Source of the DNA: Isoetes taiwanensis
Taxonomy: Eukaryota; Streptophyta; Lycopodiopsida; Isoetales; Isoetaceae
Assembly (NCBI GenBank): GCA_021234155.1
Contig: JAJEKV010000004.1
Coordinates: 28,669,698-28,733,697 of the forward strand
Direction of reading: 5' to 3'
Length of the DNA: 64,000 nucleotides
The position numbers and the translations under genes were made by a program. Under the pieces are notes generated by a model. The model had not been told where the DNA came from. It worked only from the letters and a program-made list of their open reading frames with translations, and did not search any database. Shown piece after piece: positions 1 to 64,000 of this stretch; the stretch's first letter is position 1, and each line of letters starts with the position of its first letter.

Positions 1-2492
1 TTGGTTTGGGTGCATATTCACACGGGGTCACTCCGGCAACGAGAGCTCCGGATGGGCATATATGCCTTATATTCCTTGATGTGGACCGTAGATAGCGTTC
101 CTCGTTTGTGGGGTATCCTTGTATGAATTTTTGTATACTGTATACTTAGGTGTGCAAAATACTATAAGATTTCAGTTAATGTACTATAAGGTGTGAATTT
201 GATCGTGTATAATATAATTTAAGGGCTCTCATTTGCCCTACGTGACCCCAGGTGTGAATATGCACCCAAACCAAAGGGGGTCTAAGGGGATTTTAATTTT
301 AACATCTTAAATGTAATGGTTTGTGCTCATTAATGTTAATGGTATTTATGTGGTGGTTGTTATATGTATATAAGAAAAAATTTTTTCATAGGCCCTTAGG
401 GCCATAAGAGAAGAAAACATAACAATATAAAACAACATTGGTCTGAAAAGAAGAAAACATAGTTAAACTTTGATGGCCTAAGAATCTTTGATGTCGTAGT
501 TGAACAAATCATGAATGTATAAATTATAGAAATGAAGTCATTGCATGGAACTCGAAACCCAATTTATGCAACATCAATATGAAATATGAGCTACAATGTA
601 ACAAAATGTTTAAGGAGGAAAACATTGGCAAGTGTTTAACCATGAAGAAATACCACAAGTTTGATCCTAAGCATATGTTCAGTCCATAGTTGTGATTCTT
701 TTGAGCATGCACTCCCAAATCATGTCTTAATTTCTGCCTTCTCACTTTCCTGCATTATTTCTTGGATCCATAGAAATTCTAGCGGCTGTATTATGACTAT
801 TACACATTATCCACAAAATCCACTGGCCTATGGCAAAGATGGTCTCAACCTGAGCCTTGCACCTGAAGCTTGCATCGAACCTTGCATCATCCCCGTTTGG
901 TGCTTCAAATTTGTACCGAAAGTTTGTGCTACACAATTTTTAGCCAGAGAGAACGGATATCGCGTGCTTGGAGTCTTTGCACGCCCTCACGCTACATGCA
1001 AATTTAAATCAGATGGTACCAACAAAATTAAAGCCATTTTTAGTGTGTTACTGGTGGGTAACACTCTTGCAACCAACGGCTGAGATTTGATCTCAGCCTT
1101 TAAACTTGAGGGCCAGGTTGTTAAGGAGATGGAAGAGCATGGTATGCCTCATGAGGATTGCCATAGCATGAAGAAACAGGAGGCCAAGGTGTTGGTTATA
1201 TTGGTGGCCTCATATAAGAATAATTTCACGCCTTCTTACATTTCTTTGCTTGAGCCAATCCCCATATACACATAAAACCTATATCTTGATTATATAGATT
1301 TGATCATTAGCTGGAAAAACTAATCCTCAATAATGCGACTTTTGTGCCAAAAATGCAAAGCAGATTCGAAAGGCCTTTTGCCCCTGTTTTTATTGACCTG
1401 AGCCTGTCACCAACAAGTATATTGACATGCCGAAATGCAGGCCCAGGGCTTTTTGGGCGCCTAAATAACCAAATCTGCAACTAAGCATATCCGACATGCT
1501 TGTTTTCTCATGGCATAAACGATCAGCTTGTTTGTGGCAATTGTAGGTGTGATGTTTGCCTGCACAATAAGAATATATTATACACATTGTTTCTGCTGTG
1601 TTTTATAATATCTAGCATTATGTTACAGTACAGTAGGAAGAAGAGATTTGAAAAACGAAATGGATGCTAGACCTAAGCTGTTCCTGGATTAAAATACAAA
1701 AACGACTTGCCTGGGATGCCTAGAAACTGGATACAAAGGGTTTCTCAGTAAAGACCTTCAGATCGGGGCGTTTTTGCTGCCATTACTGCCACTTGCTTTG
1801 GTGTTGCCTGTTGCCATTAAACAGATGACAAATCCGGAACCCTAAGTTGAAGGCTCACTGGAATACCTGGTTCGAAATTGCTAAATTGGTTCAGAGTGAG
1901 CTGGAAGGATTTGCGCAGGAGCTGCCTTCCATGGAAAAAAACCCTTAGAAACTTGGGAGAAACTTGTTTGCGAGCTCTGGAGGCAGCCGAGAACAAGATA
2001 TTGGGGCCCTTATCTACATCCGTGAGAAAAATCCAAGTTTTGGAGCAGCCGAAGTGTACCCTAACTTAACCTGCATCACGATTCTTGAAGAGCACAAGGC
2101 AGCAAAGGAAAGCACAGAAACCCTAAATACAAGGGTTCGATGCGTGCATGCCCAATTCGAGCTCTTCTTAAAAAAACCTAATAAAAAAAACATTATAACT
2201 TTAATCGTGACCATACGATGCTGCTTCTCAAAAAAAATGAATGGCCAAGATAAGCGGCACTCTAGAAATACTGTTCAGTACACCTGGATGAATACGGCAA
2301 TAAAATCATAGGAAAACCTTTGTGAATATCGTACAAAAACACAAAAAAGACCCCCTGTGATTATGCTAGATATTGCCTATCCAACAGCTCTCGATGCCCG
2401 GAGTCATGCCCCGTGTGAATATGCACCCAAACTAAAGGGGGTTTAAGGGGGGATTTAATTTTAAAGTGTTAAATGTAATGGTTTGTGTTGAA
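1..2492. mobile_element. Degraded TIR element (about 65-bp inverted ends)
   Basis: Bases 1-65 (beginning TTGGTTTGGGTGCATATTCA) match the reverse complement of 2378-2442 at most positions. This defines a terminal inverted repeat of about 65 bp around 2.4 kb. A third copy of the end lies internally at 241-331 and continues into the same flank as 2403-2492 (AAAGGGGG, then a TTAAATGTAATGGTTTGTG tract), so the family repeat extends past the apparent terminus. Bases 1-274 alone could also be read as a small MITE. The interior has only short, unconvincing reading frames and no transposase was recognised. The left boundary coincides with the window edge, so no TSD can be tested. Confidence 0.55.
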
Positions 2493-4528
2493 AAAGAGTT
2501 AAAGAAAATTATAATCTGAGTTTGATCTCTCTATCTACACATGGTGCAAAATATTAAGAGGTAGGTTGAGAGAAACGAAATCTTATAGGTATAATAAAGA
2601 TACAAAACTATGATCCATCTTAAGAACAATAACCTGAGCTTGAAAGAGATAGAAGTGGTCGCGGCTCTGTAGTGGTGCAAGGATTCGAGTGAGAACAATG
2701 GCTACGCCTTTTACATGATGGTCAGCTAATAGAGATTGATGGTGATCAGTCCTTTACGTGGTGTAATGGTTGGATAGGAGCTGGCAGAGCTTATGCAAGG
2801 CATGATAGAGGATACTTTAATACTTGTGCAACTGCTCGGCTAGCGGATTTTCGTCGCTCAAATCTTCTGGATAGCTCCGTGTCTGATCATAATCCACAAC
2901 TTCTTTAAGCTTAATTGCAAGTACTTGGAGGATGATGAGTTCAAACTTGGTTGTAGTCGGGCTTGGTCTTGGGCCTTCTCACCTCGTAGGGGCATGTCTG
3001 GGGTTGTCGCATCGTTGTCTGCAGTGAAGTCATTTGCAAAAGAATATGGGAGAGTCAGAGCTGCTGAAGCTAGGGGACTATTGACTGCATTGTACCAGGA
3101 ATTAGAAGTACTCCGCGCTCGTGGCCATACTAGTGGAGTCAGAGAAAAGGAGTTATTATCTCAGATCAAGGCTATGGAAACTGTAAAAGTTACTGAAGCC
3201 AAAGTGAAGGCAGGGTTGCAGTGGTTCAAGGACGGAGATAGATGTACCCGGTTCTTTTTTGCGGCTGCCAGAAGAAGGAAACTCGCCACTTCTATACATT
3301 CTTTGGTGTTGCCAGATGGCGCTCTTATCTCCGATCCGGTAAATCTTAAGCAGTATCTTCATCATCACTTTTCTTCATTCTTTGCACGACACCCATTGCC
3401 CTTTCAGAAGGACATGCAATTGGCCATGTTGATTAAGGTGTGTCGCATTGTTTCTGAAGAGCAGAGGTTGCTTCTTGAGTCTACTATCGTGAAGGAGGAC
3501 TTAAAAGCAGTTGTGGCTCTCTTGAAAAGGGACAAATACCCGGGTCTTGATGGCTTTCCTATTGAATTCTTTCAGAAGTGCTGGGACTGGTTGGAGGATG
3601 ACATATCTGATGCCTTTTATGAGTTTCAGAGATTTAGGAGCCTTGATAAGATTTTGAATACAGGTTGTATCTCTCTCATTGCAAAGAGCAAGGAACCCAA
3701 GACTATTTCTGATTGGCGACCTATTACATTGCTTTCCTCTGTGTACAAGATCTTTGCTAAGACATTGGCAGAAAGAGTCCGAGACATCTTGGCTGACACT
3801 ATCTCGTCAACACAATCTGGCTTTCTCCCTCGTCGTTGTATTCTCAACAACGTGGCTGCTGCATATGAAGGAATATATTGGGCCCGGTTACAGGGTCATA
3901 GAGCAGTGTATCTTAAGCTTGATTTTGCTAAAGCTTACGATAGTGTTGATTGGGGTTTCTTGGAGAAGTGTCTTCTTGCACTTGGGTTTGGGGAGTCATT
4001 CACAAGAAATGTCATGAAGCTCCATACATCAGACAGATCTACTGTCCTTTTCCAGGACGAGCCATCAGATATTTTTGTAGTGGGTAGAGAAATTCGGCAA
4101 GATTGTCCCTTAGCACCCTTGCTTTTCACAATTATGGCAGAAGTATTATCCCAGCTCTTCTCCATGGCGTTATTCAAGGCCTCCCAATGGACGATGGTTC
4201 TCAAGAGATATGTAACCAATATGCCGATGACACTTTTTAATTCCTAATTGCCGAGGCTGAGAATCTTCGTAATACTAAACTATTATTAGACACATTCTCC
4301 TTAGCATCATGAGTTCTTGTAGGGTGGCAAAAATGTACAGCTTTGTGGACGTTGGACAGTCCCATTCCTCCCTGTATTTTGGACTATCCATGGAAGATTC
4401 TTCTGCATGGCAATACCACAAAGTTGCTTGGTATCCCAGTTGGAATTCACGTCTCTGCTTCAGATGCTTGGGATGAAATCATTAGTGGGTTGCAAAAGCA
4501 CTTGTTTTGGAGGAATACAGCTAAACTG

Positions 4529-5319
4529 GACCTCTAATATCAAAGATTCAGATAGGATATTCGATCCGTGTGGGATCTTATGCATGGAATAAAATAACGG
4601 CTAAGGTTAGCCAAATGGCTATTTTGTAGCAGTTTTGCCAAGAAAAACGGCTAAAGTAAATGGAAAAAATGCCAAAAAAAAAGAAAATTTTAGCCCAATT
4701 TTTTTGCCGCCCAAGTGAGTTTTTAGGTTGAATAGCCAAACCTTTACCTCCAGACATATCCATCAGGACATCGATTAGCTAAACCTAAGATAGTGTGGTC
4801 TTGGAAAAATAGATAGATTAGCCTGAAATTCAACACCAATGTATGTACTAACTTTAAGAAATTTCAAATAGGGTTTCTATTTTTCTTTTTCTTTTTTCAC
4901 TTTCTTTCTTGTTCCGAGTACAAAGTTAAAGCATTAGAGGAAAAGGAACAATGTAGTCCTGTTTGTGTCTTATTTACAATAAATTCAATGTCTTTGCCAA
5001 AATGTTTGAATTTTTTAAATTTTTATAGCGTGATGGCTAATATTTGCCTTTCCATTTTGTGAAAGTCTAGCCAAAAGCAAGAAACTGTGATGGAGAAAAA
5101 CCATTTAGTTTAGCCAAGTGTTAGAAACTTATGGCCACAATTTGAAGATAGTTTAGCTAAACCTATCTTGGCTACACTAAAATATAGGAGTAGTAATTTA
5201 TTCCATGATCTTATGTGCTTAATTTTCTATTTGATCCATGAGGGATCTATATGCTGTAATACTTCCATCTGATGAATAAAATATCTTCTTTCCTTCAAAA
5301 AAAAAAAAGAAAAAAAAAA
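4529..5319 (+). mobile_element. Short poly(A) retro-insert nested in LINE-1
   Basis: The insert is bounded by a 16-bp TSD with one mismatch: GAATACAGCTAAACTG at 4513-4528 and GAATATAGCTAAACTG at 5320-5335. It ends with TTCCTTC and an A-rich tail (5297-5319). Removing the MITE inside it leaves only about 165 nt of element body. It is therefore either a severely 5'-truncated LINE or a SINE sharing the LINE tail. Excising it restores collinearity of the LINE-1 protein (KL before the gap, then RITVAKGVL). Confidence 0.85.
4583..5207. mobile_element. MITE, hAT-like (8-bp TSD), nested in the retro-insert
   Basis: The element has 11-bp perfect terminal inverted repeats, CATGGAATAAA and TTTATTCCATG. 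They are flanked by the 8-bp duplication ATCTTATG (4575-4582 and 5208-5215). If the outer G is counted as target, the duplication is 9 bp, so hAT and Mutator origins cannot be fully separated. The interior is AT-rich with repeated GGCTAA and AGCCAA words and no coding potential. It is the third nesting level at this site. Confidence 0.8.
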
Positions 5320-6735
5320 GAATATAGCTAAACTGTCCATGCCCAGTAGAATCACTGTGGCTAAAGGTGTTCTTAGTAATACTCATGTCTACATGGCATC
5401 TGCTCTATTAGCTCCGCAGTGTAAGATGGAGGAGATTGTGCGTATCGTCAGAAATTTTAAGGTGATGATATCAAAGTTCATTTGGAGGATTTTCATTGGT
5501 AAGGATGATTCTCCTGGCCTGAGGTTGTTGGTGCAGTCGATTCAGCATTGTCTCCCATTTCATAAGGCCACCATTAAGCCCCTCCTTCCTTGGGCTTTGC
5601 TTTATCATATGCATCCGTATCCTAATGCTTCTCCCTTTCTAAAGAGGTTGCTTGTTGCTTGGGATACTGTCAGGTCTCTTTTCCATATTAATCCTGAGGC
5701 ATGTCTTCAGTTGTCCACTCCATGCTGGTGGATTCCTTTGCAGGACACTCCAGAGAACGTGCCTCTAAGTGTGGTTGTTCATTCAAAGACACAACGACGA
5801 TGGGTAGCAGGTGGTATCAGCATTATTGCAGCTTGGTATGAGTCTGGTCATTTCATATCATGGGAAGCATTTAGAACAAAGTTCTTGTTGTACAGATGGG
5901 ACAGAGTAATCTGGAATCATATTGCTGCATTGTTGCCACAGGATTCTGGTCCACAGATTGAGGTAGTCGTATGGGATTGCCATCAGGATATCCAGCCAGG
6001 GCGGTTTGTGTCTTCTGTGTATAAATTGCTTTTGCATTCTGAAATCCTGCCTCCATCTAATAGGTGGCATCTTCAGGTCCCTCAGCCACAATAGAAAAGT
6101 GTTTGGATATGGGTATGGGATAAGCTGCTTCATCCCAAAGTAGTATTTTTGTGGTGGCAAGTGATCCATAGATGCCTCAGAGTCAACAGGTTAGTCCATA
6201 AAATGGATAATCGGATTTCAGAGCTCTGTCCTTTATGCCAGCAAAGGGTTGAGAGTATTGAGCATTGTTTTTTCTTGTGTGAGCGGCTTCGACAGGCATG
6301 GTCTTGGTTGTTGACCCTATTTGGCACGTCTCGATCTAGCCAGCAAATTTTGCTTGCTATCTATCCTGATGCTTAGCCCAAACTACGGAAACGAGCTTTT
6401 CATCTCGCATGTGGCTGGCTTTTATGGTCAATTTGGAAAAGAAGGAGGTTGTTTATCTTTAAGGGCGTAGATACTGCAGATGAGAGTGTTCTTCAGTGGG
6501 CGCAAAATAAAATTGTTATGGCTTACAATTGTTCTTCTCTTGATCAAGAGAAGAAAGTACTAATCTGGCATACTTACCTTCAAATTCATTCTTTTGCATA
6601 AGCAGGTGGTTGTGCTCAGTTGGATCGGTTCGGTTTGTCCATTATAATCCTGTCTTTGCTTTTTATGTTGCTCTGGTTTTTAGTTGGTGAATAAAGCTTG
6701 TCGTCCTTCAAAAAAAAAAAACAATAACCTGAGCT

Positions 6736-9027
6736 ATTGGAACCTCGTTCAAAATAGAGCTTTTAGCAGCATTTGTTGATGCTCCCGACAAAGCAAGATA
6801 TTTGATTTTTAAAGACAGCAAGGAAAAGAATAGGTACCAGTTGTAATGATAATATGAGAATAGAGGTTAATGTCCTCAACTAGATCTTTAGCAGTAGAAC
6901 CAGATGAGAAGCCAGAAAGTGCGATAAATAGCCAAGAAGGCACAAACATTTCTAAACTACTACCACCTGCTCATGCTAATGGATATACAAGGTTGCAACT
7001 TCAACAAAGATGTGAAGGTAGCCAAGGTAAATGCAATATAACTTTCAATGATCTTTGAGATTTTATGATATAGAACTCTGCCATCCTCCTCGGGTTTTTG
7101 TCTTCTTACAAAGAGTTGTCTAATACGAACACAATAACAATATGAAATAAGATCTATATTCATGCATTTTCTGGTTTTAATATGATATACGGTCATAATA
7201 TAGAGCTATAATTTTTGTATCCTACCGTCAAAAGTAATGTTATTGTTGTTTATGAACCAGGGCGGCACAATTCTATGCATATATAAACAATGTACAAAAA
7301 CGAAATTGATGAAGGCTAACAAATACATAGATCTCATTGCCTCTGAAGCAGAAAGGAATATCTCACAAGCAGACTTATTCCCCTTTCATGATATGCCACG
7401 AAACAGAGTCTTCTTCGTGATGTTGGCTCTGAAAGACAATGTGTGTAGAAATAAAAAATCTGAAGATAACAAAGCCTCCTCCTGATGTACAAAAGAATCA
7501 AGTTCGGCACCTCCAGGCAAAATGTTCCATGGCGAATGCTAGACAATTCGCGGAGTACATCTATCAGCAGAATCATGCTCCATGCATGGTTAAGGGAGTG
7601 TACTTCTGCCTCAGAAACCAGAATATCCTAGTTATTTTCAGTAACAATACTAATGCAAATCTAGCTCCAAAACCAAATCAATGCAAACATATATAAAGCC
7701 CTGTTGAAACTAAGAGCAAAAATCCGAGCCTTTGCTCACAATATCAGGGCCTTTGTTCACAATTAAGAGTTTTGGAAAGTGCCTAATGTGTTAATAGTGC
7801 TTGCATCGTCTAGATATATTGGATTAGACTAGCAAGATTCCCCTTAGATCCTCTTAAGTTTCCCTAAGATTTTGCAAAAATTCCCTTACGCAGGATTGCC
7901 TAGACTCCCTTAATGTTCCTCCAAATTTTCCAAGTCGTTTGTTATTGCAAGATTTGTCGAGATTCTATGAAGGTTCCCTTAGATACCCAATAGTTCATCT
8001 TGTATCCAATTTAAGCTTAGAAACTTGGGAAATTTAAAAGTCAAGGTATCAAGTTCTAATGTTGAGACTAGCCTACAAATTTATGATTTCACATTGAACT
8101 CTCCATGGTATCTGTTAGATTCCCTCATGGCATCTTAGCTAAGGTCATTTAAGATTTTATGAAGATTCCTAAAGATTCTCATTTTCCTCAATGTTGCTCA
8201 AAATTTTCCTAGATAATGCATGGGCGTAAATATATTGCATATTGCATGTCTAAAATCTGGAAGTCCAAGATTTCATTAATATTTCCCAACATTATCAACA
8301 CTCATGAAAATATGCACTTTGTATAGAGTGCAGTTCAACCTCTAGGAGATTTGTGACGTGTGAAATTGGTAAATCTGTTTGCATCATTACAAATTTCAAA
8401 GCCAAGTAGATGATGAAATTTACATTGCAATTGGTTGTATGTTAACCTTAACCTTCATTTGCGCCATATTATCACTAGAACCAATTGTTATCACACTGCT
8501 TTTAAACTTGAATATGATAGCAATCGAAGGATATTTGCTGGCATTTTCAACAAACATCAGATTTTTATGTAGTCAAGGTCCGTTTTCAACTATTGCAATG
8601 TAAAAGTGCAGAGTTGAGGTAAAGGGGCCATCAAAATAGATAGATGTTTCAAAACAAAAACTAATGAAATCATGAAAATGTTCTGCTCTGTAGCCAATGT
8701 CCTGCTTTATCTATGAGCACTGAGAAGAACATTCCATTGCAGAGAAATACATGAGGTTCCTTAAGTTAAGCTTATCTTCAGAAGCCCAAAATTGTGATCC
8801 CCGAGCTTTGAAACAGAGTAAGGGACGTGACTCACATGGATGCATATATCGTGCATGCATCGGATGGCTACTATTCGTATGACACAAACCTGAGTGCTGT
8901 AATTGATAAGCCATATATGCATAGGTATGGCCCAACAACCTCATTCGCTTTCTGTAACATAAGGATTATTCATATTACCTGTTCATGATACTGCAACACT
9001 GGTCCTTAGCAGGGTTCAAGAATATAT
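6736..9027. other. AT-rich stretch without a recognised gene
   Basis: Only short reading frames without family features are present. Between about 7840 and 8220 the plus strand is full of degenerate TTCCCTTAGAT, CCTAGA and AAGATT words that look like a decayed tandem array. No terminal repeats, RNA gene or splice-coherent exon chain was found. Confidence 0.5.
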
Positions 9028-10100
9028 TGCCTGTGATGTCCCCTACTTCTTATACGATACACACATCGTATCAGAAGACGGAGCATTCCCCCTGACAGCC
9101 AAACTGGCAGGGGCCATCCACCTGACACCACTCCCAGTGGAATGAGCCAGCAAGGGAAGAGTGGATGTGTCATTCACCCGTCTCCCTTCGGGTCGACCTA
9201 TCTGCAGAAGCGTGAATAAACATGAGCACATCATAACAATATATCAATACAATCACCTCGAAGGGTGAATACACCATAAACATCACATATACAACAACAT
9301 CAACATGAACAATAGCAACAATGGAGTCCTACCCAGGGCTCGGACTCAAAGGGGTTGGACTGATGGCTTGGGCCTCCAGAAGTCATTGCAGACAGAATTT
9401 ATGGCAATAGATTTGGCTGGCGTAAGAACATAGCTGAGGGTAGTCCACACCATCCGCCCCTCCCGTGCACACTTTGCAGAGTAGGTTGAAAAGTATTGGG
9501 ACCGGGCCGTAGCCTGCCGGGTACGTAGCCAAGAGGGCTACTACTGGGTTGCATCTCCCCAGCCCCGATGAGGCAGGAGGAGAGTCACCTCTCCTCCAGG
9601 GGCATGCATGCCCATCACAGGTGGCTAGAGGGCCACTGCCCTTATTCGACTTAACCTCATGGAAGGCGACGCATCGCCCCAAAGGTGTCGAGCTCATGCC
9701 TTGCCCACACACAGTGGCAAGCCATTAAGCCTAGCTCACTAAGGTTCCTAGTAGGCTTTACACACCAGAGGAACTCTTCTGTGATGGGACACGTCCCCCT
9801 TTTTCATCGGCTTAGCCCCTCCACCCACAACCAGGCGGGCTCATTGTGCACAGGCCGCATGTAACTGGGAACTAGTAGGCTACCTAGAATCTACCCCCCT
9901 TCCCAATACATGGAGGTCACAGAGTGAAATACCAGCATCATCACAGAACTGAAATGAATAACATCTAATCTATCAACATCTAGAGTTAGGTTCCTTTGTT
10001 AGGGCTTATGATCTCGGGATCTATAAGGACTCTACAACTGGACTAACATGCTAAACTAGCTTATTGCCTAGCCAAAAGGCGGCTTTGCACTACAGAATGA
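9028..10100. repeat. GC-rich block, possible LTR or LTR-retroelement fragment
   Basis: This segment is clearly GC-richer than its AT-rich flanks. It opens with TGTGATGTCCCC after GCC, a TG-start typical of plant LTRs, and contains CCGGGTACGTAGCC and other GC-rich words. No matching second copy, primer-binding site, polypurine tract or gag/pol coding was seen. A solo or truncated LTR is possible but unproven, and the right edge is a guess. Confidence 0.3.
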
Positions 10101-11187
10101 CTGATTACCTGGTCCTCGACCTGCTCCAGATCCTCGGAATGCATCCATGCCTCTGATCTTGCTGCTCCAGTTTGATGCATTGTCTATAATGATTTGAATA
10201 TTCTTTTCGACCCACAACTTTTAATGACTGCCTTCGTTTTCTCGTAAGTCTAAGACATTGACAAACTTCCGTTCTTGGTCTCCACGGACTTAAAAAATGC
10301 CTCATCTCCAGGATAGACAATCATATAGTTAATAAGGTGACCAAAGTCGCTCCAGCTATCGGTCACCAAAGTTGTTGATTGCACTTCGATCACACGAGCC
10401 AGCTTGATATTTACCTTTTCAATCATCTTTTTGTGTATGTCATCGACCATTTTATTGTTTGCATGCTTGTAAGAATACAACCTAAATAAAGATCCCATCT
10501 TAGCATCCTCTTGAAATGCCTCCTTTATTGCTTTATGCTCTAATAAATGTGGAGACAACCCAGCATACAGAAACGTTTTGACAACTTTTTATTGAGCCCT
10601 GCAAAGCTGCCTTGTGGTGAGTCATTGGTCAACTCTCCTTGTTTGCTTCGACTGGCAACTCCATTGTTTCAGCCATCAGTTGTTGCCCTGTAGTACAAGT
10701 ACCTAATCCAATTGCACCAACCCACCCTCAGATAAAAATACTAGGGGCGTTGTCAGCATTCATCATGTTCTTGCTCATCCCATACAGTAGCCCCATTGTC
10801 CCTCCCATACCCACCCACTTTCCACCTTTCTTGTACTTGTGTTCTTCTGTTGACGAGAAGTCGTTCTAACCTTCTCAACTACATCTTCATGAACTTGTTT
10901 CGGGCCTGACATTGTGCTATCCCATCAAATTTGTCACTTTTCTCTGCCCCTCCCGAAATATGGGCACAGATTCGAGTAGCGCTTCCACTCCTTTAAACAT
11001 GTTTCTAGAACTTACATGACCACGCTCCGTTAGCCAACCTATCCATATGGTTCCACTTGATCCTGGGTTTTCTACCTCCACGATGACTCTCCTTGATTTT
11101 GACATGATTTTTGCTAGTTGCAGTTACTCCTACTATACAACAAGTAGAAGCACCACTTGTATCAACCATTGTAAAATTTCTGTTCAA
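10100..11187 (-). pseudogene. hAT transposase relic (BED finger and DUF659-like core)
   Basis: Minus-strand pieces in several frames match the order of a hAT transposase. At about 11187-10925 lies a decayed BED-type finger: KPRIKW, a Cys-containing segment, then ATRICAHISGG and a later Cys. At 10558-10250 lies the DUF659-type core, with TLVTDSWSDFGHLINYMIVY followed by FFKSVE. At about 10200-10140, after a frameshift, comes IIIDNASNW, the catalytic-Asp DNASN motif. Stops and frameshifts interrupt every part and the C-terminal dimerisation region was not found. Terminal repeats of this copy were not identified. Confidence 0.75.
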
Positions 11188-11236
11188 TCAACCTTTGGGG
11201 TGGGGTTAATAAGATATAGTCAACTAGGTGCTAGTG

Positions 11237-11480
11237 TGTATAAGACGAGGAGCAACTCACTTACATATGTCACATTGCCTCTAATCGAAACCAGTAAATT
11301 ATGACTAGCAATTTAGCGCCACTTTAACTAGCAAAGGAGCAAGCCTCACTTTGTTACGTGTATAAGCAAAGGAGCCGTTCACTCGCATATGCCACACTGC
11401 CCTAATCAAAGCTAGTGAATTATGAATAGTGATCCCAGGGCCGCTATAGCTAGCGAAGGAGCAAACTCACTTTGCTAAAT
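11237..11480. repeat. Imperfect tandem duplication, unit about 120 bp
   Basis: Two diverged copies lie in tandem. Each contains GTATAAG, GAG, TCACT, CATATG, CACA, TGCC, CTAATC, AA, CTAG, GAATTATGA in the same order, then TAGC, GAAGGAGCAA and CTCACTTTG. No coding function is evident. Confidence 0.5.
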
Positions 11481-12472
11481 ATTGGCGTTAGGTTCACAAA
11501 CTCAATGACGACAGCGAAGGAAGACTGTTTCCCAGGAGTTGTGAACTGCACTTGGTAGTCGACACTTTGAGTGCAGGATATCAATCTGAATGAACTTATC
11601 ATATAGTAATTTTGTGGTGCAGCATGGTTTCTTGAATGCTGAATCTTGCAGCAACAATTCAAATGCGGACGCAACCTGCACGTCACGGGTCCTCGTGGAA
11701 GTAAAAACAACGACACAGCCGCATATCCTCAACTACACGTTCGAGTTATATTAATTGCATCCACAAAAAGATTACATGCGACCGTAATATGGAGTGCTAA
11801 AATTCTCGGGCTTGTTTTCATCCCCATAGATGCAGTGTTGCGTCCACAAAAATTTCTTGCCATCCGCTAACATTCAGTACGCAGCCGCCGATATTAGGCT
11901 GCCGCATATTAGTTTTTCCATGGTCGCATTACACTTTCGGTGTCCGCAAAGTGGGGCACTGCGGTCGCGTCTGCAACACTACTTAATGTCTGCGAGGTGG
12001 CAGATCGCTGACGTCGCATTTATACGTGAACGCGCTCTGGATCTGCGCGGCCACGACATTTTACAATGACTTCTTGTCGACCATTTTTCTTTTTTCACAT
12101 ATAGAATACGTATTTTTGCAACAAATAGAAAGTTTCATATGTTTTCTACTTTTTTCCGTATTTTACGTATGCAACTTCGACCCTATCTTTAATCCAATTG
12201 ATAGAATCTTGGTAATTGTCAAAAGCAAATATGATACTCTAACAATCTCGATCCAATATTTGCAAACCAACAGAAGGAAAATAACACAAACAAAAAAATC
12301 AAACGTGAATCCAAATAACATAAAAAAGTGTAGAGAGTTTATCTCTAGAATCTGAGTATGTTAAAACATCAAGTAAAAAAGACACATCATAATTTTCACG
12401 ATATAAAAAATGCTATCGTACATAACTAAAACACAGCTTACGCCTAATGCAAGGCGGCCCTTAACATGTCTG

Positions 12473-13780
12473 CTATTCAAAGTTTATGCAGGCACTGCAA
12501 AAACAAGATAGTGGTCTAACCATCAGTAAGGTTGGGTCCTCCGGACTTATGGAAGATACACAGTGCCAGCTTTGGACACCAGGAAGGGGTTGCACATCAA
12601 ATGGCTTTGACCTGTCAATCTCAGCCTCCTTCACTTCCCAATACACTCTACGAACTTGAGATTTCTTATTTCTCAAAACAACACAGGCATCATGAGCACC
12701 CTTTATTTCAATCCCATGCTCTCTTCTTTGCTCACTGGCCAAGAGTTGCTTGGCCTTGGCAGCCTCTCCATCATGTTCCCCCTTCCCATGCCCTGATCCA
12801 AAGAAATTCCATTGTACACTAATGCCATCGCGACAATGGTACCGCATATGAAGTAGAATGATCTTCGGATTTGAACCGAAAGCAAGCACAACCATCGACC
12901 ACCACGAGATGATACCGCATGTGAGATCCTCCATTCTCTTTCAACCGAAGATGAAGTTGAAATGCATCTTTGTACAAAATGTGTGTCATGACTTCTATCA
13001 TCGAAACATATAAGTGAACAGTCTTACGCAACTTAGCATTTACCTTGAAGAGAGTGATGTGTACCAAAATAGTGATCTGGCCTGCATTCCAATGTTCAGA
13101 CTGCACTTCTTTGAAGGGCTGCAATGTGTAATTTTCTGCAAAATCTACTACTGATATCACAGAATCATCTCTTAGACTCTGAATGCTTCTCCTAAATTCC
13201 TTGCTCTGCCAATGAGCTGCAAAGTTGTGATGCACAAACTTTTTCATGTGATCAAACATGGCAGATAGCATGAAAGGAGCATCTGTTTGCTTCTCCACCA
13301 ATCTTAGTCTTCTAGAAGTGCCCTTCCTTGACTTCTCGTCCATATAACATGAAAGCACGCCATTTAACATCATCTTCATTATTTCGGTCGGTCTCTTTTG
13401 GACATAAGGGAATCTTTTGCTTACCACATTTTTCACAATCCCCCCTTATGCACTTCAGATTGTGCCACTCTTCCCTTTCCTCTTTTTGGCAAACCATTTC
13501 TCTCCAAAGAGTGCTAACATTACAAAATGCAAGCTTTTGTGCCTGACAAACCCCATCATGTGTACCAACAGCACATACATCACAATTGCAACTGCAATTT
13601 ATGTGAAACTTCAGCCTCATAGAGTTGAAAGCTTTTCTAAAATTCTCTGCTTGTTCATGCTTGACACAACAGCAAGTGTTTCTCTCCTTCAATTTCCTTA
13701 TGCAACTTGGTTTCAGGTATTCGAACATTTTAATACCAACATCTGCATCTGGATTCTCCTCCACAAAGTGCTGCACATTG
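12473..13780 (-). pseudogene. Transposase-like gene relic with DFAEN and HGKG-DG motifs
   Basis: Three overlapping minus-strand frames read in order. Frame 13776-13312 carries a Cys-rich region (CSCNCDVC, then CEKCGKQKIPLCP). Frame 13436-12819 carries VVDFAENYTLQPFKEVQSEHW, then QITILVHI, and ends near VVVDGCACFRFKS. Frame 12934-12473 carries VQWNFFGSGHGKGEHDGEAA. The combination of an acidic DFAEN site, a (S/V)DGC-FKS site and HGKG-DG is, to my knowledge, shared by a group of eukaryotic DNA-transposon proteins with an RNase-H-like DDE core. I cannot name the superfamily with certainty. At least two frameshifts (near 13370 and 12840) indicate decay. It lies outside LINE-2 and is unrelated in sequence to the transposase at 22-25 kb. 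Confidence 0.55.
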
Positions 13781-13959
13781 CAAAAGAAAATAGGTAAGTT
13801 GGAGAAGACTGTGCATTGAATACCTTACATATCCAGTACATAAGTAAGAAATACTATGTATACCAGTACATATCAGTTGTACATGTAAAAAGATTTGATT
13901 GAATCTATACATATTCAGTACATATGTACAGTAGATTATGTATAGTATCAATTTATAGC

Positions 13960-14340
13960 ACATTTAATTGTACATCCTTACACTATGTACATATATATCA
14001 CATAATATACATGAAATACTTCCAAGAGCAAGTAGATGACCCCATAAACCTCATTTACATGTATAATACATTAAGCAAAACAGACCGAAAAGGCTACATC
14101 AAAGCAAGTAAATTAAGATTGGCAAAGGAGTTCACTTCTGGTACATTTAATCTTACATCCTTACACTATGTACATATATATCGCATAATATACATGAAAT
14201 ACTTCCAAGAGCAAGTAGATGATCCCATAAACCTCATTTACATGTATAATACAGTAAGCAAAATAGACCGAAAAGGCTACATCAAAGCAAGTAAACTAAG
14301 ATTGGTAGAGGAGTTCACATATGTGCATGAAAATGTACAT
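13960..14340 (+). repeat. 183-bp tandem duplication
   Basis: The segment starting TTACACTATGTACATATATA near 13978 is repeated 183 bp later (near 14161) at high identity. The period is a multiple of three, so an open frame of 141 codons runs through both copies. Translation shows two copies of a 61-residue unit containing YMKYFQEQVDDPINLIYMYN. There is no known domain and no ATG context of note, so it is scored as a repeat rather than a gene. Confidence 0.7.
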
Positions 14341-14419
14341 GAAAACTAAAAAGAAACTGAAATGTAATAGTTTCTTTGACAAAAGCTTTAATACCTGAGG
14401 AATGTCAAGATACTGGATT

Positions 14420-16593
14420 GCCTCGCTTGGACACAAGTTTATCGGTGTTCTTCAGAGCAGCTAGGCAGCAGCGATATGCAGCATCTATGGTGTCCGTTGC
14501 CTTGCCTGATGGCCGGACTTTGGAGGATCCCGCTGATTTGCAGAGGTATGTGCATGCTCATTTCTCAGGGTTTTTCACACAGCGCACTCTTCCTTATGAG
14601 CAGGAGATGCAGGAGCTTGTTTTGGGGGCTGTTAAGCCATCTATTCTGCCTCACCAGCGTGAGAGCTTGGAGCAGGAGCTCTCCAGAGAGGATTAGCGGA
14701 GGCATGTATGTGCATGGCCAAGGATAAATGTCCTGGGCTAGATGGCATCCCTGTGGAGTTCTTTCAGACTTATTGGGAGTGGGCTGGTGAGTCTGTGTAC
14801 CAGGTGTATCTTGAGTTGCTGCAGTATGGATAGGATCTTGAATACCGCATGCATTTCCTTGATTCCTAAGGTTAAGCAGCCTTCTGCTATTAATGATTGG
14901 AGGCCTATCTCCTTGTTGTCCTCTGTGTATAAGATTATTGCGAAAGCCCTGGCAGAGAAGTTGAAGCCGGTGTTGACTTCTTCCATTAGTAAGATGCAGT
15001 CTGGGTTTGTCCCTGGGAGGAACATTTTGACTACTATTGCCGCAGCTTATGAGGGCTTTTATTGGGCCAGGAGAACAGGTCAAGGCATTGCCTATCTTAA
15101 GCTTGACTTTGCCAAAGCTTACGATAGTGTCCGTTGGGAGTTCTTGTCTGCCATGATGTTAGCGTTGGGCTGTGGTCCACGCTTTACAGAGACAGTCATG
15201 AAGCTGCATAGGTTAGCACGGGCTACGGTGATGTGCCAGGGTGAACCCTCCCCCTTTTTCTCCTTAGGCCGTTTTTGTTTACGATTGTGGCGAGGGCACT
15301 GTCTCAGTTGTTTTTTACTGCAGTGGAGGAGGTGGTGGTGGATGGGCTTCGGATGCAGGATGGTAGCCAACAGATTATTAACCAGTTTGCCGATGACACT
15401 TTCCTCTTCTTGGTGGCAGAAGAGAGGAATTTGCGGAATGTGAAGGGTTTGCTGGATACTTTCTCCTTGGCCTCAGGCATTCTTCTGAATTGGCGTAAGT
15501 GCTCCGCATTATGGGCCCAGCTGACTCCGCCTCCCCCTTGTTTGGCTCTATTCCCTTGGAAGGTGCTTCCAGATAATGTGTGTACTAAGCTATTGGGTAT
15601 TCCCTTTGGAGGAGATGTTTCCATGGAGAGGGTGTGGGATGCGATTTTGCAGGGGTTGCAGAAACACCTCAATTGGTGGAAGGGTAGCAAATTGTCCATA
15701 GCAGGTAGGATCACTATTGCCAAGTCAGTACTTTGTAGCACTCATGTGTATACAGCATCTGCGATGTTAGCTCCTGAGGGTAAGATACAGGCTTTGGATA
15801 AGATTGTTCGAAATTTTGTGTGGGGCGGGGATGATGAAGGGGCGGTTGTTAAAGTGGCTTGGTGGAAATGTCTCCGCCCCCGGGAGGATGGCGGCTTGGC
15901 CATTCTGGATTTGGCACTGCATAGTAAGGTGTTGGTCTCCAAGTTTGTTTGGAGCATTCTGCAGGATGGAGCATCTTCTCCTGGTGCGGCGCTGTTGTTG
16001 CAGTCTCTTCGCCATTGTGTGGCATTTGGGAAGCCGTCTGTGCATGTGGAGTTGCCCTGGGCACTGTTGTATGGTCTCCGGCCTTTCCCACATGCATCCC
16101 CTTTTCTCACGGGGGTGTTGCGGGCTTGGGATCATGTGCGTGTGCTCTTCCAGCTAGATTATGCCTCAGTTTATCACCACTCTTCTCCTTTCTTGTGGGT
16201 TCCTCTACCCCCTGCGCACTTGCCCTTGGCTGCCACTGTGCATGCTCGGACGCAGGCCCGTTGGAGGCGAGCTGCTGTGCTCACCTTGGAGGATTGGTAT
16301 TGGGGTGGTCAGCTAGCTTCGTGGGAGTTCTTTCAAGCTCGCTTTCGCTTGAGGGGCAGTGACAGGGCTATCTGGGAACAAGTGGCGGGGAGTATTCCGC
16401 TACACATACCTATAGTCCCTCAGGATGATGTGGTGGTGCAGGTTTGGAAGGTTCATCCGGATGTTGTGTCTTCTTGTTTTGTGCGGTCTTGTTACCAGGT
16501 GCTGGCTATTCATGACACACTACCCCCTTCAGGCACGTGGTCTCTGCAGCTTTCGGGTTCTCGATGGCGCTCGGTTTGGACGTGGACATGGAG
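14420..16593 (+). pseudogene. LINE-2 ORF2 remnant, left part (RT)
   Basis: Reading frames in order: 14376-14696 (SVFFRAARQQRY, ALPDGRTLEDPADLQRY); 14742-15443 (SLIPKVKQPSAINDWRPISL, QSGFVPGRNIL, LKLDFAKAYDSVRW); 15275-16603 (FADDTFLF catalytic box near 15390, SIAGRITIAKSVL, VWGGDDEGAVVKVAWW). Frameshifts near 14690, 14840 and 15260 break the gene, and the motif around PLSP-F of the RT palm is garbled. It ends abruptly at the 9.4-kb transposon. Confidence 0.9.
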
Positions 16594-16704
16594 AACAAGG
16601 TGACCTAGCAAACGCACTAATGACCTGTGGTGCAATTGCAGATTCCTTTTTCAAAAACACGTAAATTCTGCATTTTAGCCAGTTTTAAAAAAAAAACAAG
16701 CCCA

Positions 16705-17010
16705 AAAAACGCAGTGAGCCTAAAAAAAGTCCACATTTCGAAGACAAGCAGGTTTTCTTGGTTTTGGACAAAGTAAGAAACACACTTTTTGGAGCACCAA
16801 AATGCAACTGAAAAGAGAAAAGCCTATGCGCACATAGACAAGATAGTCCTTATTAAATTATAATTTATTTAAAAAACACAGTGAGCCTAAAGAAATCCAC
16901 ATTTCGAAGACAAGCAGGTTTTCTTGTTTTTAGACAAAGTAAAAGACAAACTTTTTAGACCAACAAAATGCAACTGAAAAGAGAAAAGCCTATGCGCGCA
17001 TAGACATGAC
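16705..17010. repeat. Subterminal tandem duplication, unit about 165 bp
   Basis: Near the left end of the 9.4-kb element, two direct copies contain CAGTGAGCCTAAA, then CCACATTTCGAAGACAAGCA, GGTTTTCTTG, then CAAAATGCAACTGAAAAGAG and a palindrome. The palindrome is CTATGCGCACATAG in the first copy (16824-16837) and CTATGCGCGCATAG in the second (16990-17003). Confidence 0.8.
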
Positions 17011-17083
17011 AGTCATTAATGGAATATATTACATTTAAAATAGGGCACATAGAATAAAATGTTTAATTTTTTGCACAGAATTT

Positions 17084-20000
17084 TTAAATATCTAAAGGAA
17101 CATCCTTTGCAGGTATTTCCTCATCTGATTCAGAACCTTGGGGAGACTTAGGATTAGTAGCTTGTAGTTTTTCCTCAGACTCAGCCGAACTTTTATCCTC
17201 TGTGACCTTAAGTGGATCTTCGACGGGAATCAATTCAACATAGTCAGCTTGATCGTCAGTGTTCCCGATAAGAGGAGGCACAGGCTCTGAACAGGAGAAG
17301 GCCGGAACACCATCCTTATCCTTGATCCCAAGTTCCTGTTTTTCGTCTGGCAAGCTGTGTAAGGAACTGACTCGTCGACGTCAATGGCTACGCAGTTGCG
17401 TCCCTTCTGTAGTGCACAAGCCAACGTGGTGCCAGATCCTGAAAAGGCGTCAACGACCCAATCTCCAGGTTGCGAGAACATCTCCAGAAGCGTGCTAATT
17501 AGTCTCTGAGGCTTCTGGTAGGGATTGATAATGCGTCCCTGGTGAACTGGGTCTGTAAGGTTTTGTAAGACTGCTGGGCATTGAAAAGCATTGCGAAAAT
17601 CCATGCCAGTAGTATTATAGTGCATTTGGCTTCTCTGAGCCTATGTGAATCTGCTCCCACACGTTGACAAGTCTAGCACCACCACCTCCCCTAATATTCG
17701 TCTTTAACCTGCAAAGAAAGGAATCACTTTTGTATTCGCTATGCCCGCATGGAGAAAACAACTAGACACTTACCATATGGCAGCCTCGTAACCAGCCTTG
17801 CAGTGGGTCTTCATAGCCGCTTGCACCATACCGGCCTGGTTAGTGGAGTGGAAGACGACAATCCTCCAGAGCGGAGCAGTGTTCATCTTAACAAACCTCC
17901 CCAAAAAAGAATCAAACTCGGCGTACGTAAATGGTGAGTCATCACCACAGCTGTCAGGCAACTTAAACCCGTAAGGTATGTCAGCTATGCACAAGGAATA
18001 GTTGCCAGGTCTCAAAGTGTGGTCAAGTTTGACACAATTCCCACGATACACCTGATAAAGACAATTTTGGCCAAACATATCAAATCTTTCAAACTCCGAA
18101 GGCACCAAACTCTGCTCAGCTTCTTGAGACTTTTTCAGCTTTGACCGCTCCTCCTTAGCTAGCCGGACCATGTTTAAAAATCCAGGTGGCATGGGGTCTT
18201 TCTTTTTCTGAAAGCCGAAAAAATTTGTAAGAAACAAAACGACAGCTCCCTCACTCCTGTGCTATACGCGCATAGCATGGGAGTGAGGGACCTGTGATAG
18301 TGCTATGCGTGCATAGCACTACCACAAGGTCCCTTAATCACATGCTATGCGCGCATAGCACAGGTACAAAAATGAATACCTTAACTCAAGCAGCAAGAAG
18401 GAGAAACAAATGACATACCCAGTTGGTAAAGTTGGTGGCATATTGGTTTATTTTTTCGTCTGAGGACCACGTGGGGTATAATTCCCGCACCTTCTCCCAG
18501 TTGTCGCAGTTGAGGTGAACCATTAACTGTTGCTGACAGAGTACACAATCTTTTTGGCTGCAAACGTTCCAAGAGGTTAATAACAAACATTGGAAAAAAT
18601 GTGAGTGTGTAATGTAGGCTTACTGCTTAAATTCTCTCTGTATCTCTTCCAGAGTGAACTGTTTATCAACAACCTTTTGCAGGACCTCACAAACTTTGTC
18701 AACATTTTTTAGGCCTTGCATTTCACGCCAGGCCATTATGCCCATATCCTTTTGCTTTGCGGGATCATTTTTTTTCCTCTTGGAATCCGTTGATTTGCCT
18801 TTAGTTTTTAAAGTGCCCTCAGAGAACATGTCAAAAATTTTTTCTTGTAGCTCCCAGACCTAACATAGAAAACAACAAGCATGTTAAAATAATATTTAAG
18901 AGCCATGCGGGCATAGCCAAAGGCGAAGGTCGAGAGAAAATACTTACACGTCCATGCCGGAAAGCTAACTGAAAATAATTATCATATTTTATAAGAGATG
19001 CTCTGGCATCTGAGGTGGAGTAAGTTAGGCAGCATTCAGTAGCGCACTGTTCTTTTAAGGCCAGGTACAGAGCCTGGTCTTCCTTAATATCTTTCTCACC
19101 TTGGTGCTCTGAACGGAAGAGTTCATATTCCTTGTGCATGAATTTAATTTTATCTGTGAAGCTCATACTCATCCGATACTCATTGTTCATGTTGTGGCTC
19201 ATTGCAAACAGCTTTGCCTCTGAGTCAGTGACACCCACGTAAACAAAGGCAAAGATTTGTGAGAAGCAGTGCTCCTTTGTTTCCTTGTATAGCTGTCTTC
19301 TTGCCTTGAAACTGTGGGTGCCCCCTAAAACATAGTATCTGTAGTTCTCGTCCTCTTCCTTAACGAACAGCTCCTTATCATTGCACTGGGCAGGATCAAC
19401 TATACAAATATGAGGAGTTGTTTCTGCATTCGGCCTGTCTCTTATTCTTTCTTTCGGTCTGCGGTTAAGTGGCCCTTTGAATTTTTCGGACCTGGGTTGT
19501 CTTACACCTTGCTCATCCTTAGGTGCAAGCTTTACGATCTGAGAGAGATGCATGATGCCGGGCACGCGACATCTCAGCTCGATTTCCTCGAGCTTCTTAC
19601 TTGCCATATCCTTCTCCTTGCTTGCTATCTTCGTGCCCGGTCCTGACGGCAAAGCTTGCTTAAGGGCCTTCCTGGCAGCTTTTGAGAGCGGAGGTGATGT
19701 GGTTGTAACCAGGCCAGCCTTGTAGTAATTTCTTTTACCTTTTTTTTTAGGTGGCTCCTCCTCTTCCTCCTCTACATCCTCCTCTTCGATTTCCTCTACT
19801 TCTTCCTCCTCTTCCTCATCTTCGACCACTTGCAAAGTGGCTCCCCGTTAACTTTGGAAAGGGTAAGTTTTGGGAGCAGAGGGCATTGCATCTTTCAATA
19901 ATTTAGGAACAGAGGCACTAGAAGTTAAAATAGGATCCTTGCACAATAGCAGGTCCTTCAAAATGGTGACAAGATCCCGCAAAGAAACATTCCATTAGCA

Positions 20001-20469
20001 AGAAGAACATTAAAGTTTCTCAAGCTATGCAAGATAGACAATACTTACAATTTTTGCTTTCATTCGGCCCGAATGTAACCCCTGCATGTCCGGGGAGACG
20101 ACGGTGAGCTTAAAGAAATGGGGATCCACCGAGTAAACATGTTGAGACCCCTTTAGTCGATGTGGTGCGGTTAATATGAAACATACCGAAAGAGTTTCCA
20201 GATCTATTAACCCGCCACATCTCTTGAAGCTGTCCAAGTCTTTGGGTTCTTTACCAAACCGTCACAAATGTACAGATACAAAAATGGGCGTTCACAGTGC
20301 TCACCAGTTCCTCTTACAAGTAGCCTTCGCTGGTCCTTACAGAAATAGGAACCGCCCTCGCTGATCATGAAAGGTGTAGGTGCATCATCCTTGGTTGATT
20401 CTTATCCTTTGTCGGCTTCCTCTTCTTGGCAGCCTTGTGGGAGGAGTTCGCCCAGGATTTTTCTTGGTT
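17084..20469 (-). pseudogene. ParB-like domain plus beta-class DNA N6/N4-methyltransferase gene
   Basis: Exons read with phase-consistent GT-AG junctions: about 19985-18948, 18859-18624, 18557-18419, 18207-17774 and 17708-17084. One or more 5' exons lie around 20469-20049. The second-largest product part holds an acidic stretch and a KKKGKR basic patch. Then follows a ParB/sulfiredoxin-like core (YYVLGGTHSFKARRQLYKE, later AMSHNMNNEYRM). A small Cys segment (CVLC then HLNC) follows. The methyltransferase has motif IV IADIPYGF in the fourth exon. Motif I, VVDAFSGSGTTLACA, lies in the last exon after NPYQKPQRLI. The IV-before-I order is the beta class. Predicted role is adenine-N6 or cytosine-N4 methylation of DNA. 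Defects are one in-frame TAA near 19845 and two apparent frameshifts in the last exon (near 17610 and 17350). It may thus be a recent pseudogene, or some of these marks may be splice boundaries I mis-set. Confidence 0.8.
18262..18358. repeat. Three intronic palindromes, 41-42 bp apart
   Basis: CTATACGCGCATAG (18262-18275), CTATGCGTGCATAG (18303-18316) and CTATGCGCGCATAG (18345-18358) lie in the intron between the third and fourth firm exons (18208-18418) of the methyltransferase gene. Each is embedded in a larger GTGCTATG-CATAGCAC type dyad. Spacing is close to the 40 bp seen in the divergent promoter array. Confidence 0.9.
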
Positions 20470-20538
20470 CTACAAGACGGAAAAAAACATATTAAAAGAC
20501 AGCTAGAAAATGCACAAGCAGATCTAACATTGGAAAGG

Positions 20539-20761
20539 CCTATGCGCGCATAGACAACCGCAAGTAAAAAACATTATGCCTATGCGCGCATAGACAATGG
20601 CAGGATAAAAGGTAAATGCCTATGCGCGCATAGACAAGGGATGCTAAAAATGTTGGTGCCTATGCGCCATAGACAGACAATACAAGAAGAGAAAAACAAT
20701 ATGCCCGCGGCGCAAGAAAACAATAATAAGAAAAAAGACAGAATGCCTATGCGTGCATAGA
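20539..20761. promoter_or_regulatory. Iteron array: CTATGCGCGCATAG palindromes at 40-bp steps
   Basis: Copies begin at 20540, 20580 and 20620 with exactly 40-bp steps. A one-base-short copy lies at 20660, a degenerate one near 20703 and CTATGCGTGCATAG at 20748. Each is preceded by G and followed by ACA. The array lies between the 5' end of the minus-strand methyltransferase gene and the 5' end of the plus-strand transposase gene. It is therefore placed like an operator or replication/partition-type site. Binding by the ParB-like protein or the transposase is inference. Confidence 0.85.
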
Positions 20762-21225
20762 CAATAAAAGAAAAAAACACTAAATGCTACTGCCCAAGAA
20801 GAAATTCGGCAAACAAGATGTCCAAAAAGCTAAAAATCAACTATCTTTGACACTAACCAAAAGTCCCTAAACGGGCAACATTTGGTATAAAATTTCTAAC
20901 AAGTACTGTAAACTGCTACTGGTTGAGATGTTTACGTACCTTCCACCTGACATGTTTGGCGACGCTATGCAGAAGTCTATGGAGATGCTACAGTTCGAAA
21001 CGGAAGAGCAAAATTCTAGGCGAGGTCGAGCGCCTTGGAGTATCGTCTGTATGTGCAAATGCCTCCATATGTTTTCGTATTTATATTGTGTTACGTACTT
21101 TGCTTTTCGTCTATGAATTTTTGCATACACATCTAGTTTTGATTGCAGGCATTGGCTTGTGGAGATAATGTCTAGTATTTTGTAATGTTTCTTGGTTGTG
21201 TGGCATCTACTTTTCGTATTGAAGT

Positions 21226-21318
21226 ATGCGCACATAGACATATGTTTTCCCTGTCTATGCGCGCATGGGCAACTAGTGTATATGACGATTGTAACTGCTT
21301 TTCTATGCGCGCATGGGC
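21226..21318. repeat. Three palindromes in the first transposase intron
   Basis: Variants of the same dyad occur near 21226 (TATGCGCACATAGACA), 21254 (CTATGCGCGCATGGGC) and 21303 (same form). They lie inside the presumed intron 21048-21383. Two more, TTATGCGGGCATAGCACGG and CTATGTGCGCATAGCAGG, lie at about 22444 and 22484 in the next intron (about 22391-22749). Confidence 0.8.
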
Positions 21319-23802
21319 ATGTAGACTTGCAGGTTTGAAGGGAGAGGGTTTAATGGCTGAAACAAGTCACTCTTCCTTGTGCAGCAATGGAGAGCGACGT
21401 CGAAGACGTTTTTACTTCAACTCCTCCTGTTAATGTGGCAATATTGACTCGTGTTCGTTACAACACACCCACACCAGTAGGTGACGATGAAGAAGACTTC
21501 GATACGCTTCTCCCGGATGCTACCTCCTCCACACCGTCTCCCTCCCCTTTACACCTACTGCGTGTGTCTACCTCTTTTCAAACTCCATCTCCAAAACACG
21601 TTTTACAGCATTCGTCCGTTTTTAAAACACTCTCCCCCCCCGCCACAATCACGAAGTATCTTCTCCTCTTCCCCTACTCAACGTACTCACTCTATTTTTG
21701 ATACTCCTTCACCTCTCCAGGAACTACACGAATCATTGCAATATATTGTAGATTCTACGGAGGGAGTGTTAGTAGCGTCTCTTTGGCCCTTCTCTAACGT
21801 AAAGGGCTTCGAGGAAGACCTTCAAGTTACGAAAAGAAAGTCGAGAACATTATTTGTCGACAGACTGCACTTCCGTTGAGGGCTTACAAGGTTGATGATC
21901 CCGTGTTTGAAGACGCAGATTCGCACTCTCGAAAGACCTACCACGAACATTAATCGCCGAATAAAAGTCCCGCAAATTAAAAACCCATACAAAGAAGGCT
22001 AAAAGATTTAAGAGGGATCCCACAGTAAAAGCTTTTAGAACTGTTATGCGCGAGCGATTGGTGGGACTGTCTTACATGAGAAAGCCGAGGAGACCGAATT
22101 GTCGAGAAAAAATGCTTACGTGCCTTTACATTTTCGCCTTTAAGGCACATAAGACAACGGTTACATCCTCAGATATCATCCGACAGACAAGATACTAAGA
22201 AGGAAGTCTACAAAGATGTACAAGGATCTTTTCTAGAGTTCAAGTCAGAAGTTCATATCCTATTCCTACTTCTTGAGGTTGTGGAAGCAAGAATTTAATC
22301 TTGTTAGGATTCCGAACAGATTTTCGGTGTGTACTAGCTGCTCCACATTAAAGGAAAAACGATCAATGGCAAAGGATATTCTAGAAAAAAGTACGTCCCT
22401 TTCGTCTAATCCCTTCTCGGTAGCACGGCTAGAGACATTGTCTTATGCGGGCATAGCACGGCTATTTAGTCTTGAGTTTGTCTATGTGCGCATAGCAGGT
22501 CTTTTTAATCTTGTAGTACAGCAAGTCTCTTCAATCTTGTAGCTTAAGCCCTTCCCCACAGTAGCTCGCCTATCTGCGGCAAGATAGCACGTCTACAAAA
22601 GCTTTTGCAGTTCTGTGGAGCCCATGTTGCTTCAAAGGTAATCGACAAGCTTTGCCTATCTTGGCCTTATAGCACGGCTACAAAAGCTTAGCTGCAGTTC
22701 TGTGGAGCCTTACTATTGCTTCAAGGTACTGACTAATGTCCTTAATTGCAGATCAGATAACTCAAGAGTTGCAAGTTCACAGAGAGGCTCAAGCCTTGGA
22801 GAGAAAGAAGCTAGCAAAACATAGAAAGAAATCTTTGGAGAGGCCACTCGAATATATGTCTGTGGTGGTAGACGGCATGGATCAAAAGAAGACGTCACTT
22901 CCCCATTTTGTAAATGTTCCAAAGGATTTAGATGAATCCAATTTTTTGAGGCTTCATTTGGTTGGGGCGATGATCTTTCATGGTGTTGTACAGTGCAGAG
23001 TATTTTTGACCTATCCAAATATACACAGCGATCCTAACCTCACGGTGACAATACTAAATAAGATTTTGCTGGCAAAGGAGAAGCTGCCTCCAGTGTTGTA
23101 CATACAGTTAGACAATACTACTAGAGAAAACAAAAACCAAGTTTTATTTGCTTATTGCGCAATGCTGGTCGAGCTGGGTATCTTTCGAAAGGTCAAGGTT
23201 GGTTTCTTACTTGTGGGCCACACCCATGATCAGATAGACCAAATGTTCAGCAGATTTTCTGTGCGGTTGCGAAGGAAAAAAGCATTTTGTCTACACTCCT
23301 TGTGCAGTGTGATTGAGCAAGCTTACAATCCAACTCCAGTTGTCGAAGTGCTTAGCGAGACTTTTGATTTTCGTGAGTTTGTTTTCCAGCGTCATGGTGA
23401 TACAGGTCCTGCTATCCATAAGTTGAATAATTTGACATTTCAACATCATGTAAAAAAATTTCTCAAGGACGGTAAAGCACAACTTCAAGGGAAGTACTTT
23501 GTCACCTCCCAAACTTGGCAGCCTGAGGCAGGCCTACAATATTTAAAATATGTTCCTGAAACTAAGGTAATGAGAAGGGCTATTCAGCAGCCACTGAAAA
23601 GTGCCATAGACTACACAGAAAAGAACAAGGACAAAAATCCCTTCGTCTTACTGACCAGCATGGAGAAAAGTATAAGGTCAGGTTTTAAGTACTTCAGTGA
23701 GGAGGACAAAGGCTGGTGGGAGAATTTCTTTTCAATAATGCAGGATGTAACTAAATCCCTCAACAGCATCTCCCTGGAAGTTGCTTTTTGTTGGCCTGGT
23801 AC

Positions 23803-24773
23803 CAGTGCTCGAATTTGACGGCCCGCCCTTAATTTTCTAGGGACGGGCAAAATAATTTTCAAGCCTTTCAAATGCAATAAAAAAATTTAAGATGACAGAA
23901 ACCAGTTTTTTTCCTCAGAGAACATAGATGGATAGAAAGAAGGCTACTCAAGTGGCATTCTCTCCTTTGTTTCGCTTCATACCAGTCCTTGTAATATGCT
24001 TGCCAATCTATGCTTTGAAAAGGTTCATTCCACAATGATACACACATTGTGGCATCAAGTGTTTCTAAGTTCATGCTCGATCTTATAGCATTCTTAATAG
24101 CATTTTGACGGAGAAACCTCTCTCACAAGACAATATTGCCATAATTTCATCAATGCTAGAAACTTTCCCACCAATTGTCACATGTTCCATTTTCATCTTT
24201 ACAAATAGTCCAAGCCATCACCATCCCTTTGTTCTTGGCAGCCCTGAAAAGTGTCTCAACAAAATCCTCCCTCTCATTCAACATCTAGCCATGCCTACTT
24301 TTGAAGCAAACTTGGCAAGCAATTTTTCCAACCATTCTTTAGTCTTGTCATCCCTTACAACGTCATCCACAGCATATGCAGATGGATTGAAGAACTTCAT
24401 GGCATTAAATATCTTACTCACATCTTCAAACCTCCTAGCAAGTGCATCCAATACAGCATGCAAGATATTTCTAAGTCAATGGTTCATTGGTTTCTAAAAT
24501 GTATATTTTAAATTCGTTTAGAAAATGGGATAATAATCTATTTCAATATAAATTATAGAATTTATATATAGATATAGACCAGACTAGAAAAAATGACGGG
24601 CATTTCTCTGTTCCTAGCCTTTCAAATGACAAGTATGTCTTGTAGTTGTCATTCCGTATGACGGGCAATTGCCCAAGTGCTGCCCTTCATTTGCCATACA
24701 AAAAAATTTTCCACCTGTTTTGACGGGCAAAAATCCAAAAAACAGGCGTGAAAGCCGTCAAATTCGAGCCCTG
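23803..24773. mobile_element. 971-bp hAT relic inside the transposase gene
   Basis: The ends are CAGTGCTCGAATTTGACGGC and its inverted mate, whose reverse complement is CAGGGCTCGAATTTGACGGC. They are flanked by the perfect 8-bp TSD CCTGGTAC (23795-23802 and 24774-24781). TIRs beginning CAGNG with 8-bp TSDs are diagnostic of hAT. The host frame reads PGT on one side and continues PGTQVHP on the other when the element is removed. Confidence 0.95.
23868..24497 (-). pseudogene. hAT transposase C-terminal fragment
   Basis: Minus-strand pieces read ALARRFEDVSKIFNAMKFFN near 24460-24400, then LSCERGFSVKMLLR near 24140-24090, and MNLETLDATMCVSL at 24074-24030. The CERGFS box followed by a TLD-MCVSL segment is typical of the hAT C-terminal dimerisation region. 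The rest of the protein is deleted, so this is a non-autonomous deletion derivative. It is not the same copy as the relic at 10.1-11.2 kb. Confidence 0.75.
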
Positions 24774-25613
24774 CCTGGTACTCAGGTTCATCCCCTTGTT
24801 GAGGCAGACCAAGGAATTTCAAAGGGTTCCGTGTTCTGCAGTACTGAAGTCAACAAGGAACCTGATCGTGTAATGTACCTCGGAAGTAGACGTGCCTTGA
24901 AAAAGAACCAAGGCCAAACTCCAGAAAAACTAGCAGATTTGAGTAAGGGGATGCTTATAGCTGTACCTTCGACTGACGATGACGAAGAGCGTCCTTTCTG
25001 GATTGCGCGGGTTAAAGACATTGTACTCAAAGACAATCTCCCTTCAGTAGTGAAAGTTCACTGGTACCAAACTAAGGATACAGATCCTTTTGTTGGTCGG
25101 TATGATCCTGTGATAATTCCTTTCAAGAAGGGCCGGAAAACGATGAATAAGAATCACATGGACAATCTGGACCTGAACGAAACTCAAGTGCTGGCTTATG
25201 ATTTCACACTCAAGGTTGATAACAGGCTACGGCGCACAACGGTTAATCCATCAAGTCTTTTCGCGGAAGATAGTTTGACGAAGCTTCTCAGGATGAGGAC
25301 AGTGTTCCAGGGTTAGCTCTTCGACCACTTCAAGCGACAATGAGGAGAGTGGCAACGAGGACAGTGGTGACGAGTCTGAAGGATTTGACGAGTATAACGA
25401 CATTCCTAATCCTGCTCTTCTCAAAGGCCGTAAACTTCTTGTATAATGTAAATGTGGGCACATCGTTACCTCCTAGTTTTGGCTAGAGTTTTTTGTACAT
25501 GTTGAAGGCCTTTGCCAAGCTCGCATAGCTTCTTCCAAGTTTATCCATGTTTTTTCATGTCTTGTATAAGCGCCAAATGCTATCAGACATGTTAGTTAGG
25601 TCTTCTATGTTTT

Positions 25614-25640
25614 TCTGTTGCCTATGCGCGCATAGCACCT
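25614..25640. repeat. Right-side palindrome of the 9.4-kb element
   Basis: CTATGCGCGCATAG occurs at about 25622-25635, downstream of the transposase stop and 360 bp from the right end. With the copies near the left end, palindromes thus flank the cargo on both sides. Confidence 0.85.
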
Positions 25641-25998
25641 TGTGGTTCATCTTGAGTAATAACAAATAGATACGCCTAGATTTGCCAATCTTGCTTTCAT
25701 TTCTTGTGAAGATTTTAATGGTTCTTTAATTTTGCTAGTTTTCTTGTATTTCCAAGATTTTCCTAAAAGGTGACTCCAATTTTACAGCTTGTTTGAGTGT
25801 CTAGAATTCACAAAACAACAAACGTTTTCTAATTTTGGACCAAAAAAGGGGTGTCGCAAATCAAAATTGAGAGCTGTTTTTTCAATTGACCCCCCAAAAG
25901 TGGCAATTTTTAGGTTTTTTTTAGGGAATCTTTGAAAGATTCCTTTTTGTGGTGCAAACGCAGGTCATTAGTGTATTTGCTAGGTCACCTTGTTGGAG

Positions 25999-26500
25999 CT
26001 CACTTCTCCCACCAAAGGTTAGGGTGCTTCTGTGGCAGGTGGTGCACCGATGTATTAGGGTGAATGCCCTTGTGAGTCAGTTTAGGCTGGATGTGAGCCC
26101 TCTCTGCCCTTGTTGTGGCCTTCATTGTGAGACTGTGGAGCATTGTCTGGTTTTATGCCCTCACTTGCAGGCTGCCTGGGATTGGGTTAGGGCTCTGTTT
26201 CAGGTGAGATTGACTAGCCAGCAGTTGCTGCTTCATGTGTATCCTGCTGCTTGGCCGCTCTTGCGGCAGCAACCTTGCATCTGTGCGTGGCTTGGCTGGT
26301 GTGGCTGATTTGGAAGCGGCGGCGGTTGTGGATCTTTCAGGGGATTCAGCAGCCTGTAGCCTTTCTGATTCCTCGACTCAGGTACAAGCTATTTCAAAGC
26401 TTTCTGGTGTTCCCGGGATTAGTAGAGCGGAAGTTTGCCATTTGGCGGGACTTCTTGGGTGTTGTAGATGGTGATGGTCGGTTTGTACATCAGTAGAGTT
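25999..26500 (+). pseudogene. LINE-2 ORF2, zf-RVT tail
   Basis: This continues the RT gene after the inserted transposon: SSLLPPKVRVLLWQVVHRC, then CPCCGLHCETVEHCLVLCP (CxxC, H and C ligands of zf-RVT). Near 26290 the frame shifts into WLIWKRRRLWIFQG and runs to about 26495. LINE-1 has the equivalent LLWSIWKRRRLFIFKG. Stops precede a TTC-A(n) tail. Confidence 0.9.
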
Positions 26501-26980
26501 GCAGTTTTTCTGTGAGTTTATTGTGGAGTGTCGAGGTATCGCTGTCTTTTTGGGGCAGTTCTCCTTCCTCCTCACTTGCTTTGTAACATTACCATTCTTT
26601 TGATATAATGATGACACAGTTCTTCAAAAAAAAAAAAAAAAAAAAAAAAAAAACATCAAGAATCAAACTAGCAAAAAGCACACCAAAAGGCTTTGACAAG
26701 GTAAAATTTGTTAGGTTTATGGTAGATGCTGGCTTTTCAACATCCAATGCCATAAATTGTAAACATTAGGATCTGCTCGGTTGGTGGTGAGTTGCGTGAA
26801 TAATAGGAACAGAAATGCACAGTTGCATACAAGAAGTTGACTTCCGCCTACAAGGTTTCTTTAGGCTTGAATACGAGCCAAGCATGAACATAATGTGTTT
26901 GTTCCCACGGTGCAACATCATATTTTTTTTATCTTGTATATATAGCATGGGCTTCAGCAATGCTGGAGCTATGACCAGAT

Positions 26981-27240
26981 ATTCGAGCTATGATCAAAGG
27001 ATTCAAACTTCTATTGGGTCTTATTAATGTTCTGGATGCTTAACCACATGATTCAAGCTATGACCAAAGGATTCAAACTTCCATTGGGTCTTATTAATGT
27101 TCTGGATGCTTAACCACATGATTCAAGCTATGACCAAAGGATTCATACTTCCATTGGGTTCTATTTTTTACCAAACTTCCATTCGGTGTATTAATGTTTC
27201 GAAGGCTTGACCCCATGATTCATGCTATAACCAAAGGATT
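26981..27240. repeat. 70-bp tandem repeat, about 3.5 copies
   Basis: Units start at 26981, 27051 and 27121, with a partial fourth at about 27210. Each contains ATTCAAGCTATGACCAAAGG, then ATTCAAACTTCCATTGGG and TCTTATTAATGTTCTGGATG. The array abuts the poly(T) end of LINE-3. Confidence 0.9.
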
Positions 27241-27630
27241 TTTTTTTTATTTTTTTTTTTTTTTTTTTTTTTTGAAAGTAAGAGTCGGTTTTGTCATTAA
27301 TTATAAAATCTCAAATACATTGCAAAGTATGCTTTTATAGGTAAGCATACCAAAATGTGTATCAGAACCAGCAAATAACAACAGGACACAGAAGATAAGG
27401 TCTGAAGTCAAACAAAGATGAGCAGCAACAATTAAGAAGATAAGCTGAAGTCCAGGTTCTTGCAGAACAATAACACTATGTAGATTCCACAATGGAGAGC
27501 AGAATTTTTGGAGTTTGCAAGAAGATAGAAAACCTGCCAAAATTGTAATCCACCAAAAAAGTAAGCCAGAACTAAATTAAATAAGAGCAAGGACATGTTT
27601 CTTCGATGGTAGGTCAAAAGCATAGTAGAA

Positions 27631-29129
27631 TCAGGATTGAGATGAGAAGACAGAGTTGTAGTAGGCGTTGAAGGCATCTGTGGAGCCGAAAAAGTATTGG
27701 TTGGGTGCCCAATTGTTGTGGTAGAATAGACGGAACATATCTCTACCCTCCAGAAGGGTCAGCAATGATCCATAAAGATCAGCCAATAATCTATGATTAT
27801 AGTACATTGTTCTGTACCTTGTCAGCTGAGCTTCTGTAAGGATAAAGTTGTTGATTGACAGAAAATTCCATAGGCAATGGATTTGGACAACCTCTCTGCA
27901 AAAAATACTTGCCCACAAATCTTCACTTTCCTTCAGATGTCTCATATGGCCTCTCTTCATAAGAAATGATTCCATGGAACTAGCAATATCATTCTTCATA
28001 ACCTGATCTTGAGCTGTCTGGCTAAATGGAGAGTGACTGTTGTCGAATTTGTTTCTTCCTTCTCCACGCAGGAATTCAAGATACTCTAGGATCATCAGAA
28101 AGCAACAAGTTAGAATCCACAACATTTAAGCTTGAAGCAAATAAATTATAATGACCCCTATACTGTCCGAAAGCCTCCCATTTCCTGTCAAAGTTTAGCT
28201 CCAAATTTCTTTTTATGAGCAGTTGCAATAGTCTCAAAATAAAACTGAAAGTGCATCTTTATCCAGAAGTTGGATGGATTCTTATGACCATATAACACTC
28301 GGTTTCTTGCTTTCCAAATGTTCCATAGAGCAATGTATATAATAGAGTTGACAAATTTATCATCTTGTTGCATAAGGGACAGAAGATCCCCATTAATTAC
28401 AATGCCAAATTTAGCAGCAAACCAAGTCCAAAAATCATCCAATTTGGTACAGAAGAAAATATGACACATATCCTCAAGTCTGTTACAAGCCAAAGGACAA
28501 TTTGGTGAGATGTTAGGATTTCTTTTAGACACAGAGACCAAGTTGTTCAGACTGCCATTAGCAAGGAGCCAGATGAAGTAAGAAATTTTCGGGGGACAAT
28601 AGGAATTCCAAACATTATCGAAAAGACTCTTAAGCTGCTCATGAGTAATGGACCATTTCAGGATGGCTTTACAGTCATCTATGTTAGAGGACATAGCATT
28701 ATACACATTCTTCACTTTGTAGACCCCTTTCCCATTTATAGACCAATCATTTCCCTCTGAATTGAGAGCTAAGTTTGAGAGAAAAGGTTTGATGAGAGAA
28801 TAAATTTTCTTATCAGATGAAGTGCCCTTAATAATACCTTTCAATCTAGTCCAATAGATGACTCTCCCATCAATAAAGAGATCTTTAAGGTAAATTAAAC
28901 CAGCCTCATGCCATTTCTTATAGATTCTAGGGTGTTTGATAGCAAGAACTGGAGAATTTAGCTCAGTCAATAGAGGGTTCCAGAAAATTGGAGCTTCAAC
29001 ATGAAGCTTATCTCTAGAAATGAATTGGAAATTAGGAGAGATAGCATTCCAAGCCTTGATGAGATTACTCATGAGAGGAGAGATATTAGAAGCTGGTTTC
29101 AACTGATTGAAAGCAGAGTGAGGAAGCAA
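27631..29129 (-). pseudogene. LINE-3 ORF2 C-terminal part with zf-RVT
   Basis: Frame 29129-28188 contains PPKISYFIWLLANGSLN then a Cys/His cluster (CPLACNRLEDMCHIFFC) typical of zf-RVT, followed by ALWNIWKARNRVLYG. A second frame (28125-27631) continues after a stop with the RYRTMYYNHR region and has no known domain. It probably represents the degenerate ORF2 extension and 3' region. Confidence 0.8.
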
Positions 29130-30627
29130 GTGTTGGATAGAGGGATGCCCATAAGGATGACTCAGAGTAATCCAATATCTGATGAAATAGCAAGCAGGAG
29201 AAAGATTTCCATGAATTCCAAATAAATTTTCCAGTAAGAGATTGAGCTTGTCTGAACAGATTCTTGCAGCCTAAACCACCAGAAGATTTTGGCTTGCATA
29301 TAGAATTCCAGTTAACCAAATGGCCTCCTTTCCAAATGAAGTTTCTAAGAATTTTTTCAAGCTCCAAATAAACACATTTGGGAGCTACTAAGGCTGTGGA
29401 AAAGTACACATGAGAGCTAGCAAGAACAGCATTAGCAATAATAGATCTGCCAGCAAGAGAGAGATAATTCCTGTAATTATTCAACTTCTTTTTTATTCTT
29501 TGGAGAATAGGGTCCCAAAGACCTTTGATGCTATGATTCATAGAGAGAGGCATACCCAATAGTTTAGTTGCCTGATTGGAGGGAAGAACATTAATGCCAG
29601 CTAGGATTGGAGTATTGACATCCCCAATAATCATACTCTTGCTCAAGTTTAAATGAATGCCAGAGGCAGCAGAAAATTGACTGAGAATCTTGAGGAATAG
29701 ATTAATGTTTGGTAAATCAGCATCAAGGAATGAGAAGGTGTCATCAGCATATTGGAGAATGGTAATGCTATCATCAGAATTTGGAAGTTTTAAGCCTTTT
29801 ATTTGAGCAGTATTCTGATAATGCATAATGATTTTGGTTAGAAGTTCAGCAGCTACTAGAAATAAATAAGGTGCAAGAGGACAGCCCTGTCTAACCCCAC
29901 AAGAGAGAGGAAAGAATCCTGAAGGGACACCATTGATAAGAACAGCTGAATTCGATCTAGCATTTAAGCCATGAATTAGATTAATAAGCTTGGGAGGGAA
30001 TCCAATTTTGGACATGGCAAAATCTAAGAAATCCCATCTCACAGAATCAAAAGCTCTCTTGAAGTCCAGCTTAAGAAGAATGCAGTTTTGATTAGAGATA
30101 TTATTCCAATGCAAACCTTCCATAGCAGCCACATAATTATCCAAAATATATCTATTAGGAAGGAAAGCAGATTGATTTGGACTAATATTTCTTTGAAGAA
30201 AGCTTTTAACTCTTAAGGCAATGATCTTGGCACAAAGCTTATAGGTAGTGTTTGTGAGGGAGATGGGTCTCCAATCTTGAAACTTCAAAGGATGATCAAC
30301 CTTAGGTATCAAAGATATAACGCCACTGGAAATTGAAGGGTGAAGATGATTAGAATTCCAGAAGACATGAACTAAGGAGATCAAATCATTTTTAAGAATA
30401 TCCCAGAATTTGATATAAAATTCTGCTGGAAGACCATCAGGTCGAGGAGATTTAACATTGCTGAATGATTTAAGAGTATCAAAGATCTCAATGTGAGAAG
30501 GAATGGCAGTAAGAGACTCATCCATGATTTCAAGAGGATCAGGTAAAATATTATTCACAGTGGAAATAAAGTCATTAGCTTCCGAAATCTCACTGGGGTG
30601 AATTGGCTTGCCTTTAAAAAGGTCCAT
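29086..30627 (-). pseudogene. LINE-3 reverse transcriptase core
   Basis: This 513-codon open frame holds the complete RT palm. Motifs in order: SPRPDGLPAEFY, LIPKVDHPLKFQDWRPISL, NQSAFLPNRYILDN, LLKLDFKRAFDSVRWDF, CGVRQGCPLAPYLF, then the catalytic QYADDTFSF box (about 29760-29735), GIHLNLSKS and LLGMPLS. All catalytic Asp residues are present. The frame is joined to the endonuclease part only through frameshifts and stops, so the copy is probably dead. Confidence 0.93.
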
Positions 30628-30697
30628 GTATCTACTCTTGAAGAAATTTGCAATCTCAAAATGAGAATTCTACTTGTTATCTTGATCATCAATAGTT

Positions 30698-31844
30698 TCA
30701 GCAATGGAATTTAAGGACCCTACTCTTAGCTACCCTGAAAAAGAATTTAGAGGAGTCAGAGTCCATGTCATTAGTATATTTGATCTTACATCTAATAGCA
30801 GAACCTTTTGCTTCCATCTCTTCAATATTTTTAATTCTCCTTTCTAGAATTTCTTCCCCCACTTGGAGATTAGAATTGGATGGATCATTTTGAAGTAAGG
30901 ATCTAATGTCTTTCATATACATTAGAAGCTGGTTCTTTTCTTTACTGCACTGCTCATGAATAAGTTTAGACCAGTTCTTGATCCATCTTTTGATTTCCTT
31001 GATTTTGGAGTAAAAATATTTCATATAAGGCATATGATTTTCAGCAAACCTATTAGAGAGCTCTTCATAGAAAGTTTTGAATTGGGAGCAGAAATTTTCA
31101 TTCTCAAGAAGAGAAGAATTGAATTTATAAGGAGAGCTCCCTTCCCTTTGGATCCTAATAACATGAGAGGTATGAAGGAACTGAGGTTGGTGGTCAGAAA
31201 TAGAAGTACCTTCATCACTTGTAACATAGTTGTTGTCCCAAAAGGCTGCAGAGGGATTGGAAACATAAAATCTATCAAGAGTACAATAAACCCTTGCTCT
31301 ATCTTTTTGTTTGTTTGACTAAGTATAGGTAGCAGTAGAGGAGGGGATGTAGATCAAATTATTATCAGAAATAAGAGAGTCCCAGTTCTCTTTTTCAGTT
31401 TTAGACATATTAATTTTATTTCCCAGTTTAAGGTCCCAAGAGGGGGTATTGTTGAAATCTCCAGCAATGATCCAATTGTCCAAAGTTTGAGAATCCAACC
31501 AACTATTAATTTCATCCCAAATTGGTTCTCTATCTTTGGGAGAAGTTGGAGCATATACATTAATAATGCCAAAAGTAGAATTAGAGACTGAGCAGATCAT
31601 GGCTTGCCAAGCTCTAGAAGGACTGTTATATAATAGCCAAACCACCACTAGCTCCAGAGGAGTTAATCCAAATAGAGGAAGAAGAAGGGTAAATCCAATC
31701 TCCTAAATTGTTGCATTCAAAGGAGGGAAGTTTAAGTTCTTGCAGAAGAATGATATCTGCATTGTATAACCTGATTTGAGCAATAGCCCTTCTCCTCTTC
31801 AAAGGGCCTTTAATACCTTTAAGATTCTAGGAAAGAATCTTCAT
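30698..31844 (-). pseudogene. LINE-3 ORF2 N-terminal part (APE-type endonuclease)
   Basis: An ATG at 31844 opens MKILS, followed by a TAG where the family has Trp in the SWNLRG motif, then NADIILLQELKL (catalytic Glu). After a frameshift comes GIINVYAPTSPKDR and WIIAGDFNNTP (GDFN motif). A stop follows, then ISDHQPQFL (SDH motif) near 31190. The linker frame 31033-30698 then runs (QCSKEKNQLLMYMKD; DSSKFFFRVAK). Domain order is normal for APE-type LINEs. Confidence 0.85.
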
Positions 31845-31890
31845 GACAAAGAGAAAATATGAAAAGGATGATTTATAGTCTAGTCTTTTT

Positions 31891-33354
31891 TTATCTTTTC
31901 TTACTTCTGGTATTCTGAGCAGGAGTTTTATTAAGGCCAGACAAGACTAAACCCAATTTATTCCCATCCTTTTTAACAGATTTTTTCATTGGCTGAATCT
32001 TCTCAGTCTTAGGGTCAATGCTGATATTTTCATTTAAATATTCCTCTTTATCCCAATTCTCCTTGTCACTCCCATATCCTTCACTATCACTACATTCAGA
32101 GCATCCTCCAGGAAAAAACTGAAACATAGGGTTTATATTAATATTTAAAGGAGCAGAAGCGAGAACTTGCCTGGTATTTCCTTTTTCTTGAAGCTCCACA
32201 ATTTGAGTAGGTATTTCTTCAGGTGTGTCAGGAACAAAATCAGGGAGAATCTCGGGAACATTCTCAGAATCATTTCCAATCTTACCCATTGCAATTCCTT
32301 CTTCATGTGAAGATTGTGAGATATGATTTTCCAGAGAGGCCATCTGATCAGCAAACTTATTGGACATTTTTGGAGGGCTGCTAGAATATTCAACCACTGG
32401 GGAGTCAAGGTCAATTAGGGAAGGCAAATCAACAAGGTTTGTATCAGCAGATTGAGTATGGATATCTGGAGTGGCCATGGTGTGAACAGATGAAGGACAA
32501 ATTTGGGTGAAAACACATATTTTGCTCTTATTTAATTCAGAATCTAGATTACCATTAAGGTCAGATAATACCTGAAAAGGATTTGGACTGTTGACTTGGA
32601 AGTTGAACTGTTGCTGTGTTGACTCATGAGTCAAGTCTGCAGAGATTTGACTAGAGCTCTTAGTCAAATGAGAGTCCATTTTAGACTCATTTAATTTTTT
32701 GTCCTGCTGATTCAAGTTTGCTGACACAGATATTTTAACATGTGAGTTCACCTGAGAGGAATTCAGCTGAAACTTAGCTTTGTCTCGAGATTTCATATTT
32801 AATGACCCACTCTTACTATTGTTTTTTATAGGATAATCCATAAGATTGTAAGAGCATTGGCCTTTTTCAAGGTTCTTGGCCTCTTCAATTATTTCACTCA
32901 GAGTGAAATTTAATTTATCAGTAGCCTGAGAAGCTTTTCCAGTCATAATCCCTTTGACTAGGACCTTTGGTTCACCAATTGCTAAGGGACGATTATGTTT
33001 TGTAGAGATTGGCAATTCATCTTCACAAAGTTTGCCTTTGTCTCTCATCTCATCTCTTATAGCCTTATGTTTCTGGATTCTCTTGTAGCTTCCATTTACT
33101 TTTGTCCATTTGAATCTGTCACTTTCTGGCAGCCTTTGAAAATGAGTATCTTTATCAATGTTTTCCTTTGTAATATTGCTTTTTCCAAACTGATCCATTT
33201 GATTATCCCCTGTATTTTGCTGATTAGAAACCTTATCTGGAGCCTGATTTTCTTGTTGTAATCTATTCACTTGAGAGATCTCTGTCTCTGTTGAAGACTC
33301 GCAGTCAGAGTACCAGAAATGCCTATGAGAGCATTTCTGACATCGTGAGGGCAA
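31891..33354 (-). CDS. LINE-3 ORF1 protein (partial)
   Basis: This 487-codon open frame has no good ATG at its start. It begins inside CQKCSHRHFWYSDC, which looks like a CCHC-type zinc knuckle truncated on its N-terminal side. The rest is polar and Asn/Ser/Gln-rich, with an acidic patch near SECSDSEGYGSDKENWDKEE and a basic C-terminus, TRSKKR. In LINEs, ORF1 proteins bind the element RNA. The frame ends 47 bp before the ORF2 ATG, as expected for a bicistronic LINE. Confidence 0.7.
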   Translation of the reverse strand: MPSRCQKCSHRHFWYSDCESSTETEISQVNRLQQENQAPDKVSNQQNTGDNQMDQFGKSNITKENIDKDTHFQRLPESDRFKWTKVNGSYKRIQKHKAIRDEMRDKGKLCEDELPISTKHNRPLAIGEPKVLVKGIMTGKASQATDKLNFTLSEIIEEAKNLEKGQCSYNLMDYPIKNNSKSGSLNMKSRDKAKFQLNSSQVNSHVKISVSANLNQQDKKLNESKMDSHLTKSSSQISADLTHESTQQQFNFQVNSPNPFQVLSDLNGNLDSELNKSKICVFTQICPSSVHTMATPDIHTQSADTNLVDLPSLIDLDSPVVEYSSSPPKMSNKFADQMASLENHISQSSHEEGIAMGKIGNDSENVPEILPDFVPDTPEEIPTQIVELQEKGNTRQVLASAPLNININPMFQFFPGGCSECSDSEGYGSDKENWDKEEYLNENISIDPKTEKIQPMKKSVKKDGNKLGLVLSGLNKTPAQNTRSKKR

Positions 33355-33373
33355 TCCTGATCATCTAAGAGTT

Positions 33374-33554
33374 GTCTCATTTACCTTTGTTTGCAACGAA
33401 TAGAAGGTAAATCAACTTCTAGAGCTAAGGGACACGTGTCCCAGGCAGTTAGCAACTGCCAGCCCCTCGCTCTATTTGTAGTTTGACTTACATAGTTCTC
33501 CCATCAGCGCTGTTGTGTGCATCTCCGCTCTAGAGTCTTTACGAGGCCTCTTCC
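33374..33554 (+). repeat. Left 181-bp direct repeat of the DIRS-like element
   Basis: It contains the perfect palindrome GGGACACGTGTCCC (33429-33442, with a CACGTG core) and the hairpin GGCAGTT-AGC-AACTGCC (33444-33460). It also has the arm pair ATTTACCTT(T) and GAAGGTAAAT. The outermost left arm of the larger hairpin found in the right copy is missing here because LINE-3 sequence begins instead. Confidence 0.92.
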
Positions 33555-33775
33555 AATCGGTCCTCTTGAGTTCTTCTGGGGCCTCTTCAAATCGGTCCTT
33601 TTGGGGATAGGTTCCCTTTCCTATTGCATTCATTCCAGCGACGTTTTCTTCTCACAAGTTGTCTTCAAATCGGTCCTCTTGAATTCTGCTGAAGCCTCTT
33701 CAAATCGGTCCTTTTGGGGATAGGTTTCCCTCTCCTATTACATCCATTCCATCGACGTTTTCTTCTCACACCTTT
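33553..33775 (+). repeat. 114-bp imperfect duplication in the leader
   Basis: The words CTTCAAATCGGTCC, CTTTTGGGGATAGGTT and CGACGTTTTCTTCTCAC each occur twice, 114 bp apart, between the left repeat and the gag ATG at 33844. The segment is probably 5' leader. Confidence 0.85.
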
Positions 33776-33843
33776 GGTTGTTGCTCCATTCTCTGCCATC
33801 GTTTCTTTCTCTCACATCTTAGGGAGCCCTTTGGTTGCAAGAA

Positions 33844-34604
33844 ATGGCGCCTCGGAGTGATTCTGGTAGACTAGGCAAGCGGCCTGCCGTTCATGGGTTT
33901 GCTTCCTCATCTGCAGCAGTTAACGGTGCATCGGGAGAGCCTCCATCTGATTTACAGGCCCCGGCATGGGCTCAGGAAATTATGAAATTGGCCTCTGATA
34001 GAGCGGACCAATTGTCTTCTTTGGAGGCAAGGATCGTGTCTCAATTACAGTCGCAGCCTAAGACAGAGGATTTAGCAGCACTTGAGTCCAAGATTGCAGC
34101 ATTGCAGGAGGAGATAGAGCGCAAGAGCAAGAAGTCGAGAACTCCAATGCTCAAATATCCTAGCAATATCAAGCTGTGGGACAGTTTCAACAACATTGAG
34201 GATGCTTTTTCTAATTTGGAGAGCCAACTCCGTTTGTCCAAGACCCTGGATCCGATAGCCAAGGCGAAAATTGAGGTATGTCTGCTGTTTCTGAACAAAA
34301 GAATTTAATTTGGATAAGGGATAGGGAGGGCCCGGCTGTTGCAGAATGTTATGAGTTTGGCGATCTTAATCCGGGTGATGGCGATAAGAAACTTAGGGAA
34401 GCTAGAAGGTTGGCTATGGAGTTGAAGGGTTCTTCCCAAACTAAAAGATTTGGCAGCAAGAAGCAGCTTAATTGTTTTATTTGCCAGAGTCCTGATCACT
34501 TGGCAGCCACTTGTTCAGCCAAGAATTTGCTTTCTCCGGCACCTCAACAACTGCGTCTTCCAAATGCTGCTAATCCAAATGCATTATTTTATAAGCCTGC
34601 TTGA
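33844..34604 (+). pseudogene. gag-like protein with CCHC knuckle, frameshifted
   Basis: The ATG at 33844 opens a frame of about 155 codons to 34308. It has a charged coiled-coil-like stretch (LESKIAALQEEIERKSKKS) and then KYPSNIKLWDSFNN. A one-base slip near 34290-34310 moves coding to the frame ending at 34604. That frame holds NLIWIRDREGPAVAECYEF and the zinc knuckle CFICQSPDHLAATC (Cx2Cx4Hx4C). The first part resembles DIRS gag proteins in layout. Either a mutation or ribosomal frameshifting separates the halves. A strong donor-like GAG|GTATGT lies exactly at 34273-34281. Confidence 0.65.
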
Positions 34605-36739
34605 TTGCTCAGTGCTTTTTCAGACAGTCTCTGGCAGTTTGTACTGTCATATTTCCTTTGTATTATGCTGATTTTTATGGATTGTAGTTGTGTCTTATTT
34701 TAGTTTCATGAGTTTTTGTTGCAATTTTTCTTCCAGCACATGCTTGCCTTGTATCAGGTTCTATTTGCTATGGCTTGGTGACATTCAAATATAACCTCCT
34801 TGCTCTGGTTTTATATTTGGTTTTGCTTATCGTTAAAGCTTCTAGTGTGTTCATGGTCATTTTTCCAGCAGAGCTCCTTATCTATTAGTTCATGTATTTA
34901 TTTTGTTCCTGTCAGGAGTAGCTGAGGAGCTCTACAATATATCTGGCATGTTATATTGTGGTTGTGGCTGTGTGTTAGGTTTTATAGTAAGTTAGGCCGC
35001 TGTTCAGCTCACAGTTAGGGCGCTTTCTTGTTTATCTTGCATCTCTTTACACTCTTTGTTTGTCAATTTTTTGCATCAAGCCTACCTGGTCCATATTTGA
35101 TTTGTCCATTTGCCTTTGTTCTTTCTATGATCGGGAGTCTTCAGATATATACTTTAGTTTTGGTTAGCTCATAAGCATTGCGGTGCAGTGGTTTTGTTCT
35201 TTAGCATAGCGGTGTTTTTGTGGCTGTAACAGAATGGCAGCTCTAGTGTTATAAGCATGTGTGACTGAAATTCATTATCCATATGCATCTTAGCATTTCA
35301 GAGGTGTTGCCTTTCCAACTGTAGCAAAGTTACCGTATTTTTCTTTTAGTTGTCCAAATTTACCAGTGCTAAGGAGAGCAATCTGTGTCAATTCAGCGGT
35401 TTTTGGTTCATGAGGCTTATGAACATGGGTTCCTACTTAGTTTTGCCTTGTGGAACAGGATGCATAGAAGTAGACATTTTATACCATGATGGCTCGAGTT
35501 CTAAGCCCGTCAATTTGGTTGGACATAGAAGTCCAGACTGTGACTTTGGTTCATTATTTTGTTTCCTTTTTTCCTTTTATCTCCTTTCTGCATGATCAGT
35601 TTAAGACTTATGATCAGTTAGTTTCCATTTGCTTGCTTTGCTGCCTGTTTTGCAGTTCTAGACTTATGCTTTGTTAGTTTAGATGTTATAACAGAGATCA
35701 TTTGCTAATGTTAGTAAGTTGTAGCCCTCTCCTACAGAACCACCTGTTGCATGCATCTTTCATCTGTTGGGCTCTTGGGTTATATGTTATATGCATTTCT
35801 TTCTTGGTTGGATTTGCAATGTAGTTATATGACTGTAACAGGGGGATTTTCTGTTCTCTGGCTAGTTTTGCATCATAGTTTAGGTGTGAGTCTTCTGGAA
35901 TCTGAAACTGTTCGTCTGATCACCGTGGTGTTGTTTGTATGGGAACTAGTCCGATTGTTTTTTGTAGGCAAGGGCTTTACAGGCTGCGTATTTCAGAGTC
36001 GGTTGTAGACCAGGGTGCTGAATCTGTATAGGGTTGTACCAGAAGTGCTCTGGGAACGCCTGTGGTAGTTGCGCAGGGACAAATCTGAAGGGCCGTAATT
36101 GTTGACGTTTTAGGCAGTGGTCCTTATTGCTGCATTGCTGCATGCGGTTTCATCTGTTCCAGGGAGGCTAGGTCTTAACCGTTGCAAGTCCATCTATTTA
36201 ATTAGCTTCTTTGGCAATTTTCGGCAATTTCCATGATGGCCACGTTGAGCTTCACGTTGTTGCAAGATCAAGCTTTGCCATTCAATTCTCTTACATATAT
36301 CATCCCTTGCGTGATCTACAAGAGGTTTTATCTTACCTATTTGTTTGCCGTGCATTACAACTTTGGCTGCATGCATTCTCATTATTTCACACCATTGTAT
36401 AGTTTCTACTTCCTAGCACTCTTGTCGCAATAATTGTTGAACTATGGTTTCCATTTAAACTAGCTTGGTTTTCCATTTAAACTAGCTTGGTGCTTCGTGC
36501 ACGGCCTTGCAATGGTAAATGGGAACTTACCGTTTAAGTTTTGTTCCTTCACCTTCTTTGTAGGCTTATTAAGTGTTTTTGTTATCAATATCTGGAACAT
36601 GGTTATTTTTGTGAGTCCACGGGTATTATGGTACCGTGATGTGGTGAGTAACCATTGAGAAAGGACATGTAATTTATTTTTAATTGTGCGCTAACAATAA
36701 TCTGGGTGTCTAACATTTCTGGTTCTCATTTTTTCAGAG
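34605..36739 (+). other. 2.1-kb T-rich spacer between gag and RT
   Basis: There is no coding frame of note. The plus strand is T-rich and intron-like and ends with TCTCATTTTTTCAG at about 36724-36737, just before the RT frame becomes open. It includes a 22-bp tandem duplication, TTTCCATTTAAACTAGCTTG, near 36449-36492. A spacer this long is unusual for a retroelement and may be an intron or an ancient insertion. Confidence 0.5.
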
Positions 36740-38686
36740 TTTTGTACCCCGTCCTGTGAGACACAACTGCACCCTAATGTCCATTTTTTAAAGAACAGAC
36801 TCAGGGAGCATCTTCCCTTCTGGCGGTCATTTTGCTCTTCTGCCATGGTTTTAGACTGGGTGGCTAATGGGTATAAATTGCCTTGGTCCAATGGCCCTCC
36901 TCCTTTTCCCTGGTTTCAACCCAACCACAAACCTGCTTCCATGCATGCTGATTTCGTGCGTTCTGCTATCCGTGACCTGCTTGATTATGGTACTGCCATA
37001 TCTTCTTCATTCCGGCCGTTCGTCTGTTCCCCCCTTAGTGTGGTTCCAAAGGCTAATAATAAGTTCCGCTTGATCCTTGACCTTCGCTTTGTGAATTCCT
37101 TTCTGTTACAGACTTCTTTTAAGCATGAAACTATTAAGGATGTGCCTGCTATCCTGCGCAAAGGGGATTTGCTTTTCACCATTGATTTACACTCAGGTTA
37201 TCATCATGTTGACATTCACTCAGATTTTTGGACTTTCTTGGGCTTTGAATTTGAAGGCCGTTTTTATATGTTCACAGCCCTCCCATTCGGCCTTTCAACA
37301 GCTTGTTTCGTATTCACCAAGCTCATGCGTCAATTGGTTCGTAGGTGGCGATCCTTGGGCTATCGATGCTCACCTTACATTGATGATTTCCTTTTTGCAG
37401 TTTGTGCTGCTAATTTTTCTCATTCACAGGCTCTTATTTTGCGCGACTTTGAGGATGCTGGATTTGTCTTAGCTCTCCATAAATGCCAACTTCGGCCATC
37501 CTATGAAGCAAAGTTTCTGGGCTTTGTCCTGAATACATCCACGGGTTTTCTTTCCATTGCTGCTTCCAGAAAGAGAAAGTTTATCGCTTTAGCCTCTAAG
37601 TTGTTGTCTTGCTCACGTGTCCGTGTCCGTGCCCGTAGCCTAGCCTCTTTCATGGGCATGCTAGACTCTTTTCGCTTGTTGTTTGGCCCATTTGTTAGGC
37701 TGCTCTCCTTTCATTTATTTTCTTTATATGCTTCCATTTCGTCTTGGTCTCAACATCTTCCTCTTAGCTCACTCGTGCATACCGAAATTCGGGCCTGGTT
37801 AAGTTGGTTTGATACCTTGAACTCTGCTTATCTTTGGGAACCTATTACTCCTTATAAGTCCTTGTGTTATGATGCTAGTGGTTCTGGTTGGGGTGTGTGG
37901 TTGCATGGTGCCAGTTCCTGCTCCAATTTTGCGGGCCTTCTTTCCACTTCTGGTAAATTAGCATCCTCTACATCTCGCGAACTTCAAGCCCTCCTTACCT
38001 TTCTTAGACACCATGGTCCCGCATTGAAGTCCTCTCGGGTTATAGCCTTTGGAGACTCTCTTAATGCTTTTTATATCCTTAGCAAAGGCGGTTCTCCTAT
38101 CTTAGAGTTACATTTTCTCTGCTTGCACATTTATACCTTGTGTCTACATTTTCGAATCTCCCTCAAGCCTGCTTGGATCCCTAGGAGCTTGAACCAATGG
38201 GCCGATTACCTGTCTAAATTACAAGATTTTGATGATTATAGTCTTTCGCATCCAGTGTTTCGCATCATTGATGAGGCGTGGGGCCCTCATGATGTTGATC
38301 ATTTTGCTAACCTTTCCAATCATCAACTCCCTAACTTTAATTGCTGGCATCCTATCCCTGATTGGCCTTCACCTCCTGATGCCTTTTCTCAGTCTTGGTC
38401 CGATTTTAACAATTATTATTTTCCTCCCCCATCACTGGTACCTAAGACTTTGGAGTTTGCCTCAGCTTGTGGGGCAGATATGACATTGGTCATTTTTCAT
38501 TGGGAATCAGCTCCTTGGTGGCCTATCTTACATACAGATTCGGGTGATTGGCTCCCCTCTATTGTGAGTCATCTCTACTTTGCATCAGGAGGGCGGAGTT
38601 TGGTTAAAGGATCGGGGTGTTCATCATTCCCGCTTGGCAGACCGTCTAGCCCGATTATCGCCCTAAGGTTTTCTTTCGACTACTGA
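36740..38686 (+). CDS. Reverse transcriptase-RNase H of the DIRS-like element
   Basis: The frame is open from 36740, and LREHLPFWRSF upstream of the first ATG (36845) matches the conserved pre-RT segment of DIRS proteins, so the true start is upstream of that ATG or spliced. RT: SVVPKANNKFRLILDLRFVN, LLFTIDLHSGYHHVDI (catalytic Asp), FTALPFGLSTACFVFTK, SPYIDDFLFAV (catalytic DD near 37378-37386), then GFVLALHKC. RNase H: CYDASGSGWGVWL, SSTSRELQALL, VIAFGDSLNAFYIL and WADYLSKLQDF give D-E-D-D. The C-terminal GPHDVDHFANL and DAFSQSWSDFNNYYFPPP segment is typical of DIRS/PAT elements. The frame has no internal stop. Confidence 0.92.
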   Translation, partial: FCTPSCETQLHPNVHFLKNRLREHLPFWRSFCSSAMVLDWVANGYKLPWSNGPPPFPWFQPNHKPASMHADFVRSAIRDLLDYGTAISSSFRPFVCSPLSVVPKANNKFRLILDLRFVNSFLLQTSFKHETIKDVPAILRKGDLLFTIDLHSGYHHVDIHSDFWTFLGFEFEGRFYMFTALPFGLSTACFVFTKLMRQLVRRWRSLGYRCSPYIDDFLFAVCAANFSHSQALILRDFEDAGFVLALHKCQLRPSYEAKFLGFVLNTSTGFLSIAASRKRKFIALASKLLSCSRVRVRARSLASFMGMLDSFRLLFGPFVRLLSFHLFSLYASISSWSQHLPLSSLVHTEIRAWLSWFDTLNSAYLWEPITPYKSLCYDASGSGWGVWLHGASSCSNFAGLLSTSGKLASSTSRELQALLTFLRHHGPALKSSRVIAFGDSLNAFYILSKGGSPILELHFLCLHIYTLCLHFRISLKPAWIPRSLNQWADYLSKLQDFDDYSLSHPVFRIIDEAWGPHDVDHFANLSNHQLPNFNCWHPIPDWPSPPDAFSQSWSDFNNYYFPPPSLVPKTLEFASACGADMTLVIFHWESAPWWPILHTDSGDWLPSIVSHLYFASGGRSLVKGSGCSSFPLGRPSSPIIALRFSFDY

Positions 38687-38755
38687 CGGTGAGTTTATTG
38701 TTTTATTGCAGATGTTTTTAAGTCTCAGTTTTGGAATGAGGTTGATGGTTCCAAC

Positions 38756-39744
38756 ATGGAATTGTGCAAGTTGAAAGACCGTTTCCAGCATGACTTGTTA
38801 GGTTGTCGAGCCGCATCTACCCTAAAGAGATATGCTCAACCTTGGCATGAGTTTAAAGCCTGGTGTGGTGCTAGAAACCCCCTGCTTCTCCTTCTTCTGT
38901 TTGCCTTTACCTTACTCATGTGGTGTCCTTCTCGACTTCAATGTCACGAGTCAACATTATTCTGGCGTCTATTAGCTTCCACCATACTTTGGCAGGTCTA
39001 CCCAAGCCCAATGATCACCCTCTTGTTGGTCTTGCTCATGATATTGCTAGGCGTAAGTTTCCCGTTGGAGTCGCTAGGAAACGTCCTTTGGTACCTCATT
39101 TGGTCCGTCGCATTATTGTTAAGTTTTCTGGTCCTGATGCCACTTTGTTAGATCTCATGCGCTGTGTTGCCATTGTCCTTGCCTTTGTCGGATTCCTTCG
39201 TAGTGCTGAGTTACTCAATATTTATTGGCATGAAATTATTTTTGCTTCCTCACATGCTAGTTTCTTCATTCGTTCCTCTAAGACTGACCAATATGCCTGC
39301 GGTGCTTGGGTCTCGGTTGCACGCTGCAAGGGTCCATATTGTCCCATAGCTCTAGTAGAACGTCTTATCTCACTAGCCGGTTATAGAGAGGTAGATGGTC
39401 CTGCTGGCGGCCCTTTGTTCAGAAGCGTCATAGTCTCTAAAGGTCGTCATTCGCTGCGTCACAAGCCTATTTCATACTCTACTCTGCGTGCTTGGTTCCG
39501 CCGTTGCTTGCTTGCTATTGGTGAAGATCCTTCTACCTTTGGTATGCATTCTGCGAGGAGGGGTGGTGCGACTACCGCTGCAGCTTTTGACATCCCTGAT
39601 CGCCTTTTCAAAGCTCATGGTCGCTGGAGGTCTGAATCAGCTAAGGACGCTTATGTTTGTCCTACCTTGAGGGAGCAACTTTCTGTTACGCGTGCTTTGG
39701 GACTTGATCTTGCTCAAGAACCTTATTCATTGATACCATGCTGA
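38756..39744 (+). pseudogene. Tyrosine recombinase of the DIRS-like element (one frameshift)
   Basis: The N-terminal SAM-like part (38756 to about 38910, CRAASTLKRYAQPWHEFKAWC) is in one frame. The rest (about 38920-39744) is in the next, implying a single slip near 38890-38925. Catalytic region: LRSAELLNIYW (first Arg), FGMHSARRGGATTAAAF (HxxR), then AHGRWRSESAKDAYV (second-site His/Arg-type residue and nucleophilic Tyr). The R-HxxR-Y tetrad is complete. The enzyme would integrate circular cDNA by site-specific recombination at the terminal repeats. Confidence 0.9.
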
Positions 39745-39844
39745 AGACCCCTGAATGGTATTCTCCTATTTTCTGCCTCTTTGTCAGCATGTGTTCTGTT
39801 TATGGAGATGCCCACAAGGGCCATTTTGTCCAACTTGTCACTAT

Positions 39845-40035
39845 AGCTCTAGAAGTCTCATTTACCTTCGTTTGCAACGAATAGAAGGTAAATGAACTTC
39901 TAGAGCTAAGGGACACGTGTCCCAGGCAGTTAGCAACTGCCAGCCCCTCGCTCTATTTGTAGTTTGACTTACATAGTTCTCCCATCAGCGATGTTGTGTG
40001 CATCTCCGCTCTAGAGTCTTTATGAGGCCTCTTCC
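39845..40035 (+). repeat. Right 181-bp direct repeat with 63-nt hairpin
   Basis: The direct repeat is 39855-40035. Overlapping its start is a long dyad. Arms AGCTCTAGAAGT and TCATTTACCTTC (39845-39856, 39858-39869) pair with GAAGGTAAATGA and ACTTCTAGAGCT (39884-39907) around a 14-nt loop. The perfect palindrome GGGACACGTGTCCC (39910-39923) and the stem GGCAGTT/AACTGCC (39925-39941) follow. Three adjacent dyads suggest recombinase binding sites or a cDNA-processing structure (inference). Confidence 0.92.
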
Positions 40036-40154
40036 CCCCCACCCTCCCTCTTTTGTTGCTCGTTTTCTACTGTTATATTGCCTACCTGCTTCATTTCCTG
40101 TTTGACCTCACTAGTATGACCTGCTTTAGTTTTTGCTGCTTTGGTGGATTAGGC

Positions 40155-40370
40155 GTATGGAGCCTTGGTGGTTTATGCTGGTATGGTTTTTGGTCTATGG
40201 TTTGGAGCCTTGGTGGCATATACTGATATGGAATTATTTAGTTTTCATGGTGGTAGAGCCTTGGTGGCTTGTTTGAGTTGGAAGCCTTGGTGGCTTATTT
40301 ATGGTTGGAAGCCTTGGTGGCTTATTTATGATCTTAGAGCCTTGGTGGCTTATGTTGGTAACCTTTGGCT
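40155..40370. repeat. Degenerate GAGCCTTGGTGGCTTAT repeats
   Basis: At least six interspersed copies of (G/A)GCCTTGGTGG(C/T)(T/A)TAT occur. The tightest pair reads GGAAGCCTTGGTGGCTTATT twice in tandem near 40280-40325. The segment lies just outside the right repeat of the DIRS-like element. Confidence 0.75.
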
Positions 40371-40879
40371 CCGGGGTCTTGTCTTACTCGTTTTATTCTT
40401 TTGCAGGATGACGCAGTTGAGTTTACGATGTTTGAATGGTGGAACTGCTGCTTACCTTCAGATCTCTGTATAGCCGGCAAGTCAAATTTGCTTGTGGCTT
40501 TCTTCTTTCATAGCTGTAAACCCAAAAAGGCCGGTAGGCATGAGGGTTCCTTTTCTTTTCTATTGTGTATATCATCTCTTAGATGGTTGTTTATCTTTAG
40601 GGTTTCCATTTCATATACATTATGGTAAATTGAATCAAGCAATCAAACACTCAATCCATATCATTACAAAATGGTATAGTGGCATGCCTTATTATGCAGA
40701 AAATGTTATTACTCACACATGCGTCACTCTATTCTGACAATGAATTAATGAAGCGCCCAACAAGAGCGTTGTAGTATTATTGGCGTTGCCTTTTTCCAAT
40801 ATTCTGATTTTACAATGGTTGTCCTTAACCTCGTTTTGCAAGCTTCTTAAAACTGGTAGCTGCAACAGAATAATCTGAA

Positions 40880-42081
40880 GGGAAAAACTCCAAATTACCC
40901 TTATGTTTTGACATATTTTCCCACATACCCCTAACTTTTCAAATATTAATGGAATGCCCCTGGTCAATGTACAATGTATAATGTAGTTTTGATAATTGTT
41001 GAAATACCCTTATGTTTTGACATAATTTTTCAAATGCCCTTATGTTTCCTTCAAATTCACAAAATACCCTTGATGCCCTTATGTTCCACATGGTTGGATA
41101 TGGCATGTTCTTTCACGGCTAGTTTCAATTCCTTCAATGAAGGCCAACTAGAGCCTTGTTGCAGCTCCATAGAATAGTCTGTGGCAAAAGTCTTGTGGCA
41201 AAATCCTCTAGCTGTGTAAAGTGTTTGGCAAAATCCAAATCTGTGGCAAGATCAGGAATCTATGTGTAAAATCTGTGGGAAAATGGAAATCAGGAATCGG
41301 AATCTTCCTCCAGTCTGCTGCAGTCTGTGGGAAAATGAAAATCAGAATCGGAATTTGTTGCTACAATCTGCTGCTCTGATCGATGCTTCTGATATATGCC
41401 TGCTTCTGATATATGCCTGCTACAATCTGCTGCTCTGATATATGCCTGCTCTGATCGATGCTTGAAAATCAGAATCGGAATTTGATGCTTGGGATTTGAG
41501 CACGTAGATTTGAGCACAAGGAATACCAAGGCATGTGCACAAGGAATTCCAATATGGAGCAGCAACAATCGGCTGCCACAGTCGGCTGCTCTGATCTGCT
41601 ACAATCGGCTGCTCCAATCGACACCCAAATCGGCAATTTGCTGAAGAAATCAAGGAATCAGCAAATCTGCATCAGAAAATGAGAAAATCTGCTGAAGAAA
41701 TCGGATTTGATGCTGCTCCAATCTTGCATGTCATTAGATCGTTGCTGCTATATGCTGAGGATTTCGGATTTGCTCCAATCGAACCTAAAACCCAGCGCAA
41801 TAGCACCGAAATAGCATAAAGCACCGAAAAAGCATGCTCACCGAAAATTTCTTGCTGTGCACCAAAAAAGCATAAGCTTTTTCTAGAAACTGGCGGGAGC
41901 GGAAACGTACCGTTTGCAAAAAGGGTATTTGAAGAAATACGAAAAAACTGGAGGGTATGTTATGACAAACGAAAAACTACAATGCAAAATACGTTGACCA
42001 GGGGCAATCCATTAATATTTGAAAAGTTAGGGGTATGTCGGAAAATAAGTCAAAACATAAGGGTAATCTGGAGTTTTTCCC
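40880..42081. mobile_element. Mutator-like MITE, 1.2 kb with about 85-90-bp TIRs
   Basis: The ends begin GGGAAAAACTCC. Bases 40880-40966 match the reverse complement of 41995-42081 with few mismatches. A 9-bp TSD with one mismatch (TAATCTGAA at 40871-40879, TAATCGGAA at 42082-42090) flanks them. Long TIRs plus a 9-bp TSD indicate the Mutator superfamily. The interior has many ATCTGCTGCTCTGAT and GATATATGCCTGCT words and no transposase. Confidence 0.88.
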
Positions 42082-42378
42082 TAATCGGAATTAAGAAATA
42101 ATACATATAATAACTTTCTTAAATAACTTGTAGGCTAGAGAGCGTAACGTACCTTAAGGATGGCATCACTTATAAAACTTCTTGGCAAGCCAGGTCCCTA
42201 CACAAATGTAACGAGCCACTATTTACATGTCCAGCTTGAAATGTTTCAGCACATCATATATATCATAAATATTACTTTTTGCAACATTCCATTCACTTCA
42301 TTATGTAATAATAATATTTCTGCTCACAAAACATACTTGTCATCCTTATGTCACCATCCTGCAAACACCCAGGAATGT

Positions 42379-43550
42379 CTATTCAGGGTATAACATCTGA
42401 TATTTTATGGTGTTAATAAAATTTTCAAACCTATATTCTGCCGCAACGTTAGAATTTCGAGTGCAGGACAGAGATTCAGAAGGCATGATGCTCCCTTGCA
42501 TGTTGGTTGAGCACATTCCTGTACAGAAAAAAATCATAGAGCTTGCTATATATTCATGCATTACCAGACATGCGAGGGACCTATTTATAAAACTTTATAA
42601 ATGCAAATACAAGTAATACACAAACCTCAATTTTCAGTTCAGAAAGGCCACGCCAGTTATGGGCGATAATACTTAAGGAATCTGATGAGCCAAACGAAAG
42701 AAAATGTATAAGCGAGTAAAAAGATGGACTGTGTAGAATCAAGCTTGGATGATCAGAACCACACTTTAGTCAGTTATGGGACCATGAAACATTTAGCTTG
42801 AACCATAAATTTAGCATGAAGATGCATTTGCCTGCCAAAACATATCATTTCCCAATATTACGGACAGCAAAAGGAAATAACAACAATGTTATAGAGGTAT
42901 TTGAATAGCTAAAAAGAAGAGATCCTGTCAAATGCTAGTGATCAAATCAGAAGCAACATACAAGCAGGAGAAAACGAACTAACTACAAGTGGGGTGTGTG
43001 CACCTTTATAATATACATTACCAGACACATGGTGAGCTATAAAGTGACGCATCAGCTGAGTCATATGATAAATAATGTTGATTGAAATATGCGATGTGTC
43101 AGATTTTACGTACAGCCAGCAATCAAATGAGTCAGCAATGAAGTACTTACTTAAAGACCTTGTGCAATGTGTGATTGAGAAACAAGACAACATTTCACAT
43201 GCCTTGCCAAGGGTCAACAATTCTCTGTTCGTAATACAGTTTATACTACCTTCCAGCTTCAGACACTTCAAATTTGATTCAAAGCTGTCATTAAATATGC
43301 TAATACATCTCAATGGAAGATAGCTTAAACAATGCTCAAGCTTGAACACCATAAGATTAGACAAATGTCTGAGTGAGTAAGTGAAAATATCAGCTGATAA
43401 ATTCTGCCATCGGAATGTGTAAAATTAAGACTTGACATGAAAATATCTGAATAAATGTACTTGTTTCTCCATTGCTGCAAGCAGCAAGTATTGTACTGAT
43501 ATAGATGCTCCAACCACAAAGAATTAGCTTGGTGTAAAACTAAATTGTTC
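42379..43550 (-). CDS. Leucine-rich-repeat (F-box/LRR-like) protein gene, 3' exons
   Basis: Three minus-strand exons join in phase through GT-AG sites: 43368-43151, 42681-42626 and 42518-42379. They encode LSNLMVFKLEHC, then NLKCLKLEG (from SNLKCLKLEG), ITNRELLTLGKACEML, SLSIIAHNWRGLSELKIE, and CPALEILTLRQNR, ending with a stop at 42379. This is the Cys-containing LRR pattern of plant F-box/LRR proteins. An additional LRR-like piece (SLWLEHLYQYNT) lies near 43530-43475. No F-box or start codon was identified upstream, so the 5' part is missing, mis-spliced or beyond recognition. Substrate-adaptor function in ubiquitination is only a family inference. Confidence 0.6.
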
Positions 43551-43559
43551 ATAAAAGAT

Positions 43560-46470
43560 CAAAGAGAAACAATTGACAATATTCTGCAGCCTACAAACAT
43601 TGGGATTTGTTTCTTGGTGACTAAGCAAATTCTAGATGGAAAAAGGAGGAAACCTGGAGCTGTCATTTTGGATGTAACTGGAGATAAAAACCCAGATAAT
43701 ACCTACTGATCCTGGCCAGCTAGATTCACAGGATTTCAAGGGTAGTACCACAGGTAGATCAAGTTTGGTTTCCTAATTCTGCTATGAAGAGAGCTCAGGC
43801 AATGCTAGATTCCAACGAAGAAGAGCTTCCCCTTTTCGTATTGCTAACTGGAAGGGATTTTCTGGTAAACAAAGAGATCTTTTGAAGGCATTTTGCAAGC
43901 AGGAGCAAATATTGTTGATCATCTTCGTACTTATGAGCACTCGGTCTTTGTAACAAATATACATGGTGGTCCTGCTATCGCTTCCCACTTCCTAAACTTA
44001 CAAGCCTGCCATCAATTAGGCTTTTGTCCAGCAGCAAGAGAGTCTAAAGGGAGGGATCTCCAGTATCTAGTAACTGTATGCTTTGAACTGCAAAAAATAG
44101 GCTTCGATACAAATCCAGGAGAAACCGGCATGCAACATCGTCCCATAATTTGGCAAAATGAAAGGGAAATGCGTTTAGGGATAGTCGAATCGAAAAAAGC
44201 AAGAAAAAAAAAGTCACTTTGCAAGATTTACAACTTGCAAACTCTAGATAGCAAACCCAGGATACAGAGAGAAGAAAGGATCGCATTAGCCTCATTGCAT
44301 CTCCTTAAACAGATGCAGTTTACAGTGCCATTTTCTTGGGCTTATCTAATTTCGCTGGCCATAGATTTAGAAAATGCCAGATCTAACAGTCTAAAAATAG
44401 GACAACATACCCAACAATTTGCATCAATAGACCTTTGAGAAAGCCCCATACCTTCTGTCAGCTAAATCTAAGCTGCTCTGTTTTGTTCTATTCCAAATTT
44501 CTGTCCTGCTTGTTGGCAGACTAAGGGTCCAACTTACAAGTGTTCCTCCTTGAAGCCTATGAAAAAGAATGAAACACAGTGTTATAAGTGCATACCAATA
44601 TCAATAATACCGATAGCTAGATAATGTGACAAACTTTTGGTTGTTGCTTCCAGGCAGGCTGTCGCCTCCATGTTATATAAGCAGATCAAACTTGTCTACA
44701 GTTTTATGATGCAATTGTGGAAACTAACATGTTGGCTCTTATCTATAACATGCAGGTAAAGTTGGCATGTACCTCAAGATCTCATTCCGTGCAGGATAGA
44801 AATAGAACAAGGGATGTTAGTAATGGACCTGGACGTTCAACTCCAATTCTGCACTATCTACTTTATCTGCGCTAAGAGACCTTCGAATAAATGTACTGCC
44901 AAATAATATACTTGAAGTTCCAATTCCCGAATCTGTAAAATAGTTTAATCATTTAAAACAACTCTTAGCCCAAGCTTAAACAACTACAATAACTCGAATA
45001 CAAAGAAGATTTTGCACGCTACATGGATTGAATGATAAAAAAGAGAAAGAGAATTGAAGCTTAGTATGGAATCGAGGAGATCCTGGATGCATAAAAACAT
45101 GAAGAGATCCTAGAAAGCCAGAAACTATCTCAAGAAGAAAATATCCACAAACATCCAGCTCATGGATTCTGGAACTGGCAGAAAACCATGGATAGAATGA
45201 TAACAGCAATGCAAAATTGACACGACGCTCAAAGAATAGCACGATTCAGCTTGGAGGAAAAAATTAAAACACCCTAACCCGAAGGAAAATCGATCCACGT
45301 ACAGAGAAAATCGCCTTGTTGGAAAACGAGAATTGTCCTGGTGCAGCCGTTTGATCAGATACCAACAAGGAGAAGCAGAAGTATTTTTGTAAAGACGGCA
45401 AAGCTTAAGATCCGTGTTAACCCTAAATAAAACATCAATCTATAGCCCAAAATCAATCTTGCTGACCCGTACAAAAGAAAATTGCAAAGCTTTAAAGCTT
45501 GGAGAGCCGGAAATATGGAAAACGAAGGTTGGAATGAGGTGTGATGCAGGTAATGCACATTGAAAAGCCATAAAATTTGGAAAACTGGCAACAAAGGACA
45601 CCAGAATTCTATAGCCATTTCATATTATTGGAACGGAGGTTACTGTCGAATACGATGATCCTAGGGTTGCGCCTTCTCCCATCTCCGTTCTATTTTCTTG
45701 GCCATTTTCTAATTTCCTCGACCCTTGATTTATGAAACTAGAGATTCAATGGTGTAGATTAATGCCACTTCAGATTTTGATGAGGTGGAAATTACACATG
45801 GGTAGGCTAGAATTTGAGGAAAGGCTGTAGGCCCGGTAGGGCTGGTGGGCTAAAAATAAATAAACATAAATAAAACTAAAGACGTTAAAGCTTGTTGCGC
45901 ACGAAGCTTTGCCATATGCTAAAACCAATTTCACATAGCAAAAAAATCAAAGGCATGAAAAAGATTAAGATGAGAAAACTACCTGCCAAAGGATAGAGTA
46001 AAGATCCAACTGAAGACAGAAGTCGTGTCGAAGCCAAAGCCAGACCCAAACAAAATAATGTTGAGAAGGGGCATGGGCCCAATAGAAGGATGTGACCGGA
46101 AGAGGCTAATGATATGGCTCAAGAAATGGAGAAAAGACACAAAGAGACAAATGTAGCGAGCTTTGAAGAATACCAAATGCGCAGAAAAAATGAGAACGTT
46201 GATCCAAAAGGCAGACGAGCTTTTCGTCCTCCCCAAGAATGTTGATTCGATGGCTCGGATCGATGACATTATATGTGATGCTTCCTCCAAATATACGCAC
46301 TTCCCTTACATATCAATTAGAGCATTTCCCTTAGCAGTTTGAAGGATAAAATCATAGCAAACAAATAAGGCTTGCACGTGCTTAGCTTTAGCTGTGGAAG
46401 TTAGGCAAGAACAAGCATTCATAATAATTACGCAATGAAATAATTTGGCATCTTACCTTCCAGTTTATCT
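43560..46470. other. No recognised gene (possible 5' region of the LRR gene)
   Basis: Several unsupported frames occur, including a 181-codon plus-strand frame at 43893-44438 with no family likeness. The minus strand 45900-45000 is T-rich and contains CCCTAGG and an AACCCTA-type word near 45660. It could be leader or intron sequence of the minus-strand LRR gene. Confidence 0.3.
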
Positions 46471-46475
46471 CCTTT

Positions 46476-46606
46476 AGTAGTCTAAGGGTCTTCCTTTCAT
46501 GACCATTTTGACAACACACCATAATCATATTCTTCCATCTCCTGAAGTAGTCTAAGGGTCTTCCTTTCATGACCATTTTGACAACACACCATAATCATAT
46601 TCTTCC
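46476..46606 (-). pseudogene. PPR-like fragment with 70-bp tandem duplication
   Basis: Two copies of a 61-bp sequence at 70-bp period each translate on the minus strand to WKNMIMVCCQNGHERKTLRLL. This resembles the second helix start of a PPR motif (W-MI-Y-QNG---A--L). It is too short for a functional gene and lies in non-coding surroundings. Confidence 0.5.
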
Positions 46607-46609
46607 AGG

Positions 46610-48150
46610 ATATGATATGGCACACTATTATTTTGTTGAAGCTGCACTTGCATCAATTAGCCCTCCACACCAGACCTACCATGCATATTAACAAGGGAAT
46701 TCATAGCAAGTCTATCCAAATATTCCATAATGCAAGATAAGTTTGTTAACAAGGCTATTTAATTCTATTCTATAATGCAAGTTCATGGATCTGTACACGA
46801 AAGGAAACTTCAGAACATAACTTGTATAAATCTACTTTTCCAGGTTTGCAAGACTGCAGCATAGACCTTTATGCTATGTTGGAAAGCAAAATTTGAAGAG
46901 TTTTGTCTCTCTGGTAAAGTTTGAGCTAAGCTTCTTGCTTCATCAGTGCGAAGAATGGAGAAAGGAAAAAGAAATTGCCTGGTTATTTCCGGTCCGCCGT
47001 GGTCACAAAAGAGCTCAATTTTGATTCTCGAAAAGTGAAGGTCGAATGACCAAGCTATACCCAAACGCCCTCTCATAAAGGGTAGCCCTTGCTAACCTTG
47101 CTAACGCCAAATAAAGCAGGTCCAGCTTTGAATCTAGACCCTCCAAATGGCACATCAAATAGCATCAAATGGCATATTCTATCAACATTTGATAGATAAT
47201 AATAGTACTAAAAAATGATACTATTTAAGATTTAACGCACATAAAAAATTGTCTGATGGCAAATATAATGTTTGAAGATCCCTTCGGGAATGCAACTTGG
47301 CAAATTCGGTGAATGAACCACTACACCAGCAAAACGTTCATGGCCAGAACTTTACATCATCCATTGCAAATGTCGTGAATAGGTTCCTTCTGGCATACCA
47401 ACAGTTTCTTCTTCCCGTCTATTCTTCTCCTCAACCCAATTGAATCGGTCCTAAAACCTGCACAATATGCAATTCACCTTAATAGGACAGCTCATCTATT
47501 CAGCCAGTCAAGTCATAAGAAATAAAATCTGATTTTCTTGCATCATACAGGGCCTGTTTTGGACCTCTATAGTTTTAATCCGTTTTATGCATCCTTGAGC
47601 ATTAACGTCAGAAAAGATGACATATAAAAGGCATGGTCAGGGTTGGACATGACAGATGATCCAACCTGACAAATAAGGGGCTTCAAACTAGTTGTTGTAA
47701 TGTGCTCCTGGTTAGCAAGCCTTATACAATGCAGGTCTCAAATCATATCCCTGGATATCTCTTTGTCCAGATACCATATCCTTAGCTTTTATTTAAGACC
47801 ACGAAAAGGTTCTGATGCTGGCAGGTAAGAGTCGCTAAAAGGTGTAGCAGGCAACAATTATACTTATTGACAACGTATGTGCATAAATCGTTATAGTGAA
47901 GCATTAATTTTGAATAATAAGCTGTGAGAGGCAGCCACCTGTTAATATTGATCATGCTCATTGTTCCACTCATACTTCTTATAGATAGCATACTGGCCTT
48001 AATCTTTTAGCCTTCAAGAAAACATCTAGTTTTTCCAACATGGAAAGGCAACCAGAGGTCAACCTGCTTTCACATAAACAGAAGCTTCTCAAATTATTAT
48101 AACAAGACCACGAAATTCCAGTTTTTGAAGATAAGACCAAGAGAATACTC
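46610..48150. other. Stretch without a recognised gene
   Basis: Only short frames without domain signatures are present on either strand. It lies between the PPR fragment and the 3' end of the DUF971 gene, and may include that gene's 3' untranslated region. Confidence 0.4.
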
Positions 48151-48166
48151 ACAACATATCCATCAC

Positions 48167-49268
48167 CTAAGGGTCTCTGCGAAAGCCGTGCTGCCTTAAT
48201 GATTGAATATAACTTTTCATCAATGAGAATTTTCTTTCTCCAAGATTGTACAAAAATTCCCATGTGTATATACCAGTATTATATAAATCGTCGAATTTAA
48301 TTCTGAAAGTAACCATTAGAAAGTATTAGTCACATGTAAAGGCAAATACATCAAGTACATGCCCTATTCCGTTGCCTGCCTAGTAAACTCCAGCTCAGCT
48401 TCAAGTATCAAGATAAAAGGTACCAAACATCCATACCAAAGGCATAGATGCTCCTTAGAAAATTTGACTTAATGTAATGTGCGTCTTAAGAAGCAACTTT
48501 CTCTTAGGCCATAAGTCATTTGGTCTCCATGAACGGATTCAACTCAACTTGCAAATAATTTTGACGTGCAAATAAGAAATCCCATGATAATTAATCAAAT
48601 TTGTGATTATAATACAATGGCTTCAAAATAAGGACCTTAAGTATTGTCTGACAAGGTGCAAGTACCAAATGGACATATTCCACATTTTGCCAATTTCTGT
48701 AGTGATATATGATAACATTGATAAACATATATAGCATTAAGCAATATATTTCACCATATAATCAATAATTCTTACTTGATGCCATAATTCCCAACAAGAT
48801 CCATGGCCATAATTCCCACATGCCTTCTTCCAGAAACCACCTGGCACAAGAAAAGAACCATAGCATCCACGGTCATCATTTCCACATGCCTTCTTTCAGA
48901 AACCACTTTGCGCAAGAAAAGGAACATATGATGGCATGATTAACACACAAAATTTCATCCAATACCTTCGCTTTCCCACGCTTGCTATCAGCTGCTGGAC
49001 TTTGCACTCTCAAAAACTCAGCAGGAAAAGTGAATTTCCGCCCATCTTCAAACTCTATTTCAGCCTAAAAGTTTTGTAAGCAAATGAAGTTAATATTCCA
49101 GGATCACAATGTCCAGACCGCAATCCTTCCTCAAATCTATAGGTTTGAGGTAAACTTTAGACTCAAACATTAAGTAGAGACAGACGGAAAAGCATTTCAC
49201 TCACTGTATAAGGATTAGGCAAATGGATATTGGTTATTCGAGGGGTTGCTCGACCGGAGGCAACCCAC
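48167..49268 (-). CDS. DUF971 / GBBH-like N-terminal domain protein (5' end open)
   Basis: Four minus-strand exons join in phase through GT-AG sites: 49268-49205 (ITNIHLPNPYT), 49064-48966 (AEIEFEDGRKFTFPAEFLR, then VQSPAADSKRGKAK), 48840-48776 (VVSGRRHVGIMAMDLVGNYG) and 48302-48167 (IKFDDLYNTGIYTWEFLYNL, ending HGFRRDP then TAG). The xEIxFxDG, FLR-SP, GRR-V-I, VGNY and DGH/N-GIYTW layout is the full DUF971 domain found at the N-terminus of gamma-butyrobetaine hydroxylases. In plants it also occurs as small, probably organellar, proteins. No stop or frameshift is seen, so this looks like a live host gene. The first coding exon is unresolved. An open frame extends to an ATG at 49366, or a more distal exon near 51.3-51.4 kb could be used. 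Confidence 0.85.
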
Positions 49269-49369
49269 CTACGCCAAACTACACCAATAAAGACCATGAT
49301 CATAGTTATCAGAAAGTTCTTCTTAACATTTGATGAAGATCTGTGATGTACAAAATTAAACAACACAAA

Positions 49370-51300
49370 TTAGAGCACCCAACGAGAAAAAGTCCAAACA
49401 TTATGCCACTAAAAGGAAGTCAAGCTAATAACTTTATTTATGCCATCGGTGAAATTCGTGCACTTTAACTTGATTTACAGAGGACGATACAGCACTCAAT
49501 TGAGCAGAACCTACCCCAGTAACCAAATGGGATACATCTTATTTTTAGATATGCCATACATAGGTTGCCCTCGTAATATAAATCATATTAAAGGAATGTC
49601 TAAAACTGCAGTACAAACAATTTTAAAATTTGGTAAATCTAGTCTCCAAAATGAACATCTGCGAGAGACCAATCTGGACGGATAAAATCTTATAGAGATC
49701 TAAAAAGAGAAGGAACCAAATCCTAAGCCCCAGTACATACTTGGATTGGAAGATGCAGGGGACTAGAAGGGAGAAAAATGACTACAGCTGAGCGCAGAAA
49801 TATGCACTGACCTAAATTAGATAAGCGGAATAGGCAGCGCCAATGTTGCGTCCAGCAGGAACAAACAGCACTGACCTGACATTGATCACTGAGATGGGAA
49901 TCCACCCACAGTTCAATCTTTTTATTTTCATTCATCTATGTTCAGTCACTTGCTGCAACCAATGTTGCGTCCAGCACCACCCACTAGCAGAAACAAACAG
50001 AATCTGCCCTGAAAATGGATAAGCAGGATGGGAATCCCACTTTTTAAAGAACTTATTTATCTATTTTCAGTCACTTGCATTTAGACCCCTCTATTTTCAT
50101 GTCTAATGTTTATTTTTAAAGACTTGTCATTTCTAACGTCGAAGTGGGAGATATAACTTTGCAGGCATGTAATTGCACACAGGGATATGATCTCGCAATA
50201 CATGGACTTAACACAGTCATGGAAGTTAGTATTTCAAGGTTTTCTGACAGTCATGAAAGTTAGTATTTCAATGTTTTCTCAATTTTCAGACAAGTTTGAT
50301 GTCATTTAATCAAAGTTTTGTCAATTTTCAGACAAGTTTGTTGTCATTTACAGGCTTCGATAATCAGATTTTTTTTGAAGAAGTCTGATGTCATTTACAG
50401 GTTTCAACATTCAGATTTTTTTGAGTAACTATTTCACCGTTTTTTCAATTTTCAGACCAGTTATCATTTCCAGTTTTCGATCTTCAAGTTTATTGATAAT
50501 TTTAAAAACAGAAAACTAGACTTCCTTTTACTTTCATAGCATCTCTTACTTTGAACGTGGCATCGCAGAGACCAAAACCAAAAGAGGAGCTATTTTCACT
50601 CATTTATAGAAATATTTTCTATGTGCCTTCTTCAGAAGCTAGATTTGACAAAAAAATAATAATAATAATAATGAATGCAACAAGCACGCAACATCTTTGT
50701 ATGAAAGCCCTCAGTACAATGCATGTCAACAGAGATGCAGAGCAATTTGCTAGCATTCAGGTCTCAAAGATTTAACCATCACAGGGCACTAAAGCAAAAA
50801 GCTAAATACAAAAACTTAGAGCTTGTCAGGAAAACGTTTTAAGTGTCTACGCATTGCCCAAGGCTCAGAAGACCGTCGTTATTCTCATCATTCAAGCCCA
50901 AAAAGAGTATAACACAACAAAACAGGAACAGAAGCCCAGAAACTAAGAGACAAAATACTAGAAGAGAAATATCCTCAGACAAATGCCTCAATTTGCTTCA
51001 GAGTGGCCAGCAAGCCAGCCTCGCTACTTCAAGAGACCCTAATCCTTCTCGACAATAGAACATCGCCAATAAGATTAAGAAAAACTCGAAGCAGCGACCA
51101 GACTCAGACTCGTCATCGTTTGTCATCACCGGAAAACAGAATAATGTGGTCGAGCAACACATCAGATTTAAAAAGCTCGAATGTTTGTTTAGCCTCATGG
51201 AAAAATAGGAGTTGGATCACGGTTGTACATCATTTGCATTGCTCAGCACAGCAAAACAAGTCGGAAAAGAAAGCAGACCAAACAAACTGAAAATCTAAAC
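49370..51300. other. Probable 5' intron of the DUF971 gene, no other gene seen
   Basis: This AT-rich stretch lies between the first firm exon and the duplicated leader. It contains repeated AATTTTCAGACAAGTTTG and TGATGTCATTT words (50230-50480). A first-exon donor GAG|GTAGGT on the minus strand near 51303 would make it an intron. This is inference. Confidence 0.35.
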
Positions 51301-51345
51301 CTACCTCTTGCTCGGAGAAGACAGGGAGAGCAGTGATCTTATCTT

Positions 51346-51825
51346 ATAAGGTTTTATGGTATGTCATGAATGAAACCCTAACCCTAATCTAGACGGCTAT
51401 CAATCTAGACGGCTATCTTCTCCATCGCATCCGAAGGCCAAGATTATGGCACATTTAGGGTTTAGGGTAGGGAGGTTTTCAGATATATCGGGCCCTGGCT
51501 CGAATTCTACCTGTGCACTTGTGTGCAGCCAATTCTCGCCTCAAAAGGGCCCATTTTTCTAATCTTAATCGATTCTTACTTGGTAATCTCCGATAAGGTT
51601 TTATGGTATGTCATGAATGAAACCCTAACCCTAATCTAGACGGCTATCCTCCATCGCATCCGAAGGCCAAGATTATGGCACATTTAGGGTTTAGGGTAGG
51701 GAGGTTTTCAGATATATCGGGCCCTGGCTCGAATTCTACCTGTGCACTGTGTGCAGCCAATTCTCGCCTCAAAAGGGCCCATTTTTCCAATCTTAATCGA
51801 TTCTTACTTGGTAATCTCCGATAAT
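51346..51825 (-). promoter_or_regulatory. Tandemly duplicated leader/promoter with telo-boxes
   Basis: A unit of about 235-247 bp occurs twice (51346-51592 and 51593-51825). Each copy has the telo-box TTAGGGTTT on the minus strand (complement at 51373-51381 and 51620-51628, next to ACCCTAA), and AGGGTTTAGGGT on the plus strand about 85 bp further. Telo-boxes are common in plant leaders of housekeeping genes. Position and orientation suit the 5' end of the DUF971 gene. A divergent role for the plus-strand locus at 52 kb is possible. The first copy has an extra 16-bp internal repeat of CTAGACGGCTATC type. Confidence 0.55.
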
Positions 51826-52072
51826 GTGTCCGAAATTAGGAATGGTATAGTTATACCATAAGATTTCCTAATGGTTAAGGCTTGTAGTCGTATGTAAAAG
51901 CGTATGTTGCTGACGGTGGCAACTGGGATTCCCAACCCTAGAATCTTGGCGGGCATATTGGAGTTCGGAACTGGTTTGCTAAGTGGTGGTTTCTCCTTGG
52001 GCTTCTGAGGGGATGGCGGAGCTCCCGGGTGATGTGTAATGCGCTTTACGGTTTGTTTCCTTATTTGTTTGG

Positions 52073-53182
52073 GTGGATAAAAGCCGGGTCCTTGGCGTTG
52101 GGGGGGGAGCCGGAGGTGCGATGTTGAAGAAGACGGAGGTAAGCTTGTTGTTTTGTGGCATTGTTTTTATACGCTATGTCGATGAAGAGGGGCAGCCGGA
52201 AAGGCTCGGAGTGGTCGTTCCTCGGCCCCCATTCGTGAGCCATGTGTTGAATTCAATTAGGAGAGAGAGGCCGGATTTCTTTTTTGTCGATCGATTGGAA
52301 CCCGATAGATGTGAGTGTGACCCTAGGTTTGTCAGGCGGGGATGTCCCTGTGAGTTTCTACGATGGCCTTGTCGGTTTTGTGATAGGAGGTGTATTGGAG
52401 TCAGTAGCCATGGAAAGGGATGCTCTCAGAGACCACTTACCTTGTCAGTGTCTTTAGAGGGCGTTTTAAAACCCCGGGGCCATGAATGATGCCATAAAGA
52501 AGGAATTTAACGGGCTCGTAAGCCTCCCCGGTGTGATCTTGGTCCAAAAGCCTTGAAGAATACCCGCCTTCACTGTTTTGAAGGTATGGTTGGTTATTGT
52601 ATGAAAGATTTTGGAAAGGTCCACTATGTCTGTCACCTTCATAATATCAGTGAGGATTGCATCGAGAAAGGTAAGGATTTATACTTAAGATGGGGAGCTG
52701 GTGACACCAAAAACTTAGTTGTTCTTGATAATAAGAATTTGCTTAATCGTGCTGCCCATTATGTTAACTATCATGGCAACCATAAGATGACTGCTAACCT
52801 CCTGTTTACATTGGCCAGAATGATCCGTTCTGGTAAGTTTACACTATCCAGTTCTTGGATTATACCTTCCAATACTGCCCACATTAATGAGCACCGTGTC
52901 CGGGCTGCATGGAGGGTGCTCCTAAATCCTTCTCAGTGCATGCCCTCTGACATGAGAACTATTTTGTTTGGGCTACCTGCTGGGTTCGTACCTATAGAGC
53001 GAAATGGGCCTGGGAGGAGAAGGTATTGGGATGATAGCATCCCTGAGGATGAGCAAGACATTAATTTCCAGGATGTTTGTGATGAGTCTTATAGTCATGA
53101 CAGTGATGATGTAGTTGTTTTGGAGCCTGGTGTGGATTTCATCCCCGTGCACAGGGGTGATTGCACCATGGCTGTTGGGTGA
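52073..53182 (+). pseudogene. HUH-endonuclease Rep-like gene relic
   Basis: Three frames read in order. Frame 52073-52489 has a Cys-rich region (CECDPRFVRRGCPC, CRFC). Frame 52391 to about 52460 has ESVAMERDALRDHLPCQCL. Frame 52520-53182 has KNTRLHCFEGMVGYCMKDFG then GAGDTKNLVVLDNKNLLNRA, then ARMIRSGKF and RTILFG. GYCMKD fits Rep motif 3 (YxxKD, 52594-52608). HLPCQ sits where HxHxQ (motif 2) is expected, about 55 codons upstream, and one base change (CAT to CCT) would explain Pro replacing His. Layout recalls Rep proteins of rolling-circle elements such as the Replitrons described from the green lineage. No helicase domain is present. Frameshifts plus the lost His suggest inactivity. Confidence 0.5.
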
Positions 53183-54200
53183 TCATGTTTGTTGGCTTTC
53201 GAGTGTACAGTTTGGTTTTTTTTTTGGCTTTTTTTTTTAGTTGCGGTAGTGATGTTTGGTTTTTAGTTGCGTAGTGATGGATGGACGATGGAATTCTTTG
53301 GGGTCGGGGAACAGCCTCCTCTGTGTATCTTTGCCTGATTCCTATATTTCCTCTAGTGTTGAAGCTTCACATCCAGATCCGGTCATATTCTCGGCTGAGC
53401 CTGAGGCAGTTTTCTGTGCTCAAGAATTTGTTAATAGCATCATCCGGTGGGGCGGCGCATAGGATTGCGGCATCCTTGCGTTTGCTTGGCGGCGGACTTA
53501 GGCGTTTATGCTTCGATCCGAATGCTATCTCTGGCGTGGAATGGGATCAATTGGGGTACACCGTGGTTCCGAGTTACATGTATTTGCGCTCTCATATGAG
53601 CTTAGCTAGAGTCTTGCTCGTGCAAGAGATTCGCCCGATTGGATGAAAGCGGATTAGGCATGCTTTCGAGGTGGCGCCTATGAACCATCTGTTTACATCT
53701 CCTTCTTTTCGTTTTTGTGTGGCTGTAGGCTGCTTATGCTTTTATAAATGAGAAACTTGTTTATTTTTCTGAATGTGTTGTTCAATTTGTTGCGGCTTGG
53801 TCTTCATTGGCGGTATATCTTGACGCGTGTTGAATCTTTTGCATAAAGGCTTTTTTGTATAATCCGAGTTTTAATGCCTCTTTAACTATTGAAATAATCT
53901 GCCGATACTAACTTCTTTTTGTTTCTTAGTGGGCTTATTTCAGGTATACTAGGGATCTCTCCTTTGAGATGCCTAGTATGCCCTGGATTATGGGGATCTT
54001 ATCTGGGGGTTCGACTCCCCGGGCTCATCGTTCTCTATTTTCGATGTTAAATATTTTTTTTTTGTTCGCTAATTGTGAAGAATCATATTTTTTCAATGGT
54101 TTAACTTGGCGAATTTTTTTGATCGCTAATTGTGAAGAATCATATTTTTCAATGGTTTAATGAAATGTTAGGGGTAAGTCAAATATGGGGGTTTTGACCT
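53183..54200. other. 3' flank of the Rep-like relic, no gene seen
   Basis: The segment has T-runs at 53216-53239, a 121-codon plus frame (53281-53646) of unknown nature, and a 67-bp tandem duplication (TCGCTAATTGTGAAGAATCA twice, near 54066 and 54123). A GGTTCGACTCC word near 54006 equals a tRNA B box, but no cloverleaf can be folded around it. Confidence 0.45.
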
Positions 54201-54439
54201 CATCTTGACTTGCGTTTGAGGGCTCCAAATTCGCCCCATGGCATATCCTGTGCCATATGCCAGCATCCAATGGCCTTAAATAATTTTGAGATACCCAATG
54301 TGATTATCTTCTTAAATAACCTCTGTTTCTTGGCTACACAGTGGTTGTTCATTCAGTGGTTCAAGCAAGGGTTTTCAAGTCGGCTTTGGCTGGTGCGTCG
54401 TGGCTCCTTCAGTGTTTCAATCAGACGTTTTTAAGGCGG

Positions 54440-56165
54440 CCTTTAGTCGGGTGCACCATTCTTTGAAAGATTGTTTTTGCAGAACCACATGGACGATTAA
54501 GGTCAGATTGTGTGATTATTATATTTCTTGCCACTACTTCATTTCTCTGGGCATGGAAGGGATACCATTTTCTCCTAGAAGTCAAATTGCTAAACTCTCA
54601 TGAAACCAGGCAAGTACTCCTTTGTATACCAGGCAAGCTCTGTATACAAACACTTTTCAAACCAGGCAAGTACTCCTTTGTAGGAAGAGATTGAGATTAA
54701 AGATTATAAACTGTACTACATCTGCATCTGATAGTCTTTCCTGGTGAAAACTGAAGATAATTATGCATTCAAGGTTATACTATTCCACAATTGATGAATT
54801 TGCACATTTCTATTCAGGCTTTGATTATTTGTTCATTGTGGCGTAACCAGCTAGTGAACATAAAATTTCTCAGACCTAGATCTCCGGCCATCAAATGGTA
54901 TTAACTTTGCAGTTAGATGCAAGGTGATGACAATTAAATTGTATGTCGTTTTCAATGTTAAACGGCCTTCATATGTAAGCATACTAGACAGATATGCTAT
55001 TGCTTCCCTTTTCTGCACAACACGAATAATATAGCACCAAAGATCCCATATGCTCTATTCAAAGATCCCATATGCTCTATTCTCATTTTTATTTTTCACC
55101 AATATTTGCATCGCAAACCATGAATCTCATCATGGAGGTCCCATATGCTCTAATTTTTTCCCCATTTCTCATCCAAGATATTCGCCTATAAGGGATTGTT
55201 TTATGCAACATAGTATTTTACTCGCCGCGGTGACTTTGTTCATGCGAATCCTCTAGCAGTATCGCAAGTCTTTCTTCTGGTGCATCGTTGCTGAAAGATT
55301 GTTTTTGCAGAACCACATGGACGATTAAGGTCAGATTGTGTGATTATTATGCACATCACTCTATATTTCTTGCCACTGCTTCATTTCTCTGGGCATGGAA
55401 GGGATACCATTTTCTCCTAGAAGTCAAATTGCTAAACTCTCATGAGGAGCAGGAGAGCTCTGTATACAAAATGTTGTCTGAGTACTCCCTAAACGTTTTG
55501 TGTCAGATCTGCAAGACATGTAGACATTCTTTATTAGAGCTTTGTATACGGAATTTTGTCTCAGTACTCCCTGGACATTTTGAGTCAGATCTACAAGATG
55601 TAGAAACATTTTTCAAACCAGGCAAGTACTCCTTTGAGGAAGAGATTGAGATTAAAGATTATAAACTGTACTACATCCTGGTGAAAACTGAAGTCAATTA
55701 TGCACCCAAGGTTATTCTATTCCACAATGATGAGTTTGCATATTTCTATTCAGGCATTGATTATTAATTCGTTGTGGCAGACCGCTGGTGAACATAAAAT
55801 TTACAGCCTAGATCTCTGGCCATCAAATGGTATTAACTTGGCAGTTAGATGCAAGGTGATGACAATTAAATTGTATGCCGTTTTCAATGTTAAACGGCCT
55901 TCATATGTAAGCTTACTAGACAGGTATGCTATTGCTTCCCTTTTCTACACAACACGAATCATATAGCACCAAAGATCCCATATGCAGACCATGAATCTGC
56001 AGACCATGAATCTGCATGCAGAGGTTCCATATGTTCTATTTTTTTTTCCATTTCTCATCCAAGACATTCTGTCTATAAGGCATTGTTTTATGCAACAGAG
56101 TATTTTCTGCCCTGTGTACAGCTTTGTTCATGTCAGAATCCTGTAGCAGTATCGCAAGTCTTTCT
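54440..56165 (+). repeat. Tandem duplication (about 830-890 bp) of an unidentified gene fragment
   Basis: The first copy (about 54440-55275) and the second (about 55280-56165) share long near-identical blocks. These include AAAGATTGTTTTTGCAGAAC (54466 and 55294), the block containing TTAAATTGTATG near 54935 and 55865, and GCAGTATCGCAAGTCTTTCT at 55256 and 56145. The second copy keeps longer frames (55288-55767; 55700-55966, with DLWPSNGINLAVRCKVM). A TTTTTGCAG acceptor-like site precedes a repeated coding-like block. No family was recognised. Confidence 0.65.
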
Positions 56166-56239
56166 TGGCAAAGTATGTTCATTTCCCACTTTACAGGTTT
56201 GAAAATGCAGCATTCCTTTAGATTGCAAATTTTAAGTTA

Positions 56240-58440
56240 GCTCAAGGAAAAATGGCGCGCATTATATACATTAGGAGTAGTATAACGACTTTGGGTAGTA
56301 GGGATTTTGGCATTTGAGATTGCAAATACAATTGTAAAGGGATATAATTTGAACCAGGCACTTTTAGATAAAGCAATAATGATTATCAAAGAAGAGATTC
56401 TGTCATATGAGGCTATCCAAAGGCTGGTATTGGAGGACATGCATGTATTTAGAAAATTGCTATAGTAGATGTATAGTATCAAATGGCTTTCATAATTCAT
56501 GAATTGATTATATTTTCGTGTCAATGAGGATTTCATAATGTAACTCTAGCTAGCTCCATAAATTTGGTATATCACGAGGTTCCTTGGAACAACAAAGGGA
56601 TAATAAAGAAGTAAAATGAAGGCATTGAAATCTAATGATGAAAATCACGAAGCAATTCAAGTGCATAGAACCAAGTCAAATTGCTATTTCAAGTGCATAG
56701 AACTAAGCAAAATAGATCAGTTCGTTCACAAATATAAGAAGACATAACTTATCCTTTTCTTTACTAATAGGTAAGGACGGTCTAATGCATAAACAAATGT
56801 TTGATTTCACTTCTTTTTTTTTAACTTATGCCCAACAATGCTGGGCACCATTACTAGCAGTGATTAACTTATAAGAGTAGGGTCTATATTTTTTTTAAGG
56901 GAAAATTTTGATGTGCCCTTATTCGTGCATGGCAAACTTTAGTATATCCTTAAGTGCACAATTCGAATTGCCCTTTCTTTTAACTAGGATCACAAAAAGA
57001 GCAACTTATTTTAAGCAAATAGCTTACTAGTTTTAGAAAGAGGACATACTTTACTAGTACTTAGTATCATATTTACAATATACTTAACTGAAATATAAAG
57101 CTCCGAAAGTATCAAGCAAGCTACCAAAGTTTTATGATCTGCCTATCTTTGTCATTTTTTTAATTATTTGTATAAATGTCTATCTAATCTACGTCTTCCA
57201 TCTCTTTTAGACTATTCAGTGACACAAATATCAGTATGTTACATCTCTTGAAATTTAATCTCAGCTTCTATCCTCATCTTTGATGCTATTCAACTCAATC
57301 TTAGGAATATATTCTACTATAGCACACACCATAACAAAAATAATATTCTATAAAAAGTAGTAGAATAATTGATTAGCCAGCTCAGTGGATTTTGCTGGAA
57401 CTTGAATGGAAAATTGACAAACAAGAGTTTGCTCTCATGTACGTGATTGTTAGATTTTCGTTACTCATTTTTCCTTCTTCGACAAACAAATGACAACCAC
57501 ATTTAATTTTAATCAATCATTGAGTTGAGGGATATTGATTAAATTTACTAACCTTCTTCAACACATATCTTGTTAGATTTTTGCTACTCGTTTTTCCTTC
57601 TTCGCAAAACAAATGACAACCACATTCGTTAATTTTAATCAATCATTGAGTTGAGGGATATTGGTTAAATTTACTAACCTTCTACAACACATATCTTTTA
57701 GATTTTTGCTACTCGTTTTTTCTTCTTCGCGAAACAAATGATAACCACATTCATTAATTTTAATCAATCATTGAGTTGAGGGTATTGATTAAATTTACTA
57801 ACCTTCTTCAACACATATCCAAGTATTTTTTTATAAAACCCAATAGTAGATCAGATAATAAATATAACAAACACAAATAAATAAGTATAAAACTATATTC
57901 AGAGAAGGTCCTTATCAAGAGGACTCGTTAACAAAATATTAATGATATATTCAACAAAATTTGGACTTATTCAGATTTAATAGATAACACTTCAAGAACG
58001 CCATTATAAGAATATATGTATTGTGTGATTCTTCTTGATTGTTATAATTTTTATAGGTTTATCTTTAAATTAAAACTATAATGATTATCTATATATAGTA
58101 ATAAAGGAGTTTTGGGATAATCTGTGCAGCATCTTGGCCCTTAAACTTTTTACTTTAATTTCATCCTTTCGATTTACGGTTTTCTTTTCTGTTTCTTCCA
58201 TAGCCCGTCCTTCCTATGAGACGATTTCACGCTTGCTTCATCCAATCCATCTCAAGACTTTTCATATTTAGTCTGCTTCATGGATTTCTGAAAGATTGCG
58301 CCTTAATGCTTTTGTGATAGCAAACCTGAAGATGATCTCGCCTTTTCATTCTGGCACAGGCATTTGTGGGCCGCCTTCTAAATTTGTCGTGGGTGTTGCT
58401 GCAAATTGATATGGTACTGAACGTATTACACCTTCGTTTT
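56240..58440. other. AT-rich intergenic stretch
   Basis: Apart from the 57.45-57.82 kb tandem repeat, only AT-rich sequence with short frames is seen. Confidence 0.5.
57449..57823. repeat. Three-copy tandem repeat, unit about 124 bp
   Basis: Copies start near 57449, 57573 and 57697. Each contains CTTCTTCG, AAACAAATGA, AACCACATT, TTAATTTTAATCAATCATTG, AGTTGAGGG and TAAATTTACTAACCTTCT in order. Confidence 0.9.
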
Positions 58441-58479
58441 CAGTTAAACTTGGGGTTGAAAAAGAATATATCAGGGGGG

Positions 58480-59884
58480 CTTGGATTCGGCCAAAGAAGG
58501 AGGATATGGTCATCTTATGTAGCCAAGGGGGCCTGATAGAGGGTCTGGCATGTCTTGAAAAACAGGGATTTTATCACACTGATTCATTCTATGCCTCCTT
58601 AATACGAATGTGTGGAAAAACTAAGGCCTTATCATAAGGCAGAAGAATCCATCGGCACATTGATAAAAATGGGCTACAAAGGCATGTTTTTCTTAGGAAC
58701 CTTCTCATTCAAATGTATGGGGATTGCGGAAGCCTTGAAGATGCCAGAAACATTTTTGACAAACTTTCTAATCCTAATATTTTCTCATGGACAGTTATCA
58801 TGGGGGCTTATGTTAGGCATGGCCGAAGAAAAGAGGCAATTCGAATGTTTAGAATGATGATGAGAACTGTGGAGCCAGATAAGGTGTGCTTTGTTGCCAT
58901 CCTTGGTGCGTGTTCTGCCATTGAGGAGCTAGCAAATGGGAGGTTGATCCATGCTTGTCTTATTGATAATGGCTTCTAGAATGATCTTATTGTAAGCAAT
59001 GCACTTATCAATATGTATGGTAAGTGTGGGAATCTACGAATGACTCAAAGTGTTTTTTCGGAGAAAATGCATGAACATAATCTAATTTCATGGAATGTTA
59101 TGATTGCAACATCTTTTCAAAATTGGCGAGGCGAGGGGACATGAAAGGTGTTTCAACAAATGCAACAAGAAGGGGTAAAGCCGGATAGGATAACTTTTAT
59201 TTCTACCCTTAGTGCATGTTCCACTATAGCGGAAGGTAGAATGATACATGCCTATATTTTTTGTGCGGGGGCTAGGAGAAGGTGACACCATTATTGACAC
59301 CGCAATTATACATATGTATGATAAGTTGTGCAGTTTGAAGGATGCATTGATGGTTTTAAGTACATTTCAAGAGGAATGTAGTCCGTTGGAATTTGTAATT
59401 AGAGCATATGAGCATATGAATTGGAATCGTGTATTTTTGCTCTTCAGCCATACGAACAAAGAGGGCCTGAAACCAGACAAAGTTACATTCATGGCACTTC
59501 TTAATGCATGTGCATCTCAAACTAATCTCTCGGAGGGTAAATTAGTGCATGCGCTCATTATTAACAATCCAGTTGAGCCCGATATTGTCTTTGGGAAATG
59601 CCATTATGAATATGTATAACGAAGTGTTTAAAATGAAAGAGGATACTTCTAAGATATTTGAAATAATGCATGATCATGACATTATTTCTTGGAATACTCG
59701 GATTTTGGCCTCTACGCAATATGGAAATGAGTATGAAGTTTTAGATTTGTTTCAAGGAATGCAGCAAGAAGGTGTAAGGCCTGATAAAGCTACCTATATC
59801 AGTACTTTAGATGGCGCAGTTGTCTTACCTGTAGTAAAGCTACTACATTCATTTGTTATTGACTGTCTGCGAAAGTTTGGTTGA
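58480..59884 (+). pseudogene. PPR protein pseudogene (PLS-type repeats)
   Basis: The segment encodes consecutive PPR motifs with breaks between frames. These include LEKQGFYHTDSFYASLIRMC near 58555; NLLIQMYGDCGSLEDARNIF, SWTVIMGAYVRHGRRKEAIR and ILGACSAIEELANGRLIHA (58700-58976); ALINMYGKCGNLRMTQSVF and ISWNVMIATS (58998-59110); GVKPDRITFISTLSACST (59170-59225); then GLKPDKVTFMALLNACAS and GVRPDKATYISTLDGA. Such proteins act in organelle RNA editing or processing. Stops (for example TAG at 58977) and several frameshifts, plus no C-terminal E/DYW domain before the frame ends near 59884, indicate a pseudogene. Confidence 0.9.
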
Positions 59885-60398
59885 TGCAAATGCAGCATTC
59901 AATGAAATTTCTACATTGAAAATGCCATTTTGAGCTTTTTTTATGTTTTTCAATGATATATCTCAATAAAAAAAAAGGAACTTTCTGTTGTTTCTGCTAA
60001 ATTTTGTCTAAATTTGTGTGCTCTTGTTAAGATAAAGGGGAGTGAAATGGGTCCAAATGCACCTTCCCCTACTTTATTTTCGAGATGAAACTTGCTTGTA
60101 GTCAGCTTTGCAGTAGCATAAGAGAAAAAGATTAGCTGCAGACTAGACTGCTTGTCAAACTCTGCCAGGTGAAATCAAAGCTTTTGCATGTTTTCACAAA
60201 TTAAGAGAAACAAATAAAGTATAGAAGTGGACAGATAGCATGAGATAAGAGTGTTACTTGTGGACAACATGGGATGCATGTCAATCTTAATGACAAATCT
60301 AATCACATTGAATGGTAAGGTGTATATAAAAAAAATGATACCGTAAATGGAAAACCCTAAAGAGCAGTAGGGCTGGCTACTTGTCAAACAAACACTAT

Positions 60399-60440
60399 AT
60401 CCCACTGGAACACATTTCAATAGCAGATGGCATATAAAAG
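60399..60440 (+). promoter_or_regulatory. U6-type promoter: USE-like element plus TATA box
   Basis: ATCCCACTGG at 60399-60408 matches the first seven bases of the plant USE (RTCCCACATCG). TATAAAAG lies at 60433-60440. With an 11-bp USE (60399-60409) the gap is 23 bp, the short spacing associated with Pol III rather than Pol II snRNA genes. The TATA box begins 30 bp before the U6 start. Confidence 0.75.
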
Positions 60441-60462
60441 CCACAACTCAGCAAACTTTAAT

Positions 60463-60568
60463 GTCCTTCGGGACATCCGATAAAATTGGAACGATACAGA
60501 GAAGTTTAGCATGGCCCCTGCACAAGGGATGACACGCATATATGCATATTCGCAGATATGCATATTTT
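60463..60568 (+). ncRNA. U6 snRNA locus with divergent 3' end
   Basis: From GTCCTTCGG the sequence follows plant U6 closely through CCGATAAAATTGGAACGATA, CAGAGAAG, TTAGCATGGCCCCTGC and GATGACACGC. The ACAGAGA box is intact (about 60495-60501). Differences are a shortened 5' stem, a change just after the box (AGATTAGC to AGTTTAGC), GCGCAAGGA to GCACAAGGGA in the internal stem-loop region, and loss of the canonical 3' part. Instead, ATATGCATAT-TCGCAG-ATATGCATAT (60540-60565) forms a hairpin before a T4 stretch (60565-60568). It is either a variant or a decaying U6 copy. Confidence 0.85.
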
Positions 60569-60569
60569 A

Positions 60570-63500
60570 GAATATTCCCACCATTTTACCAGTGATTGTG
60601 ATGTTTTTTTTTTTTGGAATTGCCATGGTCAACCCTTGAAGAACATGCCAAACTTTATCAGTATTTTTGTCAGCATTGGGCGCGAGCTGTTGATGGGCAG
60701 CATATTCGTGGTACTGTTCCAGATCAATGGATATTAACATTTTGCCAAAAAAATCCCACGACAAACCATATGGTCTCGATTGGACATATGGTCCTTGATC
60801 CTCCTGTGGAAGAACCTAGACATAATGTTAGAAGTGGCTCCTAACCAATCGGCCTCCACCTCCACCATGTTAAAATACCCAACAGATCGAGTAGATCCAC
60901 CAGGTCTAGGTTGTGAGAAAGTATTATTTTATGTAAAAGAATTATATAGAAATAGTGAAGCAAGTTTTGGACCATTTAAGAGAGATAATGTTAGCTTCTT
61001 ATACCACTTGCCACTTTTGACAATAACACACTCAAGAATTGTTTGAGTCAATGGGGATAGAAACACAAATACGTGAACTATTGATAATAGAGAGAAATGT
61101 GTACGCCCATGCCATTGACAATGTCTATTAAGAACTCATGAGCAAGATAATCAACACGCAAATCAGGAATGGAAAATCAGCAAGGCATCTTAGGGACTGA
61201 AAGTATACCAGGAGAAAAACCAGATGTGTAATATTGATAGAGGATATAACTAGTGCTCAAGGAATCAACACCTCAGGAGACCAATTTCTCTACTGCCTTA
61301 GCACTATTAAACATTATCAAGAAGAAGCACTTTTGCCTAATTTTCTCAAAGATTCATATGCAGATAGCTCAATATGAGAAATGTGCCAAGAAAGCCATCG
61401 AGATAGGCTATTATAGTCTAGAAAGTCACTTGATTAATACCCAATAACAGAATGTATTGCTAAGTTCTGTGCACATTTAAGAGGAGACTTGTGATTAATC
61501 TCCACCAAAGGAACTACAATTTGTTGCATGAGATAAGTCTTTTGAAGGAAGTTGGGAAGTGATTTGATCTTATTTATCTCTAATTGTTTTGTTCTTTCTT
61601 CGGACTTCGTATGATCTCTCATATGCACAAATATTATCATTTTCCATAATCAGATCCACCCATCTATTTTTATGGGGGGAATGCCTTCAACCTAGTCGAT
61701 TGCAATTTCTTGGGCATTAATCATTATCTAGCTCTCTTGAAGTATTCATGGGAAGTACCTCCCTTAAAGTATCAATAGATGGCATCTTATCCACTACATC
61801 ATTAAGCCGCTTGTATAGAACCACTTTCCATGCAAGTGTGTCATATTCCTTAAGATCTTTCCCCATCAATACATTGGTCAATTGAGCGGAATGGTAATTA
61901 ACATGCATTATCTATGTATCTTCAAAAACATCTGCTACACCCTTTTTGCTATCACATTGTTTTATCCGTTGTGATAGTATCACTAGATTTCATTGCCTCA
62001 CCATTAGTTATATCATTAGATCCTTCAATCTGGTGTTCTTTCCTCTCCACATTCGTAGTTCTAGAAATATCGCGACCTTTAATCTATGTTATAGGAAACA
62101 TATAGTGCAGTTTCCAACCTTTCAAGACTTTTAGCTTAGATAAAGAGAAATACGCAGCGCGTTTTACCACCACATGCTTAGGAATCCCTTCGCTTGCAGG
62201 TACTGCAACGCAGATTTTTTGGCCTCTGACTATAGAAGGGGAAATGTACGTACAAGGGATTTTGATATTGGGATAAAAAATCATGGGTCAAACATATCAG
62301 GGGTTCCATCACGGCACTCTAGTAAACCCAGAGGAACAATATTGATAAAGAATGAAATCTTTTGCATAATAGTCAGTTGTGTTGGTTACTCCACTGCTAC
62401 TTCCTATCAAAGCAAACGAGGAAGATATTTCCATCAATTGCTTTCAGTGATTGGAATTAGGGCAAATGAAGTTTCTGAACATGTCTATACCGCCATGACT
62501 GTGAAGAACCCAACCCAGACTTTCCAAAAAGGCTCTGTATGTTTCTCAAATGCTTCTCATGATCGATTTCAGCTATTTTTACATCATTAGATCTAGCAAG
62601 AATCCCAATTCTTTTATCTGAGTCGGGTGAAAAGTTTTCAGAGCTCAAGGTATTCAAAGCTTCCTCTACTCTGCTGCTCTTTTCTTCCTCATAAATTATT
62701 TGTCTTATCCATCTAGAAAACCCGGGCCTCTTAATCCTCTGCATCATGTTCTCCTGCCTTCAAGCTGCAAATCTTGGAACAGAGTTTTGCCTGTAAGTCA
62801 AGTTTTCAAATTGTAATACTTTGTTGTTTCTCGATGTTCCAATAGTTGAACAGCCGATTTATTTCCCATCCCAATCAGATTCTTTCTTTTCTTTACCATT
62901 CCCTTCCCTTCCAGGTTTAGCTGAGACTCTTTTTAAACTATATCCACTGTTTATTTTTTTCACGTCTCTATTTTACCTCCAAGATTGTCGTTGACAGAAT
63001 TAGACAAGCAGCCATTCTCCACCGACATGGATGCAGGCGTCACCACCTTACTGTTTCATCATGGTCAGGGTGGGGATGTTATTAAACGGTCCAATAACTT
63101 ATATGTTTCATGTACTTATAATGTTGCTAATTCATCATTTTTAATCTTTCATCTTGTAGTGTAACTTAGCAAGGCTAAAGAAATGTTAAAAATAACATAT
63201 TTTTTTAAATATAAATTGCATGACTTAGTTTCATCAATGTATTATATAGCCCATGAAATTTGACCACAAAATGGGTCTACCTATAAATAGTAAAGATCAC
63301 TCAAATACCTATTGTGGATTAAGATTGGATGACCATTGATCTCACTGCATACCATGTTACCAACAATTGGACCCTAGTTCACTATTGATAATCCCCCCAT
63401 CAACAAACAAATATTAGTTACTCCTCATCACCCTTTTTATCAATTTTCCCAAACTATAACAATCTACTTCCTCCTCCTCACATGCCTTGAAAATTGCACC

Positions 63501-64000
63501 TTCAACATTAGAAATTCCACCTTAATGGCATGCTTGACATTCGAATATGGAGACTACATAGGCTAAGAACTGGGGGATGAAAAAGAGGGTCTGATCAAAT
63601 ACACATGTAGGCATTAGAGACATGGTATAAAAGTAAGGTGTTGGAAAAGCCATGGCCAAAAAAAACACTGATTAAAATAAATTTCTACAAGACTATTGTA
63701 AATACAATGCTTATTTTAATTTAAAGCAGGTAGATGGCAACCACTGCTCCGAGAAGAAATACTTTGTACAATTTGAGATTTCAAACAGAATGAGGATGGA
63801 CATCGTGGATTTATTATCAATAATAATAGGACAAATAAGATCAATGAAAAGGGAATAAAGAAGCTTATATTATTTTAAAGGCTTATATTATTTTATTGGT
63901 TTATCTTTAAAAGGGCTTCTTATTTTAAAACCTAACAATTTTTTTAAGAATTTCTTTGGTTTATCCTTTTAAGGCCACAAATGCGAAGGCAGCTAGGAGT
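60570..64000. other. AT-rich stretch without a recognised gene
   Basis: Minus-strand frames at 62747-62457, 62284-62084 and 61908-61717 have no recognisable motif and cannot be joined in phase. They could be eroded retroelement or gene relics. No terminal repeats or RNA genes were found. A small repeat, AAGGCTTATATTATTTTA, recurs near 63862 and 63880. Confidence 0.4.

Follow-up and report, generated by a model that had tools for sequence, protein, structure and literature searches.

Elements of the Sola superfamily generate 4-bp target site duplications (TSDs). One of them, Sola1-1_Ec32 (21.5 kb) of the brown alga Ectocarpus, encodes a ParB-like/DNA-methyltransferase protein opposite its transposase, and transposons of green and red algae have similar ParB-like/methyltransferase proteins, according to PMC12477816, which for the latter statement cites its references 50 and 51 (Petroll et al. 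2025 being reference 51). Fusions of ParB with methyltransferases have been found in phages and bacteria (PMC12704722). Fungal transposons carry TET/JBP enzymes, which act on pre-existing methylcytosine (PMC12730594). The bdelloid N4CMT is a bacterial amino-methyltransferase working in a eukaryote; it has the motif SPPY, and DPPY, SPPY and NPPY are the motif IV kind of amino-methyltransferases (PMC8885841). Arabidopsis VANDAL elements, which are MuDR transposons (PMC12730594), have VANC proteins with family-specific motifs, arranged within introns and upstream regions as tandem arrays of a single orientation (PMC5735166). VANC brings about loss of methylation; its motif, YAGTATTAY, is non-palindromic (PMC5735166, PMC10398659).

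The window, a stretch of 64,000 nucleotides of Isoetes taiwanensis, contains at 16594–25994 a damaged copy of a two-gene, cut-and-paste DNA transposon that belongs to a large family and has terminal inverted repeats (TIRs) and a 4-bp TSD. Compared by description, it is like Sola1-1_Ec32 in combining a transposase with an opposite-strand ParB-like, N4C/N6A methyltransferase protein, and green and red algal transposons carry the same kind of accessory protein (PMC12477816, available part). The gene pair was thus already known, and the view of the initial annotation that it was undescribed is not borne out. Unlike the brown-algal element, the Isoetes family belongs to a vascular plant, its both-gene copies are 8.8–9.8 kb long and it has palindrome arrays; the accessible text of PMC12477816 mentions no palindromes for Sola1-1_Ec32. 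We report here an abundant land-plant case; the palindromes are the new finding.

Structure of the element and its insertion site

The window copy has 34-bp TIRs, 94% complementary over 34 nt, and a GGAG TSD (Table 1), exactly as initially annotated. Excision was also claimed to repair a LINE cleanly, and joining the flanks minus the element and one TSD indeed gives a 402-codon open frame spanning the junction; the match of the LINE flank to RVT_1 is sub-threshold (E 0.0084). The copy is damaged by frame breaks in both genes and by a nested hAT-like insertion that is absent from all seven other both-gene copies. Membership in KDZ (Zisupton), with an 8-bp TSD, or in hAT, where the TSD is usually 8 bp (PMC12730594), was rejected for the main element, whose TSD is 4 bp; only the small nested insert has 8 bp.

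Table 1. Features of the Isoetes element, in window positions
Feature	Positions	Strand	Remarks
Left TSD	16590–16593	strandless	GGAG
Left TIR	16594–16627	+	34 nt
Tandem duplication	16723–17040		152 nt, units 86% alike; 3' non-coding part of methyltransferase gene; one palindrome per unit
Palindrome CTATGCGCGCATAG, 18 copies (at most 3 mismatches)	16824–25635		At 16824, 16990, 17739, 18262, 18303, 18345, 18903, 20540, 20580, 20620, 20747, 21224, 21255, 21303, 22443, 22482, 25515, 25622
Last methyltransferase exon	17084–17704	-	Carries SAM-binding motif I (DAFSGSGTT); frame broken twice; limits set manually, after splice sites and homologues
Methyltransferase exon	17771–18210	-	Motif IV ADIPYG
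ParB-methyltransferase exon	18421–18560	-	Splice sites by hand
ParB-methyltransferase exon	18626–18859	-	
Exon with ParB-like region	18947–19985	-	GGTHSFKA and acidic stretch; limits by hand
ParB-methyltransferase N-terminal coding part	20050–20440	-	One frame break; by hand; start codon not assigned
Palindrome array between the divergent genes	20540–20760	strandless	Sites 20540, 20580, 20620, 20747
Transposase N-terminal part	21387–22400	+	Degenerate and frame-broken; limits by hand
Transposase core, DUF7869 (PF25273)	22753–23801	+	
Nested hAT-like insertion	23803–24773		971 bp; ends CAGTGCTC...; 8-bp TSD CCTGGTAC; breaks transposase gene
Transposase C-terminal part	24780–25446	+	Limits by hand
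Right TIR	25961–25994	-	34 nt
Right TSD	25995–25998	strandless	GGAG

Two divergent genes

The two genes are divergent, as had been proposed, with methyltransferase open reading frames (ORFs) on the minus strand and a DUF7869 ORF on the plus strand. The latter (22733–23818) matches PF25273 with E 6.8e-52; a literature search found no mention of DUF7869. The gene had been annotated as an RNase-H-like transposase; the RNase-H-like label is drawn solely from conserved acidic motifs.

The minus-strand ORF 17230–17640 matches PF01555, N6_N4_Mtase (E 1.2e-15), and motif IV precedes motif I, the permuted (beta-type) order. Motif I, FSGSGTT, has the FxGxG pattern. Motif IV, read in 8 of 10 loci, those where the search pattern found it, is DIPYG in subfamilies A, B and C and DIPHG in the diverged copy L053, and is not of the DPPY/SPPY/NPPY kind. 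Because it is DIPYG and not DPPY, catalysis is uncertain. Plant relatives have DIPHG, DISQG or EAPYG at this place and phage relatives DPPY. The plant relatives come from a fern proteome and from other plant proteomes, including Gb_ proteins, which we take to be from Ginkgo; exon stretch 18421–18560 had no counterpart in the named relatives. In the search for prokaryotic ancestors, phage matches reached at best E 4e-5 among the best 15 of 692 records, and a profile search yielded no more than three methyltransferases, all of them weak matches and unnamed (E 1.7e-5 to 3e-3).

For the ParB-like part, minus-strand ORF 18831–19847, the evidence is weaker than for the methyltransferase part. ParB-named library entries matched it at E 0.042 and 0.055 only, and a Pfam search of this ORF gave no ParB and a sub-threshold match to the unrelated IgA0_D2 (E 5.6e-4). 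Profile comparison with the N-termini of phage ParB-methyltransferases gave E 0.0012 and 19% probability, compared to 0.1% for the reversed control and a maximum of 1.2% over 30 shuffles. The ParB match of the annotated gene is thus weak. The product consists of a probable ParB-like N-terminal part and a permuted amino-methyltransferase domain, the order seen in phage and bacterial fusions, which the enzyme part matches with 98.6% in profile comparison; unlike them, it is encoded by an intron-bearing plant transposon gene, has DIPYG for DPPY and a divergent ParB-like part. This methyltransferase-family protein, bacterial in type, probably binds and chemically marks DNA.

Codon changes between the window copy and L065, a copy of subfamily B, show that purifying selection has acted on both genes as the subfamilies diverged. 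The transposase has Ka 0.11 and Ks 1.06. The methyltransferase has Ka 0.068 with saturated Ks, its 145 compared codons showing 14, 7 and 72 changes at positions 1, 2 and 3.

Copies of the family

A TIR 19-mer (at most 2 mismatches) was found at 624 places genome-wide (307+317), versus 15 (10+5) for the reversed pattern. The 4-bp TSD of Sola elements is present in the window copy and, exact, in 15 of the 16 further TIR pairs fetched; L033 has none. All six searched pieces of both genes were found in seven of these 16, so that multiple copies with the same ends, 4-bp TSDs and both genes, which the initial annotation had named as support, do exist. Copies with the same TIRs and no genes, named there as counterevidence showing a one-off capture, were also found, the transposase being absent from nine of 16; given the seven both-gene copies, however, a one-off capture is not borne out. 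We read the TIR copies without genes as non-autonomous derivatives. L039 and L040, whose flanks are nearly identical, probably stem from duplication of a single insertion. Gene-less copy L043 carries a PPR-like open frame, recognised by eye.

Among the matches listed, a ParB-like/N6_N4-methyltransferase match lies no more than 15 kb from the transposase at at least 24 distinct places, counting that of the window. Of 26 transposase-methyltransferase pairs, 25 are divergent, where chance would give about 0.4 pairs, and the paired methyltransferase exons are 46–99% identical to that of the window. The element belongs among TIR transposons that encode a transposase and an opposite-strand ParB-like/N6_N4 methyltransferase protein, the ParB-like part being the weakest link in this assignment.

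Palindrome arrays

The 14-bp palindrome CTATGCGCGCATAG is present in up to 25 copies per locus and at 1,551 exact places genome-wide, versus none for the control. With at most 2 mismatches allowed, 106 sites were found in eight both-gene copies, where four control palindromes had none, and the remaining 54.6 kb of the window contained no site. Five of five places reached via the palindrome carry a TIR or a family gene piece. Eight methyltransferase places lie in the contigs checked, and two of them (C28 and C126) had no exact palindrome nearby among the matches listed, for C126 in the subfamily A list only. In the window copy, all 18 sites lie outside the hand-read coding parts, in the non-coding third, most of them between the genes and in introns and few within 400 bp of an end. 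Neighbouring sites are often 40–41 bp apart, as is the case for 50 of the 113 distances shorter than 140 bp (related copies counted apart).

CTATGCGCGCATAG is common to subfamilies A and B and to L053, while the diverged subfamily C has a different palindrome, GTGTATTCCGGAATACAC, at 2,585 exact places (control 0). L053 keeps the subfamily A palindrome with a methyltransferase exon 38% identical to that of the window, versus 47% for C. A third palindrome, TCGACTCGCGAGTCGA, was noted at 8789–9007 of L065. Palindrome columns of eight subfamily A copies were less conserved than other non-coding blocks (identity 0.874 vs 0.924), and in 10,000 random draws of blocks, 99.9% equalled or exceeded their conservation; for CG positions alone, column identity was 0.829 in palindromes vs 0.854 elsewhere. 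Two-sided changes preserved the palindrome in just 15 of 30 cases, a weak result. Subfamily-specific palindromes in non-coding parts suggest that each family recognises its own DNA.

Discussion

The Isoetes element is like VANDAL with VANC in having an accessory protein together with family-specific non-coding motif arrays, their non-coding position being known from the window copy, that diverge between related families. It differs in that VANC is not described as a ParB-methyltransferase in the accessible text of PMC5735166 and PMC10398659. Since the palindrome arrays resemble VANC target arrays, we favour self-recognition by an element-encoded protein. The element is also like fungal TET/JBP transposons, which carry a DNA-modifying enzyme (PMC12730594, in part), and differs from bdelloid N4CMT, presented as a bdelloid gene and not as transposon-borne (PMC8885841, in part).

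We propose, at about even confidence, that the palindromes are candidate binding sites of an element protein, most likely the ParB-methyltransferase, which would gather on the arrays and methylate or otherwise mark copies of its own family. Such marking may allow expression or movement of the copies in the face of host silencing, in the way VANC acts for VANDAL, and gene-less copies with TIRs and palindromes could use both proteins in trans. Several observations speak against this proposal: the altered motif IV, the weak ParB match, the low conservation of the sites within subfamily A, the modest share of palindrome-preserving two-sided changes, and the methyltransferase places C28 and C126. 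L053, which has the A palindrome with a methyltransferase exon more distant than that of C, tells against it as well. The initial annotation had suggested self-marking or silencing escape; the arrays make this more plausible. The parts of the annotation that are borne out are an encoded methyltransferase-family protein with a probable ParB-like part, numerous copies sharing ends, TSDs and the gene pair, and purifying selection on the gene. A stricter version, in which the palindrome of each subfamily is an address read by its own ParB-methyltransferase that loads on the arrays and writes a bacterial-type mark, 6mA or 4mC, on copies of that subfamily only, is less likely than not.

The palindromes could instead bind the transposase, as internal counterparts of subterminal repeats or as an autoregulation site, with the ParB-methyltransferase acting otherwise. 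Transposase-less copies keep TIRs and palindromes (55 sites with at most 2 mismatches in nine copies, L045 having none), and A, B and L053 share the palindrome along with transposase core pieces 63–80% identical to those of the window. However, the subfamily C core, 73% identical to that of the window, is no more distant than that of L053, yet the palindrome differs, and the scarcity of window sites near the ends also argues against this reading, which we consider rather unlikely. A functionless, self-propagating minisatellite within the element would account for the tandem spacing, the variable number and a conservation in subfamily A that is lower, not higher, than elsewhere. It would fit poorly with a palindrome common to subfamilies with saturated or near-saturated synonymous sites, retained in copies without genes, missing from the coding parts in the window copy, and with a parallel in the second palindrome, that of subfamily C; we regard it as quite improbable.

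Two further alternatives concern the enzyme. The methyltransferase-family protein may no longer be one, binding through its ParB-like part and perhaps flipping or reading bases as a VANC-like anti-silencing factor or copy-number regulator. Motif IV is altered in the loci where it was read and in plant relatives, although motif I persists and the exon is under constraint. But motif IV retains D, the second P and, in most cases, Y, conservation of the SAM-binding motif is good, and constraint on both argues for kept chemistry; we consider loss of activity unlikely. That the gene is passenger cargo captured once might be read from the nine TIR-bounded copies lacking the gene pair and from L043 with its PPR-like frame. 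This reading was rejected as barely credible, because recurrent divergent pairing over a wide range of methyltransferase identity, the seven both-gene copies and purifying selection contradict it, and relatives exist in a fern, other plant proteomes and algal transposons (reference 50 on the algal proteins is reportedly Iyer et al. 2011).

Whether eukaryotic transposons write their own DNA marks is an open question that this family addresses. Isoetes offers a land-plant case that is abundant, has an enzyme-like gene under constraint and comes with predicted target sites, and these subfamily-specific palindromes, of defined spacing and present with or without genes, make the question testable. 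Since a fern and a second plant proteome (Gb_) contain relatives, the system may well be old in vascular plants. If the stricter version is true, transposons would possess, inside the plant nucleus, a system of their own for self-recognition and epigenetic marking.

Structure of the element and its copies in the genome

The initial annotation claimed 34-bp terminal inverted repeats (TIRs) with a GGAG target site duplication (TSD), and comparison of the ends bore this out: 32 of the 34 nucleotides match, and GGAG is present at either flank. Joining the flanks produced a 402-codon frame without interruption, in agreement with the proposed clean repair of LINE-2 on excision, and gene models, assembled manually using splice sites and homology, were divergent and intron-bearing, as described. 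The window copy is damaged by frame breaks and by a nested insertion that is missing from all seven other copies with both genes. Small frame breaks are numerous across copies and may in part be assembly errors, since the assembly (published as 1,658.30 Mb in 204 scaffolds and 909 contigs, PMC8566536) was made from nanopore reads polished with Illumina.

Features located in the window element and in related genomic loci (L043, L065, L066)
Feature	Location	Strand	Remarks
Inverted repeats, 34 nt, 32 matches	bounding window 16594-25994		ends compared
PF25273 (DUF7869) domain	window element	+	domain search
N6_N4 methyltransferase domain	window element	-	domain search
hAT-like nested insertion, 971 bp	window 23803-24773		within transposase gene; ends CAGTGCTC; 8-bp TSD CCTGGTAC
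Tandem duplication, 152 nt, 86% identical	window 16723-17040		by left end; one palindrome per unit
PPR-like open frame, recognised by eye	L043:3247-3840		same TIRs, no gene pair; may be a fragment captured from a host gene
Third palindrome TCGACTCGCGAGTCGA, four copies	L065:8789-9007		about 60 bp apart, beyond methyltransferase gene
Direct repeats, 98% identical	L066:1193-1525 and 4963-5296		about 3.77 kb apart; possibly an LTR element nested in the subfamily C transposon

The genome (1,658,258,908 bases in 1,110 contigs) was searched with a 19-mer of the TIR, which with up to 2 mismatches was found at 307+317 places, compared to 10+5 for the reversed control. Sixteen further TIR pairs, picked among the matches listed, were fetched. 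Exact 4-bp TSDs were found in 15, L033 being the sole pair without one; L039 and L040 probably represent a single duplicated insertion, since their flanks are near-identical. The 4-bp TSD would fit the Sola superfamily. Searches for six pieces of the two genes found every piece in seven of the 16 copies, which match the window at about 86-95% in long aligned stretches. Copies with the same ends, 4-bp TSDs and both genes, sought as support for the element, thus exist. Copies with these TIRs but without the genes, expected if the cargo were a one-off capture, were found as well: nine of the 16 lack the transposase (one, L045, retains small methyltransferase-like fragments), but beside the seven that hold both genes they read as non-autonomous derivatives. 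Of 30 single-end loci (up to 3 kb), some of them belonging to the 16 copies already described, 11 contain a piece of either gene.

A recurrent divergent gene pair under constraint

All 150 scored candidates matched in the search with the methyltransferase exon (2,180 unconfirmed first-look candidates), as did all 150 scored for the transposase core; with 9,580 unconfirmed first-look candidates, the latter suggests a very large expansion of the PF25273 core in this genome. Among the matches listed (150 per list), at least 26 methyltransferase-transposase pairs lie within 15 kb, compared to about 0.4 expected under a uniform model. Window included, 25 different places for the methyltransferase and 24 for the transposase take part in them; 25 pairs are divergent and the remaining one spans two adjacent elements. 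Pairing was scored among the 150 scored matches of each list, so matches with no partner are uninformative on absence. Methyltransferase exons in these pairs share 46-99% identity with that of the window, with 90% for L065 (subfamily B) and 48-49% for L066 (subfamily C).

Between the window (subfamily A) and L065, 145 methyltransferase codons differ by 14, 7 and 72 changes at positions 1, 2 and 3 (Ka 0.068, Ks saturated), and 348 codons of the transposase core give Ka 0.114 and Ks 1.06. The ParB-like part is more diverged (Ka 0.45), as is the motif I exon compared between L035 and L065 (Ka 0.35), with Ks saturated in both. The Ka/Ks values listed for comparisons inside subfamily A range from 0.05 to 0.64. 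Motif I reads DAFSGSGTT wherever found; motif IV, matched in 8 of 10 loci, is ADIPYG in all three subfamilies and ADIPHG in the diverged copy L053.

Relatives of the two proteins

Five plant-like relatives of the methyltransferase (31-46% identity) were found, two from the fern Adiantum nelumboides and three Gb_... proteins, presumably of Ginkgo biloba, along with two prokaryote-like matches (E about 0.007). The best PDB sequence match is CcrM (6pbd, E 1.5e-9). Profile comparison with phage and bacterial ParB-methyltransferases gave 98.6% probability for the enzyme part, with DIPYG facing DPPY. For the ParB-like part, GGTHS..A fell opposite AGHGR..A, the register expected (E 0.0012, 19% probability); the reversed control gave 0.1%, and 30 column shuffles did not exceed 1.2%. 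The ParB-named library matches had E of 0.042 and 0.055; in Pfam no ParB match was found, the top match of the window ORF being an unrelated sub-threshold family (E 5.6e-4). The sequence likeness to ParB is therefore suggestive and not proof. The transposase has 19 PF25273 relatives at E up to 1e-10; an organism name is given for three of them, two Riccia sorocarpa proteins and one of Tribonema minus. An RNase H-like fold is suggested, though not demonstrated, by the invariant D, D and H-x-H...D positions.

Subfamily-specific palindromes

The palindrome CTATGCGCGCATAG (up to 3 mismatches) occurs 18 times in the window element, every time outside the coding two thirds, and not at all in the remaining 54,649 bases. 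With up to 2 mismatches, 106 sites were found across eight copies that hold both genes, compared to 0 for each of four control palindromes, and 55 in nine other copies, one of which has none. Exact matches occupy 1,551 genomic places (reversed control 0, about 3 expected by base composition). The palindrome led to five independent places, L047 (taken from the search output) and L051-L054 (four of twelve regions first chosen); four carry a family gene piece and L051 a TIR only. Across 22 loci, with related copies counted apart, neighbouring sites less than 140 bp from each other form 113 pairs, and 50 of these are spaced at 40-41 bp. Sites number 25 in L065, where 41 bp separates 15 of the 24 neighbouring pairs, and 15 in L053. 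The window and L065 share the palindrome despite saturated synonymous sites in the methyltransferase exon. Its conservation among eight subfamily A copies is below that of other non-coding blocks, which counts against function.

No CTATGCGCGCATAG site was found in L066, which carries four exact copies and one variant of AAGTGTATTCCGGAATACACTT, three at 42-bp intervals. The exact 18-bp core of AAGTGTATTCCGGAATACACTT occurs at 2,585 genomic places. A 27-nt pattern spanning motif IV of subfamily C, which at up to 3 mismatches picks up subfamily A copies too, occurs at 72+81; both controls gave 0. Site lists are complete up to contig C150 for the A palindrome and C64 for the C palindrome. Within these ranges, the methyltransferase places given by the exon search and the 27-nt pattern have A sites at distances of 0.3 to about 16 kb on C24, C38, C60 and C80, and none on C28, C30, C39 and C126; C sites lie within about 3 kb on C30 and C39, with none nearby on C24, C28, C38 and C60. 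A and C sites thus never accompany the same place; C28 lacks both kinds, and C126 lies beyond the C list.

Possible recognition of the family's own DNA

Transposons with a ParB-like/methyltransferase gene and a transposase are a kind already known. A literature search through listings and passages, covering few subscription papers, recognised no account of land-plant cases, of DUF7869 as a transposase or of the palindromes. Arguments against self-recognition are that motif IV is altered, that the ParB match is weak and that the palindromes show no extra conservation within subfamily A. We nevertheless favour it, because the pattern matches descriptions of VANC and VANDAL21 (PMC5735166, PMC10398659): an accessory DNA-binding gene (here predicted), arrays of motifs peculiar to each family that lie between the genes and inside introns, and gene-less copies that retain the motifs. 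By this analogy we infer the reader protein, its chemistry and its benefit: a protein of the element, most likely the ParB-methyltransferase, would recognise its own family's DNA, and the effect may be marking or anti-silencing.
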